From: Klebsiella pneumoniae
GTDB lineage: Bacteria; Desulfobacterota; Binatia; UBA12015
Length of the DNA: 52,306 bases
Assembly: GCA_945872365.1 (NCBI GenBank)
Contig: CAMBZJ010000022.1
Coordinates: 1 to 52,306 of the forward strand
Reading direction: 5' to 3'
Of the stretch, positions 1-52,306 are shown in pieces (within the stretch, counting starts at the first letter, position 1; every line of letters begins with the position of its first letter). A program made the position numbers and the translations under genes. The notes under the pieces were generated by a model. The model did not search any database. It saw only the letters and a list, made by a program, of their open reading frames with translations, and had not been told where the DNA came from.

Positions 1-41
1 GCCGGCGCCCGCGCGTGCGCACGCCAGCGAGGCAGGCGGCC

Positions 42-1691
<1,650 letters not shown>

Positions 1692-1724
1692 TCACTTTCC
1701 TCCGAAGAATGATCTTTGGGAGAC

Positions 1725-2015
1725 TCAGGCCTCGATGATGCCGAGGATATCGTCTTCCCGCAGGATGAGATGCTCCTCGCCGTCGAGCTTGATCTCGCTG
1801 CCTGAGTATTTGCCGAAGAGGATGCGGTCGCCGGCCTTCACGTCGAGGGGACGCAGCTTGCCGTTGTCGTCGACCTTGCCCTTGCCGACCGCGATGACTT
1901 TGCCCTCTTGGGGCTTTTCCTTCGCTGTGTCGGGGATGATGATGCCGCCCTTGGATTTTTCTTCCTCCTGGACGCGCTTGACGATCACTCGATCCTGCAG
2001 TGGACGAATCTTCAT
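1725..2015 (-). CDS. groS: Co-chaperonin GroES (Hsp10)
   Basis: The 96-residue protein begins [14 protein letters not shown] and contains the mobile-loop region ([21 protein letters not shown]) and the C-terminal [10 protein letters not shown]. All are standard for GroES, which caps the GroEL ring. The frame is open further upstream to about 2132, but the ATG at 2015 is chosen. It is preceded by a strong AGGAGAG ribosome site, and the extra residues have no match to the family. A TTGACA-type promoter lies about 100 bp upstream. Confidence 0.97.
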
Positions 2016-2122
2016 CGACCTTTTCTCTCCTTTCGACCCCGAGCGGGGGTCAGAACTGCTTGGAATTGCCGGCGCTGGGCCTAGTCCGCCGCGGACGGAC
2101 GCCTGCGCCGAGCCGTGCGCGG

Positions 2123-2149
2123 ATTTAACCACGGCCCCGGAGGTGTCAA
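2123..2149 (-). promoter_or_regulatory. Probable sigma-70-type promoter of groESL
   Basis: On the minus strand there is a perfect TTGACA -35 box (forward TGTCAA at 2144-2149). It is followed 15-16 nt later by TTAAAT/TAAATC (forward ATTTAA at 2123-2128). This gives a leader of about 100 nt before groES. No CIRCE inverted repeat (TTAGCACTC-N9-GAGTGCTAA) is visible, so HrcA control is not supported here. Confidence 0.55.
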
Positions 2150-2194
2150 GGGAGATCTCGGGGCGATGGCGGGATTTCCCGGCCCGGGGCCGGG

Positions 2195-2464
2195 TCAGGG
2201 ACGGTGTTTGCGGGTTTCCTGCTCGTAGTACTGGCGGTAGAGCACCTCGTACTCGTTGCTGCCCGGCGGGACCGGGCGTTGCAGGGAGGCGATCCGGCGG
2301 CGGACCGCCTCGTCGATCCGGGGGTCCTGGTCGAGTTGCCGGCCGAGGGTCTTCTTGATCTCGGCAAGCGCCAGGCGGTCGTTGCGGACCTCGGCCCCCG
2401 AGCGCCGGATGGCCTCGAGGGCGATGTGCGCGAGGTGGGAGGAGAGCGATTCGCTGAGCCGCAT
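2195..2464 (-). CDS. DUF507 family protein (second of tandem pair)
   Basis: This 89-residue protein begins [20 protein letters not shown] and has the length and charged helical character of the DUF507 family, whose biochemical role is not established. It follows another DUF507-like gene with an 11-bp gap. The two share a similar start (MRLS) and a predicted all-helical layout, so they look like ancient duplicates translated from one message. The C-terminus ([20 protein letters not shown]) is Tyr/Glu rich, as is usual for the family. There is no signal peptide or membrane segment. Confidence 0.75.
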
Positions 2465-2475
2465 GGTTTCCCCGG

Positions 2476-2766
2476 TCAGACCGGGATCCCCTTGTCCTTC
2501 GCCAGCTTTTCGCGGATCATCTGGACGACCCGGTGGCGGTCGAGCCCGGCGGCAGCCTGCCGGCCGAGCGTTCGGATCTGGTCGTCGGCCATGCGCTCCG
2601 CCTCGGCCTCGAGCGCACTCGCCGACTTGAAGTAGGTCTCGAAGCGTTCGACGACCGCGTTGATCGCGGCAGCATGGCTGCCGGGAACGGTCGCGAGATC
2701 GGCGCGCACGAGATCCTCCACGATCGCTCGCGCGAGGGACTGGAGCTGTTGCGGGGAGAGACGCAC
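2476..2766 (-). CDS. DUF507 family protein (first of tandem pair)
   Basis: This 96-residue, cytosolic, predicted all-helical protein begins [20 protein letters not shown] and ends [14 protein letters not shown]. The 'MRLSxxQ...L...I...L' opening and the '[11 protein letters not shown]' ending fit the DUF507 family. The gene is the upstream member of a pair with 2195-2464 and lies just before groESL on the same strand. The function is unknown. The assignment rests on family resemblance recognised by eye. Confidence 0.75.
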
Positions 2767-3012
2767 GGATCGCCGTTGTTGCGGCCGAAGGAGCCCGGTC
2801 GGGCGCGCTCGACGCTACCCGCGGCTACCACGGTGGTCGGGCTTTGCCAACGACGGCCGGCGGCGGGCGAGGCCCCCCGGCCTCGCCCGCCGGATTGACT
2901 GTCGGGGTTGCTTGGGCGAAAGCCCAGTCGGAGGCGGTGTGTGCGCCGGATCGCCCGGCGGGGCGCGGCGCGACGGCGAGCGGGGGGGGCGAGTGGCGCA
3001 GGCGGTGTCGCG

Positions 3013-3963
3013 TTGACGGCAGGCGGGGCGGAGGCGCGCTTGCTGCGCCCGGCAGCGTTGCGTCCGGGCGACCGCATCGCGGTCGTCGCCGGCTCGGGGC
3101 TCCTCGACCCCGGACAGGTCGACGCCGGACTCGCCCTGCTGCGCGCGCGCGGCTTCGACGTCGTCGCCGCCCCGTTGCGCGAGCCCAACCGATACATGGC
3201 GGCGCCCGACCGCGAGCGCCTCGAGGATCTCGTCGCGGCCTTCGCCGATCCGTCGGTGCGCGCCGTCTGGTGCGCGCGTGGCGGCTACGGGATGGTGCGG
3301 CTGCTCCCGGGGCTCGACCCGGCGTGGCTGCGCGAACGGCGCAAGCTGGTCATCGGCTACAGCGACGCGACCGCGCTGCTCGCGCACATGGTCCAAGGCG
3401 CGGGCGTCGCGGCGCTCCACGGCCCGATGGTGGCGAGCGACCTGCAGCGCCAGGCCGATTGCGGTGCGCTCGACCACCTGCTCGCGATCGCCGCGGGGAC
3501 GACCGACTGGTCGATCCCGGTGCCCTTCGGCATCGCGACCGGCGAGGTCGAGGCGCCGCTGCGCGGCGGCTGCCTCGCGGTGCTCGTCTCGCTCGCCGGG
3601 ACGCCGTATGCGCCGCGCTTCGCGGACTCGATCGCGCTGCTCGAGGACGTCGGCGAGCGACCCCAGCGACGCATCGACCGGATGCTCGTCCAGCTCCGCC
3701 AGTCGGGACTGCTCGATGGCGTGCGCGGCATCGTCTTCGGGGCGATGCCCGACTGCGGGGATGCGGACGAGATCCGTGCGACAATCGCCGACTGCCTGGG
3801 CGACCTGGACGTCCCGGTGGGCTACGGCGCCAAGATCGGGCACGGGGTCGCGAATTTCGCGGTACCGCTCGGTGTGCGCGTCCGGCTTCGCGTCGACTCG
3901 CTTGGCGAGACCTTCGTCGCTCCCGCCGGGCGCGTCGAGGGCCTCGATCCGCTGGTCGCCTGA
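3013..3963 (+). CDS. ldcA: LD-carboxypeptidase (peptidase S66, MccF/LdcA type)
   Basis: This cytosolic serine peptidase releases the terminal D-Ala from murein tetrapeptides during cell-wall recycling. The opening is typical (LRPGDRIAVVAGSG). The nucleophile motif VIGYSDATALL, the Glu motif ALLEDVGERPQRRIDRML and the His motif AKIGHG are in the expected order for the Ser-Glu-His triad. The frame is open from 2908, but the preceding residues are an Arg/Gly/Ala-rich translation unlike the family. A TTG at 3013 gives 316 residues, close to the usual ~300, though the exact start is uncertain. It is followed after 2 bp by a serine hydrolase and then by mpl, which fits murein recycling. Confidence 0.88.
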   Translation: MTAGGAEARLLRPAALRPGDRIAVVAGSGLLDPGQVDAGLALLRARGFDVVAAPLREPNRYMAAPDRERLEDLVAAFADPSVRAVWCARGGYGMVRLLPGLDPAWLRERRKLVIGYSDATALLAHMVQGAGVAALHGPMVASDLQRQADCGALDHLLAIAAGTTDWSIPVPFGIATGEVEAPLRGGCLAVLVSLAGTPYAPRFADSIALLEDVGERPQRRIDRMLVQLRQSGLLDGVRGIVFGAMPDCGDADEIRATIADCLGDLDVPVGYGAKIGHGVANFAVPLGVRVRLRVDSLGETFVAPAGRVEGLDPLVA

Positions 3964-3965
3964 GC

Positions 3966-5117
3966 ATGGGGGCGGGCTTCGGCGAGGCAGCGCGCTTGCT
4001 CGACGAGGCGGTCGCGCGCGGAGACTTTCCCGGCGGCGTGCTGCGCGTGAGCCGCTCCGGCGAGACCCTCTTCGAGCACGCCGCCGGCTGGCGCTCGCTC
4101 GAACCGTCGCGCGCGGCGATGCACGCCGACGTCGTCTTCGACCTCTCCTCGCTCACCAAGCCGCTCGCGACGACGCTCGCCCTCTTCGCGCTCTTGCGCG
4201 ACGGCGCCGTCGGGCTCGACCACCCGGCGGCGCGCTGGCTGCCCGGCTTCGCGGGTCGCGAGCGTGGTGGTGTGCTGGTGCGCCACCTGCTCGAGCACTC
4301 CTCGGGATTGCCCGCGCACCGGCCATTCTCGACGGGTGTCGGCGCGATCGAGGAGGCGGGACGCCCGGGCTTCGCCGCGAGCGGCGCCGCGCGTCGCTGG
4401 GTGCTCGACGTCGCCCAGCGCGAGCCGCTCGAAGCACCCCCCGGGGTGCGCGCCGTCTACAGCGACCTCGGTTTCATCGCGCTCGGCGAGATCGTCGAGC
4501 GCGCGGCCGGCGACCGGCTCGACCGCGTCTGCACGGCGCGCGTCTTCGGTCCGCTCGGCCTCGACGGACTCTTCTTCGTCGACCTCGACGACGGCCGCCA
4601 CGGCCCCGGACGGCCGGTCGCGCCCGGCGCGGGCGCTCCCGACGGCGTGGAGTTCGCGAGCACCGCGTACTGCCCGTGGCGAGGACGCGTGCTCTGCGGC
4701 GAGGTCGACGACGACAACGCCTACGCGATGGGCGGGATCGCGGGCCACGCCGGGCTCTTCGGTCGCGCCCGCGACGTCGACCGGCTCGCCGGCATCCTCG
4801 AGCGCGCCGGGCGCGGCGAGCACGACTTCCTGCCTCGCGCGATCGTCGAGGCGATGTGGCGGCCCGACGCTGCCGTGCCGGGGTCGACCCGGACGGCGGG
4901 ATGGGACACGCCCTCGCCGCAGCGCTCGTCCGCCGGAACGCGGACGTCGAAGCGCACCGTCGGGCACCTCGGCTTCACCGGTACGTCCCTCTGGATCGAC
5001 CTCGAGCGTCGCGTCTCGATCGTGCTGCTCACCAACCGCGTGCATCCTTCGCGCGAAAACGACAAGCTGGTGGCGTTTCGCCCCCGCATCCACGATCTCG
5101 TCATGGAGGCCCTGTGA
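3966..5117 (+). CDS. Serine hydrolase, beta-lactamase/DD-peptidase-like fold
   Basis: This 383-residue protein has the class C beta-lactamase/penicillin-binding fold signature. It shows SxxK at SSLTKP (near residue 60), a YSD tyrosine motif (VYSDLGFIALGEI, near residue 165) and a late HLGFTGTSLWID segment in place of the KTG box. There is no signal peptide, so the enzyme probably works in the cytosol. It sits between LD-carboxypeptidase and Mpl, and its stop codon overlaps the GTG start of mpl. That position suggests action on a recycled muropeptide, but the substrate is not known. The ATG at 3966 directly follows the ldcA stop. Confidence 0.85.
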   Translation: MGAGFGEAARLLDEAVARGDFPGGVLRVSRSGETLFEHAAGWRSLEPSRAAMHADVVFDLSSLTKPLATTLALFALLRDGAVGLDHPAARWLPGFAGRERGGVLVRHLLEHSSGLPAHRPFSTGVGAIEEAGRPGFAASGAARRWVLDVAQREPLEAPPGVRAVYSDLGFIALGEIVERAAGDRLDRVCTARVFGPLGLDGLFFVDLDDGRHGPGRPVAPGAGAPDGVEFASTAYCPWRGRVLCGEVDDDNAYAMGGIAGHAGLFGRARDVDRLAGILERAGRGEHDFLPRAIVEAMWRPDAAVPGSTRTAGWDTPSPQRSSAGTRTSKRTVGHLGFTGTSLWIDLERRVSIVLLTNRVHPSRENDKLVAFRPRIHDLVMEAL

Positions 5118-6532
5118 ACGCAGCACCCGATCGCCCGCTCCGCATTCACCTGACCGCGATCGGCGGTGTCGGCATGGTCGCGCTCGCAGGGCTCCTGCGC
5201 GAACTCGGCCACGAGGTGCGCGGCTCCGACCTCGAGGTCTACCCGCCGGCGAGCGACGAACTCGAGCGCCTCGGCGTGCCGGTGGCGCGCGGCTATCGCG
5301 CCGAGAACCTGGAGCCGCGCCCCGACCTCGTCGTCATCGGCAACGCGATCACGGCGACCAACCCCGAGTCGGTCGCGGCGCGGATCGGTGGCCTTCCGAC
5401 GCTGTCGATGCCCGAGGCGCTCGCGCGCTTCTGCCTCGACGGGCGGGCGCCGCTCGTCGTCGCCGGTACGCATGGCAAGACGACCTCGACCACGTTCCTC
5501 GCCTGGACGCTGCGGGCGGCGGGCCGCGACCCGGGCTGGTGGATCGGCGGCGCGCCGATCGACCTGCCGCGCGGCTACGCGCTGGGATCCGGCCGCGAGT
5601 TCGCGATCGAGGGCGACGAGTACGACACCGCGTATTTCGACAAGGGACCGAAGTTCCTCCACTACCGTCCGCGCGGCGTCATCCTGACGGCGGTCGAGTT
5701 CGACCACGCCGACATCTACCGCGACCTCGTCCACGTGCAGTCGAGCTTCGCGGCCCTCCTTGGGATCCTGGCGGCCGACGCACCGCTGGTCGCGTGCGCC
5801 GACTTCCCGTCCGCGATGGAGGTTGTGCGTGCGAGCGGTCATGCGCACGTCACCTTCTCCGACCGTGCCGACGGCGACGCCGACTGGCGCATCGAGGGGG
5901 TCTCCGACGGCCCCGGCGGGCTCCGCTTCACGGCGGCCGGCCCCGGCGAGCGCATCGAGCTCGCGACCCCGGTGCTGGGCCTGATGAACGCGCGTAACCT
6001 CCTCGGCGTGACCGCACTCGTGCGCGCTCTCGGCGTGCCGGTCGAGGCGATCCGCGAGGCGGCCGCGACCTTCCACGGCGTGCGCCGCCGCCAGCAGGTC
6101 GTCGCGGCCGGCAAGGCGACGCTCATCGACGACTTCGCCCACCACCCGACCGCGATCGTCGCGTCGATCGCGGCGGTGCGCAGTCGCTACCCGAACGGTC
6201 GCCTTTGGGCGCTCTTCGACCCGCGCTCGAACACGACGCGGCGCAAGGTCTTCCAGGACGCGATCGCCGACGCGCTCGGCGGCGCCGACCGCGTGATCGT
6301 CGGCCCCGTGCACGACCCCGGCAAGCTCGCGGAGTCGGAGCGATTCTCGCCCGAGGAGGCAACCGCGCGGGCGGGTGCGAAGGGGGCAGTCGCGGAGGCG
6401 GCGGCGGATCACGCCGCGATCGTCGCAGCGGTGGAGGGCGGGGCGCGCGAAGGCGACGTCGTGGTCGCGCTGTCGAACGGGGCTTTCGGGGGGGTGGTGG
6501 AGAAGCTGCGGGGGCTCGCGATCTTCGGGTGA
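5114..6532 (+). CDS. mpl: UDP-N-acetylmuramate:L-alanyl-gamma-D-glutamyl-meso-diaminopimelate ligase
   Basis: This 472-residue Mur ligase rejoins recycled tripeptide to UDP-MurNAc. It opens with the MurC/Mpl-type Rossmann domain (IHLTAIGGVGMVALAGLL). It carries the ATP P-loop VVAGTHGKTTSTTFLAW near residue 118 and the Mpl/MurC signature DDFAHHPTAI near residue 340, which holds the family's Mg/ATP residues. IEGDEYDTAYFDKGPKFLHY is characteristic of Mpl rather than MurC. The GTG start overlaps the previous stop (GTGA), showing translational coupling. Together with ldcA it forms the recycling route for murein tetrapeptides. Confidence 0.95.
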   Translation: MNAAPDRPLRIHLTAIGGVGMVALAGLLRELGHEVRGSDLEVYPPASDELERLGVPVARGYRAENLEPRPDLVVIGNAITATNPESVAARIGGLPTLSMPEALARFCLDGRAPLVVAGTHGKTTSTTFLAWTLRAAGRDPGWWIGGAPIDLPRGYALGSGREFAIEGDEYDTAYFDKGPKFLHYRPRGVILTAVEFDHADIYRDLVHVQSSFAALLGILAADAPLVACADFPSAMEVVRASGHAHVTFSDRADGDADWRIEGVSDGPGGLRFTAAGPGERIELATPVLGLMNARNLLGVTALVRALGVPVEAIREAAATFHGVRRRQQVVAAGKATLIDDFAHHPTAIVASIAAVRSRYPNGRLWALFDPRSNTTRRKVFQDAIADALGGADRVIVGPVHDPGKLAESERFSPEEATARAGAKGAVAEAAADHAAIVAAVEGGAREGDVVVALSNGAFGGVVEKLRGLAIFG

Positions 6533-6533
6533 C

Positions 6534-7088
6534 TCAGCCCCGCCCGGTCCACTTCCGCAGCAGTCCTTCGACCGCGTCCTCGAGCGCGAACGCGACCCGT
6601 GCCGGCCAGAGCTTCCAGCGTGCGAACTCGATCCGCCGCTCGACCGGCTCGCCCGTCGGCGCCAGCGCGTCGCCTACGATCGCGCGGTGCAGCGACTCGA
6701 GGCTTCGCGGCAGGGCGCCCGCCTCGAACCAGCGCAGCGCCGTCGTCTCGAGTCCAAGCCCGCGCGGCTTGCCGCCGACGATGTGGCAGCGGAACGCGGT
6801 GGTCAGGTGGTCGCCGACGACGTGTACGCTGGGGTGCAGGTAGCGCCCGACCTCGCGTTCGATCGCGACCTCGTAGCCGGTCTCCTCGCGGCACTCGCGC
6901 ACCGCCGCCTCGCGAGGCGTCTCGCCGGGTTCTAGGCCGCCGCCGGGCAGGTCCCAAAGGAACGGGATCGCGCGGCGCAGCAGGAGCACACGCCGACCGT
7001 CTTCGGAGACGACGACGGTCATCGCCCCGCGTCGCCGGACGCGAGCCTCGGCCGTCGCGTGCGGAGGATGTCCCGGGGCCTCAGGCAC
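6534..7088 (-). CDS. NUDIX hydrolase
   Basis: This 184-residue protein contains a clear Nudix box (GGGLEPGETPREAAVRECRE then ETGYEV), the Mg-binding helix that hydrolyses nucleoside diphosphates linked to another group. The N-terminus (TVVVSEDGRRVLLLRRAIPFLWDLPGGG) is the usual beta strand leading into the box. It is 10 bp downstream of the slt-type gene on the same strand and ends one base from the stop of convergent mpl. The GTG start at 7088 has a GGAG site upstream. The actual substrate cannot be told from sequence. Confidence 0.9.
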   Translation of the reverse strand: MPEAPGHPPHATAEARVRRRGAMTVVVSEDGRRVLLLRRAIPFLWDLPGGGLEPGETPREAAVRECREETGYEVAIEREVGRYLHPSVHVVGDHLTTAFRCHIVGGKPRGLGLETTALRWFEAGALPRSLESLHRAIVGDALAPTGEPVERRIEFARWKLWPARVAFALEDAVEGLLRKWTGRG

Positions 7089-7098
7089 GGGCTCCCGC

Positions 7099-9267
7099 TC
7101 ACCAGAGCTTCGGCGTCGCCGCCGCGCCCTGTCCCGCGATCGCGCGGTAGTTGCGGTAGTTGCGCAGCACCGCCTTCACGTAGCCCTTGGTCTCGCGGTA
7201 GCTGACGAGCTCGACGAACTCGTCGCCCCCCCGGTTGCCGGCGCGCGCCTTCCAGCGTGCGACCGCGCCCGGGCCCGCGTTGTAGGCGGCGATCGCCGGG
7301 ATGAGCCGTCCGCCGTTCTCGTCGACCAGCTGGCGCAGGTAGCGGCTGCCGATCGCGATATTCGTCGCCGGGTCCGACAGCGCCGCGTCGTCGACGCCCG
7401 GCCCGGCGACGCGCGCCGCGGTCGTCGGCATGAGCTGCATGACCCCGCGCGCGCCGACCGGCGATCGCGCGTTCGCGTCGAAGAGGCTCTCCTGGCGCGA
7501 GAGCGACATGAGCAGCAGCGGGTCGAGCCCGGTCTCGCGCGCGGCGCGTTCATACTCGGCGGCGTAGGGCTCGGGATACGAGTAGCCGGGGTGCACCGGC
7601 GTGCCCGACTCCTCGATCTTGCGCGCGAGCCGGATGGTCGCCATCCACGAGTCGCTGTCGCGGTAGAGGTCGAGCAGGAAAGGCTGCGGCCCCGCGATCG
7701 ACTCGACCGCCGCGTACTCGCGCGCGGCGTCGCGGCGCTCGCCGATCGAGCGCAATACCTCGCCGCGGGTGTAGTGCGCGGCGGCCGCGGAGCCGAGCGG
7801 CGGCGGCGCACTCGAGAGCGGCGCCGGCGGCTCGGGAAGCGGTGCGACCGGTGGCTTCGCCCGCGGCCGCGTGCCGAGTTCGCGGTCGACCCACCAGGAG
7901 AGGTAGCCCTCGTTGCGCGCGCGCAGCCCCTCGAAAAGTTCCCGCGCGCGCGCCCGGTCGCCCGCCGCGCCGAGCGAACGCGCGCGCCAATAGACGGCCT
8001 CGTCGCGGTCGTCGCCGAGGCGGGCGAAGCTCTTTGCGGCCCCCGCCGGATCGCCCCCGAGCCAGCGCGCGAAGCCGGCACGGAACCCGGTGTCGGCGGC
8101 GTTGACGTCGGACGGGAAGGCAGCGACCGCTCGATCGTAGCGCCCGGCGGCCGCCAGGTAGTCGCCGCGGCTCTCGGCGATGCGGCCGAGCGCGGTGAGC
8201 GCCTCGGGTGCCTTGTCGTGCCGCGGAAAGCGCTCGACGAGAGCCGTGAAGCCGGCCTCCGCCTCCGGATCGCGGTCCTTGTTCCAGAGCAGCTTTGCGC
8301 GCTCGAACGACGCGGTGCCACCGATCTCGGGCGAGGGCGCGGCGGCGGCGATCGCGTAGGCAGCGAGGGCCGCGTCCACCGAGCCTTGCCGGCTTCGTGC
8401 GCGCGCGCTGCCGAGCGCGAGTTCCTCGCGGCCGGGCGCACCCGGCGCGGGCAGCGGGCCAAGCAGCGCGAGCGCCTCGTCGGCGTGCCCTTCCTTCACG
8501 CGCGCCGCGGCGCCGCGCAGTTTCAGGTCGAGCGGCGACAGGCCGAGTTCCGCCGGGCCGAGTCTCTCGAGCGACTCGCCGAGGCTGCGTGCGCCCTCGC
8601 CGACCGCGCCGGGTTTGCCGCGCAGTCCGTCGGCGATCGCGTAAGCCTGGCGATGCTTGCCGAGCGCCGCGAGGGCGCGGGCCTCGCCGAGCCGCGCTTC
8701 GTCGGCGATCGCGGGATCCCCGCTCGCGAGTGAGCGTGCGAAGTAGGACCGCGCCTGCGACGGCTGGTGCTCGTCGAGGGCGATGCGGCCGCGCTCGAGC
8801 GCCGCGGCCCCGGCGTAGATGCTGTCCCCGTGTCGTTCGAGGATCGCGTCGTAGCGCGTCCGGGCCCCGGCGCGGTCGCGCTCCCGCGCCGCGAGCTTCG
8901 CCGCGCGCCAGAGGGCGTGGTCGCCGATCTCCGGAACGATCCGGGCCGCGCCGTCGTAGCCGGCCCGGGCCTCTACGCTCCGGCCCTCGCGCTCGTCGCG
9001 CAGCGCGCCGGCATAGACCTGCGCCCGGCGCCCGAGGGGATCGGACGCGGTGATCGCGCCGATCCCGGCCGGGGCGACGAGCCCGCCCGGGGTGCGGGTC
9101 GGGCGCGGCGTGGGCGGTGTGGCGCAGGCGGCGAGCAGGGCGGCGAAGATCGCGCAGGCCAGCCCGGCCGGTGCGGGGCCGGGCGTCCGGTGCGGGCGTC
9201 CGGAGACCGCCGAGTGGGCGAGCCTCGATTCACGCCTGCACCCTGTTCCGCGGTCCCGCCTCGGCAT
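7099..9267 (-). CDS. slt: Soluble-type lytic murein transglycosylase lipoprotein with TPR-like repeats
   Basis: The 722-residue protein has a hydrophobic export segment ending in a lipobox (AALLAAC, Cys near residue 48), so it is probably an outer-membrane-facing lipoprotein. A long Ala-rich helical repeat region (residues ~80-520, TPR-like) precedes the C-terminal lysozyme-like Slt domain. The catalytic Glu is in SLSRQESLFDANARSPVGA (about residue 590), followed by RGVMQLMPTTAARVAG and AYNAGPGAVARWKAR. It cleaves the glycan chain between MurNAc and GlcNAc, forming 1,6-anhydro ends. The N-terminal 30 residues are Arg-rich and the true start may be downstream. Confidence 0.92.
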   Translation of the reverse strand: MPRRDRGTGCRRESRLAHSAVSGRPHRTPGPAPAGLACAIFAALLAACATPPTPRPTRTPGGLVAPAGIGAITASDPLGRRAQVYAGALRDEREGRSVEARAGYDGAARIVPEIGDHALWRAAKLAARERDRAGARTRYDAILERHGDSIYAGAAALERGRIALDEHQPSQARSYFARSLASGDPAIADEARLGEARALAALGKHRQAYAIADGLRGKPGAVGEGARSLGESLERLGPAELGLSPLDLKLRGAAARVKEGHADEALALLGPLPAPGAPGREELALGSARARSRQGSVDAALAAYAIAAAAPSPEIGGTASFERAKLLWNKDRDPEAEAGFTALVERFPRHDKAPEALTALGRIAESRGDYLAAAGRYDRAVAAFPSDVNAADTGFRAGFARWLGGDPAGAAKSFARLGDDRDEAVYWRARSLGAAGDRARARELFEGLRARNEGYLSWWVDRELGTRPRAKPPVAPLPEPPAPLSSAPPPLGSAAAAHYTRGEVLRSIGERRDAAREYAAVESIAGPQPFLLDLYRDSDSWMATIRLARKIEESGTPVHPGYSYPEPYAAEYERAARETGLDPLLLMSLSRQESLFDANARSPVGARGVMQLMPTTAARVAGPGVDDAALSDPATNIAIGSRYLRQLVDENGGRLIPAIAAYNAGPGAVARWKARAGNRGGDEFVELVSYRETKGYVKAVLRNYRNYRAIAGQGAAATPKLW

Positions 9268-9330
9268 GTCGGCGCGCTACCACCGCGCCCCGGCAGCGGC
9301 AATGCGCGGCGATGCTAAAGCGCAGTCGAC

Positions 9331-10665
9331 ATGCGTGTCATCCTAGCCTCCGGCTCCCCGCGACGTCGCGAACTGCTCGCCCGGATCGCCTGGCCCTACG
9401 AGGTGCAGCCCGCCGACGTCGACGAGTCGCGCCTGCCGGGCGAGGCCCCGGAGGCCTACGTCCGCAGGCTCGCCGACGAGAAGGCGCTGCGCGTCGCACG
9501 GCAGGCGCGCGATGCGGCCGTGCTCGCTGCGGACACCGCGGTGGTCGTCGACGGCGACGTGCTCGGCAAGCCCGTCGACGATCGCGAGGCGGCGGCGATG
9601 CTCGCACGACTCGCCGGGCGCGAGCACGTCGTCCTGACGGGCCTCGCCTGGGCATGCGACGGCGAGGTTCGCGCCCGGGAGACCACCGCGAGCCGGGTGC
9701 GCTTTCGGCCGCTCTCGGACCGCGAGATTGCGGCCTACGTCGCGACCGGAGAACCCCACGACAAGGCCGGGGCCTATGGCATCCAGGCGGGCGCTTCCGC
9801 GTTCGTGACCGGAGTCTCCGGCTCCGTGACCGGCGTGATCGGACTCCCCGTCGAGGAGACCGCGCGCGCCGCACGCCGGGTCGGCGTACCCGAGCCCGCT
9901 GCACCCCTGCCCGCCGAGGCGATCGCGCTGCGCTGGCGCGCGTTGCGAGCCGAGGTCGCGGGCGTGGCCGTCGGCGCCGGCCGCCAGGCCCCCGAAGTGC
10001 GCGTCGTCGCGGTCACCAAGGGGCACGACCCGGTCGCGGTCCTCGCGGCGCTCGCGGCGGGTGCGGGTGACGTCGGCGAGAACTACGTGCAGGAGGCGCG
10101 CACCAAGCGCGACGCGGTCGAGGCGGCGCTCGCCGAAGCGGTCGCCGGCGACGCGGCGGGTGTCGCCGCAGGCGCAGCTGCGCAATGGCACCTGATCGGT
10201 CCGCTCCAGCGCAACAAGGCCGCCGTCGCGGCGCGTACCTTCGACCTGGTGCACACGATCTCCCGACCCGACGTCGCCCGCGCGCTGATCGCACGCGCCG
10301 GCCACCCGGTGCGAGGCCTGCTCCAGGTGAACGTGACGCGCGACCCCGCGAAGGCGGGCGTCGCCCCCGAGCAGGCGGCCGCGATGCTCGCCGAACTCGC
10401 CGCGGTCGAGGGACTCTCGATCGAGGGCCTCATGACGATCGGGCCGATGGACGGAGACGCCGCCGCCTGTCGCGCCGCCTTCGAGGAGACGCGGGCGTTG
10501 TTGGACGGACTTCGGCGCATGGGCTACGAGCGCCTCGGCGAGCTTTCGATGGGCATGAGCGGCGACTACGAGGCGGCCATCGCGGCGGGTGCGACGCTGC
10601 TCCGGATCGGCACGGCGATCTTCGGTCCGCGTCCGCAGGCCGCCGGGCGAGGGGCCGCGACGTGA
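9331..10665 (+). CDS. Maf nucleotide pyrophosphatase fused to YggS-type PLP-binding protein
   Basis: A single 444-residue frame encodes two normally separate proteins. Residues 1-185 are Maf: LASGSPRRRELL at the start, AADTAVVVDGDVLGKP and DKAGAYGIQAGASAFV. Residues ~192-435 are YggS/PLPBP: VAVTKGHDP with the PLP lysine, GENYVQEA, WHLIGPLQRNK and GMSGDYEAAIAAGATLLRIG. Maf hydrolyses non-canonical or modified nucleotides, while YggS buffers pyridoxal phosphate. No stop or ATG/GTG start separates the halves; only CTG and TTG codons occur near the junction (9907-9945), so internal initiation is possible but not favoured. The stop overlaps the GTG of proC. Confidence 0.9.
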   Translation: MRVILASGSPRRRELLARIAWPYEVQPADVDESRLPGEAPEAYVRRLADEKALRVARQARDAAVLAADTAVVVDGDVLGKPVDDREAAAMLARLAGREHVVLTGLAWACDGEVRARETTASRVRFRPLSDREIAAYVATGEPHDKAGAYGIQAGASAFVTGVSGSVTGVIGLPVEETARAARRVGVPEPAAPLPAEAIALRWRALRAEVAGVAVGAGRQAPEVRVVAVTKGHDPVAVLAALAAGAGDVGENYVQEARTKRDAVEAALAEAVAGDAAGVAAGAAAQWHLIGPLQRNKAAVAARTFDLVHTISRPDVARALIARAGHPVRGLLQVNVTRDPAKAGVAPEQAAAMLAELAAVEGLSIEGLMTIGPMDGDAAACRAAFEETRALLDGLRRMGYERLGELSMGMSGDYEAAIAAGATLLRIGTAIFGPRPQAAGRGAAT

Positions 10666-11483
10666 CGACGATCGGTTTCGTCGGTGCGGGCAACATGGCC
10701 TGCGCGCTCGGTGGCGGGCTGAAGCTCACGGACTCGTCGGCCGGGCCGACGCGGCTCGTCGCTACGGACGTCGAGGAGAAGGCGCTCGCCCGCTTCGCGG
10801 CCGAGACCGGCGGCGCGGTGTTCGAACGCGCGAGCGACGTGATGCGCGAGGCCGACGTGGTCATCCTTGCGGTGAAGCCGCAGGTGCTTCCGGCGCTGCT
10901 CGCGGAACTCGTGCCGCTCGTCGAGCCGCGCCACCTGGTGATCTCGATCGCGGCCGGCATCACGCTCGCGGCCCTCTCACGCGGGCTCGGCGAGCGGACG
11001 CGGATCGTCCGCGCGATGCCCAACACGCCGGCGCTCATCCGCGAGGGCATGACCGTGCTGGTCGCGGGAGCCGCCGCGGCTCCGGGCGACCTGGAACTGG
11101 CCGAGCGCATCTTCCGCGCCGCGGGTGCCGTCGCGACGGTCGCCGAGGAGTCGCTGCTCGATCCGGTGACCGCGCTCAGCGGCAGCGGCCCCGGGTTCCT
11201 GTTCGCCTATGCGGAGGCGATGCTGCGCGCCGGCGAGCGCGCGGGGCTGCCGCCGGATCTCGCCCTGCGCCTCCTGCAGCAGACGCTTATCGGGTCGGCG
11301 CTTCTGTGGCGCGAGTCGGGGGACCCGGTCGAGAAGCTCCGCGCGATGGTGACTTCGCCCGGGGGCACCACCCAGGCGGGGCTCGAGGCGCTCGCCGCGG
11401 GCGGGTTCGAGCGTGCGATCGGCGACGCGATCGAGTCGGCCACCAGGCGCTCCCGCGAGTTGTCGGGCGCCGGGAAGGCCTGA
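10662..11483 (+). CDS. proC: Pyrroline-5-carboxylate reductase
   Basis: This 273-residue NAD(P)H-dependent enzyme catalyses the last step of proline synthesis. It has the Rossmann loop IGFVGAGNMACALGGGL at the N-terminus and the ProC fingerprints VRAMPNTPALIREG, LSGSGPGFLFAYAEAM and VTSPGGTTQAGLEAL. Its length is normal for the family. The GTG start at 10662 overlaps the stop of the Maf-YggS gene (GTGA). The yggS-proC-yggT neighbourhood is common in many bacteria, and here it is preserved with Maf fused at the front. Confidence 0.96.
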   Translation: MTTIGFVGAGNMACALGGGLKLTDSSAGPTRLVATDVEEKALARFAAETGGAVFERASDVMREADVVILAVKPQVLPALLAELVPLVEPRHLVISIAAGITLAALSRGLGERTRIVRAMPNTPALIREGMTVLVAGAAAAPGDLELAERIFRAAGAVATVAEESLLDPVTALSGSGPGFLFAYAEAMLRAGERAGLPPDLALRLLQQTLIGSALLWRESGDPVEKLRAMVTSPGGTTQAGLEALAAGGFERAIGDAIESATRRSRELSGAGKA

Positions 11484-11492
11484 GAGGAGAGA

Positions 11493-11846
11493 ATGATGTA
11501 CGTGATCGGCAATCTGCTGAGAGCCCTTGCCGGGTTGGTTCAGGGCGTGCTCGGGGTCTACTGGTGGATCGTCGTCGCCTCGGCGGTCCTCTCCTGGGTG
11601 AACCCCGACCCCTACAACCCGATCGTGCGGTTCCTGCGGTCGGCCACCGAACCGGTCTACCAGCGACTGCGGCGGGCCCTGCCGATCTCCATGAACGGGG
11701 TCGACTTCTCCCCGCTCCTCGTCCTGCTCGCCATCCAGTTCCTGCAGGCCTTCCTGGTGCCGACGCTCTACCAGTTGGCGGGTCAGCTCGACGGATCGCT
11801 GGGCGCAGCGGCGGGTGGACAAGCCGGAGCGCCGCTCTTACGCTAG
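11493..11846 (+). CDS. yggT: YggT family membrane protein
   Basis: This 117-residue protein has two hydrophobic segments (about residues 8-38 and 75-100) and the YggT signature YWWIVVASAVLSWVNPDPYNPIVRFL, including the SWVNPDPYNP loop. A good AGGAGAG ribosome site precedes tandem ATG codons at 11493 and 11496, ten bases after proC. The family sits beside yggS/proC in many genomes and has been tied to osmotic tolerance or cell-division-linked functions, but its mechanism is not established. Confidence 0.92.
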   Translation: MMYVIGNLLRALAGLVQGVLGVYWWIVVASAVLSWVNPDPYNPIVRFLRSATEPVYQRLRRALPISMNGVDFSPLLVLLAIQFLQAFLVPTLYQLAGQLDGSLGAAAGGQAGAPLLR

Positions 11847-11912
11847 CGGAGTCTTTGCCGGCGGCGTCGCACTCCGCGACCGCCGGGGGATCCTTCAGAA
11901 ACGGGTGACGGC

Positions 11913-12212
11913 ATGCCGATCTACGAATACCGCTGCGCGAAGTGCGGCGACTTCGACGTGACCCAGAAGATCACCGAGAAGCCGCTCAAGAAGTGCCCGA
12001 CCTGCAAGGGCAAGGTCGCGAAACTCATCTCGAGTCCGGCGTTCCACTTGAAGGGGAGCGGCTGGTACGTGACCGATTACGCCGGCAAGAAGGGCGGCGG
12101 CGGCGATTCCAAGGACTCGGACGGCGCGCCCTCCTCGGGCTCCGCGACAGAATCGACCAAGACCGAGCCGCCGAAGCCCGCCGAGAAGGCTTCCGCTCCG
12201 ACCACGTCCTGA
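11913..12212 (+). CDS. FmdB family zinc-ribbon protein
   Basis: The 99-residue protein starts [15 protein letters not shown], the standard FmdB/CxxC_CxxC_SSSS regulatory-type zinc ribbon. Two CxxC knuckles (CAKC and CPTC) would hold one zinc. The conserved [21 protein letters not shown] motif follows. The last ~30 residues are a low-complexity Ser/Lys/Glu/Pro tail. The name comes from a proposed regulator of formamidase, but the function is not settled for most members. Confidence 0.92.
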
Positions 12213-12368
12213 AGCGGGACGCGCCTCCGCGATGCCTGGTCGCGGTCGCCCAGGGCGTCTATGTGCACCCGGCCGCGCGTGGCCCGCGCCCCGGCGCCTG
12301 AGCAACGGAAATCCGGAAATCCCCGCCGCGGCTGCCGGGGCGTCGCGCGTGACTGGGGGCTCCCAGCC

Positions 12369-12387
12369 CCGCCGCCCGGGGCGGCGG
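12369..12387. terminator. GC-rich hairpin between convergent genes
   Basis: An 8-bp perfect stem (12369-12376 with 12380-12387) closes a 3-nt loop. A second hairpin (GGGGCT/AGCCCC) lies just upstream. They sit in the 203-bp gap between convergent fmdB-like and phasin-like genes, where a bidirectional terminator is expected. There is no T-run on either side, so classical intrinsic termination is only a possibility. Confidence 0.3.
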
Positions 12388-12415
12388 TCACCGGGAGTCG
12401 CGCCGGCTCTGACGA

Positions 12416-12841
12416 TCAGGCGGCCTTACGGCCCTCGATGCGCTTCTCCAGTTCGTCGAGACGCTTCTCGAGATCGACCACGTGGCTGTGCACGGCGAGG
12501 TTCAAGCCCTGGAGGAGCGAGTCGACGCGCTTGCGCGCCTGGCCCCGGTACGGCTCGACCCGCGCCCGGACTTCCGCGACGCGCTTGCCCAGCCCGGCGA
12601 CCACGTCGACGACCTCGATCGCGCCCACCTTTTCGAGAGCGCTGCGTGCGGAGCCGATCGCGAGTTTCACCACCGGCTCCGAGGCCTCGGTGGCCAGGTT
12701 GACGGCGCGCGTGCGCGCGTCCTGCACCGCGGCGAAGGCGAGCTTGCGCGCCTGGCCGTTCAATTCCTTCGCCCGCTCGCCGGCCTGCTCGACCGCTTCG
12801 CGGAGCGGACCCCAAACGTTGTTGTTCGCATGATCAGCCAT
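12416..12841 (-). CDS. Phasin-like coiled-coil protein
   Basis: This 141-residue protein is almost entirely helical with no signal peptide. It starts MADHANNNVWGPLREAVEQA, continues through heptad-rich KELNGQARKLAFAAVQDART and ends LEKRLDELEKRIEGRKAA. That architecture (amphipathic helix, then C-terminal coiled coil) resembles phasins and PHA-granule-associated proteins, which coat polyhydroxyalkanoate granules. No PHA synthase is in the window, so the assignment is tentative. The ATG at 12841 is preceded by GGAGG. The frame extends further upstream but without family-like sequence. Confidence 0.55.
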   Translation of the reverse strand: MADHANNNVWGPLREAVEQAGERAKELNGQARKLAFAAVQDARTRAVNLATEASEPVVKLAIGSARSALEKVGAIEVVDVVAGLGKRVAEVRARVEPYRGQARKRVDSLLQGLNLAVHSHVVDLEKRLDELEKRIEGRKAA

Positions 12842-12988
12842 GACGATGACCTCCCTTGACGCCATGAGTAGACACGATGCGTCATGCGCGCAAGGGTCGG
12901 CTTCGGGATTTTCACCGAAGATCGGCGGCGCCGAGCAAATCCCCGCCTTTTGCGGCTGCCGCTCCCGCTCTGGTACGAACCGAGACGG

Positions 12989-14176
12989 ATGCTCCCGTAC
13001 GCCCGCCCGTCGATCACCGACGCCGAGATCGCGGAGGTGGAAGCCTGCCTGCGCTCGGGCTGGCTCGCGACCGGACCCCGGGCCGGACGGTTCGAGCAAT
13101 TGCTCGCCACCCGGCTCGGCGTGCGCCATGCGCTCGGCGCGAGCACCGGGACTGCGGCGCTCCACCTCGCGGTGCTGGCCTGCGGGGTGAAGCCGGGCGA
13201 CGAGGTGATCACGACGCCCATGACCTGGGTCTCGACGGCGAACGTGCTCCTCCACGCCGGCGCCGTGCCGGTGTTCGCCGACATCGATCCGGCGACCCTC
13301 AACCTGGATCCGGCGCGCGTCGCCGAGATGATCGGCCCACGCACGAAGGCGATCCTGCCCGTCCACTTTGCCGGGCTTCCCTGCGACGAGGACCCGCTGC
13401 TAGAACTGGCGCGCACCCACCATCTCGCGCTGGTGGAGGACGCGGCGCATGCGCTCGGCGCGACGTACAAGGGCCGCGCCATCGGGGTCATCGCCGACGC
13501 GACGATGTTCAGCTTCCACCCGGCGAAGAACCTGACGACGGGCGAGGGCGGCGCGGTGAGCACCGACTCCGACGAGATCGCCGAGCGCGTGAAGCTGCTG
13601 CGCTTTCACGGCATCGCGCAGACCCCGGAGAGTCGCTTCGGTGGCCGCGGACCGGTGGCCTACGACGTCGTCGAGGCGGGCTTCAAATACAACTTCAGCG
13701 ACATTCAGGCGGCGCTCGGCATCCACCAGCTCGCACGCCTCGACGCGATGAACGATCGCCGCGCGGCGCTTGCCGCCGCCTACCGCGAGCGCCTCGCCCC
13801 GGTGCCGCACGTCGCGGCGCTCGGCGATGCCCCCTACGAATACCGGCACGCCTGGCACATCCTCGTCGTGTCGATCGAGCCCGACGCGCTCACGATCGGT
13901 CGCGACGAGGTGATCGGGCTCCTGCGAGCAGCGGGGATCGGCGCCGGGCTGCACTTCGTGCCGCTGCACCTGCAGACGCTCTATCGCCCGATGGCCGAGG
14001 CCTCCCGCCTGCCGGTCGCGACCGAGGCCGATCGGCGCATCCTCACGCTCCCGCTCTTCCCCGAGATGGAGAACGCCGATGTCGACCGGGTCGTCGATGC
14101 GCTGGCCGGCATCCTGCGCGACCATGCACGCAGCGGTGCGGGCCGCCCGGCGCAGGGCGCGGCGGCCCGCCCGTGA
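12989..14176 (+). CDS. arnB: UDP-4-amino-4-deoxy-L-arabinose aminotransferase (DegT/DnrJ/EryC1/StrS family)
   Basis: This 395-residue PLP enzyme transfers an amino group from glutamate to the UDP-4-keto-pentose, giving UDP-L-Ara4N. The PLP lysine motif SFHPAKNLTTGEGGAV and the nucleotide-sugar segments (STGTAALHLAVLACGVKPGD, ITTPMTWVSTANVLLHAG) are typical of ArnB/PseC-type enzymes. The late LHFVPLHLQTLYR motif also fits. The frame is open from 12884, but the ATG at 12989 (MLPYARPSITDAEI) matches family starts. Its TGA overlaps the GTG of arnC. The five genes after it complete the arn pathway, which supports ArnB over other DegT members. Confidence 0.9.
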   Translation: MLPYARPSITDAEIAEVEACLRSGWLATGPRAGRFEQLLATRLGVRHALGASTGTAALHLAVLACGVKPGDEVITTPMTWVSTANVLLHAGAVPVFADIDPATLNLDPARVAEMIGPRTKAILPVHFAGLPCDEDPLLELARTHHLALVEDAAHALGATYKGRAIGVIADATMFSFHPAKNLTTGEGGAVSTDSDEIAERVKLLRFHGIAQTPESRFGGRGPVAYDVVEAGFKYNFSDIQAALGIHQLARLDAMNDRRAALAAAYRERLAPVPHVAALGDAPYEYRHAWHILVVSIEPDALTIGRDEVIGLLRAAGIGAGLHFVPLHLQTLYRPMAEASRLPVATEADRRILTLPLFPEMENADVDRVVDALAGILRDHARSGAGRPAQGAAARP

Positions 14177-15183
14177 GCCTGCCGGCGCCGACGATCTCGT
14201 CGCTGCCGCCGGGAGCGCCCGAAGACTCCCCGGCGTCCGGTCCGGAGATCTCGGTGGTCGTCCCGATCTTCAACGAGGAGGGCACCCTGCGCGACCTGCA
14301 TGCGCGTGTCTCGGCCGCACTCGCGGGGGAGAGCTTCGAGATGGTGCTCGTCGACGACGGCTCGCGCGACCGCTCGCGGCCGATCCTCGAGGAACTCGCC
14401 GCGTCGCATCCCGAGGTCGTCGTCGTCGAACTCGTGCGCAACTTCGGGCAGCACCCGGCGGTACTCGCGGGCTTCTCGGTGGCCCGCGGCCGCTGCGTCG
14501 TCACGCTCGACGCCGACCTCCAGAATCCTCCGGACGAGATCCCGCGCATCGTCTCCCTGCTGCGCGCCGGGCACGACTACGTCGGCTCGATCCGCGCCCG
14601 ACGCCGCGACCCGTGGCTGCGCCGTCAGATCTCGGCCGCGGTGAACAAGCTCACGACCGCCAGCATCGGCGTCGGCATGACCGACTACGGCTGCATGCTG
14701 CGCGGCTATTCGCAAGGGGTCGCGCGCGAGATCGTCGAACTCGGCGAGCAGTCGGCCTTCATCCCCGCACTGGCGACGATGATCGCGCGCAACCCGGTCG
14801 AAATCGACGTGGCGCACGTCGAGCGCGAGATGGGCAGATCGAAGTACTCGCCGCTCCGGCTCCTGCGCCTCGGTTTCGACCTGATCACCGGCTTCTCGCT
14901 GGTGCCGATCCAGTTGGTGAGCGTCTCGGGCATTTTGGTGGCTCTCGCCGGCGTCTCCTTCGCGCTCTTCCTCTTCGTTCGGCGCCTGGTCGTCGGGCCG
15001 GAGAGCGAGGGCGTGTTCACGCTCTTCGCGATCCTCTTCGCCTTCGTCGGCGTCCTGCTCTTCGCGGTCGGCCTCGTCGGCGAGTACGTCGGCCGGATCT
15101 ACGCCGAGGTGCGCCGTCGGCCGATCTTCCGCATCCGCGAGGTCGTCCGGCATCCCGGGTCGGGCGCCGGCCGGGACACGTGA
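14173..15183 (+). CDS. arnC: Undecaprenyl-phosphate 4-deoxy-4-formamido-L-arabinose transferase
   Basis: This 336-residue GT2 transferase moves the formylated amino-sugar from UDP onto undecaprenyl phosphate at the inner membrane. It has the GT-A core (EISVVVPIFNEEGTLRDL, VLVDDGSRDRS, ELVRNFGQHPAVLAGF) and the DxD-type LDADLQNPPDEI. Two C-terminal membrane helices follow (LVSVSGILVALAGVSFALFL and FAILFAFVGVLLFAVGLVGEY). The organisation matches ArnC and the related DPM1-like polyprenyl transferases. The GTG start overlaps the arnB stop by four bases. The role is firm because of the operon. Confidence 0.92.
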   Translation: MSLPAPTISSLPPGAPEDSPASGPEISVVVPIFNEEGTLRDLHARVSAALAGESFEMVLVDDGSRDRSRPILEELAASHPEVVVVELVRNFGQHPAVLAGFSVARGRCVVTLDADLQNPPDEIPRIVSLLRAGHDYVGSIRARRRDPWLRRQISAAVNKLTTASIGVGMTDYGCMLRGYSQGVAREIVELGEQSAFIPALATMIARNPVEIDVAHVEREMGRSKYSPLRLLRLGFDLITGFSLVPIQLVSVSGILVALAGVSFALFLFVRRLVVGPESEGVFTLFAILFAFVGVLLFAVGLVGEYVGRIYAEVRRRPIFRIREVVRHPGSGAGRDT

Positions 15184-15190
15184 GGGGGCG

Positions 15191-16192
15191 GTGCGGATCG
15201 TCGTCTGCGCCTATAGCGAGGTGGGCTTCGCCTGCCTCGACGAATTGCTGCGGATGGGCGCCGACGTCCGCCTGGTCGTCACGCACCGCGACACGCCAGG
15301 CGAGGCGATCTGGTTCGGCTCGGTCGCCGAGCGGGCCCGCGCGGCCCGCGTCCCGGTGATCGAGCCCGACGACGTGAATGCGCCCGAGTCGGTCGCGGCG
15401 ATCGGGGCCGCACGGCCCGACCTGCTGTTCTCCTTCTACTTCCGGCAGATGATGCGCCGGCAGGTCCTCGAACTGCCCGCGCGGGGGGCGCTCAATCTCC
15501 ACGGCTCGCTGCTTCCCGCCTACCGCGGGCGCGCGCCCGTCAACTGGGTGCTGGTGCACGGCGAGACCGAGACCGGGGTCACCCTGCACTACATGGACGA
15601 GAAGCCCGACCACGGCGAGATCGTCGCGCAACGGCGGGTGGCGATCGGCCGCGACGACACTGCACTCGTGCTCACGCGCAAGCTCGCCGCGGCCGGTCGC
15701 GACGTCCTGCGCGAGACCCTCCCGCTGCTCGAGGCGGGCCGCGCCCCGAGGATCGTGCAGGACCATGCGCGCTCTAGCTACTTCGGGGGCCGCGGCCCGG
15801 CCGACGGCGCGATCGACTGGAACTGGCCGGCCGAGCGTGTGCGCAACCTGGTGCGCGCGGTCACCGAGCCCTGGCCGGGTGCGTTCGCGCGACTCGACGG
15901 CGAGACCCTCGTCGTGTGGCGAGCCGAGACGGCCCCGGCGGTGGCGGGACTCGCACCGGGCGAGATCGCACCCGGGCCGGGCGCCGAAGGGGCGCCGCGG
16001 GTGGCGTGCGGCGAAGGCTCGCTCGACCTCCTGGCGGTGGGATGGCGGGGCGAGACACTCGACGGTGCGCGCTGGCGCGCCGTCGAAGGACGAGGGGCGG
16101 GGGCCCGTTTCGAGGCGCAGCAGGCGGCGCAGGTCGCCGGGGAGTCGGGTCGCACGGGCGCAACCGTCGCGGCGGAGAAGGAGACCAAGTGA
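15191..16192 (+). CDS. arnA: UDP-4-amino-4-deoxy-L-arabinose formyltransferase (stand-alone ArnA N-terminal domain)
   Basis: The 333-residue protein corresponds to the formyltransferase half of ArnA. It uses N10-formyl-tetrahydrofolate to formylate UDP-L-Ara4N. The catalytic Asn-His-Asp set is visible in LNLHGSLLPAYRGRAPVNW and YMDEKPDHGEIVAQ. The N-terminus MRIVVCAYSEVGFACLDELL is ArnA/Fmt-like. After residue ~205 it has a C-terminal subdomain like that of methionyl-tRNA formyltransferase. In Enterobacteria this domain is fused to the decarboxylase; here it is separate. GTG start at 15191, seven bases after arnC, with a GAGGGGG site. Confidence 0.9.
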   Translation: MRIVVCAYSEVGFACLDELLRMGADVRLVVTHRDTPGEAIWFGSVAERARAARVPVIEPDDVNAPESVAAIGAARPDLLFSFYFRQMMRRQVLELPARGALNLHGSLLPAYRGRAPVNWVLVHGETETGVTLHYMDEKPDHGEIVAQRRVAIGRDDTALVLTRKLAAAGRDVLRETLPLLEAGRAPRIVQDHARSSYFGGRGPADGAIDWNWPAERVRNLVRAVTEPWPGAFARLDGETLVVWRAETAPAVAGLAPGEIAPGPGAEGAPRVACGEGSLDLLAVGWRGETLDGARWRAVEGRGAGARFEAQQAAQVAGESGRTGATVAAEKETK

Positions 16193-17142
16193 AGATCCTC
16201 ATCACCGGGGGCGGCGGATTCGTCGGCTCCCACCTCTCGGAGGCGCTCCTCGCGCGCGGCGACGAGGTCTACATCCTCGAGCCTGGCGGCACGCAGAAGG
16301 TGCGCCACCTGCTGGGGCACCCGCGCTTTCGCATCGTGCGCGACAGCGTCATGAGCCACGACATCCTCGACTCGCTGATCGCGCAGGTGGACCTGGTCTA
16401 CCACCTCGCCGCCGTCGTCGGCGTCGAGCACTACGTGGGCGATCCCTACGAGGTGCTCAACGTCAACGTGAACGGCACGCAGAACGTGCTCAAGGTCGCC
16501 TACAAGTACGGTCGCAAGGTGGTCTTCAGCTCGACCTCCGAGGTCTACGGCCGCAACCCCAAGCTGCCGTGGTCCGAGGACGACGACCGCGTGCTCGGCT
16601 CCACGCGCATCGACCGCTGGTGCTACTCGACCTCGAAGGCGGTCGGCGAGCACTTCTGCTTGGCCTACCACAAGCTCGGGCTGCCGGTGACGATCACGCG
16701 CTACTTCAACGTCTACGGCCCGCGCCTCGACAAGATCGACGTCGGTCGCATCATCACGATTTTCATGGGCCAGCTCCTGCGCGGTGAACCGCTCACGGTC
16801 ATCGGCGACGGCCTGCAGACCCGCTGCTTCACCTACGTGGACGACGCCGTCGCGGCGACGATCGCGGCCGGCGTCGGGGAGGGTACCGACGGCCAGGTCT
16901 TCAACATCGGGACCGACGCCGAGACGTCCATCCTCGAGCTCGCGAAGCTGATGATCGACATCTCGGGCAGCAAGAGCACCATCAGCTTCGTCCGCAAGGA
17001 GGACGTCTACGGCAACAGCTACGAGGACATCGCGCGCCGGGTGCCGGACAACCGGCGGATGCGCGAGACTCTGGGCGTCGAGGCCGACACGGCGCTGCGC
17101 GACGGGCTGGCCCGCACGATCGAGTGGTTCCGCACGCAGTGA
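16189..17142 (+). CDS. arnA: UDP-glucuronate decarboxylase (stand-alone ArnA C-terminal domain)
   Basis: This 317-residue extended short-chain dehydrogenase has the NAD loop ILITGGGGFVGSHLSEALL at its start. Its catalytic STSEVYG and YSTSK motifs match the Ser/Glu and Tyr/Lys positions of the ArnA decarboxylase domain. RRVPDNRRMRETLG near the C-terminus is placed like the active-site Arg region of ArnA. The predicted reaction is NAD-dependent oxidative decarboxylation of UDP-glucuronate to the UDP-4-keto-pentose used by ArnB. The GTG overlaps the stop of the formyltransferase gene. From sequence alone it could also be a UDP-glucuronate epimerase/decarboxylase of another pathway; the operon favours ArnA. 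Confidence 0.85.
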   Translation: MKILITGGGGFVGSHLSEALLARGDEVYILEPGGTQKVRHLLGHPRFRIVRDSVMSHDILDSLIAQVDLVYHLAAVVGVEHYVGDPYEVLNVNVNGTQNVLKVAYKYGRKVVFSSTSEVYGRNPKLPWSEDDDRVLGSTRIDRWCYSTSKAVGEHFCLAYHKLGLPVTITRYFNVYGPRLDKIDVGRIITIFMGQLLRGEPLTVIGDGLQTRCFTYVDDAVAATIAAGVGEGTDGQVFNIGTDAETSILELAKLMIDISGSKSTISFVRKEDVYGNSYEDIARRVPDNRRMRETLGVEADTALRDGLARTIEWFRTQ

Positions 17143-18083
17143 GCGACGAAGCTTCGGCCGAGGGCGCTGCGCTCGACCCACGCGGCGTCCTCGCACTCAA
17201 GGTCGACGTCGACACCGAGATCGGTTTACGCGACGGTGCGCCGCGACTGCTCGAACTCTTCGAGCGGCTCGGCGTTCGCGCGAGCTGGTACGTGACGATG
17301 GGGCCGGATCGCACCGGGCTCTCCGCGCTGCGCGTCTTCCGCCAGCGCGGCTTCCTCGGCAAGATGCTGCGTTCGCGCGCGACCCGGATCTACCCCTGGC
17401 AGACGATGCTGCGGGGCACGCTGCTGCCCCCCGTACCGATTGCCGCGGGCCATCCCGACCGCCTGCGCGAGATCGCCGCAGCCGGCCACGAACTCGGCGT
17501 GCACGGCTGGGACCACGTCCGCTGGCACGACCATCTCGGCCGCCTCGCGGACGCGGAGGTCGACGCGGAGGTGCGCCAGGCGACGGAACTGTTCGGGGCG
17601 ATCCTGTCGCGCCCGCCCGAGGGTTTCGCGGCGCCCGGTTGGCAGTGCACCGGGGCGAGCCTGCGGGTCGTCGACGCGGCGGGCTTCCGATACCGCAGCG
17701 ACACCCGCGGTGCCTTTCCCTACCGGCCGCAGGCCGACGGCTACGCCTCCTCGATCCCCGAGATCCCGACGACCTTGCCGACGCTCGACGAGGTGCTCGG
17801 CTCCGGTCGCGGGTCGGCCGTGTCCGAGATCAGCGCCGCCTACCTGCGCGAAATACGCGACGGGAGCCTGAACGTGCACACGATCCACACCGAGATCGAG
17901 GGCGGGCCCTGCCTCGAGCACCTCGAGGACCTGTTGCGCAGGGTGCGCGATCGCCTGGCGATCGCGACGCTCGGCGAGGTCGCGGCGAACCTTCCGCCGA
18001 TCGCCGAATTGCCCCTCTGCCGGGTCGTGCCCGGGCGACTGCCGGGCCGCGGCGGGACGGTCGCGACGCAGGTGCGGCCGTGA
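17139..18083 (+). CDS. arnD: 4-deoxy-4-formamido-L-arabinose-phosphoundecaprenol deformylase
   Basis: This 314-residue polysaccharide-deacetylase-fold protein removes the formyl group from the lipid-linked sugar. It carries the ArnD-type opening LKVDVDTEIGLRDGAPRLLE, the segments FLGKMLRSRATRIYPW and GHELGVHGWDHVRWHDHL (metal-binding Asp and His residues), and FAAPGWQCTGASLRVV. These segments follow the ArnD layout closely. The GTG at 17139 overlaps the previous stop (GTGA); a GTG at 17124 in the same frame is less likely. It also overlaps the GTG of arnT. Confidence 0.93.
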   Translation: MSDEASAEGAALDPRGVLALKVDVDTEIGLRDGAPRLLELFERLGVRASWYVTMGPDRTGLSALRVFRQRGFLGKMLRSRATRIYPWQTMLRGTLLPPVPIAAGHPDRLREIAAAGHELGVHGWDHVRWHDHLGRLADAEVDAEVRQATELFGAILSRPPEGFAAPGWQCTGASLRVVDAAGFRYRSDTRGAFPYRPQADGYASSIPEIPTTLPTLDEVLGSGRGSAVSEISAAYLREIRDGSLNVHTIHTEIEGGPCLEHLEDLLRRVRDRLAIATLGEVAANLPPIAELPLCRVVPGRLPGRGGTVATQVRP

Positions 18084-19855
18084 GCTTCGACCGGGAAGCC
18101 GCGGCCGCGGACCGGGAGGCGTCGGGCGTGGACTCGCGCGCGGCCGACCCGCGGGGACCGTCGCTGCGCTGGCTCGCCTGGGTCGGCCTGGTCGCGCTGC
18201 TCGCGCTCTACCTTGGCCGGATCGGCGGCTTCGCGCTGCAGGATCCCGACGAGGGGCGCTACGCCGAGATCCCGCGCGAGATGATCGAACTGAACGACTG
18301 GGTGACGCCGCGACTCGACTACGTCCGCTACTTCGAAAAGCCGCCGCTCCTCTACTGGCTCGTCGGGATATCCTACCAGGCCTTCGGCATGACCGAGGCG
18401 TCGGCGCGGCTCGCGCCGGCGCTCGCGGGAATCGCAACCGTCGTCGCCACCTGGGCGCTCGGCCGGGCGATGTTCGGCCCGCGGCAGGGCCTGCTCGCCG
18501 CGGCCATGCTCGCGACCAGTCCCCTGTTCTTCGTGATTTCCCAGACGGTCCTGATCGACATGCTGCTCACCGCCTGCCTGACGGCGGCGCTGGCCGCGCT
18601 GTGGGGCGCCTACGTCTCGGAGCGCAAGGATTCCTTCGCGGTGGCGGCGGCGGTCGCGACCGCCGCCGCGGTGCTCGCCAAAGGGCCGGTCGCGCTGGTC
18701 CTCGGCGGGTCGATCGCGCTCGCGTTCCTCGCCGTGCGGCGCGACGGCGCGACGTTTCGCGCGCTGCTGCGGCCGGCGCCCCTGCTGGCATTCGTGCTCG
18801 TCGCGGTTCCCTGGTTCGTCGTCGTCTCGATGCGCAATCCGGAGTTCGTGCACGCCTTCTTCGTGCGCGAGCACTTCGAGCGCTTCACCTCCGACACGGT
18901 TGGCCACCCCGAGAGTCCGCTGTTCTACGTCCCGGTGCTGGCGTGGGGGCCGCTTCCGTGGACGCTGCTGTTCGCCTTTGCCGGCTTGGGCGCGCACGGC
19001 CGTCGCGCGCTGTCCGCGGCACGCGGCGACGCACGCCTGTTCTGCGGGCTGTGGGCCGGGGTCGTCGTGTTCTTCTTCTCGGCGGCGCGCTCGAAGCTGC
19101 CGACCTACGTGTTGCCGGCCTTCCCACCGCTCGCTTTGCTCGGGGCGGCCGCACTCGACGGAGCGCTCGCGGACCCGGCCTCCCTGCGCCGCGGTCTCGG
19201 CTGGACGGCTCTCCTCCTGCTCGCGGTCGGTACCGTGCTCGCGCTCGCGGGCGTGCTCGGCCTGCCGTTCGCGTTTCGCATCGCCGGGCGGTTGTCGGTC
19301 GAGCCGGGCCTGGTCCGGGGCGTCGGCTTCTCGGTGTTCGCCTGCGGTGCGGCGCTCGCCGGCACCGGTCTCTGGGTGCGCGACCGGGCGTCGCGCGGGC
19401 TGACCCCGACGGCGCTCGTCGCGGGACTCGCGCTCGGCATCGGTCTCGCCCTCGCCGGTGCGATCGGGGCGCGCGCGCTCGCGCGAAGCGGCCGGGAGAT
19501 GGCCCGCGTGATCCACCGCGAGTCCCGCCCGGGCGAGGCGCCCTTGGTCGCCAGCTACCGCCGGGTCATCCAGAGCCTGTCGTTCTACCTTCCCGGCAAG
19601 GTCGTCCTCGTCGACCCCTTCGACGGCTACAGCGAGATCGGCGAGCAGGCCCGCGAGACCGGCGAACGCGCCCGGGCCGATCACCTCTGGATCGAGATCG
19701 ATCGACTGCAGGTCGAATGGGGTTCGGGACGGCGGGTGTTCGTGGCGACCGAGACCGACCGGGAACAGGATCTCACGGTCCTGCGTCCCGCGCCGCGGGT
19801 CCTCGCGCGGGACGGCAAACGTGTGCTACTCGGCAATTTTCCTCCCGGCGGATGA
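18080..19855 (+). CDS. arnT: ArnT-like lipid A 4-amino-4-deoxy-L-arabinose transferase (GT83/GT39 family)
   Basis: This 591-residue integral membrane GT-C transferase has about 12 hydrophobic helices. The first periplasmic loop holds the DPDEGRYAEIPREMIE motif with the acidic catalytic residues, followed by YFEKPPLLYWLVG. Both are signatures of ArnT and related family-39 transferases. It is the last gene of the arn operon and starts with a GTG overlapping arnD. The predicted role is transfer of L-Ara4N from undecaprenyl phosphate to lipid A at the periplasmic face. The acceptor in this organism is inferred from the operon. Confidence 0.9.
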   Translation: MSFDREAAAADREASGVDSRAADPRGPSLRWLAWVGLVALLALYLGRIGGFALQDPDEGRYAEIPREMIELNDWVTPRLDYVRYFEKPPLLYWLVGISYQAFGMTEASARLAPALAGIATVVATWALGRAMFGPRQGLLAAAMLATSPLFFVISQTVLIDMLLTACLTAALAALWGAYVSERKDSFAVAAAVATAAAVLAKGPVALVLGGSIALAFLAVRRDGATFRALLRPAPLLAFVLVAVPWFVVVSMRNPEFVHAFFVREHFERFTSDTVGHPESPLFYVPVLAWGPLPWTLLFAFAGLGAHGRRALSAARGDARLFCGLWAGVVVFFFSAARSKLPTYVLPAFPPLALLGAAALDGALADPASLRRGLGWTALLLLAVGTVLALAGVLGLPFAFRIAGRLSVEPGLVRGVGFSVFACGAALAGTGLWVRDRASRGLTPTALVAGLALGIGLALAGAIGARALARSGREMARVIHRESRPGEAPLVASYRRVIQSLSFYLPGKVVLVDPFDGYSEIGEQARETGERARADHLWIEIDRLQVEWGSGRRVFVATETDREQDLTVLRPAPRVLARDGKRVLLGNFPPGG

Positions 19856-19932
19856 TCGCTCGGGGCGGCCCGGCGCCTCGGCGTCGCTCCGGCCTTCGCC
19901 GACTCCACCGGGCTCACCGACCGGGGATCCCG

Positions 19933-20139
19933 ATGGCGAATCTCACCTGTCCCAAGTGCGGCTGTCCGATCGCGGTCGATCGAGGTGTGCGGCGCGGCAG
20001 CGTCGTCTTCTGCTGCCAGGGCTGCGTCGACGGCGAGCGCTGCGAGCACGGCTGCACCGCCGAGATGGACCCGGCCAAGGGGGCCGGTGGGCCGGGGGTG
20101 GTGAAGCACTGGTCGCCCAACGCGGGGTTGAGGGTTTGA
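19933..20139 (+). CDS. Metallothionein-like Cys-rich small protein
   Basis: This 68-residue protein has nine Cys in its first 42 residues. They are arranged CPKCGC, then FCCQGC, then CEHGC. The pattern, including the DGERCEHGC segment, resembles the prokaryotic metallothionein family (SmtA/BmtA), which binds zinc or cadmium with Cys and His. The C-terminal third is Gly/Pro/Lys-rich and not recognisable. The ATG at 19933 follows the arnT stop by 77 bp. It might instead be a zinc-ribbon protein of another kind; binding of a metal is the safest statement. Confidence 0.7.
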   Translation: MANLTCPKCGCPIAVDRGVRRGSVVFCCQGCVDGERCEHGCTAEMDPAKGAGGPGVVKHWSPNAGLRV

Positions 20140-20199
20140 AATACGGAACATCAGGCGGGCTGTCCTGCCCGGGGGCTGGTGCCCGGGTCCGGCCGACGC

Positions 20200-20205
20200 T
20201 AGGCT
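20200..20205 (+). promoter_or_regulatory. -10-like TAGGCT box just before nuoB
   Basis: A TAnnnT box lies at -13 to -8 relative to the ATG at 20213, with no Shine-Dalgarno sequence between. This spacing is what a leaderless transcript would need. No convincing -35 is visible. The same spacing is seen upstream of 27218, 31168 and 35893. Confidence 0.35.
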
Positions 20206-20212
20206 AGGCGCG

Positions 20213-20830
20213 ATGAGCAAGTCCCAGACGGAGCAATTCCTGCACCCCGACGGACGCCCGGGTGCGACCGACCAGCGGGATTCCTTTTTCACCTCCCGCT
20301 TCGACGACGCGCTGGCGTGGGCCCGGAAGTACGCCTTCTTCCAGTACCCGTTCGTCACCGCCTGCTGCGGCATGGAGTACATGTCGGTCACCGGACCCCG
20401 GTTCGACGCCGACCGCTTCGGCATGACCCTGCCGCGCTTTACGCCGCGCCAGGCGGACCTGCTGCTGGTCGTCGGCACGATCACGCATCGCCAGGCGCCG
20501 GTCCTGCGCCGCGTCTGGGAGCAGATGTCGGATCCGAAGTGGGTCATGTCCTTCGGCAACTGCACGAACACCGGCGGGCCCTACAACAACTACGCCGTCG
20601 TCCAGGGGATCGACACGATCATCCCGGTCGACATCTACATCCCCGGGTGTCCGCCGCGCCCCGAGGCGGTCATCGACGGCCTCCTGAAACTCCAGGAGCG
20701 GCTCGCCCGCGAGCGCCCCGGGCGCCCGGTCGAGAACATCCACGGCAAGCTGACCGCCGGCGAGTTCGCGCGCGGCGTCGAAGGGCGGATCGTGCCCGGC
20801 ACGGTCCCCATCCATCGCGACCATGACTGA
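20213..20830 (+). CDS. nuoB: NADH-quinone oxidoreductase subunit B
   Basis: This 205-residue protein carries the N2 [4Fe-4S] ligands of complex I: the adjacent Cys pair in TACCGMEYM, the Cys in SFGNCTNTGGPYNNYA and the Cys in YIPGCPPRPEAVIDGL. N2 is the last cluster before quinone. The length and motif order are normal. It is the first gene of the cluster, and its stop overlaps the start of nuoG by 8 bp. No nuoA precedes it; the upstream gene is the metallothionein-like protein. Confidence 0.97.
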   Translation: MSKSQTEQFLHPDGRPGATDQRDSFFTSRFDDALAWARKYAFFQYPFVTACCGMEYMSVTGPRFDADRFGMTLPRFTPRQADLLLVVGTITHRQAPVLRRVWEQMSDPKWVMSFGNCTNTGGPYNNYAVVQGIDTIIPVDIYIPGCPPRPEAVIDGLLKLQERLARERPGRPVENIHGKLTAGEFARGVEGRIVPGTVPIHRDHD

Positions 20831-22523
20831 GTCCAACGAGAACCGGGATCGATTCGTGAAGCCGGTGCGCGTCGTCATCGACGGTCGCGAGATCACGGCC
20901 GAGGCGGGAGCGCCGCTCCTGCAGGTCGCGCTCGACAACGGCGTCGAGATTCCGCACTACTGCTACCATCCGAAGCTCTCGATCGACGGCAGTTGCCGCA
21001 TGTGCCAGGTCAAGATCGAGAAGGCTCCCAAGCTCGCGATCGCCTGCAACACCCCGGTCGCCGACGGCATGGTGGTGGACACGAAGGCGGCCGAGGTGGT
21101 CGATGCGCGCAAGGGCGTGATGGAGCTGCTGCTCGTCAACCATCCGCTCGACTGTCCGATCTGCGACCAGGCCGGCGAGTGCTACCTGCAGGACTACTCG
21201 TTCGGCCACGGCCGGACCGAGTCGCGCTCGACGAGCCCGCGCCGCAAGGGCGTGAAGCGCTTCTCGATCGGGCCGCGCGTGGTCTTCGACCAGGAGCGCT
21301 GCATCCTCTGCCGTCGCTGTGTCCGGTTCACCAAGGAGATCAGCAGGACCGACGAGCTGCGGGTCTTTGGTGCCGGCGACCGCTCGCGCATCGCGACCTC
21401 GGCCGACCGCCCGCTCGACAACGCCTACTCGATCAACACCGCCGACATCTGCCCGGTTGGCGCGCTGCTCTCGGCCGACTTCCACCACAAGCGCCGTGTC
21501 TGGTTTCTCGAGGAGACCGAGAGCGTCTGTCCGACGTGCTCGAACGGCTGCAACGTCAAGATCGGCGCGTTCAAGAACGAGATCCAGCGTCTGGTCCCGC
21601 GTCGCAACGACGAGGTGAACGACACCTGGATGTGCGACCACGGCCGCCTGAACTACGCCTTCGTGCAGGACGACACCCGGCTGCGCGGCGCGATCATCGC
21701 GGGGCGCGAGGCGAAGGCTGCGGTTCGTCCGGCAGGGCTGATCGACTACACTCGCGACGCCGACGGACGCGTGGCTACGCCGTCCGGGCCGAGCGTCGAC
21801 GAGGCGATCGCCGCGGCGGCCGCTTCCCTGCGGGCCGCGATCGCGACCTACGGCGCATCGAGCGTCGCGGTCGTGCTCTCGCCGACGCTGACCAACGAGG
21901 AGACCCTGCTGCTCGGACGCCTGGTGCGCGACGAGATCAAGACCCCGCACCTGGCGCTCGCCATCCCGCTCGGACTCTCCGACGACTTCCTGATCAAGCC
22001 GGAGAAGGTCGCCAATGCGCGCGGTGCGCGCGACGTCGGCATCGCTCCGGGCGAGGGAGGTCTCGACCTGCCCGGCATTCTCGCCGCCTGCGTGTCGGGC
22101 GACATCAAGGTGCTCTGGGTGATCGGCAGCGGTGACCTGCTCGCGGTGGCCGGCCTCGACGCGGTCGAGCCGGCGGTCGGGAAGCTCGAAGCGCTTCTGC
22201 TGCAGGACACGAATCTGTCGTCGCTCACCGACCGCGCCACCGTCGTGATCCCCGGCTGCGCATGGGCGGAGAAGGACGGCAGCATGACGAACCACGCTGG
22301 TCGCGTGCAGCGCATCCGTCCGGCGCTGCGTCCGCCCGCGGGGCTGGTCGCCGACGGGGAGATCTTCGCGCGCCTCGCCTCGGCGCTGCGCGGCGAATCC
22401 GCGAACGCGACCCTCGAGCCGCGCGCGGCCTTCGCGGAACTCGCCAAGGCGGTGCCGTCCTACGGCGGACTCGAGTGGAGCAGTCTGGGCAGCCGCGGCC
22501 TCGCGGCCGGGCAGGGGGCCTGA
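20823..22523 (+). CDS. nuoG: NADH-quinone oxidoreductase subunit G
   Basis: The 566-residue protein has the N-terminal [2Fe-2S] ferredoxin domain (HYCYHPKLSIDGSCRMCQVK plus a Cys in ACNTPVADG) and the His-ligated cluster segment NHPLDCPICDQAGECYLQDY. The [4Fe-4S] CILCRRCVRF...CPVGALL comes next, then the molybdopterin-type CPTCSNGCNVKI...MCDHGRLNYAF. The rest is a shortened remnant of the molybdopterin-like fold. The protein is much shorter than the ~900-residue E. coli subunit. It overlaps nuoB by 8 bp and is 5 bp before nuoI, an unusual position. Confidence 0.95.
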   Translation: MTESNENRDRFVKPVRVVIDGREITAEAGAPLLQVALDNGVEIPHYCYHPKLSIDGSCRMCQVKIEKAPKLAIACNTPVADGMVVDTKAAEVVDARKGVMELLLVNHPLDCPICDQAGECYLQDYSFGHGRTESRSTSPRRKGVKRFSIGPRVVFDQERCILCRRCVRFTKEISRTDELRVFGAGDRSRIATSADRPLDNAYSINTADICPVGALLSADFHHKRRVWFLEETESVCPTCSNGCNVKIGAFKNEIQRLVPRRNDEVNDTWMCDHGRLNYAFVQDDTRLRGAIIAGREAKAAVRPAGLIDYTRDADGRVATPSGPSVDEAIAAAAASLRAAIATYGASSVAVVLSPTLTNEETLLLGRLVRDEIKTPHLALAIPLGLSDDFLIKPEKVANARGARDVGIAPGEGGLDLPGILAACVSGDIKVLWVIGSGDLLAVAGLDAVEPAVGKLEALLLQDTNLSSLTDRATVVIPGCAWAEKDGSMTNHAGRVQRIRPALRPPAGLVADGEIFARLASALRGESANATLEPRAAFAELAKAVPSYGGLEWSSLGSRGLAAGQGA

Positions 22524-22528
22524 ACGCC

Positions 22529-23071
22529 ATGGCCACGCGCGTCGTCAAGGTCGATCGCGAATCGCTGCGCCGCCAGGGTGGCGCCTTCGGCAGCCGCGCC
22601 TTCGCCAAGGGACTGTCGGTCACCTGGCGCCACTTCTCCCGCAACCTCGTCGGCTGGATGCGCGGCAAGCCCACGGTCGCGACCGTCATGTTCCCCGAGG
22701 AGGACGTCGTGAAGCCGGCGTCGTTCCGCGGCATGCCGGTGCTCGTCCAGATGGACGACGGCAAGGAGCGCTGCGTCGCCTGCGGTCTCTGCGAGTGGGC
22801 GTGTCCGGTCGACTGCATCAGCATCGACCCCGCGGAGACGAACGACGCGATCGAGCGTTATCCCGAGCGGTTCGACATCGACATGGGCCGCTGCATGTAC
22901 TGCGGACTCTGCGAGGAGGCGTGCCCCGAGGAGGCGATCGTCATGAGCGATCGCATCGAGATCAGCTCGTTCTCCCGCGCCGGTACGCTGTGGAACAAGC
23001 AGGATCTCCTCGTCCCGTCCGATCAACTTGCGCGGCGCCTGGAGTACATCCGCCGCGGCTACAACCGATAG
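22529..23071 (+). CDS. nuoI: NADH-quinone oxidoreductase subunit I
   Basis: This 180-residue protein has two ferredoxin-type [4Fe-4S] motifs, CVACGLCEWACPVDC and CMYCGLCEEACPEEA (clusters N6a and N6b), which carry electrons toward NuoB. The N-terminal helix region SVTWRHFSRNLVGWMRGK fits the membrane-surface helix of the family. The ATG at 22529 lies 5 bp after nuoG; an upstream open frame is not family-like. NuoI lies between nuoG and nuoC here rather than after nuoH. Confidence 0.96.
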   Translation: MATRVVKVDRESLRRQGGAFGSRAFAKGLSVTWRHFSRNLVGWMRGKPTVATVMFPEEDVVKPASFRGMPVLVQMDDGKERCVACGLCEWACPVDCISIDPAETNDAIERYPERFDIDMGRCMYCGLCEEACPEEAIVMSDRIEISSFSRAGTLWNKQDLLVPSDQLARRLEYIRRGYNR

Positions 23072-23080
23072 GGGCCGGCC

Positions 23081-23644
23081 GTGTCCGAAGCCGAGAACGC
23101 AACCGAACCAGCCGACGCCGTGCTCCAGCCGGCGAGCCCGGTCCTGCGCGACCTGCTCGCGCGCTTTGCCGGCCACGTCCTGGCGGTGAACGAGTACCGC
23201 GGCGAGGCGACCGCGATCGTCGATCGCGCGGGGCTGCTCGACGTCTGCCGCCACCTGCGCGACGACCCGGCCTGCGCCTTCGACATGCTCGTCGACCTGA
23301 CGGCGGTCGACTACCTCGGGCGTCGACCGCGTTTCGAGACCGTCTGCCACCTGCTCTCGCTCGACCGGAACGACCGGATCCGCATCAAGGTGCCGCTCGA
23401 GGAGGACGATCTGGTCGTGCCGTCGCTCGTGCCCCTGTGGAGCGGCGCCAACTGGCTCGAGCGCGAGGCCTTCGACATGTACGGCGTACGCTTCGAAGGC
23501 CACCCGCAGCTGAAGCGGATCTACCTCTACGAGCAGTTCGAGGGACACCCGCTGCGCAAGGACTACCCCAAGGAGAAGCGCCAACCGCTCATCGGTCCCG
23601 GAGCCGTCCATCGCGACCCGATGAACGACGACCTGACCCGGTGA
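23081..23644 (+). CDS. nuoC: NADH-quinone oxidoreductase subunit C
   Basis: The 187-residue protein has the 30-kDa subunit signature ERE(A)FDMYGVRFEGHP, then LKRIYLYEQFEGHPLRKDYP near the C-terminus. An earlier LVDLTAVDYLG segment is also typical. It is a separate protein and not fused to NuoD. It starts with GTG at 23081, nine bases after nuoI. NuoC sits in the peripheral arm beside NuoB and NuoD. Confidence 0.95.
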   Translation: MSEAENATEPADAVLQPASPVLRDLLARFAGHVLAVNEYRGEATAIVDRAGLLDVCRHLRDDPACAFDMLVDLTAVDYLGRRPRFETVCHLLSLDRNDRIRIKVPLEEDDLVVPSLVPLWSGANWLEREAFDMYGVRFEGHPQLKRIYLYEQFEGHPLRKDYPKEKRQPLIGPGAVHRDPMNDDLTR

Positions 23645-23672
23645 CGAGCGCGGCGAAGGCGGGAGAGCGATC

Positions 23673-24932
23673 GTGAGCGACACGCACGTCCATACACTCG
23701 TCGAGGAACCGAAGCCGGTGCTTCGCGAGCGCCCGGTCGAGCCGACCGAGGACTCGCTCGACCTGCCCTTCGAGCCGATGGAACTGAAGATGGGCCCGTC
23801 GCACCCGGCGACGCACGGCACCGTCCGGATCCTGCTCAAGCTCGACGGGGAGCGCATCGTCGAGGCCGAGGTCGAGGTCGGCTACCTCCACCGAGGCTTC
23901 GAGAAGGAGTGCGAGAGCGGGCTCTACTACCAGGCCTTCCCGTACACCGACCGGCTCAACTACGTCTCGCCGATCATCAACAACGTCGGCTACGCGCTCG
24001 CCTGCGAGAAGCTCTTCGGCATCGACGTCCCCGAGCGCTGCAAGTGGCTGCGTGTCATCGCGAGCGAGGTCTCGCGCATGTCGGACCACTTCACGTGCCT
24101 CGGCGCGTGCTCGCTCGAGATCGGCGCCTTCACGGCGTTTCTCTACGGCGTGGAGGCCCGCGAGCACCTGTGGGATCTCCATGACGCGCTCTGCGGTGCG
24201 CGCGTCACCACCAACTACGTCCGGATCGGCGGCGTCTCGATGGACGTGGGCCCGGAGTTCCGGGCGTTGGCGAAGGAGAAGCTCGCCGCCGCCGGGAAGC
24301 TGCAGCAGGACATGGAGGACCTCCTCCTATCCAACCCGATCTTTCTCGGCCGGATGGAGGGGACGGGGCTCATGGGCAGGAGCGAACTCGTGGCGCTCGG
24401 CGTGACGGGACCGCTGTTGCGCGCGGCCGGCATCCCCTACGACGTGCGGCGTGCGCAGCCCTACCTGACCTACGATCGAGTCGACTTCGACATCCCGGTC
24501 GGCGAGGCAGGCGACAATCTCGACCGCTTCCTGGTGCGCATCGAGGAGTTGAAGCAGAGCCGCCGGATCATCGAGCAGTGCGTCGACGCAATGCCGACGG
24601 GTCCGGTCGACGTGAATGACCCGCACATCCGGCTGGCCGGCAAGGGCCGGGTCTTCAACCGGATGGAGGAGATGATCACGCAGTTCAAGCTCGTCACCGA
24701 GGGCCCCAAGCCGCCGGTCGGCGAGGTGTACCAGGCGGTCGAGGGCGGCAACGGAGAACTCGGCTTCTACCTGGTGAGCGACGGGACCGGGAAGCCGTAC
24801 AAGTGCCGGCCCCGCTCGCCGAGCTTCGCCAATACCCAGGCGCTGTCGCCAATGATCAAGGGCTCGATGCTCGCCGACGTCATCCCGACCTTCGACATGA
24901 TCAACATGATCGGCGGAGAGTGCGACCGCTGA
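23673..24932 (+). CDS. nuoD: NADH-quinone oxidoreductase subunit D
   Basis: This 419-residue 49-kDa-type subunit helps form the quinone site with NuoB. It has GPSHPATHGTVRILLKLDGE near residue 45, VGYLHRGFEKECES, RVIASEVSRMSDHFTCLGAC and a C-terminal RPRSPSFANTQALSPMIKG. The last residues (MINMIGGECDR) match the usual Asp-Arg ending. The GTG start at 23673 is 28 bp after nuoC with a GGGAG site close before it. Confidence 0.97.
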   Translation: MSDTHVHTLVEEPKPVLRERPVEPTEDSLDLPFEPMELKMGPSHPATHGTVRILLKLDGERIVEAEVEVGYLHRGFEKECESGLYYQAFPYTDRLNYVSPIINNVGYALACEKLFGIDVPERCKWLRVIASEVSRMSDHFTCLGACSLEIGAFTAFLYGVEAREHLWDLHDALCGARVTTNYVRIGGVSMDVGPEFRALAKEKLAAAGKLQQDMEDLLLSNPIFLGRMEGTGLMGRSELVALGVTGPLLRAAGIPYDVRRAQPYLTYDRVDFDIPVGEAGDNLDRFLVRIEELKQSRRIIEQCVDAMPTGPVDVNDPHIRLAGKGRVFNRMEEMITQFKLVTEGPKPPVGEVYQAVEGGNGELGFYLVSDGTGKPYKCRPRSPSFANTQALSPMIKGSMLADVIPTFDMINMIGGECDR

Positions 24933-24983
24933 GCGCGGCCGCACCGTACGCCCGTCCGAAACGCAGGACCCGAGGAATTGTCG

Positions 24984-25511
24984 ATGCCGCTGTCCGAGGA
25001 GCTGAAGGCGCGAATCGCCGCCGAGTTCCCGAAATACCCGGAGAAGCGCGCGGTGCTGCTCACCGCCCTGCATTTCATTCAGGCGGAGTGCGGCGGCTGG
25101 GTGCCGCCGGACACCGTGCCCGACCTCGCGACCCTCCTCGGGATCCTGCCGATCGACGTGGAGGAGGTCGTCTCCTTCTACCCGATGTACCACTCCGACC
25201 CGGTCGGGAAGTGGCACCTCCAGATCTGCACGAATCTCCCTTGCTGCGTCGCGGGTGCGCGCGGCCTCGCCCAAGCGCTTGAGGAGCGGCTCGACATCCT
25301 GAGCGGCGAGATCACGCCGGACGGCCTCTTCTCGATCGGCGAGAGCGAGTGCCTCGGCTCGTGCGGCACCGCCCCGGTGCTGCAGGTCAACAACGAGCCG
25401 TTCGTCGAGAACCTGAAGCCCGCCGACCTCCCGGCGCTGCTCGAGCGCCTGCGTGCGCGCGCCGCCGCCAGCGGCTCGAACGGCTCGAACGGCTCGGGCG
25501 GAGGTCGCTGA
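24984..25511 (+). CDS. nuoE: NADH-quinone oxidoreductase subunit E
   Basis: The 175-residue thioredoxin-like protein holds the N1a [2Fe-2S] cluster through Cys residues in ICTNLPCCVAGARG and ESECLGSCGTAPVLQVNN. The opening LSEELKARIAAEFPKYPEKR and VEEVVSFYPMYH are typical. A TTG at 24978 in frame is possible, but ATG 24984 is six bases after a GAGGAA ribosome site and is preferred. The tail is a Ser-Asn-Gly repeat. The ATG of nuoF follows directly. Confidence 0.95.
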   Translation: MPLSEELKARIAAEFPKYPEKRAVLLTALHFIQAECGGWVPPDTVPDLATLLGILPIDVEEVVSFYPMYHSDPVGKWHLQICTNLPCCVAGARGLAQALEERLDILSGEITPDGLFSIGESECLGSCGTAPVLQVNNEPFVENLKPADLPALLERLRARAAASGSNGSNGSGGGR

Positions 25512-25512
25512 G

Positions 25513-26799
25513 ATGGCTTGCGTCGGATACCTGTTGCCTCCCGAGGGTCGGAACTGGTCGGCGCTCGCGGACTACAAGGCCAACGGCGGCTACGAGGGGG
25601 CCGAGAAGGCCGTCCGCCAGATGAAGCCCGCCGACGTGCTCACCGAGGTGAAGAACTCCGGGCTGCGCGGTCGCGGCGGCGCCGGCTTCGCCGCCGGTAT
25701 GAAGTGGTCGTTCCTGCCTGCCGACGGCGTGCATCCACGCTACATCGCCTGCAACGCCGACGAGAGCGAGCCCGGCACCTTCAAGGACCGCCAGATCCTC
25801 GAGCGCAACCCGCACCAGTTGATCGAGGGCCTGCTCATCGCCGCCTGGGCGAACTCGATCGACGCGGCCTACGTCTACATGCGCGGCGAGTATCGTGGCG
25901 CATTCGACAACCTGAACGCCGCGGTCGCCGAGGCGCGCGCCGCCGGCTACCTCGGCAGGAACATCCTCGGCAGCGGACTCGACTTCGAGATTTACGTGCA
26001 CCGCGGGGCGGGCGCCTACATCTGTGGCGAGGAGACCGGCCTCATGGAGTCCCTCGAGGGCCGCAAGGGGCAGCCGCGCAAGCGCCCGCCCTTCCCGGCC
26101 ATCGCGGGTCTCTGGAAGCGCCCGACGGTCATCAACAACGTCGAGACGATGAGCCACGTGCCGCACGTGATCCGCAAAGGCGCCGACTGGTTCAAGACAA
26201 TCGGCACCGAGAAGAGCACGGGCAGCACGATCTTCGGCGTGAGCGGCCAGGTCATGCGCCCCGGCACCTACGAGTTGCCCTTCGGCACGCCGCTGCGCGA
26301 GATCATCCACGAGTACGCCGGCGGGCTGCGCCCGGGCCGCACGCTCAAGGCCGTCATCCCGGGTGGCGTCTCGATGCCGGTGCTGACCGCCGAGACCGCG
26401 ATGCAGGTCACGATGGATCACGACACGCTGCAGAAGAACGGCTCCCTGCTCGGGACCGGTGCCGTCATCGTCTTCGACGACACTTCCTGCATGGTGCGTG
26501 CCGCGATCGTGATCGCGCGCTTCTTCCGTCACGAGTCCTGCGGCCAGTGCACGCAGTGCCGCGAGGGCACGGGCTGGCTGCACAAGCTCATGATGCAGAT
26601 CGAGGCCGGCAAGGCCCGCAAGAGCGATCTCGACACGGTCGACGAGATCACCCGGCAGATGGAGGGCAAGACGATCTGCGCGCTCTCCGATGCCGCGGCC
26701 TGGGGATCGGGCTGGTTCCTGCGCCGCTTCCGGCCGGAGTTCGAGGCCCACATCGAGCGCGGCGGCTGTCCGCTCGCCGGCGTCTCCTTCGAGGTCTGA
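25513..26799 (+). CDS. nuoF: NADH-quinone oxidoreductase subunit F (NADH/FMN-binding)
   Basis: This 428-residue subunit binds NADH, FMN and cluster N3. The FMN/NADH glycine loop is RGRGGAGFAAGMKWSFLPAD near residue 55; the NADH region is ACNADESEPGTFKDR. The N3 Cys ligands are in ESCGQCTQCREGTGWL with a further Cys in ICALSDAAAW. ATG at 25513 is one base after the nuoE stop; the frame upstream is a readthrough of the nuoE tail. It ends the nuo set in this window, followed after 2 bp by a small unknown gene. Confidence 0.97.
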   Translation: MACVGYLLPPEGRNWSALADYKANGGYEGAEKAVRQMKPADVLTEVKNSGLRGRGGAGFAAGMKWSFLPADGVHPRYIACNADESEPGTFKDRQILERNPHQLIEGLLIAAWANSIDAAYVYMRGEYRGAFDNLNAAVAEARAAGYLGRNILGSGLDFEIYVHRGAGAYICGEETGLMESLEGRKGQPRKRPPFPAIAGLWKRPTVINNVETMSHVPHVIRKGADWFKTIGTEKSTGSTIFGVSGQVMRPGTYELPFGTPLREIIHEYAGGLRPGRTLKAVIPGGVSMPVLTAETAMQVTMDHDTLQKNGSLLGTGAVIVFDDTSCMVRAAIVIARFFRHESCGQCTQCREGTGWLHKLMMQIEAGKARKSDLDTVDEITRQMEGKTICALSDAAAWGSGWFLRRFRPEFEAHIERGGCPLAGVSFEV

Positions 26800-26801
26800 A
26801 C

Positions 26802-27128
26802 ATGTCTGCAGCGCCCCCGTCGTCGATCGAGCCGCACGGTCCCGCGGATCGCCTGCCCACCCGCAACGAGATCGTGCGGCTCTTCGGCACGCCGACCGAG
26901 ACGGTGGGCAGCGTCAACGAGTCGCGGCTCTCCACCGAGCACGGCGTCGAGTACAACGAGAAGTGGGTCTACGACCGGCCGCTCCACGATCCGAGCCGCC
27001 CGCGGTCGCGGGTGATCTACTGGCGGCGCTACGACTTCGTCGCCTCCGCGCGGATCGAGCGCTCCGGGCAGTGGGTGGGCGAGTCGCCGGCCGAGATCCT
27101 CGCCCGGGAGCCGGCCGGGGCGCATTGA
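26802..27128 (+). CDS. Unknown 108-residue protein at end of nuo cluster
   Basis: I do not recognise a family. The protein is soluble, without signal peptide, Cys or membrane segment. It contains RNEIVRLFGTPTETVGSVNE, an aromatic middle (KWVYDRPLHDP, VIYWRRYDFVAS) and RSGQWVGESPAEILAREP. The ATG lies 2 bp after nuoF and the gene is followed by a hairpin, so it is very likely transcribed with nuo. It could be an accessory or assembly protein of this lineage's complex I; that is inference from position only. Confidence 0.75.
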   Translation: MSAAPPSSIEPHGPADRLPTRNEIVRLFGTPTETVGSVNESRLSTEHGVEYNEKWVYDRPLHDPSRPRSRVIYWRRYDFVASARIERSGQWVGESPAEILAREPAGAH

Positions 27129-27131
27129 AAG

Positions 27132-27147
27132 CTGCCCCCGAGGGCAG
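27132..27147 (+). terminator. Hairpin after the nuo cluster
   Basis: CTGCCC (27132-27137) pairs with GGGCAG (27142-27147) around a 4-nt loop, immediately after the stop at 27126-27128. It marks the likely end of the nuo transcript, but no T-run follows, so the termination mechanism is unproven. Confidence 0.35.
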
Positions 27148-27180
27148 GCGGGTCCCGGGGCGGAAACGAGAATTTTCCCC

Positions 27181-27210
27181 TTGCCACGGCTTTCCCTCCC
27201 GACCTAGTCT
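27181..27210 (+). promoter_or_regulatory. TTGCCA-N18-TAGTCT promoter with leaderless spacing
   Basis: A -35-like TTGCCA (27181-27186) and a -10-like TAGTCT (27205-27210) are separated by 18 nt. The -10 is at -13 to -8 from the ATG at 27218, which has no ribosome site. Transcription would start at or within a base or two of the ATG. Confidence 0.5.
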
Positions 27211-27217
27211 CGGCCCC

Positions 27218-28687
27218 ATGCAGAGCCTGCATCCTTTTTCGATCCGATCGCGCGGCACTGCCTGCGCCGTCCTTCTGTCCGCTCTGTCCGCTCTCGTCGT
27301 CGCTTGCGGAGGTGGAAGCGGGGGCGGTGGCGGCGGCGGCACGCCGGACACCGGTCCGAAGGTCCTGCTGCAGGACGGTGCCGAACTGCCGGGTGGCTTC
27401 GTGGTCAACACGATCGAGTCGGCGGCACTCTCCAACGATCGCTCGATCGCGCTGATCGCCTCGGAGTCCGGTACGCCGCCGCTCAACGGCATCTTCCTGC
27501 GCCGTCCGGCCGGCGAGATCCAGCCCATCCTGACCCCATCCTCGACGCTTCCCGAGGGCCTGACGCTCGTCGTCGCACGCAACCTCGTCATGTCGGGAGC
27601 GGGCGACTTCAGCTTCGAACTCGGTGGCCAACTCGACGACGACGCCGTCTACCTCTACTCGGGCGGGCGGCTCTCGCTCGTCGCGCGGACGGCGCCCGAT
27701 GCGACCCCCGCCGGTTTTCAGTTGCTCGGCGACCGCCAGATCGCCGACGGCGGCAAGATCGCCTTTTGCGGCGGAATGAGCCCCTGCAAGGTCGACTCCT
27801 CCGGCGATCGCGAGCGCATCACCTGCGACCTCGAGATGTTCTCGGGCCGGGGTGCGGACGTCGCGCGCGTCGAGTTGCCGATCGATCTCGTCGATCAGGC
27901 GACGTCGGCTGTCACGGTCACGATGGATGACCCCGGAAGGCTGCTCGTCGGGCTGCCCTCGCGCAGCCGACAATCGGTCGTCGGCGAGGTCGTCGACGGG
28001 CAGTACCGCAGCCTTCTCGTCCGAGGCCAGCAGATCCCCGGCATCGGCACGCTCATCTCGGCGAAGCCGCGCGCCATCAACGCCGCGGGTGCGATGGTGA
28101 TCGACGCCCGCTTGGACACCGACGGCGATAACGTGATCGACCAGGATCGCGTGCTCCGCTACACGAACGGCGAATTTGCGAGCGTTGCGCAGACCGGTGA
28201 GCCGATCGGCAGCCTCGTGGCGGTGCAGGTGCGCGGCAACGCGATCGACGATCGCGGCCGGGTCTTCTTCACCGTGACCTCCGGCGAGCCGGGCGCCACG
28301 ACGGGTGGCCAGAGCTACCGCGTGTGGGACGCCGGCCAGACGACCCAGATCGTCTATGAGGGCGAGAGCGCCGGAAAGGACGACCAGAACCACGAACTGG
28401 AGGTCCTCGAACTCGACCAGTTGCGGATCAACGCGGGCGGGTTGACCGTCTATCGCGCTGCGATCGGGTACTTCGAGAACGGCACGCGCAAGACCACCGA
28501 GACGCACCTCGACCAGTGGGTGGACGGCACCCGCACGACCTTGCTCTCGACGGGTTGGAAGGCCCCGACCGGGAGCCGCATCGTCGAGGTTTCGATCTCC
28601 GGCCTGAACGACGGCGGCGACCTGCTCACGATCTGCGGGCTCGACACCCGGAACAATCGCGGCCTGTTGTTTCTGCCGAGGACCTGA
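27218..28687 (+). CDS. Secreted lipoprotein, repetitive beta-rich protein of unknown function
   Basis: The 489-residue protein has a clear lipoprotein signal peptide (hydrophobic run AVLLSALSALVVA then CGGGSG, Cys near residue 30), followed by a Gly linker. The mature part has repeating units of about 60-70 residues ending in short 'G.....R' turns, such as AINAAGAMVIDARLDTDGD and AIDDRGRVFFTVTSGE. This resembles beta-propeller-like repeat proteins with per-blade 'D..G...F' motifs. It is probably anchored on the outer membrane or cell surface. The ligand or partner is unknown. Confidence 0.75.
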   Translation: MQSLHPFSIRSRGTACAVLLSALSALVVACGGGSGGGGGGGTPDTGPKVLLQDGAELPGGFVVNTIESAALSNDRSIALIASESGTPPLNGIFLRRPAGEIQPILTPSSTLPEGLTLVVARNLVMSGAGDFSFELGGQLDDDAVYLYSGGRLSLVARTAPDATPAGFQLLGDRQIADGGKIAFCGGMSPCKVDSSGDRERITCDLEMFSGRGADVARVELPIDLVDQATSAVTVTMDDPGRLLVGLPSRSRQSVVGEVVDGQYRSLLVRGQQIPGIGTLISAKPRAINAAGAMVIDARLDTDGDNVIDQDRVLRYTNGEFASVAQTGEPIGSLVAVQVRGNAIDDRGRVFFTVTSGEPGATTGGQSYRVWDAGQTTQIVYEGESAGKDDQNHELEVLELDQLRINAGGLTVYRAAIGYFENGTRKTTETHLDQWVDGTRTTLLSTGWKAPTGSRIVEVSISGLNDGGDLLTICGLDTRNNRGLLFLPRT

Positions 28688-28724
28688 GCGTCGCGCGAAG
28701 ACCCGGGCGTCGCGCGACGGCAGT

Positions 28725-29939
28725 TCAGCGCAGGACGCCCTCGCGTGCCAGGGACGCGATTTCGTCGTCGCCGAGTCCGAGGATCTCGCGGTAGACGAAG
28801 TCCCCGTGCTCGCCGAGACGAGGCCCGGGGCGGTCGATCGAGGCCGGAGTGTCGGAGAGTTCGTAGCCCAGTTTCTCGACCGGATGCTCGCCGAGGACCG
28901 CGTGCCGCAGCCACCGGAAGTGCCCGCGGTGGCGGAGTTGCGCATCCTCGTGCAGGTCGGCGCAGGTCTCGACGAGGCCGGCGTCGATGCCCGACGCCTG
29001 GAGGCGACGGAAGACGTCCAGGGCGTCGAGGCCGCGCGTCCATGCCGCGAGGCCTGCTTCGATGGCGTCCTCGTCCGCCTTGCGGCCGGCGAGCGTCGCG
29101 AACCCGGGTTCCGTCGCCCAGGAGGGCGATCCCATCGCCTCGACGAGACGCTGCCAGTCGGCGTCGTCATGGCAGGCGATCGTGCACCAGCGGTCCTCGC
29201 CACGGCAGGGGAAGGCCCCGTGCGGCACGGCGAAGCGCGAACGGTTGCCATCGCGACCGACCACCTCGCCACCGGCCGTCCACTCCAGCAGCCAGCCCGA
29301 GAGCGCATAGGCTGCCGTCTCGGTCTGGGCGACATCGATGTGCGCGCCGCATCCGGTCCGCTTGCGCCGCAGCAGCGCGGCCACGACCGCCGCCGCTGCG
29401 AAGCGGGGCGCGAGCGAGTCGGTGATCGTGCCGTGCTGGCCGATCGCCTCTCGGTCGGGCCAGCCGGTCAGGAAGTTGAAGCCGGAGATCGCCGAGCCTT
29501 GTCCGCCGAAGCCCGGGTAGTCCTTGCGCGGGCCGGTCTGGCCCATCAGGCAGGTGCTCACCATGACGAGGTCGGGGCGCGTGGCCGAGAGGCTCTCCCA
29601 GTCGAGTCCCCACTTGCGCATCGCGCGGGGCGCGAAGTTCTCGGCGAGCACGTCGCACCAGTCGACGAGACGGCGCGCCAGGGCGAGCCCGCGCAGATGG
29701 TTCAGGTTCAGCGCGACCGAGAGCTTGTTGCAGTTGAGCATCGTGAAGAAGGGGGCGTTGTCGAGGTCGCGATTGTGCGCCGACTGGGCGAGGAGCCGCA
29801 GGAAGTCCGGCCGCTCGCGCGACTCGACCCGGATCACCGTCGCGCCGTGGTCGGCGAGGTGGCGCACCGCGATCGGCCCTGCCGCGCCGCCGCCGAACTC
29901 CAGGACCTTCAGGCCCTCGAAGGCACGGTCGGTGCTCAC
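28725..29939 (-). CDS. Type III CoA-transferase, CaiB/BaiF family (second of pair)
   Basis: This 404-residue protein has the family opening FEGLKVLEFGGGAAGPIAVRHLADHGATVIRVE. It has an RPDLVMVSTCLMGQTGPRKDY-type segment and the catalytic Asp in GCGAHIDVAQTETA, which forms the covalent acyl anhydride. Members move CoA between carboxylic acids. Its GTG start overlaps the stop of another CaiB/BaiF gene (GTGA), so the two are translated together and may form a heteromeric enzyme like BbsEF or SmtAB. The substrates are unknown. Confidence 0.9.
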   Translation of the reverse strand: MSTDRAFEGLKVLEFGGGAAGPIAVRHLADHGATVIRVESRERPDFLRLLAQSAHNRDLDNAPFFTMLNCNKLSVALNLNHLRGLALARRLVDWCDVLAENFAPRAMRKWGLDWESLSATRPDLVMVSTCLMGQTGPRKDYPGFGGQGSAISGFNFLTGWPDREAIGQHGTITDSLAPRFAAAAVVAALLRRKRTGCGAHIDVAQTETAAYALSGWLLEWTAGGEVVGRDGNRSRFAVPHGAFPCRGEDRWCTIACHDDADWQRLVEAMGSPSWATEPGFATLAGRKADEDAIEAGLAAWTRGLDALDVFRRLQASGIDAGLVETCADLHEDAQLRHRGHFRWLRHAVLGEHPVEKLGYELSDTPASIDRPGPRLGEHGDFVYREILGLGDDEIASLAREGVLR

Positions 29940-31168
29940 GCGATTCCCTCGGCCGCGAGGGCCGCGAGTTCCGAGCCGTCGATGCCGATCCCGGCGTAGA
30001 CCTCGCGGTTGTGCTCCCCGATGCGCGGCGCCGGCCCGCGCACGTCGGTGTCCACCCCCGGGATGCGCGCGAAGCGCGCGGGCATGCGCAGGTCGATGCC
30101 GCGGCCGGCGTCGTGCACGTCGGCGAAGAAGCCGCGTGCAGCGAGCTGTTCGCTCTCCGCGATCTCGCGACTGTCGTTCACGGGCGCAAGCATGATGTTG
30201 CGGACCACGGCGCCGTCGAAGAGGTCGCGCATCGTCTTGCCGCAGAAGAAGTGCTGCAGCGGCTCGGAAAGCGCGTCCACCTCGGCCTGCGACAGGTCGT
30301 TGTGATTGTACGTCTTCCAGTCGCGCTGCCAGGCCGGGGCGTCGATGCCCTCCTCCGCCATCCACCGCGCGATCGCGACGAGTCCCGGCAGGCGGGCGGG
30401 ACCGCCGCGCAGCGCATAGGAGACGAAACCGTCGCGACAGGGCCAGACCTCGCGCTGGCGGGTGGTTCCCACGACGTAGAGCGCCCCGCTGCGCGAGCGG
30501 TTGCGGCGGTCGAGCCCCCACTGGCTCGCACCCGTCATGATCGTGCAGACCATCGCGGCCTGCAGGGAGACGTCGACGTGCTGCCCGCGCCCGGTAGCCT
30601 CGCGCGCGTGGAGCGCGACGAGCAGTCCGGTCGCCGCCTCGGCACCGCCGTGGAAGTGGCTGCTCGGCATGGTGCAGCGCAGAGGAGGGCGGTCGGCGTC
30701 GCCAGTCAGCGCCATGTTCCCGCCCATGGCGGTGACCGTGAGGTCGCTGCCGCGCAGGCCGGCGAACGGGCCGCTGCGACCGAAGGGCGAGATCGAGCAG
30801 ACGACGAGGCGCGGATGGCGCGCGGCGAGCCGGGCGTAGTCGAGGCAGGCGGCCTGAAGGAAGTCGGGATCGCAGGATTCGACGAGCGCGTCCGCACCCT
30901 CGCAGAGGCGGTCGAGGATCCCGCGTCCTCGGGGATGGGTCACGTCGAGGGTGATGCCCCGGGTTCCCGCGGCGCAGGCGAGCCAGTCGACGGAGAGTTC
31001 GGGATCCTCGCCCGCGCCGAGGTGGGCGCCGCGGCGACGCAAGTCGCTCCCCCCCGGCGGCTCGATCCGGATCACGTCCGCGCCGAGATCGGCGAGCATG
31101 CGTCCGCAGAGGAGGCCGCGCTCGTCGCAAATGTCGAGGACGCGGAAGCCTTCGAGGAGCCCTTCCAC
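29936..31168 (-). CDS. Type III CoA-transferase, CaiB/BaiF family (first of pair)
   Basis: The 410-residue protein starts with GTG (VEGLLEGFRVLDICDERG) and has LCGRMLADLGADVIRIEPPGG. The catalytic Asp is in GRGQHVDVSLQAAMV. It departs from the classic N-terminus (DICDERGLLCGR in place of the common 'DLTR.LAGP'), which is seen in two-subunit members. A TAGGCT box is placed at -13 to -8 from the GTG without a ribosome site. It precedes and overlaps its partner, and no other pathway enzyme is adjacent. Confidence 0.9.
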   Translation of the reverse strand: MEGLLEGFRVLDICDERGLLCGRMLADLGADVIRIEPPGGSDLRRRGAHLGAGEDPELSVDWLACAAGTRGITLDVTHPRGRGILDRLCEGADALVESCDPDFLQAACLDYARLAARHPRLVVCSISPFGRSGPFAGLRGSDLTVTAMGGNMALTGDADRPPLRCTMPSSHFHGGAEAATGLLVALHAREATGRGQHVDVSLQAAMVCTIMTGASQWGLDRRNRSRSGALYVVGTTRQREVWPCRDGFVSYALRGGPARLPGLVAIARWMAEEGIDAPAWQRDWKTYNHNDLSQAEVDALSEPLQHFFCGKTMRDLFDGAVVRNIMLAPVNDSREIAESEQLAARGFFADVHDAGRGIDLRMPARFARIPGVDTDVRGPAPRIGEHNREVYAGIGIDGSELAALAAEGIA

Positions 31169-31175
31169 GACCGCG

Positions 31176-31181
31176 AGCCTA
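31176..31181 (-). promoter_or_regulatory. -10-like TAGGCT box before CoA-transferase pair
   Basis: On the minus strand TAGGCT spans -13 to -8 from the GTG at 31168, the same spacing as at nuoB. No clear -35 or Shine-Dalgarno sequence is visible, which suits a leaderless start. Confidence 0.35.
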
Positions 31182-31258
31182 GCAGAAGCGCTTCGGCCGC
31201 TTCGACCGCGCCCCGGGCGCGGGGGCCGCGTCGCGCGCGTCGCCTGGCCGTCCGGGCT

Positions 31259-33100
31259 TCAACGCGCGGGCTGGCCCGATGCGGGAACGGCGATGCGAAG
31301 GTCGGGCCAGGTGCCGACCAGGCTGAACGGCACCGCGAGACGGCCCTCGTGCACGCCGAGCGATGCGGCGGCGGGGACCGCTGCCAGAAGGATCCGGGTG
31401 AGATCCGGTGCGAGCAGGGCGTCGCCGGTTGCGCGCACCTCTCCGTCGCGCCCGATGGTCCCGGTCGCGACCGCGTCGAGAAGCGTCGAGGCGATCTCGA
31501 TGTCCTTGAATCCGAGCGTCCGCTGTCCGATCTCGACCGGGCCCTTGACGGTGCCGAACGGTGTCTCGGTGGCGGCAAGCCCCTCGCGAAGACCGGGAAC
31601 TCCGGCCGCCGCGGTCTCGAGCAGGGCATTCAACTGCCCCGAACCGATCGCTCCCTCGGCGGCCAACCGCGCGTCGAGGCCGGCGACGAGAAGCCGCGCG
31701 AGGTTCGCGCCTGCGACGCCGCCGTTCGAGAGGAGGACGTCGCCGCGGCCGGCGAGGTTGTCGAGGATCGGTCCGGCCCGCTTGCCGGCGCTCGTGAGTT
31801 TGCCGTGCCAGGAGAGATCGCCCCGCAGGGCGGCGGGAAACATCGGCACGGCGCCGACCGGAATCCGGTCGAGGTCGAAGCTCTTGAGGTCGTAGCTCGC
31901 GGGAACACCGCGCAGGAAGGGGCCCGCCGTGCCGGTGATGGAGACTCGGCCGGCCCCACCGGTGCGGTTGCCCACCGATCCGGTGAGCTCGATCGACGCG
32001 CTTTTCGCGGCGTCGGGGCTGTTGGCGGCGAACTTCAGGCGGTCCACGACGAGTTCGGTGCCGCGCCCCCGGTCCTCGATGATCAACTTGCCGTTGGCGA
32101 CGTTCGCCGAGGTGAGGTGCAGGGGACCATTGCCCGCACGGGCGGGGATCGCGCCACTGGCGGTGCTCGGGTTTGCACCGGAGTTCGCCCCGTCGCTGCC
32201 GCCCTCGGGCCGGCCCGACGCGAGACGCTCGCCGCCCAGGGTCTCGACATTCCAGACGCCGTCCTGGTTGCGTACCAGGCGCAGCACGAGGTCGGAGACC
32301 GACACGGCGCCGCGCAGGTGGCCGCGCAGCAACTCCGCGGGATCGACGTTCAGCGTGGCCTGCGAGGCCTCGGCGAAGTTGCCGCTCGAGAAGCGCGGGT
32401 CGTCGGCGATGCGGGGCTCGTCGATGTGCAGGCCCGGCCCGCCCGAGACCGCGACCGAGAGGCCGTCGCTGGACACCTTGCGTTCGAGGGCGCGCGACGA
32501 CTTCTCGGAGACGACCGGCCCGGCCCAGCGCAGGGCGAACCAGCCGGCGGTGGCGACTCCGCCTGCGAGCAACAGCAGCGCGATCGAGGCAGCGGCCCGG
32601 AAGCGGTGCCATCCCGATCGCGCGGGGCGCGCGGTCGGCCGCGCTACCCGGCCCGTCCGGGTTTCGTTCACCGCGGGTGAAGCGCCCCGGTCAGGCGCAG
32701 CCGTCATCGGGCCCGGTATTTCCATGCCCGCACCCGCGGACCGGGTGCGGGACGTGACCGCCGAGAGCCGGCGCTCGATCCCCGAGGCTGCGCCGTCCGC
32801 ATGGGCGGGGCGCGCGACCGACCGTGGCGGCTGCCCGGATGTTGCTTTGCGCCCGCTCGCGGCCGCGAGCACGACGACCTCGGTGCACTCGCCGCAGCCG
32901 GCCAGGTGGGCTTCGATGCGGTCCGAGGCCTGGGGCGGGAGTTCGCGGGAGAGGTAGAGCGCGAGCCCGTTCTCGTCGGGATGGACGTCGCTCGCGGCGA
33001 GCCGCGCTCCGTCGCCCGGGAGCATGCCGGCGGACTGCGTTTCGAGCGCCAACCGCAGCATCTCGCGCGCCGGGGTCCGGTCGTTGCGGGGGTTATTCAT
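31259..33100 (-). CDS. Anti-sigma zinc-finger domain fused to AsmA-like periplasmic domain
   Basis: This 613-residue protein joins two modules. Residues ~40-80 are a ZAS anti-sigma zinc finger: an upstream His (VHPDENGLALYLSRELP) and HLAGCGECTEVV with His-x3-Cys-x2-Cys. A Pro/Ala/Arg-rich linker leads to one membrane helix (FRAAASIALLLLAGGVATAG, ~residues 170-190). The periplasmic part (~195-610) resembles AsmA-family proteins, with GLHIDEPRIADDPRF, AELLRGHLRGAVSVSDLVL and late LLARL/VKGPVEIGQRTL segments. It overlaps the upstream sigma-factor gene by 8 bp, so it is the probable membrane sensor for that sigma. The fused AsmA domain is unusual. Confidence 0.8.
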   Translation of the reverse strand: MNNPRNDRTPAREMLRLALETQSAGMLPGDGARLAASDVHPDENGLALYLSRELPPQASDRIEAHLAGCGECTEVVVLAAASGRKATSGQPPRSVARPAHADGAASGIERRLSAVTSRTRSAGAGMEIPGPMTAAPDRGASPAVNETRTGRVARPTARPARSGWHRFRAAASIALLLLAGGVATAGWFALRWAGPVVSEKSSRALERKVSSDGLSVAVSGGPGLHIDEPRIADDPRFSSGNFAEASQATLNVDPAELLRGHLRGAVSVSDLVLRLVRNQDGVWNVETLGGERLASGRPEGGSDGANSGANPSTASGAIPARAGNGPLHLTSANVANGKLIIEDRGRGTELVVDRLKFAANSPDAAKSASIELTGSVGNRTGGAGRVSITGTAGPFLRGVPASYDLKSFDLDRIPVGAVPMFPAALRGDLSWHGKLTSAGKRAGPILDNLAGRGDVLLSNGGVAGANLARLLVAGLDARLAAEGAIGSGQLNALLETAAAGVPGLREGLAATETPFGTVKGPVEIGQRTLGFKDIEIASTLLDAVATGTIGRDGEVRATGDALLAPDLTRILLAAVPAAASLGVHEGRLAVPFSLVGTWPDLRIAVPASGQPAR

Positions 33101-33992
33101 CGTCGAAGTACTCCGTCCCCACGAGGTCTCTGAGTTTCGACTTCACGCGGGACTTCAGGACGTGGACGGCATTGTCGCTGATGCCGAGGACGGCCGCGAC
33201 CTCGGGGGCATCCCGGCCTTCCACGAAGGCGAGACGCACCACCAATTGTTCGCGCGGCGAGAGTTCGGCGACGGCGCGCCGCAACCGGTCCATCCGCTCC
33301 GCCACCTGGGCCTGCTCTTCGGGGCCGGGGCCCGGTTCGACCGCGTCGGTGAGCCGGCCCTCCTCGCGCTCGTCGCGTGGATCGTCGGCCGCGATGCGCG
33401 GGCGGCGGCGCAGGGCGCGCAGGTGGTCGAGGGTCTGCCGGGTGGCGCAGATCCGAACGAAGGTCGCGAAGGAGGCCTGGTTGCGACCTTCGTACATCTT
33501 GAGGCGTCGGCAGTCGCGTTCGAAGAAGGAAAGGAGAACCGCCTGCACGATGTCGTCGAGGTCGGTCGCGAGAAGCGCCGGTTCCTTCGCGCGCAGCACG
33601 CGGGCCACGGCGTAGCGGACCAGCGCGCCGTATTCCGCGACGAAGCGCTCCCGCGTGCCGCCGACCCCCGCGATGCAGTCGGCGATGAACTCCTGGCCGC
33701 GCAGGTAGGCTTCCGACGGCAGCGTCGGCGGATCGTCGTCCTCGCCGGCGAGATCGCCGGCCGAGAGGTCCTCCCCCGACTCGGCGTCGAAGTCGCTCCC
33801 GAGCGCCTCGTCGGACGCTTCGTCGGCGGCCTCCCAGTCCTCCCCCGTTTCGAGTTCGGTGCCGGGAATGCGGCCGAGGCCGGTCGGGGAACCCTTCACC
33901 GATGGGCTTTCCCAAGAAAGTCCAGCCTTTGCAACCCTGGCCAGGGGGGGGCGGACCGGCCCCGGGAGTCGCTTGGCGAGTGCGCTGGCCAT
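33093..33992 (-). CDS. ECF-type RNA polymerase sigma factor
   Basis: The 299-residue protein has an acidic, low-complexity N-terminal ~105 residues followed by sigma region 2 (ATDLDDIVQAVLLSFFERD, then FATFVRICATRQTLDHLRA). The C-terminal region 4 helix-turn-helix is LSPREQLVVRLAFVEGRD then APEVAAVLGISDNAVHVLKS. It would direct polymerase to stress or envelope promoters. Its stop lies inside the start of the anti-sigma/AsmA gene, the usual pair arrangement. A good GGGGGA ribosome site precedes the ATG at 33992. The N-terminal extension is odd for an ECF factor. Confidence 0.88.
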   Translation of the reverse strand: MASALAKRLPGPVRPPLARVAKAGLSWESPSVKGSPTGLGRIPGTELETGEDWEAADEASDEALGSDFDAESGEDLSAGDLAGEDDDPPTLPSEAYLRGQEFIADCIAGVGGTRERFVAEYGALVRYAVARVLRAKEPALLATDLDDIVQAVLLSFFERDCRRLKMYEGRNQASFATFVRICATRQTLDHLRALRRRPRIAADDPRDEREEGRLTDAVEPGPGPEEQAQVAERMDRLRRAVAELSPREQLVVRLAFVEGRDAPEVAAVLGISDNAVHVLKSRVKSKLRDLVGTEYFDDE

Positions 33993-34182
33993 CGTCCCCC
34001 AATCGACGCCGAAGACGGCCCGAACTTGCCCGGGGTGCCCGAGTCGCGCCCCCGGCCGGCCCCTGAGCCCTCCCGGCGCCGTCGGCGAGAGTTGGAGGCG
34101 GGGTCGTCGGGGCGTGGACGCGTCCGGCCGCGGGTGGGGGTCCTTGGAGCCGCGGGCCGGCCTCGACCAGGCCTCGCCGGGA

Positions 34183-35220
34183 TCAACGGGCGGAGATGCT
34201 GACCTTGATCGAGCCGCTCGACTTGTCGTTCGCGGCTGCGAAACCCTCCTGGATCCGGTCGAGGGGGAAGCGGTGGGTGATCATGTGGCGCCGCAGCGTC
34301 TCGCCCTCGCGCGCGAGGATGTCGAGGGCGATCTCGAAGTCGGCGCGCCCGTCGCGCCGCCCGTAGCACATCGACCCGATCAGGCGGACTTCCTTCATCA
34401 TCAGGAAGAGTGCGTTCAGCACGGGCGCCTGGGTGAAGACGCCCAGCACGGCGACGGTCCCGCCCGGCCGGACGCAGGCGATCGCGTCGTTCAGGCTCGA
34501 GTTCGCGTCGCCGACCGTCTCGATCACGACGTCGACCGGGTGATCGAAGCAATACGACATGAGTTCGCCGCCGTCGGCGGGATCGAAGACCTTCGTGGCG
34601 CCGAGCGCGCTTGCCGCCGCGCGCTGCTGGGGGCGTCGCGCCGTGACCAGGATCTCGCCCGCTCCGCCGTGCCGCGCGGCCGTGATCGCCGTGAGCCCGA
34701 TCGTCCCCGCGCCGAGGACGAGCACACGCTGCCCGATCGAGACCCCGGCGAGTCGCGCGGCATGCACCGAGACGGCGAGCGGCTCGGTGAGTTGGGCCAC
34801 TTCGTCGTCCACGGCCCATGGAATCGGGAACAGGTGGCGTTCGGTCGTGAGCAGGTAGTCGGCGAACCCGCCCGGGATCGTCATGCCGATCATCCCGAGG
34901 TTGCGGCAGAGCTCGTAGTCGCTGCTGCGGCAGTACTCGCAGCGCCCGCAGGTGCGGATGCCCTCGAGCGTGACGCGGTCGCCGGCCTTCACGCCCGACA
35001 CGCCGCGACCGGCCTCGGCGACGGTCGCGGCAATCTCGTGCCCCGGACAGACGTTGGGGACGGGAATCCCGCCGTGGAACCAGTGCAGGTCGGAGCCGCA
35101 GATGCCGCAGTGGTTCACGCGCAGCAGCACCTCCCCCTCCCCCGGGGTCGGGACGGGAACTTCCTCCAGCTCGATCCGCCCGGGCTCTCGTCCGCGGGCC
35201 GCGCGCATCGTCTTCGCCAC
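34183..35220 (-). CDS. Zinc-dependent alcohol dehydrogenase (MDR family)
   Basis: This 345-residue medium-chain dehydrogenase has catalytic zinc ligands in NHCGICGSDLHWFHG and CPGHEIAATVAEAG. The four structural-zinc Cys are in RTCGRCEYCRSSDYELC. The NAD(P) loop is VLVLGAGTIGLTAITAARHG near residue 170. It resembles sorbitol/threonine-type and other secondary-alcohol dehydrogenases; the substrate cannot be assigned. It is 10 bp downstream of the small Cys/His gene at 35230, with GAGGAG before the ATG. Confidence 0.9.
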   Translation of the reverse strand: MAKTMRAARGREPGRIELEEVPVPTPGEGEVLLRVNHCGICGSDLHWFHGGIPVPNVCPGHEIAATVAEAGRGVSGVKAGDRVTLEGIRTCGRCEYCRSSDYELCRNLGMIGMTIPGGFADYLLTTERHLFPIPWAVDDEVAQLTEPLAVSVHAARLAGVSIGQRVLVLGAGTIGLTAITAARHGGAGEILVTARRPQQRAAASALGATKVFDPADGGELMSYCFDHPVDVVIETVGDANSSLNDAIACVRPGGTVAVLGVFTQAPVLNALFLMMKEVRLIGSMCYGRRDGRADFEIALDILAREGETLRRHMITHRFPLDRIQEGFAAANDKSSGSIKVSISAR

Positions 35221-35229
35221 GGCGCTCCT

Positions 35230-35691
35230 CTAGCTCCGGTCGGTGCGATTCGCCTCCGGGCGCGCCCCGGTCCTGGCCATGGCGCGCCGCGCCCGCGCCC
35301 GCACGGGAGTTGCGCCGCTAAGCGACTTGCGGGCTTCGACCTTCGCACGGGTGGTCCGTGTCGGCGTCGCGGCGCCCGTGGACGGCGCCCCGGCAGACGA
35401 GGCCTCTCCCGTCGCGTTGCCACCGGGCTTCCGGGTCCGTAGACGAGCGACGCCCGCTGTTCCCTTTACCGCGACGTCTCCGACCACGGTCCGGTCGAGG
35501 CCGCCCACGTTGTAGCGACCCCGCACCCTCGGGATGTAGCGCAGGCGCATCGAGATCTTGTGCAGCTCGTAGTGCTTGCGGCAGCGCCAGCCCTTGAAGG
35601 CTGGCTCGCTGCACAGGACGCACAAGCCGAGCGCGCGCTGCTTGCGCTGCCACCGTGCCTGTCGGCTGATCTGCGAATCGTCCTTGGCCAT
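35230..35691 (-). CDS. Small Cys/His-cluster protein with basic tail
   Basis: I do not recognise the family. The 153-residue protein begins MAKDDSQISRQARWQRKQRA. It has a compact CVLCSEPAFKGWRCRKHYEL cluster (CxxC, then Cys-x2-His) that could bind one zinc. The rest is strongly basic and rich in Arg, Ala, Thr and Gly, with repeated T/A-R-A units. This layout suggests a nucleic-acid-binding protein. The ATG at 35691 is chosen because the preceding frame translates an intergenic region and the antisense of the gene at 35893. A GGAAG-type site lies upstream. Confidence 0.65.
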   Translation of the reverse strand: MAKDDSQISRQARWQRKQRALGLCVLCSEPAFKGWRCRKHYELHKISMRLRYIPRVRGRYNVGGLDRTVVGDVAVKGTAGVARLRTRKPGGNATGEASSAGAPSTGAATPTRTTRAKVEARKSLSGATPVRARARRAMARTGARPEANRTDRS

Positions 35692-35857
35692 ATCCGCTTC
35701 CCTTCCGCCGACGCTCTCACCCGCAATCATCCCCGGCGCGGACTCCCGGGAAGCCGGTCGGCTATCGAATCGATGCCGGGGTGTCAAGCAACTCGGGCGG
35801 TGCACCGACCGCGTCGAAGCCGTCGCCGAAGCTCGCACCGAGGTGTTGCGCGACGCG

Positions 35858-35886
35858 TTGCGGCGCTTTCGGGGCGCGGCTAAGTT
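35858..35886 (+). promoter_or_regulatory. TTGCGG-N17-TAAGTT promoter with leaderless spacing
   Basis: TTGCGG (35858-35863) and TAAGTT (35881-35886) are 17 nt apart. The -10 covers -12 to -7 from the ATG at 35893, so the transcript probably begins at the start codon. No ribosome site is present. Confidence 0.55.
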
Positions 35887-35892
35887 CCGCGC

Positions 35893-36348
35893 ATGAAGCG
35901 ATTCGGGTTCGCGTTCGCTCTCGCGCTTCTCCTGCCGGCACTCGTCGGCCTGCGCGGCTTGCGCCAGCAGGTGCAACTCCGGGTCGAGGGCTTCCTCGAC
36001 GCGAACCCCGCCGAGGTCCATCCCTGGGCGACCGTCGACGTGAAGATCGGCAGCGAGCGCCAGACCCACAAGTTCGCGCTGGTCAACATCGTCTCGCTCT
36101 CGGTGGGAGGCCCGACCGGTGCCGACATCATCGAGCAGGTGATGCCGATCCACCCGAACTTCATCTGGAACGGCGACCAGAAACTCCTCGACCAGATCGC
36201 GGCTGCGAAACCGAACCAGTACGTCAAGATCGTCGGTTACACGGCCTTCGGGGTGCAACGGCTGCTCATCCAGACGGTCGAGATCTCGGAGCCGATCACC
36301 GGACCGACGCCGACGCCGAGCCTGCGCCACAAGATCCTCGGGTTCTGA
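35893..36348 (+). CDS. Secreted hypothetical protein
   Basis: The 151-residue protein has a signal peptide (MKRFGFAFALALLLPALVG). The mature part contains VHPWATVDVKIGSERQTHKF, FALVNIVSLSVGG, MPIHPNFIWNGDQKLLDQIA and YVKIVGYTAFGVQRLLIQTV, which suggests a small beta-rich fold. I do not recognise the family. It ends five bases before the GTG of the DNA polymerase gene, so they are probably co-transcribed. A functional link between a secreted protein and the polymerase is not obvious. Confidence 0.75.
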   Translation: MKRFGFAFALALLLPALVGLRGLRQQVQLRVEGFLDANPAEVHPWATVDVKIGSERQTHKFALVNIVSLSVGGPTGADIIEQVMPIHPNFIWNGDQKLLDQIAAAKPNQYVKIVGYTAFGVQRLLIQTVEISEPITGPTPTPSLRHKILGF

Positions 36349-36353
36349 GCGCC

Positions 36354-38705
36354 GTGTCGGACGTCGCGGCGGCCGTGCCCACGCTCGAGCGCGGGTTCAT
36401 CCTCCAGCCGACCTCGCGCATCGACGACGGCCGCACGATCGTCCGCCTGTTCGGCCGCCTGGAGTCGGGCAAGGCCTTTTTGGTCGAGGACGACCGGCTT
36501 CGGCCCTTTCTCTACGTCCGCGTCTCCGAGGTAGGCCGGCTCACCGGCGAGGCCGGCCTGTCCATCGAGGCCGACGGCCGGCGCGATCTCGCCGGCCTGC
36601 CGGTCGCCCGGGTGCGGGTCGCCGAACCCGGTGCGCTGCCGCGCGTCCGCAGGCGCTTCGAGGAGGCCGGCATCGTCACCTACGAGGCCGACCTCCGCCA
36701 TCCCTACCGCTTTCTCGTCGAGAGCGGCCTGCGCGCGGGCGTCGCGATCGAGGGCGTCTCGACCGTGTCGCCGCACGACCCCGACCTGCTCGTGTTCCGC
36801 AATCCGAAACTCGCCCCGGCCGACGTCCGCGTCGACCTGCGCACGCTCTCGCTGGACATCGAGACCACGGCCGATGCCGGCGAGGTCTTCGCGATCGCTC
36901 TGGTCGGCTGCGGCGTCGAGGAGGTCCACCTGCTCTCGGAGCTGCCGGTCGAGGGTGCGATCGTCCATGCCGACGAGCGGGCGCTCCTGCGCGCCCTCGT
37001 GGTGCGCATCCGCGCGCTCGACCCCGACCTGATCGTCGGCTGGAACGTGATCGACTTCGACCTGCGGGTGCTCGCGCGCCGGGCCGCGCAACTCCGGGTG
37101 CGGCTCGACCTGGGTCGCGAGACGACGCGGCTGCGCTTCGAGCAGGACTCGAGTTTCACCCGGACCTCGCGCGTCGAGATCCCCGGCCGCATGGTGCTCG
37201 ACGGCATCGGGCTCGTCCGCGACGCGATGCGGCTGCCCGACTACCGTCTCGACACGGTCGCCCGCTCCGTGCTGGGCCGCGGCAAGCGCATCGAGCAGGA
37301 CGTTCCCGACGCGGCCGCGGAGATCCAGCGACTGCGCCGCGAGGATCCCCGCGCGCTCGTCGAATACAACCTGGAGGACGCGCGCCTGGTGGTCGAGATC
37401 CTCGCCAAGGAAGGGCTCCTCGAACTTGCGATCGAGCGCAGCCGGCTCTCCGGCATGCAACTCGACCGCGTCGGGGCGAGCATCGCGTCGTTCGATCTCC
37501 TCTACCTGCCGGAGTTGCACCGCCGTGGCGTCGTCGCACCCAACGTCTGGGCCGACCGGCCGGACGCGGTGGTTTTCGGCGGTGCCGTGCTCGAGCCCGA
37601 ACCCGGCCTGTTCCGCAACGTCGCGGTCTTCGACTTCAAGAGCCTCTACCCGAGTCTGATCCGGACCTTCCAGCTCGATCCGCTGGCGCATGCACGCGCC
37701 GCCGCGTCGGCCGAGGCGGCGACTGCCGCGATCGAGGCGCCCAACGGCGCTCGCTTCGCGCGCGAAGGCGGGATCCTGCCGGGCATCGTCGAGCGCTTTC
37801 TGGCGAGCCGCGAGGAGGCGCGGGCGCGTGGCGACCGGCACGCCGACCAGGCGATCAAGATCATGATGAACGCGCTCTTCGGCGTGCTCGGCGCGACGTC
37901 TTGTCGTTTCTTCGACCCGGAGATCGCCAACGCGATCACCGGCTTCGGCCAGCGGACGCTCGGCTGGACGCGCGAGGCGCTGGAGGCCGAGGGCTACCGG
38001 GTGCTCTACGGCGACACCGACTCGGTCTTCGTGCACCTTCGCGGGGCGGAGCCGGGTCCGGCCGCGATCGCCGAGGCGGAGGCGCTGCGCGGTCGCGTCG
38101 AGTCGGCGATCGTCGAGCGGATCCGCGAGGAGTACCGGGTCGAACCTCGACTCGTGCTCGAACTCGAGTACGTCCTCGAACGGTTCTTCCTGCCGCGGGT
38201 GCGCGGCGGGGTGGGTGGAAGCAAGAAGCGCTACGCCGGCTGGGCGGACGGTCGCCTGATCGTCGTCGGACTGGAGTCGGTACGGCGCGACTGGCCGGCG
38301 GTCGCGCGCCGGCTCCAGGAGGGGATGCTCGAGCGGCTCTTCACCGACCGCGACGTCGCGCCGTTCGTGGCGGAGGTGACCTCGCGGGTGCGCTCGGGCG
38401 AACTCGACGGTGAACTCGTCTACGTGAAGCGGGTGCGCAAGGGGTCGCTCGACGGCTACGCGGCGGCGCCGCCGCACGTCCAGGCCGCACGCAAGCTCGG
38501 CACCGCGGCGGGCGGGATCGTGCGTTACGTCGTCACGCGCGGCGGCCCGGAGCCGGTGCTGCCGGGGCGGCCGCTGCCGGCGCGGATCGACCGCGAGCAC
38601 TACGTCGAGCGGGTGCTGGAGCCGGTCGCGGACGCGATCTTCGCAGAGGCCGGCGGCTCGTTCGGCGAGGCGATCGGGCGGCCGAAGCAGCTCTCGCTCC
38701 TCTGA
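36354..38705 (+). CDS. polB: DNA polymerase II (family B)
   Basis: At 783 residues this has the same length as E. coli Pol II. Exonuclease motif I is LSLDIETTA (about residue 166), Exo III-type YNLEDARLV follows, and polymerase motif A is FDFKSLYPSLIRTF (about residue 426). Motif B is KIMMNALFGVLGAT and motif C is YGDTDSVFV (about residue 554). The C-terminus RPKQLSLL looks like the beta-clamp binding peptide. It extends DNA past lesions and proofreads. The GTG at 36354 is chosen since the frame upstream is unrelated translation. Confidence 0.95.
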   Translation: MSDVAAAVPTLERGFILQPTSRIDDGRTIVRLFGRLESGKAFLVEDDRLRPFLYVRVSEVGRLTGEAGLSIEADGRRDLAGLPVARVRVAEPGALPRVRRRFEEAGIVTYEADLRHPYRFLVESGLRAGVAIEGVSTVSPHDPDLLVFRNPKLAPADVRVDLRTLSLDIETTADAGEVFAIALVGCGVEEVHLLSELPVEGAIVHADERALLRALVVRIRALDPDLIVGWNVIDFDLRVLARRAAQLRVRLDLGRETTRLRFEQDSSFTRTSRVEIPGRMVLDGIGLVRDAMRLPDYRLDTVARSVLGRGKRIEQDVPDAAAEIQRLRREDPRALVEYNLEDARLVVEILAKEGLLELAIERSRLSGMQLDRVGASIASFDLLYLPELHRRGVVAPNVWADRPDAVVFGGAVLEPEPGLFRNVAVFDFKSLYPSLIRTFQLDPLAHARAAASAEAATAAIEAPNGARFAREGGILPGIVERFLASREEARARGDRHADQAIKIMMNALFGVLGATSCRFFDPEIANAITGFGQRTLGWTREALEAEGYRVLYGDTDSVFVHLRGAEPGPAAIAEAEALRGRVESAIVERIREEYRVEPRLVLELEYVLERFFLPRVRGGVGGSKKRYAGWADGRLIVVGLESVRRDWPAVARRLQEGMLERLFTDRDVAPFVAEVTSRVRSGELDGELVYVKRVRKGSLDGYAAAPPHVQAARKLGTAAGGIVRYVVTRGGPEPVLPGRPLPARIDREHYVERVLEPVADAIFAEAGGSFGEAIGRPKQLSLL

Positions 38706-38813
38706 GCGGCTGCGGCCGCCGGTGCGCGCCGCGCCGCCGCCGCCTCCGCGCGCCGTACCGAGCCCCCGCCGTCTCCGGAGGCGCCGCCGCCGGAGGCGAC
38801 ACGGCCGGCGGCC

Positions 38814-39713
38814 TCAGGCCGTGCCGCCGGGTACGCCCGGCTTCGCGGCCATGCCCGGTCGGAAGATCACCTTGCGGTCCTTGACCAGCAACTGGTCGGT
38901 GACGAAGAGCTGCACCGCCTTCGACAGGACCTCGCCCTCGAGCGCCATGCCGTGGCGCTTCACGTCGACGAGCGTATCTTCGCCGACGCGGATCGTGAAG
39001 ACGTCCTGCAGGATCACCGGTCCCTGGTCGAGCTGCTCGGTGACGAAGTGTGCGGTGCAGCCCGACACCCGCACGCCCTCCTCCCACGCCTGCCGGTAGG
39101 CGTTCGCGCCCGGGTGGTAGGGCAGAAGCGAGGGGTGGATGTTCATGATGCGGCTCGGCCAGCGCGCGACGATCTCCGGCGGCAGGACCTGCATGTAGCG
39201 GGCGAGCACCACGAGATCGGGCTGGAGCGCATCGAGTTCCGAGCGCATGAAGGCGAAGTGCGCGGCCTTGTCGGTCGAGGGATGCCAGCGGAACTCGAGC
39301 CCGTTGCGCTCGGCGAGATCGCGCAGCACTTCGTGGTTCGAGAGGACCGCCAGGTAGTCGGCGGGGATGAGTCCACGGTCGCGGTCGCGCAGCAGGGTTT
39401 CGAGGCAGTGCGGCTCCTTGCTCACCAGGAGGGCGACCCGTCGACGCGGCCGCTCGGAGAGCAGCCGCAGCGAGGTCTCCATGCCGAGTTCCTCGCCGAT
39501 GCGCTTGAGGCCAAGCACGAGTTCATCGAGGGAGACCGTCATCTCGCCGACGTCGATCTTCATCGTCATGACGAAGAGTCCCTCGACCACCCGCTGGACG
39601 ATGTCCTCGATGTTGATCGACTGGCCCGCGAGGTGGGTGGAGATGCGCGCGACCACGCCCTTCTGGTCTCGCCCGATGACCGAGAGCACCGCGAGATTGG
39701 ATCCTTGCGCCAT
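38814..39713 (-). CDS. purU: Formyltetrahydrofolate deformylase
   Basis: The 299-residue protein has an N-terminal ACT domain (LAVLSVIGRDQKGVVARIS, INIEDIVQRVVEGLF). The C-terminal formyl-transfer domain has the catalytic Asn and His in RIMNIHPSLLPYHPGANAY and Asp in HFVTEQLDQGPVILQD. It hydrolyses 10-formyl-THF to formate and THF, controlling the one-carbon pool. The ATG at 39713 gives the normal family length; the frame extends far upstream as shadow. It is divergent from the MaoC gene with 78 bp between. Confidence 0.95.
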   Translation of the reverse strand: MAQGSNLAVLSVIGRDQKGVVARISTHLAGQSINIEDIVQRVVEGLFVMTMKIDVGEMTVSLDELVLGLKRIGEELGMETSLRLLSERPRRRVALLVSKEPHCLETLLRDRDRGLIPADYLAVLSNHEVLRDLAERNGLEFRWHPSTDKAAHFAFMRSELDALQPDLVVLARYMQVLPPEIVARWPSRIMNIHPSLLPYHPGANAYRQAWEEGVRVSGCTAHFVTEQLDQGPVILQDVFTIRVGEDTLVDVKRHGMALEGEVLSKAVQLFVTDQLLVKDRKVIFRPGMAAKPGVPGGTA

Positions 39714-39791
39714 GGCCGCCAGACTTGCGCAGGGGCGGCCGAAGGGCAAGAAGGTGGTTTCACCCGAAACGATTCCCGAAGGAGCGCAGAC

Positions 39792-40625
39792 ATGCCGATC
39801 GACACCAGTTACGTGGGCAAGACACTCGACGTGGGCCGGGCCGAGTGGTCCGAGAAGGACATCATGCTGTACGCGCTCGGCGTCGGCGAGACGTCGTTGC
39901 CCTTCTGCTACGAGGGCGCCGACCTCAAGGTCCTGCCGACCTTCGCCGTCATCCCGGCCTTCTCGTCGATGTTCTCGATGGGTTCGGTGATGCAGGTGAA
40001 CCCGATGATGATCGTCCACGGCGAGCAGCGCATCGAGGTGCCCGGCCCGATCCCGACGCGCGGCAAGATCACGAGTACGCCGAAGATCTCCGCGATCTAC
40101 GACAAGGGCTCGGGCGCGGTCATGGTCATCGACGTCGATTCGCACGACGAGAAGGGCAACCTCGTCTTCCGCAACGTCTTCACGACCTTCGTGAAGGGCG
40201 AGGGCGGCTTCGGCGGCGACCGTGGCCCGTCGGGCAAGAAGAACGTCCCGCCCGACCGCAAGCCCGATGCCGTCGTCGAGATGCCGACCCAGGACTGGCA
40301 GGCGCTGCTCTACCGCCTCTCGGGCGACATGAACCCGCTGCACGCCGACCCGCAGATGGCGGCGATCGGCGGCTACTCCAAGCCGATCCTGCACGGCCTG
40401 TGCACGTTCGGCCACGCCGGCCGCGCAGTCATCCACACCTTCTGCGGCGGCGACCCGACGAAGCTCAAGGACTTCGAGGTGCGCTTCTCCGGCGAGGTCT
40501 ATCCCGGGGAGACGATCGTCACCGAGATGTGGAAGGAGAGCCCGACCCGCATCGTCCTGCAGGCGAAGGCGAAGGAGCGCGACAAGGTCGTGCTCTCCAA
40601 CGCCGCGGCGACGATCGCGGCCTGA
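39792..40625 (+). CDS. MaoC-type enoyl-CoA hydratase 2 (double hot-dog)
   Basis: This 277-residue protein has two hot-dog domains. The C-terminal one carries the hydratase 2 motif YRLSGDMNPLHADPQMAAI with catalytic Asp and His, followed by KPILHGLCTFGHAGRAV. The N-terminal half (LPFCYEGADLKVLPTFAVIP) is the degenerate partner domain seen in MFE-2 type hydratases. It would hydrate trans-2-enoyl-CoA to (R)-3-hydroxyacyl-CoA in beta-oxidation or PHA supply. An AAGGAG site precedes the ATG at 39792. Confidence 0.92.
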   Translation: MPIDTSYVGKTLDVGRAEWSEKDIMLYALGVGETSLPFCYEGADLKVLPTFAVIPAFSSMFSMGSVMQVNPMMIVHGEQRIEVPGPIPTRGKITSTPKISAIYDKGSGAVMVIDVDSHDEKGNLVFRNVFTTFVKGEGGFGGDRGPSGKKNVPPDRKPDAVVEMPTQDWQALLYRLSGDMNPLHADPQMAAIGGYSKPILHGLCTFGHAGRAVIHTFCGGDPTKLKDFEVRFSGEVYPGETIVTEMWKESPTRIVLQAKAKERDKVVLSNAAATIAA

Positions 40626-40711
40626 GCGAATTCCGGGCGCTGCGGCGGCTCGCCTGCCGCGGCGCCCCCACTCGCACGCCGGCCTGCTCGGCTGACGCGA
40701 AGTCCCGCGAG

Positions 40712-41341
40712 CTAGGGGCGCGCCTCGCTTTCGAGGGACCCCGGGCGCAGGCGCCCCAACGGGTCGGGGCGCAGCGGGAAGCGCTTGGCGTGCCGCCAGT
40801 CCCACGGTGGCACCGGGGCGCGATCCACCCAGAGTCCCCTGTGCGCCGCGCGGGCCTCGCGCTCCGCGGCCGCGTAGGCGAGCCGGTCGTCGGGTGACTG
40901 CTCCTTCTCGTAGCGCTTGTAGTGCCAGCCGAGTCCGCGCTCGATCTGCACGAGTCCGACGTCGCGGCCGTTGACGCGCACCGTGCAGACGAGTCGATGG
41001 TAGCGGTCGGTCTTGGCGCAGAGGGCCTGCGCCGTCCTGCCGAAGGCGAGCCCGGAGAGACTCGACTTCGCGACGTTGCCGAAGGGCTGTGCGCGCTCCG
41101 GCGTGTCGACCGCCCCGAGCCGGATCCGGTGCTGCTCGAAGGAGTCGTCGAGCAGGGTCAGGGTGTCGCCGTCGGCAACGGCGACGATCCGGCCGGAGAG
41201 CGAGACCGGTGCCCGGGGGGCCGCCGTGGCGGGCGGCGCAACCGAGGCGAGGGCGAGGACGGCGGCGAGAGAGACGGTGGCGGCGAGGCGAGTGCCCGTG
41301 CTCGAGGCACACGCCACCGAAGTCTTTGCAAAGTCTGCCAT
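40712..41341 (-). CDS. Secreted thermonuclease-family (SNase-like) protein
   Basis: The 209-residue protein (start ATG 41341) has a signal peptide (hydrophobic LAATVSLAAVLALASVAPPATA) and one SNase fold. The motifs are VADGDTLTLLD, HRIRLGAVDTPERAQP with catalytic Arg and Asp/Glu residues, then LVCTVRVNGRDVGLVQIERG. It probably cuts DNA or RNA, calcium dependently, outside the cytoplasm. An in-frame upstream start at 41437 would hide the signal peptide behind 32 residues and is disfavoured. Confidence 0.85.
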   Translation of the reverse strand: MADFAKTSVACASSTGTRLAATVSLAAVLALASVAPPATAAPRAPVSLSGRIVAVADGDTLTLLDDSFEQHRIRLGAVDTPERAQPFGNVAKSSLSGLAFGRTAQALCAKTDRYHRLVCTVRVNGRDVGLVQIERGLGWHYKRYEKEQSPDDRLAYAAAEREARAAHRGLWVDRAPVPPWDWRHAKRFPLRPDPLGRLRPGSLESEARP

Positions 41342-41566
41342 CGCCCCCGCGACGATAGCGCAACGGCAGGCCCTGCACGACTGAGAACCCGCGGGGGGCT
41401 CGGTGGCGGCCAAGCCGCGCGCGACCAGCCAGGCCAACCCGCGGCCGGACGTTCCGCCGCTCTGGGTTTCGATGGGAGGCGCGGGTCCGAGCTGGAAGCT
41501 ACGACCCGCGCAACTCCGCCGCAGTGCCGCCGGGCAGGGCGTCCGTCCTCCGGGCGCCGTCGCCGT

Positions 41567-42409
41567 TCAGCGAAGGTCGCGTACCAGGGTCGCCGAGGGT
41601 TCGGTTTGGCCGGCTGCCGGCACCGAGAGTTCCTCGACGAATCGGGTGCGGCGCCCCTCGAAGAGGCGCAGGCGCCGGGTCGCCGTCGCCAGGGAGTTGC
41701 GCAGCGAGTCGAGGCGCGCCTCGGTTTCACGGAGGGCGATCTCGCATTCGGTCGCCGAGGTGGCGGTGTCGGGGGCCGGGAGGGCGGGGATGCCCGGGGC
41801 CTCCGTGAACTCGAGGTGCGCATGTGACGTCGTCGCCCGCTCGGGGACGAACGCCCGCCAGCGCGCGGTCGTACGCCGTGCGCGCTCGCGGCGCGCGGCG
41901 GCTTCGGGCGTGCGCCCGGCGTCGTCCGCGGCGAGGCGCGCTCGCAGTTCGGTCCGCCGCTCTTCGAGCTTGCGCCGTGCGCTCTCCATGGAGTCGTCCT
42001 CGAGGCCGAGCCGGCGCAGGTCCTCGTCGAGATCGCCGGCCGCCATCGCGAGGACGACGAGCGCGGTCGAAGCGACGTCGGCGTTGCCGAGCAGCGGGTA
42101 GGCGGATGCGACCTCGCGCTGTGCGCGCTCGCGCAGCAGCGGGAAGGTGAACCCGGCCGCGATGCCGGCGGGCAGGGGGCCTCCCAGCCGGCCGAGCCGC
42201 GCCAGGCTCGCGCTGGAAAGGCTGCGTCGCGCCCAGTCGAGTCGATCCGAAACCGCTCGCGGGAGCGGGACCGGGGTGGGCGTCGGTGCGGCCCCCGGCG
42301 CATCGGGTGCGATCGCAGTCCCGTGGACCGTCATCTCTCCGGTCCACGCCGGACCTGCGAAGGCGAGCATCGCCGCGAGCGGGAGCAATCTTGCGAGCAG
42401 GCGTTTCAT
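41567..42409 (-). CDS. Secreted coiled-coil hypothetical protein
   Basis: The 280-residue protein has a signal peptide (MKRLLARLLPLAAMLAFAGP, cleavage near AWTGE). A Pro-rich patch (APGAAPTPTPVPLP) is followed by Ala/Leu-rich helices. A charged helical region (SARRKLEERRTELRARLAAD) and a late heptad-like segment (CEIALRETEARLDSLRNSLA) suggest coiled coils. I do not recognise a family. It is 49 bp downstream of an EstB-type gene reading the same way toward it from the right. Confidence 0.65.
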   Translation of the reverse strand: MKRLLARLLPLAAMLAFAGPAWTGEMTVHGTAIAPDAPGAAPTPTPVPLPRAVSDRLDWARRSLSSASLARLGRLGGPLPAGIAAGFTFPLLRERAQREVASAYPLLGNADVASTALVVLAMAAGDLDEDLRRLGLEDDSMESARRKLEERRTELRARLAADDAGRTPEAAARRERARRTTARWRAFVPERATTSHAHLEFTEAPGIPALPAPDTATSATECEIALRETEARLDSLRNSLATATRRLRLFEGRRTRFVEELSVPAAGQTEPSATLVRDLR

Positions 42410-42458
42410 GCGCGTCGGATTTGCGCGAAGTCGCCGCCGGGCCTGGGTGATGCGGCGC

Positions 42459-43637
42459 TCAAAGGCTCGCGTAGACCGCGTCGACGAGTGCGGTCGCGCG
42501 CGGGTCCATCAGGATGTGCGGGCCCATGCGGTTCATCACGTAGGCGAAGCCGATGCGCCGCTCGGGATCGGCGAATGCGAGCGAGCCGCCCGCGCCCGGG
42601 TGGCCGAAGGTGCGTGCACTCGGTCCCATGGTCGCGCCCTTCACGCCGCGCTGCGAAAGCATGAAGCCCTGCCCGAAGCGCGTCGGAACGCGCAGGACGA
42701 GGTCCTCTCCCTGCGACTGCTCGGCGTGGCAGCGGGCGATCGCGTCGTCCGAGAGCAGGTGCACGCCGTCCTGGCTGCCGCCGCGCGCGAGCACGCCGTA
42801 GAGGCGCGCGAGTGCGCGCGCCGTGCCGTGGCCGTTCGCGCCGGGGATCTCCGCGCGCCGCCATTCGGCGTGGTTCACGCCGAGCGCGAGCGACGACGGA
42901 TTCAGGAAGGCCATCGCGGTGACGCCCTTGGGATCCGAGAGGATCACCTCCATCAGGCTCGCGCCGTCGGGCGAAGGTTCGGCCGAGAGCTGGCTCATCT
43001 CGGCGATCCGGCCGTGCTCGTGGTCGTCGGTGCCGATGTGGAAGTCGACGCCGAGCGGCTTGCCGATCTCGTCGTGGAAGTACCGGCCGACGCTCTTGCC
43101 CGAGACCCGGCGGATCACCTCACCGACCAGCCAGCCGAAGGTGACCGCCTGGTAGCCGTGGCGTGTGCCGGGCGTCCACCACGGCTCCTGCGCCGCGAGT
43201 GCGGCGGTCATCGCGCCCCAGGAGTACAGCGCCTCGCCGGGCAGCGGCTCGCGCACGGCGGGCAGTCCGGAGCGGTGCGACAGCAGCCAGCGCACCGGTA
43301 TCTCCGCCTTGCCCGCCTGCGCGAACTCCGGCCAGTAGCGTGCCACCGGTGCATCGAGTTCGAGGCGGCCTTCGTCGACCAGGCGGTGCGCACAGATCGC
43401 CGTCACGCCCTTGGTGGTCGAGTAGACGTTCACCATCGTGTCGCGATCCCACGGGGTCGTTCGCGCCTGGTCGGCAAAGCCGCCCCAGAGGTCGACGATC
43501 GGGTCGCCGTCGAGGGTCACGGCGACCGCGGCGCCGACCTCGCGCCCCGAGGCGACTTGCTCCTCGAAGACGCGCCGGACGGCATCGAAGCGTGGTTCGC
43601 AGGCGCCTTGCGCGCCGGGGTTCGCGGTGGTGTTCAT
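42459..43637 (-). CDS. EstB-type serine hydrolase (beta-lactamase fold)
   Basis: The 392-residue protein has the SxxK motif in VNVYSTTKGVTAICAHRL (near residue 70), a Tyr-containing motif in GYQAVTFGWLVGEVIRR and a late FGHPGAGGSLAFADPE box that stands in for KTG. WGGFADQARTTPWDRDT before the SxxK is characteristic of EstB/family VIII carboxylesterases. There is no signal peptide, so it is cytosolic. A GGAA site lies before the ATG at 43637. It likely hydrolyses small esters or lactones; note the monooxygenase nearby. Confidence 0.85.
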   Translation of the reverse strand: MNTTANPGAQGACEPRFDAVRRVFEEQVASGREVGAAVAVTLDGDPIVDLWGGFADQARTTPWDRDTMVNVYSTTKGVTAICAHRLVDEGRLELDAPVARYWPEFAQAGKAEIPVRWLLSHRSGLPAVREPLPGEALYSWGAMTAALAAQEPWWTPGTRHGYQAVTFGWLVGEVIRRVSGKSVGRYFHDEIGKPLGVDFHIGTDDHEHGRIAEMSQLSAEPSPDGASLMEVILSDPKGVTAMAFLNPSSLALGVNHAEWRRAEIPGANGHGTARALARLYGVLARGGSQDGVHLLSDDAIARCHAEQSQGEDLVLRVPTRFGQGFMLSQRGVKGATMGPSARTFGHPGAGGSLAFADPERRIGFAYVMNRMGPHILMDPRATALVDAVYASL

Positions 43638-43701
43638 GGTCGCTTCCTTTCGCGGATCGGTGACACGGGTGCGCCGGGTCGCACCGGCGTCGGTTCAGCC
43701 T

Positions 43702-45177
43702 TCAGCAGAAGTCCGGGCCGCCGTCCATGTCGAAGTGGTCGGCTGCGCCGGTCCGGCCCCGGTCCGGTGCCGCGCCGCGACCGGACATCGGAAGCCCCTG
43801 AAGCCAGAGTGCGAGGAAGGCCCAGAGGAGGGGCTCGACCGTGAACTTGAAGCGCTGGTTCTCGCCCAGGTCGGCCGAGTTCGAGATGACGGCGACATAG
43901 AGCAGGTTCGCAGCGGCGAACAGCAGGGTCGCGTCCGAAGGCCGCGCGGTTCCCCCGAGCGACCGCCGCGCCGCTCCGATGCTGCACGCCGGCAGCGCTA
44001 CGAAGAAGGCGAGCAGGAAGAGCAGGCTCGTCCGGCCAAGTCCCTCGGGCAGTGTCCAGAGCACGAACCGATCGTAGATGCGACGCCACGCCTCCATGGC
44101 GGGGACCTTCCAGGCCGCGAAGAGCGGGTAGTTCTCGGTCGGTTCGAAGAAGAGCGTCCAGCCGTGGCGCCACGCCGAGAGCAGCGCGCGCGGGTGGTGC
44201 CAGGCGAGGACGACGGAGTCGCGTCGCAACTGTCGCGCGATCGCGACGTAGGCGGCGTTGTTGAAATTGTTCATGCCGAAGATCTTCTGCTTGGCGTCCA
44301 CCGCGGGGTGGCCCCGTGCCGGGAGGTCCGTCCACTCCGCGGGATACTCCGACAATTCGCCGAACGGCCGCACCAGCACGAGTGGCGAGACGACGCCCTC
44401 GCGCACGAGCGCGAGCTTCTCGTCCGTGGTCACCTCGACGCCGGCGACGCGCATGACGTGCATCCCGGCCCAGGAACTCGTGCCGAAGAAGCCGAAGACC
44501 ATGGCGTTCTTGGCGCACCAGGCGACCGGCATGAGCAGCATGGCCATGAGCACGGCCCAGGCCGCACCCCTGCCTCGCAGTTCGTGCGATGCGGCCATCG
44601 GAAGCAGCGCGATCGCGACGAGCCAGGCCGGCTGGAAGGTGGACCGCAAGAGGCAGAGCAGCGTCGGCCACAGGAGCGCGACCGCGAAGCGCCCCGGGGT
44701 CGGTCGCTCGAGCAGCTGAGAGAAGCCGAGACACGCGAGGACCAGGAGGAGCGCCTCGAAGAGCGTGTAGTAGAGCCAGCACTCGCAGTAGAGCAGGGCC
44801 GGGCTCGCGAGGAAGAGGATGCTCGTCGCGAGCGCCCATCCCCGGCGCACGCCGAGCCGTCGCAGGAGCGCGTGGAGGGCGAGTACCAGGGCGAGGCTCG
44901 CCGCCCGGAACACGAGCCCGAATCCGAGGCCGAAGTCGGTGAAGGACTTCAGGCCGACACCGAGGAAGAAGTTGAAGAGAGGCGGTTGCGCATGGAGCCA
45001 CCAGAGGCTCCGCAGCAGGTCGTCGCGCAGTAGCACGGGGTCGACGAACTGTACGCACCAGCTGAGCGCGGAAGGGTCGAAGTGCAGTCCGACGACCCGG
45101 TCCACGAAGAGGCGCGAGGCGACGAAGAGAGCGGCAAGCAGGGCTGCGTCGAATCTTTCTGCGGGTTCGTGGCGCAT
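43702..45177 (-). CDS. Multi-spanning membrane protein, GT-C/GT39-like
   Basis: This 491-residue protein has about ten hydrophobic helices. An early WWLHAQPPLFNFFLGVG segment resembles the first-loop 'QPPLF' motif of GT39-like transferases, and acidic residues lie in the preceding FVDRVVGLHFDP. It may transfer a lipid-linked sugar on the periplasmic side; the donor and acceptor are not known. It lies 72 bp downstream of the selenoprotein gene on the same strand, but a functional link is not evident. No signal peptide beyond the first helix. Confidence 0.7.
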   Translation of the reverse strand: MRHEPAERFDAALLAALFVASRLFVDRVVGLHFDPSALSWCVQFVDPVLLRDDLLRSLWWLHAQPPLFNFFLGVGLKSFTDFGLGFGLVFRAASLALVLALHALLRRLGVRRGWALATSILFLASPALLYCECWLYYTLFEALLLVLACLGFSQLLERPTPGRFAVALLWPTLLCLLRSTFQPAWLVAIALLPMAASHELRGRGAAWAVLMAMLLMPVAWCAKNAMVFGFFGTSSWAGMHVMRVAGVEVTTDEKLALVREGVVSPLVLVRPFGELSEYPAEWTDLPARGHPAVDAKQKIFGMNNFNNAAYVAIARQLRRDSVVLAWHHPRALLSAWRHGWTLFFEPTENYPLFAAWKVPAMEAWRRIYDRFVLWTLPEGLGRTSLLFLLAFFVALPACSIGAARRSLGGTARPSDATLLFAAANLLYVAVISNSADLGENQRFKFTVEPLLWAFLALWLQGLPMSGRGAAPDRGRTGAADHFDMDGGPDFC

Positions 45178-45249
45178 CTCGTCTTCGTCCGGGGCCCGGC
45201 AACGGGAGCGTCGCTCCGCCCCCGGCCCCGGGTCAAGCGCCGGGCGCGG

Positions 45250-45780
45250 TCAGTCCCGGTCGCGGACCAGCGCCGCGACGATCGCGTCGAGCGCCGCGTC
45301 GGCCCGGGCACGCATCTCGTCGTCGTTCGCGTCCTGGATCGGATGCGGCACGAAGACGCGCGCGACCGACGGGAAGCCGAGCGCGCGCGACTGGATCTCC
45401 GCCGCATCGACGAACACGCTCGATGCGACGAAAACCGCCGGCACGCCGCTGGACTCCAAAGCTAGGCAGTCGTGCACACTGCACGACACACAGGACCCTC
45501 AATCGGCGAGCGCTTCGATGACCGCGGCGCAGCTGCGCGCGATCTCGAGGCGCAAGTCCTCCGGGGCGGGCTTCGTGAAGGTCGGCTTGCGGAAGCGCAG
45601 GACCTCGATCGACGGGAATCGCTCGCGCATGCGCTCTTCGAGGTGGGCGAGGAAGACGTCACCGCGCGGCTTGGCGATGTCGAGTAGCCCGATCGGGCCC
45701 TGCAGCTCGCGGGGCCGCGGTGCGCGTGCGCGCTCGAGCGGCACGCGCTCGTCGGTCGGGTCGAGGAGCCTCGTTGGCAT
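45250..45780 (-). CDS. UGSC family selenoprotein (in-frame UGA read as selenocysteine)
   Basis: Two short frames in the same phase are joined by one TGA (45499-45501). Read as selenocysteine it gives a 176-residue protein with Sec at residue 94: EALAD-Sec-GSCVSCSVHDC. The Sec-Gly-Ser-Cys motif and its surroundings (PIGLLDIAKPRGDVFLAHL, VLRFRKPTFTKPAPEDLRLE, VHDCLALESSGVPAVFVASS) are those of the UGSC (seleno)protein family as I know it. Both halves are needed for a sensible domain, and a stem-loop suited to a SECIS lies at 45469-45487. The family function is unknown; a thiol/selenol redox role is likely. Sec insertion needs selA, selB, selC and selD elsewhere. Start ATG 45780 is not backed by a good ribosome site. 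Without readthrough the product would be a 93-residue fragment. Confidence 0.85.
45469..45487 (-). promoter_or_regulatory. Bacterial SECIS-type stem-loop downstream of the UGA
   Basis: In the mRNA, GUCGUGC pairs perfectly with GCACGAC (7 bp) around the loop AGUGU. The stem starts 12 nt and the loop 19 nt after the UGA, and there is a G in the first two loop bases. These match the general shape of bacterial SECIS elements (loop roughly 16-37 nt from the UGA). There is no bulged U as in E. coli fdhF. The hairpin is inside the coding region, so the sequence also encodes VSCSVHD. Confidence 0.75.
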
Positions 45781-45910
45781 GGCCGAAGTCGTGCCACCGC
45801 GCGCGCCGCATGGCAAGGCCCTGCGCTGGCATCCCGGATTGCCGGGGATGGTGTGCCCGGATACCGTGCGAGCGGCGGCGCCGGTCCGCCTTCGGTCTCC
45901 CATCATCCCA

Positions 45911-47371
45911 TCATCGGACCGTGTAGTCCTCCCAGCGCACCTCGCGGGTCGCATCCGCGTAGTCGCGGGTGTGCGATCCCCAGTTCTGGGTGATCTCGCC
46001 GCGCTCGTTCTTGTACCAGGATCGGCAATGCGGATCGGCCCAGGTGGTCCTGGCGAGCGCCGCCTGGAGTTCGGCGTGGAAGCGCGCCTGCGCTGCGTCG
46101 GTGGGTTCGATCGCGTCGAGCCCTCGGTCGCGCATCGCCCGCAGAGCTTGCACCGCGTACTCGACCTGGCGCTCGAGCATGAAGGTGATCGAGTTGTGCC
46201 CGAGGTTCGTGTTCGGGCCGTAGAGGACGAAGAGGTTCGGAAAATGCGCGACCGTGATGCCGAGGTAGGCGCTCGGCGACTCCGCCCAGGCGTCGCGCAG
46301 CCGGAGCCCGCCCCGACCCACGACGTCGATCGACCACTGCCAGCCGGTCGTCTCGAAGCCGGTCGCCCAGACGATCACGTCGAAGGGCTGCCGCGCGCCG
46401 TCGGCGGTCTCGATTCCTCCGGGCAGGATGCGGGCGATGCGCTCGGTGATCAACTCGACGTTCGGGCGCAGGAGTGCGGGGAAGTAGTCGTCGGAGATGA
46501 GGATGCGCTTGCAGCCCACCGGGTAGTCCGGCGTCAGCTTTGCGCGAAGCGCGGGGTCGGGCACCTGTTCCGCGAGGTGATTCAGCGCGATGCGGGTGTA
46601 GGCGGCGCGTCCCTCGTCCGTCCAGCTGAACGCCTGCCAGAACAGGTGGTCCGCGTTCTGGTAGACGAGGTCGCGGGCCATCATCGCGACGTGCGGCGCG
46701 GTGAGGGCGAGCGACTTCTCCTCGTCGGTGATCGGGCGGTCGAGCCGCGGGATCACCCAGTTGGGCGTGCGCTGGAAGACCGCGACGCGAGCGGCGACCT
46801 TCGCGACCTCCGGGATGATCTGGACCGCGCTCGCGGCCGACCCGACCAACGCCACGCGCTTGCCGGCGAGATCGACCGAGTGGGCCCAGCGCGCAGAGTG
46901 GAACGACGGCCCGGTGAAGTCTCCATGGCCGGGGATGTCGGGAACCTGCGGGCGGTTCAACTGGCCGAGCGCGGCGACGAGCGCGTTCGCCTCGATCGTC
47001 CGTCCCGCGCTCGTCTCGATCCTCCAGGTCGCACGGGTGTCGTCCCAGGTCGCCCGCGTCGTCTCCTCGCTCAGGTGCAGGTGAGGGCGCAGGCCGAAGC
47101 GATCGGTGACGTCCTCGGCGTAGCGCCGGATCTCGTCGTGGCGCGGGTAGACGTGGCTCCAGGCAAGGCTCGGCGCGAACGAGAACTGGTAGAGCGACAC
47201 CGGTACGTCGCAGCAGCAGCCCGGGTAGGTGTTGTCGCGCCAGGTGCCGCCGACGCTGGCCGCCTTCTCGAGGATGGTCAGGTCCTCGAAGCCGGCTTCG
47301 AGCAGCTTCGCCCCCGCGCAGAGGCCGCCGAGTCCGGCGCCGACGACGGCGACCGATCGCTTGTCCGACAT
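45911..47371 (-). CDS. Flavin-containing (Baeyer-Villiger type) monooxygenase
   Basis: The 486-residue protein has the FAD loop VAVVGAGLGGLCAGAKLLEAG at its start. The BVMO fingerprint FTGPSFHSARWAHS (FxGxxxHxxxW, near residue 150) follows, then the NADPH Rossmann loop VALVGSAASAVQI. It ends with a short, conserved Trp/Tyr-rich tail. It inserts oxygen next to a ketone to give an ester or lactone, or oxidises other heteroatoms. The ATG at 47371 has a strong GGAGG site; the frame upstream is an Arg-rich readthrough. It sits between the selenoprotein and the thioredoxin-domain gene. Confidence 0.92.
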   Translation of the reverse strand: MSDKRSVAVVGAGLGGLCAGAKLLEAGFEDLTILEKAASVGGTWRDNTYPGCCCDVPVSLYQFSFAPSLAWSHVYPRHDEIRRYAEDVTDRFGLRPHLHLSEETTRATWDDTRATWRIETSAGRTIEANALVAALGQLNRPQVPDIPGHGDFTGPSFHSARWAHSVDLAGKRVALVGSAASAVQIIPEVAKVAARVAVFQRTPNWVIPRLDRPITDEEKSLALTAPHVAMMARDLVYQNADHLFWQAFSWTDEGRAAYTRIALNHLAEQVPDPALRAKLTPDYPVGCKRILISDDYFPALLRPNVELITERIARILPGGIETADGARQPFDVIVWATGFETTGWQWSIDVVGRGGLRLRDAWAESPSAYLGITVAHFPNLFVLYGPNTNLGHNSITFMLERQVEYAVQALRAMRDRGLDAIEPTDAAQARFHAELQAALARTTWADPHCRSWYKNERGEITQNWGSHTRDYADATREVRWEDYTVR

Positions 47372-47483
47372 GATCGCTTCCTCCCCGCGTAGACCGGTGC
47401 CGCGACGGCGGCGACGGCCGCGGATCTTGGCGCGTCGTGGCGTACCCGGCAAGCCGGCGCGGGTCCGCGCCCGCCGGGGCGCC

Positions 47484-49079
47484 TCAGTCGATCCGCCGGG
47501 TCACGATCTCCGAGCCCATCGGCCCCTGTACCCAGCCGCCGATGACCGCTGCGAACTTCCCCGCCGGGCCACCCGCGACGACGACGTGGATCTTTGCGGG
47601 ATCGCGGAACTTGGACACCCGGACCTCGGACGGGTCACGCCCGCCGGCGAGCTTCGCCGGGAGGCCTTCGCGGCAGTCGTCGTCGGCGAGCAACTCGGAG
47701 AGCGGCCGCGCGGTCACTTCCTGGATGCGGCGCCGCAGGTCGTCCTTCGTCCAGCCGTCGCGCGCGATGGTGTCGACGTGTTCCGGCGGCAGCACGAGGA
47801 ATACGTCGCCGTAGCCGCCCCAGCGCGGGTGGGCGACGCTCTGCATGGCGAGTCCGAGCGACGTCGCGAGACCCGAGGCGGTGCGGCTCGCCTGGTCGAC
47901 GATCGCGCGCGGCGCCTCGGCCGCAAACAGGGTGACGGTGGAATCCTCGCGGACGAAGCCGCGCTCGACGTGCAGCGGCTCCCAGGGACTCGCCTCCTCG
48001 TTCTCTGCGATGCAGTAGGTGAACTTGCCGGGCTGGCCGAGCGTCGCCCGGTCCACCTCGCCCGGCCGCCCGCCGCCGACGTTGCGCACGACGAGGTTCA
48101 AGGCGCGCCCGATCGTCGCATTCGCCCGGTGGCCCTGCCCGAAGACGTTGATGCCGGAGTTGAGACCGATCCGCGCGCGGATCGGGCCGTTCACGACGAG
48201 CAGGGGGGCGGCGAAGTAGGTCGTCGCGAGCACGCCGTGCATGTTGAAGGCGTCGCTGCAGGCGGCCTCGACCGCCGCGAGCACGACCGGCAGGTAGTCG
48301 GGCCGGCAGCCGGCCATGACCGCGTTGATTGCGACCTTCTCGACGGTCGCGGGTGCGAGGTTCGGCGGCACGAGTGCCACGACCTCCCGCGGATCGCGCC
48401 GGGTGCCGCCGAGCATGCGCAGGACACGCTCCTCGGTCGGGTGCACGACCGGCAGCCCGTCGGTCACGCCGCGCGCGAAGAGCGCCTCGTCGGGATCCTC
48501 GTCGTCGCCGATTTCGATCGCACGCGCCTCGAGCCGCGCGCGTCCCTCCTCGACCTCGCGTGCACGCACGACCGACGGGTCGAGCGTGCGCGAGGCACAG
48601 CCGGGCCGGAACTCCGGCAGGCGGAAGGCGCCGATGGCTCGTTCGACCTCGGTCGTGTCCGCGCCGCAGAGCTCCGCCGCGCGCCGGGCGAGGGCCGCGA
48701 ACTCGCCGAGATGCAGGGCCTCGGTGCGGCAGACGATCGCGCCCGAGGCGTCGGCCAGAACGAGTGTGGGCACGATCTCGACTCCGAGCGCGAACGAGAC
48801 CGCCAGGTCGCGGTCGAGCGCCTGCGGGAAGCACAGCCCGTACTCGCCGATCGCGTCGAGCGTGTCGTCGTCGCCGCTCTGCGAAACGCCGATCGTCTCG
48901 AGCCCGCGCGCGTGCAGCGAGCGCGACAACCGCTCGACCGCCGGCAGGACGAGGGCGCAGGTCTCGCAGTCGCGCTTCCAGACCACGACGAGCCGCGGCG
49001 CGGGCGTCCCCGGTCGCAACTCGACCGCCTCGCCCTGGAGGGTCCCGAGTGCGACCGCCGGCAGCGAGGTCGGTGTCAT
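47484..49079 (-). CDS. Thioredoxin-fold domain fused to large UGSC-associated C-terminal domain
   Basis: The 531-residue protein has an N-terminal thioredoxin-like/AhpC-TSA-type domain with a redox CxxC (VVWKRDCETCALVLP, near residue 35) and a cis-Pro-like segment VEIVPTLVLADASG. From about residue 180 there is a large domain with GVTDGLPVVHPTEERVLRML, AAPLLVVNGPIRARIGLNSG, INVFGQGHRANATIGRAL and CIAENEEASPWEPLHVERGF. I associate this C-terminal type with UGSC proteins, but its role is not known. The ATG at 49079 is preferred over the upstream start at 49223, which adds unrelated residues. It may be the electron or thiol partner of the selenoprotein. Confidence 0.75.
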   Translation of the reverse strand: MTPTSLPAVALGTLQGEAVELRPGTPAPRLVVVWKRDCETCALVLPAVERLSRSLHARGLETIGVSQSGDDDTLDAIGEYGLCFPQALDRDLAVSFALGVEIVPTLVLADASGAIVCRTEALHLGEFAALARRAAELCGADTTEVERAIGAFRLPEFRPGCASRTLDPSVVRAREVEEGRARLEARAIEIGDDEDPDEALFARGVTDGLPVVHPTEERVLRMLGGTRRDPREVVALVPPNLAPATVEKVAINAVMAGCRPDYLPVVLAAVEAACSDAFNMHGVLATTYFAAPLLVVNGPIRARIGLNSGINVFGQGHRANATIGRALNLVVRNVGGGRPGEVDRATLGQPGKFTYCIAENEEASPWEPLHVERGFVREDSTVTLFAAEAPRAIVDQASRTASGLATSLGLAMQSVAHPRWGGYGDVFLVLPPEHVDTIARDGWTKDDLRRRIQEVTARPLSELLADDDCREGLPAKLAGGRDPSEVRVSKFRDPAKIHVVVAGGPAGKFAAVIGGWVQGPMGSEIVTRRID

Positions 49080-49143
49080 CGTGTCACGCCAGGCGTCGCC
49101 GCGGCGGGCGCCCGGCCCGGGATCGACGGAAGCACCCCGGGGT

Positions 49144-50316
49144 TCACTTCGGAAGCCCGAGCACCCTGTCGGCGACGATGTTGCGCTGCACCTCCGAGGT
49201 GCCGGCCGCGATCGTGCGGCCACGCGAATACAGCATCAGGTGCGGCCAGCGACCGTCGTCCACCGCGTGCGGCGAACCGGGCATGAGCAGGCCGGCCGGG
49301 CCGAGTGCCTCGAGCATGACCTCGAACTGGCGCTGGTACATCTCGCTCCAGAAGAGCTTCTCGATCGAGCCCTCGGGCCCGGGCGCATGGCCGCGCAGCT
49401 GGCGCGTGAGGCCCCGGTAGGCGGTGAGCCGGATGATCTCGCCTTCGAGGTGGAGCTGGGCGAGTTTCTGGCGCAGGACCGGGTCGGACGCCGCGCGCTC
49501 CCGGATCCGCGGCAGCATGTCGGCGAAGGCGACGCGCGACTGCAGCTGGCGCTGGAAGGTGAGCGTCGCGCGCTCGTGCATGAGGCAGGTGATCGCGATG
49601 TTCCAGCCGCCGTCGATCTCGCCCACCACGTTGCGGCGCGGAATGCGGACGTTCTCGAAGAAGACCTCGTTGAAGTCGTCGTCGCCGCTGATCTGCCGCA
49701 GCGGTCGCACGGTGACGCCGGGGGCCTGCATGTCGGCGACGAGGAAGGTGATGCCGCGGTGCTTGGGCGCCGTCGGGTTCGTGCGCACGAGCAGCATGCA
49801 CCAGCGGGCATAGTGCCCCCAGCTGGTCCAGACCTTCTGGCCGTTCACGACGAAGTCGTCGCCGTCGAGCACCGCGGTGGTGCGCAGCGCTGCGAGATCG
49901 GAACCCGCTCCCGGCTCCGAGAATCCCTGGCACCAGATCTCCTCGGAGGTGAGGATCGGGCGCAGGTGGCGCGCCTTCTGCTCCTCGGTGCCGTGCCGGA
50001 TGAGCACGGGGCCCGCCATCGTGAGCCCGGCGAGGTTCACCGGCAGCGGCGCCTTCGCCCGGGCGGTCTCCTCGATGTAGATGATCTGCTCGATCAGGCT
50101 CGCACCGCGGCCGCCATACTCCTTCGGCCAGGACAGGCCGGCGTAGCCGGCCTCGACCAGCTTGCCCTGAAAGTCGCGGTCGAGCGCGAGCATCTCCGCG
50201 TCGGCTCCGGGCTGTGGACAGGCGGGGGTACCCCAGCCCGGAGGCAGGGCGCGCGCGAGGAAGTCGCGCAGTTCGGCGCGGAAGCGCTCCTGTTCCGGCG
50301 TGTAGGAGAAGTCCAT
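49144..50316 (-). CDS. Acyl-CoA dehydrogenase
   Basis: This 390-residue FAD enzyme introduces a trans-2 double bond into an acyl-CoA. It has the N-terminal DFSYTPEQERFRAELRDFLA, the FAD/substrate motif WCQGFSEPGAGSDLAALRT, the middle VNGQKVWTSWGHYARWCMLL and a C-terminal YSRGRTIAAGTSEVQRNIVAD. ATG 50316 (MDFSYTPE) has a GAGGT site; the longer frame to 50448 is not family-like. It resembles long-chain or sterol-side-chain ACADs such as FadE-type, but the exact substrate is not known. It starts the same-strand group that includes the selenoprotein. Confidence 0.93.
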   Translation of the reverse strand: MDFSYTPEQERFRAELRDFLARALPPGWGTPACPQPGADAEMLALDRDFQGKLVEAGYAGLSWPKEYGGRGASLIEQIIYIEETARAKAPLPVNLAGLTMAGPVLIRHGTEEQKARHLRPILTSEEIWCQGFSEPGAGSDLAALRTTAVLDGDDFVVNGQKVWTSWGHYARWCMLLVRTNPTAPKHRGITFLVADMQAPGVTVRPLRQISGDDDFNEVFFENVRIPRRNVVGEIDGGWNIAITCLMHERATLTFQRQLQSRVAFADMLPRIRERAASDPVLRQKLAQLHLEGEIIRLTAYRGLTRQLRGHAPGPEGSIEKLFWSEMYQRQFEVMLEALGPAGLLMPGSPHAVDDGRWPHLMLYSRGRTIAAGTSEVQRNIVADRVLGLPK

Positions 50317-50581
50317 GGCGGCGACCTCGAGGGCGAGCGGCGCAGCGATCGCGCCGGCCCTGCCTCTAATCCACGGCGGGTCCGGGGGCGAGAGCCGGCC
50401 CGGGCACCCCTGTCTCCGCCCGGGGATGAGGGGTTCATGCCGGGGCATCCGGCCAAGGCGAGGAGGGCCGGTGCGAGCGGCGGCAGAGTCGCTCGCACCG
50501 CCGAGCCGGAGCCGGGTGCTCCCGCCACGCGCCGATCGCCTTCCACGCGAGCGCGCGCCGCCGGTACGCGGCCTCCGCTCT
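50317..50581. other. Intergenic region upstream of ACAD and tRNA-Val
   Basis: Between the divergent ACAD gene and the tRNA there are about 300 bp in all. I see the ACAD ribosome site at the left edge, the tRNA promoter at the right edge, and no supported ORF or RNA gene in between. The open frames here are GC-driven. Confidence 0.6.
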
Positions 50582-50610
50582 TTGACCCCTTCGCGGGCGG
50601 TTGTTATCGG
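50582..50610 (+). promoter_or_regulatory. Promoter of tRNA-Val
   Basis: TTGACC (50582-50587), 17-nt spacer, then TATCGG (50605-50610), with an extended -10 TGT just before it. The predicted start lies a few bases before the tRNA at 50623. Confidence 0.55.
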
Positions 50611-50622
50611 TGGGGCGTTTCA

Positions 50623-50696
50623 GGTCGCATAGCTCAGTTGGTTAGAGCGCTTGCCTCACACGCAAGAGGTCCGGTGTTCGAGTCACCGTGCGACCA
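50623..50696 (+). tRNA. tRNA-Val (anticodon CAC)
   Basis: The cloverleaf is complete. The acceptor stem GGTCGCA pairs with TGCGACC (50689-50695), with discriminator A. The D-arm is GCTC/GAGC. The anticodon stem CTTGC/GCAAG holds the loop CTCACAC (anticodon CAC, reads GTG). The T-arm is CGGTG/CACCG with loop TTCGAGT. The CCA end is not encoded, since the discriminator is followed by CTT. Confidence 0.97.
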
Positions 50697-50707
50697 CTTT
50701 CGCTTCC

Positions 50708-50725
50708 CGCGGCTTCGTGGCCGCG
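50708..50725 (+). terminator. Hairpin after tRNA-Val
   Basis: CGCGGC (50708-50713) pairs with GCCGCG (50720-50725) over a 6-nt loop, 12 bp after the tRNA. It may end the tRNA transcript or, on the other strand, the acetolactate decarboxylase gene. It lacks a T-run. Confidence 0.35.
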
Positions 50726-50775
50726 ACGCCGGTCCTGCGAGTGCCGGGTTGCCGCCCGGCGCGCCGGCCGGTGGA

Positions 50776-51609
50776 TCAGTCCCCCGAGCCGGCGACTCCT
50801 TCGGGTCGCGGCGCGTCCTCGTGATCCCCTTCGGCGGATGCAATTGCGGCGCGGTCGGTCACGCCCGGGGTTCCGAGTTCGACGCCGGCCGGCAGCGCGA
50901 CATGCAGGTCGTCGCAGTGGTCGACGGCCACCCTGCCGTTGCGCAGGGCGAGCGAGAGCACATGCCCGCCCGTCCTGCGGTCGTCACTCAGGAAGTGCAG
51001 GTGATAGCCCGGAACCTCCAAGCCCGCCGTCGCATCCGGGAATCGGAATCCCAGCAGTGTTCCGCGTGCCTGCGGCACGTGCCAGGTCGTCTGGTGAGCA
51101 ACCACCTCGACGAGGGGCGGGTAGGGTGGCGTCTGGCGAGCGACGCTCCGCAGGCCGATGTCGTCGAATTCGCCGTCGACGCGAACGGCGATCACGGTCG
51201 TATCCGGCGCCACGAGTTCGTCGATCAGCGCGGTCAGCTCCTTCCAGGCCAGGGGCCGGTCGATCTCCCGGGTCACGCTCGGCGCGAACTTGCAGACCAC
51301 GGCAAAGGGTGTGCGCGTAGCCGGCGATACCTCGCGCAGCACGGTGTCATGGCCGGCGACCCACGCCTGCCCGTCGAGGATCATCAGCTCGCCGTCGAGC
51401 TGCTGGACGGTGCCGACACCCAGATCGCCCAACTGCATGAAATCCGCGAGCGCGATCTCCGAGTCGTAGTTCCCTCGCAGGAGCGCATCGATCGTGCCCG
51501 CTTGCACGAGCTGGTGCTCGCGCACCGGATCGTGCGCGAGGCCGGCCCGCGTCAACACACGGAGGTGCAGGGCCCCGATGAGCCGATCGTCGATGATGTC
51601 GCGTGCCAC
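50776..51609 (-). CDS. budA: Alpha-acetolactate decarboxylase
   Basis: The 277-residue protein has the AldC signatures QAGTIDALLRGNYDSEIALA, MQLGDLGVGTVQQLDGELMI and PFAVVCKF. The zinc ligands lie in GYHLHFLSDDRRTGGHVLSL (His-x-His and a later His). It converts acetolactate to acetoin and CO2. The start is GTG at 51609. It stands alone, without acetolactate synthase or butanediol dehydrogenase nearby, so it may serve to drain acetolactate. The tail after residue ~255 is acidic and not family-like. Confidence 0.9.
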   Translation of the reverse strand: MARDIIDDRLIGALHLRVLTRAGLAHDPVREHQLVQAGTIDALLRGNYDSEIALADFMQLGDLGVGTVQQLDGELMILDGQAWVAGHDTVLREVSPATRTPFAVVCKFAPSVTREIDRPLAWKELTALIDELVAPDTTVIAVRVDGEFDDIGLRSVARQTPPYPPLVEVVAHQTTWHVPQARGTLLGFRFPDATAGLEVPGYHLHFLSDDRRTGGHVLSLALRNGRVAVDHCDDLHVALPAGVELGTPGVTDRAAIASAEGDHEDAPRPEGVAGSGD

Positions 51610-51700
51610 CGGCGACGGGCCCTAGCAGCCGGGCGGATGGGCGGCGAGCCGGGCCGGGCGATCGCATTGGCGCCTGGGAGAACCTGAAGGAGAAAAAGCG

Positions 51701-51910
51701 ATGAGTGACGCTCCGCGAACTGATCTCACACCCGCCGAGCGCGTGGATGACATCCCGCGCACAGTGCGTGCCCTGAGAGAGGCCGTCCAGGAGGCGCTCC
51801 GGCGCCACAAGCTCGCCGGCAATCCCGTCGCGGTCTGGCGGAACGCTCGTGTGGAGTGGATCCAGCCGGAGGACATCCCCGATCAGCCCGAATCGCCGGG
51901 AAGGGCGTAG
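51701..51910 (+). CDS. Small protein upstream of a decayed HEPN/DUF499-type gene
   Basis: The 69-residue protein begins MSDAPRTDLTPAERVDDIPR and contains an amphipathic helix (ALREAVQEALRRHKLAGNP) followed by VAVWRNARVEWIQPEDIP. A strong AAGGAG site precedes the ATG, and the next gene starts 3 bp after its stop. I do not recognise a named family. The layout suggests a small accessory gene co-expressed with the (now broken) large gene downstream. Confidence 0.7.
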   Translation: MSDAPRTDLTPAERVDDIPRTVRALREAVQEALRRHKLAGNPVAVWRNARVEWIQPEDIPDQPESPGRA

Positions 51911-51913
51911 TCC

Positions 51914-52306
51914 ATGGCCATCACCAACCAGGATCGCGTCGGCAAGGCGATGGAGCTGCTCCGCGCCGGGCTCGCGCCCTTCGTCGAGCGCGAGTTCAAG
52001 AGCCAGCACAAGGCGCAGGCCGCCTAGGCGGCGCGCCGCTACTTCGGCGACGACCGCACCGTCGGCAAGAAGCCGGTCGCCGAGTGGGACGTGGCGGCGC
52101 TACTCAAGCTGATGTGGGAGGCGTGGAACGAGATGTTCGGCAAGACGCTCGGCCGCGCGCCCACCTGGTCGGATTGTCCGACGCGAAGGTGGTGGTCACC
52201 CTTGAGATCGAGGCGCACCTCCCGAGCGGAGCGAGCGAGCAGACGGTGCGCGTCGTGACCGAGAACGGCAAGACCCTGAAGTTCAAGACACAAGCCTTCG
52301 AGAGCG
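51914..52306 (+). pseudogene. Decayed Swt1-HEPN / DUF499-type ATPase gene (runs off right edge)
   Basis: The start MAITNQDRVGKAMELLRAGL is typical of Swt1-like HEPN N-termini seen on large DUF499-type ATPases. The frame meets an in-frame TAG at 52025-52027. It then continues as ARRYFGDDRTVGKKPVAEWD and LLKLMWEAWNEMFGKTLGR. From about 52162, in another frame, it reads LVGLSDAKVVVTLEIEAHLP and TVRVVTENGKTLKFKTQAFE, which looks like the C-terminal tail of such ATPases. The ATPase core (about a thousand residues) is missing, so this seems to be an internal deletion plus a nonsense mutation. The downstream edge is outside the window. Confidence 0.65.

Follow-up and report, generated by a model that had tools for sequence, protein, structure and literature searches.

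The window, comprising the whole stretch of 52,306 nucleotides that was analysed, carries on its reverse strand a UGSC family gene, preceded by a flavin-dependent monooxygenase-like gene and by a gene in which a thioredoxin-like domain is fused to a partner domain (Table 1). Translation of positions 45250-45780 (-) with TGA read as selenocysteine (Sec; U) yields a single frame of 176 residues which incorporates ALADUGSCVSCSVHDC, with the UGSC motif at residues 94-97, and ends at a terminal TGA. Two short open reading frames (ORFs; 45499-45780 and 45250-45489) had been described here in an earlier sequence-only reading and interpreted as one gene split by an in-frame UGA; both ORFs are present, and the same-phase frame does run through UGSCVSCSVHDC as one continuous translation. 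The upstream frame stays open further 5', back to position 45954. The family assignment made in that reading is supported by scores above the curated cut-offs of both NCBIfam NF041046 (159.6 bits against a cut-off of 125; profile positions 5-146 of 147 covered) and Pfam PF24696 (154.6 bits against 25; positions 2-171 of 172 covered). Its description of an undescribed system does not hold for the protein, as the 'UGSC-containing' family was reported in 2008 as a major selenoprotein family, among the commonest in ocean and freshwater samples, for which a thioredoxin-like fold and a redox function were proposed (PMC2398784), and both NCBIfam and Pfam models of it exist. The family is listed among the uncharacterised ones in a 2026 review (PMC13188914). 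The window gene belongs to this known, functionally uncharacterised family, sharing with it the full-length match, the UGSC motif and the TGA-coded Sec, and nothing fundamental distinguishes it from the other members.

Table 1. Features of the UGSC locus, with the evidence for each
Feature	Position	Strand	Evidence
UGSC family selenoprotein coding sequence, 176 aa, Sec94	45253..45780	-	NF041046 and PF24696 matches, homologues; stop TGA at 45252-45250
In-frame TGA, Sec94 of the UGSC motif	45499..45501	-	TGA in homologues, conservation past the codon, dN/dS
Bacterial SECIS hairpin, 7 bp here, AGUGU loop; conserved 5-bp core 45471-45485	45469..45487	-	Synonymous freezing and compensatory pairing
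Flavin-dependent monooxygenase-like gene, downstream of partner and upstream of UGSC	45911..47452	-	Pfam matches
UGSC partner domain, ~350 aa	47487..48557	-	C-terminal part of ORF 47484-49223; adjacency, co-occurrence, no family match
Thioredoxin/Redoxin-like domain (CETC), N-terminal to the partner domain	48558..49079	-	PF08534 (40 bits), PF00578 (32 bits)

Comparison with the nearest relative gave dN/dS values of 0.30 before the TGA and 0.27 after it, and values of 1 or more for the other frames; the low values on both sides show that coding runs through the UGA. Conservation among the homologues likewise continues past this codon, the mean frequency of the commonest residue being 0.71 after the TGA and 0.66 before it, so that the downstream part is at least as conserved. 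The motif position is occupied by TGA in 109/111 homologues and by TGC in the other two, and the motif variants distinguished among the 111 are UGSC (106), CGSC (2) and UGAC (1). One homologue (L075) comes from the cultured Sulfitobacter noctilucae. Cys97 is invariant in the homologue alignment, as are His103, Asp104 and His146.

The hairpin GUCGUGC-AGUGU-GCACGAC (45487-45469) is separated from the UGA by 11 nt. In a gene as GC-rich as this one its folding energy by itself does not stand out (z -1.0 relative to dinucleotide shuffles), and folding compared with synonymous recodings was not significant (p 0.12). Single-sequence folding energy was therefore dropped as evidence for a SECIS element and comparative tests were used in its place. 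Across 62 non-redundant homologues, synonymous choice is extremely constrained at six consecutive codons, 99-104 (z -8 to -22). Most codons on either side lie near 0, and beyond this block only two single codons (39 and 92) go past z -4, more weakly. For example, Cys100 is encoded by TGC in 54/54 homologues and Ser101 by AGT in 60/61, as compared to AGT at 16/353 serine codons elsewhere. The frozen codons sit exactly over the hairpin, the 5-bp core of which pairs in all 75 distinct sequences (75/75). Seven of these, among them the second UGSC copy of the host, have compensatory C-G to G-C changes, and G-C/G-U/A-U variants also occur. In the two Cys genes that were read the serine is encoded by AGC and the stem is mismatched. 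Because the synonymous codons are frozen over the hairpin and the core pairs with compensatory changes, the comparative evidence is decisive for a SECIS that is real and under selection. The perfect 7-bp stem noted from the single sequence is upheld in part: the hairpin with its AGUGU loop is present and selected, but the two outer pairs are not conserved and only the inner five of the seven are.

The sequence-only reading further implied a full Sec machinery, and profile searches of the 3.12-Mb host genome, which is 97% complete, for selA, selB, selC and selD bear this out. SelA and SelB are encoded side by side on contig C29, both over cut-off, while SelD (contig C36) and a tRNA-Sec with anticodon TCA (UCA; contig C40) also score over cut-off. 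Among 58 related genomes, the host included, UGSC was found in 41, four of which (G004, G008, G020 and G050) carry only stop-free copies. SelA is absent from these four, as is tRNA-Sec, the best matches to the tRNA-Sec model there being tRNA-Ser. In the 37 genomes with TGA copies, SelA is above cut-off in 34 and tRNA-Sec is found in two more, giving 36/37 with at least one of the two; the exchange of Sec and Cys thus tracks the presence of SelA or tRNA-Sec (Fisher p 5e-5; four stop-free-only against 37 TGA genomes). In one genome rated 100% complete (G014), neither SelA above cut-off nor tRNA-Sec was found, while nearly all of its 12 UGSC loci have an in-frame TGA; our guess is an assembly gap, or else something unexplained is at work.

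A conventional gene caller returns two ORFs at this locus, as would be expected if the TGA were a true stop within a pseudogene, between two genes or produced by a sequencing error. Such an explanation is scarcely credible, considering that the TGA is common to nearly all homologues and is replaced by TGC in the two Cys genes, that dN/dS is equal across the codon, that the SECIS is under selection and that the Sec machinery is present. None of the outcomes that the sequence-only reading had named as refuting it was observed. The region 45780-45250 (-) is almost certainly a genuine UGSC family selenoprotein gene, in which the local SECIS together with the host's SelA, SelB, SelD and tRNA-Sec allows the UGA to be decoded, and Sec is predicted in the mature protein. 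Standard annotation cuts this gene in two at the UGA and leaves the partner gene unnamed.

What the sequence-only reading missed at the level of the system is a conserved partner gene, which lies two genes upstream of UGSC (ORF 47484-49223). At the host's second UGSC locus (L002), the product of the next gene resembles the C-terminal 357 residues of this ORF. That second UGSC gene (G000:C2:33143-33436, +) has its own SECIS with a compensatory base-pair change, and its partner gene lies directly downstream, in the order opposite to that of the window. A partner is encoded on the same strand near UGSC in 90/111 loci, mostly within 100 bases, being upstream in 82 loci and downstream in eight. It is missing nearby in 14 loci longer than 8 kb, and the remaining partnerless loci are short. 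At the genome level, the partner is present in 41/41 UGSC-bearing relatives and the copy numbers of the two agree (Spearman rho 0.98), with up to 12 copy-matched pairs per genome, and one incomplete genome has a partner fragment without UGSC. In one locus (L112) UGSC and partner are joined in a single open frame of 491 residues. The possession of a partner domain, seemingly an obligate one, appears to be a new feature of UGSC, as judged from these gene comparisons. A fusion of UGSC with 'Unknown_1' is mentioned in the 2008 paper (PMC2398784), and 'Unknown_1' may be this partner domain.

An N-terminal extension of at least 140 residues is present on the partner in 59 loci; 58 of these extensions match the thioredoxin domain of the window, the start of which was placed at an internal ATG, and 56 contain a C-x-T-C motif. 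The window's partner gene has the same N-terminal domain and CxxC motif as the ResA/TlpA-like thioredoxins (PF08534, PF00578), but differs from them in its C-terminal 350 residues, for which no match was found in Pfam, NCBIfam or PDB sequences. The structural model of the partner is confident (pLDDT 94.0), and fold searches with it returned weak matches of partial coverage to Toblerone/fumarase and chorismate mutase domains (best Foldseek E 0.011; VIA Z 5.3).

Besides the partner, no neighbour is conserved across most UGSC loci, and the next commonest neighbour cluster, which includes the acyl-CoA dehydrogenase-like gene of the window, occurs at 17 loci. The monooxygenase-like gene between partner and UGSC sets the window operon apart from the family at large, occupying this position only in the window and in its closest relatives (L011 and L091), and is a lineage-specific passenger. 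No substrate is indicated, and catabolic genes nearby show no conservation. A promoter and terminator scan of the UGSC region found nothing. Directly downstream of UGSC, 43702-45177 (-) encodes an apparently membrane-bound protein of 491 residues with no Pfam or NCBIfam match, followed by a serine beta-lactamase-like esterase (PF00144) at 42459-43637 (-).

Profile comparison relates the Sec region to that of GrdB, selenoprotein B of glycine reductase, a relation which the sequence-only reading did not make. Alignment of the UGSC profile with three full-length GrdB homologues using hhalign placed Sec on Sec (probability 94.5%, score 57.9) over ~76 residues or columns, the GrdB alignment being a shallow one of sequences caught by a Sec-region motif filter. 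After alignment, the two have UG[ST]C, G-[IV]-P-V and PHP in common. Column-shuffled decoys scored at most 23.9, and the only one of 188 other ORFs to score above 27.5 itself contains UGSC; a set of short GrdB-like proteins gave a weaker match (probability 70%). These comparisons make a strong, though not final, case that the UGSC and GrdB Sec regions are homologous. The relation is restricted to the C-terminal Sec region: the N-terminal half of GrdB has no counterpart in UGSC, and UGSC has no match to the GrdB/PrdB family PF07355, which was detected neither in the window protein (up to E 10), nor among the families listed for 62 UGSC members (up to E 1), nor anywhere in the host's own genome. 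Direct Pfam and PDB sequence searches for remote relatives likewise gave no meaningful match. The AlphaFold2 model of UGSC (pLDDT 93.4) is five-stranded with alternating beta and alpha elements, places Sec94 at the start (N-terminus) of the helix following the third strand, and finds its best fold matches among flavodoxin-like, lumazine synthase and Rossmann-like structures. The predicted fold is flavodoxin-like and appears to depart from the thioredoxin-like one put forward in 2008 (PMC2398784). Both this fold and the alignment of the Sec half with GrdB, Sec on Sec, appear to be new.

In glycine reductase the substrate is cleaved via a selenium-carbon adduct and thioredoxin recharges the enzyme (PMC10298544), and a fused thioredoxin is similarly carried by the UGSC partner. 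Unlike GrdB/PrdB, UGSC has no pyruvoyl (PF09338) partner, its own partner being from another, unnamed family. Identity of this partner with the pyruvoyl subunit GrdE was considered and rejected, as its profile matches PF09338 members with a probability of 0.1%, and a Schiff-base mechanism is consequently unsupported. A precedent without the pyruvoyl group is the GrdB-like selenoprotein FarB, for which cleavage of the C-F bond in fluoroacetate has been proposed (PMC10838667). The Sec coding, SECIS, Sec machinery, Sec-domain relation to GrdB, one-to-one partner and thioredoxin fusion are shown here by computation; from these we infer by analogy a chemistry, a kind of substrate and what Cys97 and the partner would do. 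Our best explanation, with perhaps an even chance of being right, is that UGSC supplies the catalytic half of a reductive enzyme with two components, in the manner of component B of glycine or proline reductase, and is reset by thioredoxin. From its place at the N-terminal end of a helix within the flavodoxin-like alpha/beta domain, Sec94 would attack a small substrate at an activated carbon or a similar electrophile; Cys97 would then resolve the selenoether or oxidised Sec to a selenenylsulfide, and the partner's fused CxTC thioredoxin would re-reduce this. As for the partner domain, it probably either provides the substrate pocket or serves to dock the two proteins.

The main rival is a plain thiol/selenol redox role, in which UGSC would be a peroxide or disulfide reductase with its Sec94/Cys97 UxxC pair reduced by the fused thioredoxin, and the partner would only dock. 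The UxxC motif with its invariant Cys97, the fusion of thioredoxin to the partner in most loci and the fold and function suggested in 2008 (PMC2398784) are consistent with such a role, which we nonetheless consider rather unlikely: the confident model appears not to have a thioredoxin fold, the profile relation points to GrdB, and copy-matched pairs numbering up to 12 per genome seem to fit substrate specialisation better than housekeeping redox. The thioredoxin-bearing partner suggests a bond-cleaving selenium enzyme over a simple antioxidant. Alternatively, Sec94 could be a metal or metalloid ligand or a stoichiometric scavenger of electrophiles, making UGSC a binding or detoxification protein as opposed to a catalyst. 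Sec may bind metals in some other families according to the 2026 review (PMC13188914), and the invariant His103, Asp104 and His146 would suit such a function, but the thioredoxin fusion implies turnover and the neighbourhood has no further conserved gene, so that this alternative is improbable.

Extending the GrdB-like reading, UGSC and its unnamed partner could tentatively, though with a good deal of doubt, be viewed as a new and widespread two-component selenoenzyme class, in which a stand-alone GrdB-type Sec domain would break carbon-heteroatom bonds with no pyruvoyl subunit and be reset by thioredoxin, with the paralogous pairs specialised for different substrates. With a defined partner, reductant and mechanistic relative, UGSC would become an enzyme that can be reconstituted.

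A separate observation concerns PF07355 in the same phylum, where short proteins that run for ~160-200 residues before an in-frame TGA (L125-L146) match the C-terminal half of this family and have U-G/P-x-C after the TGA. They are easily missed as selenoproteins because the Pfam PF07355 model stops just before the Sec.
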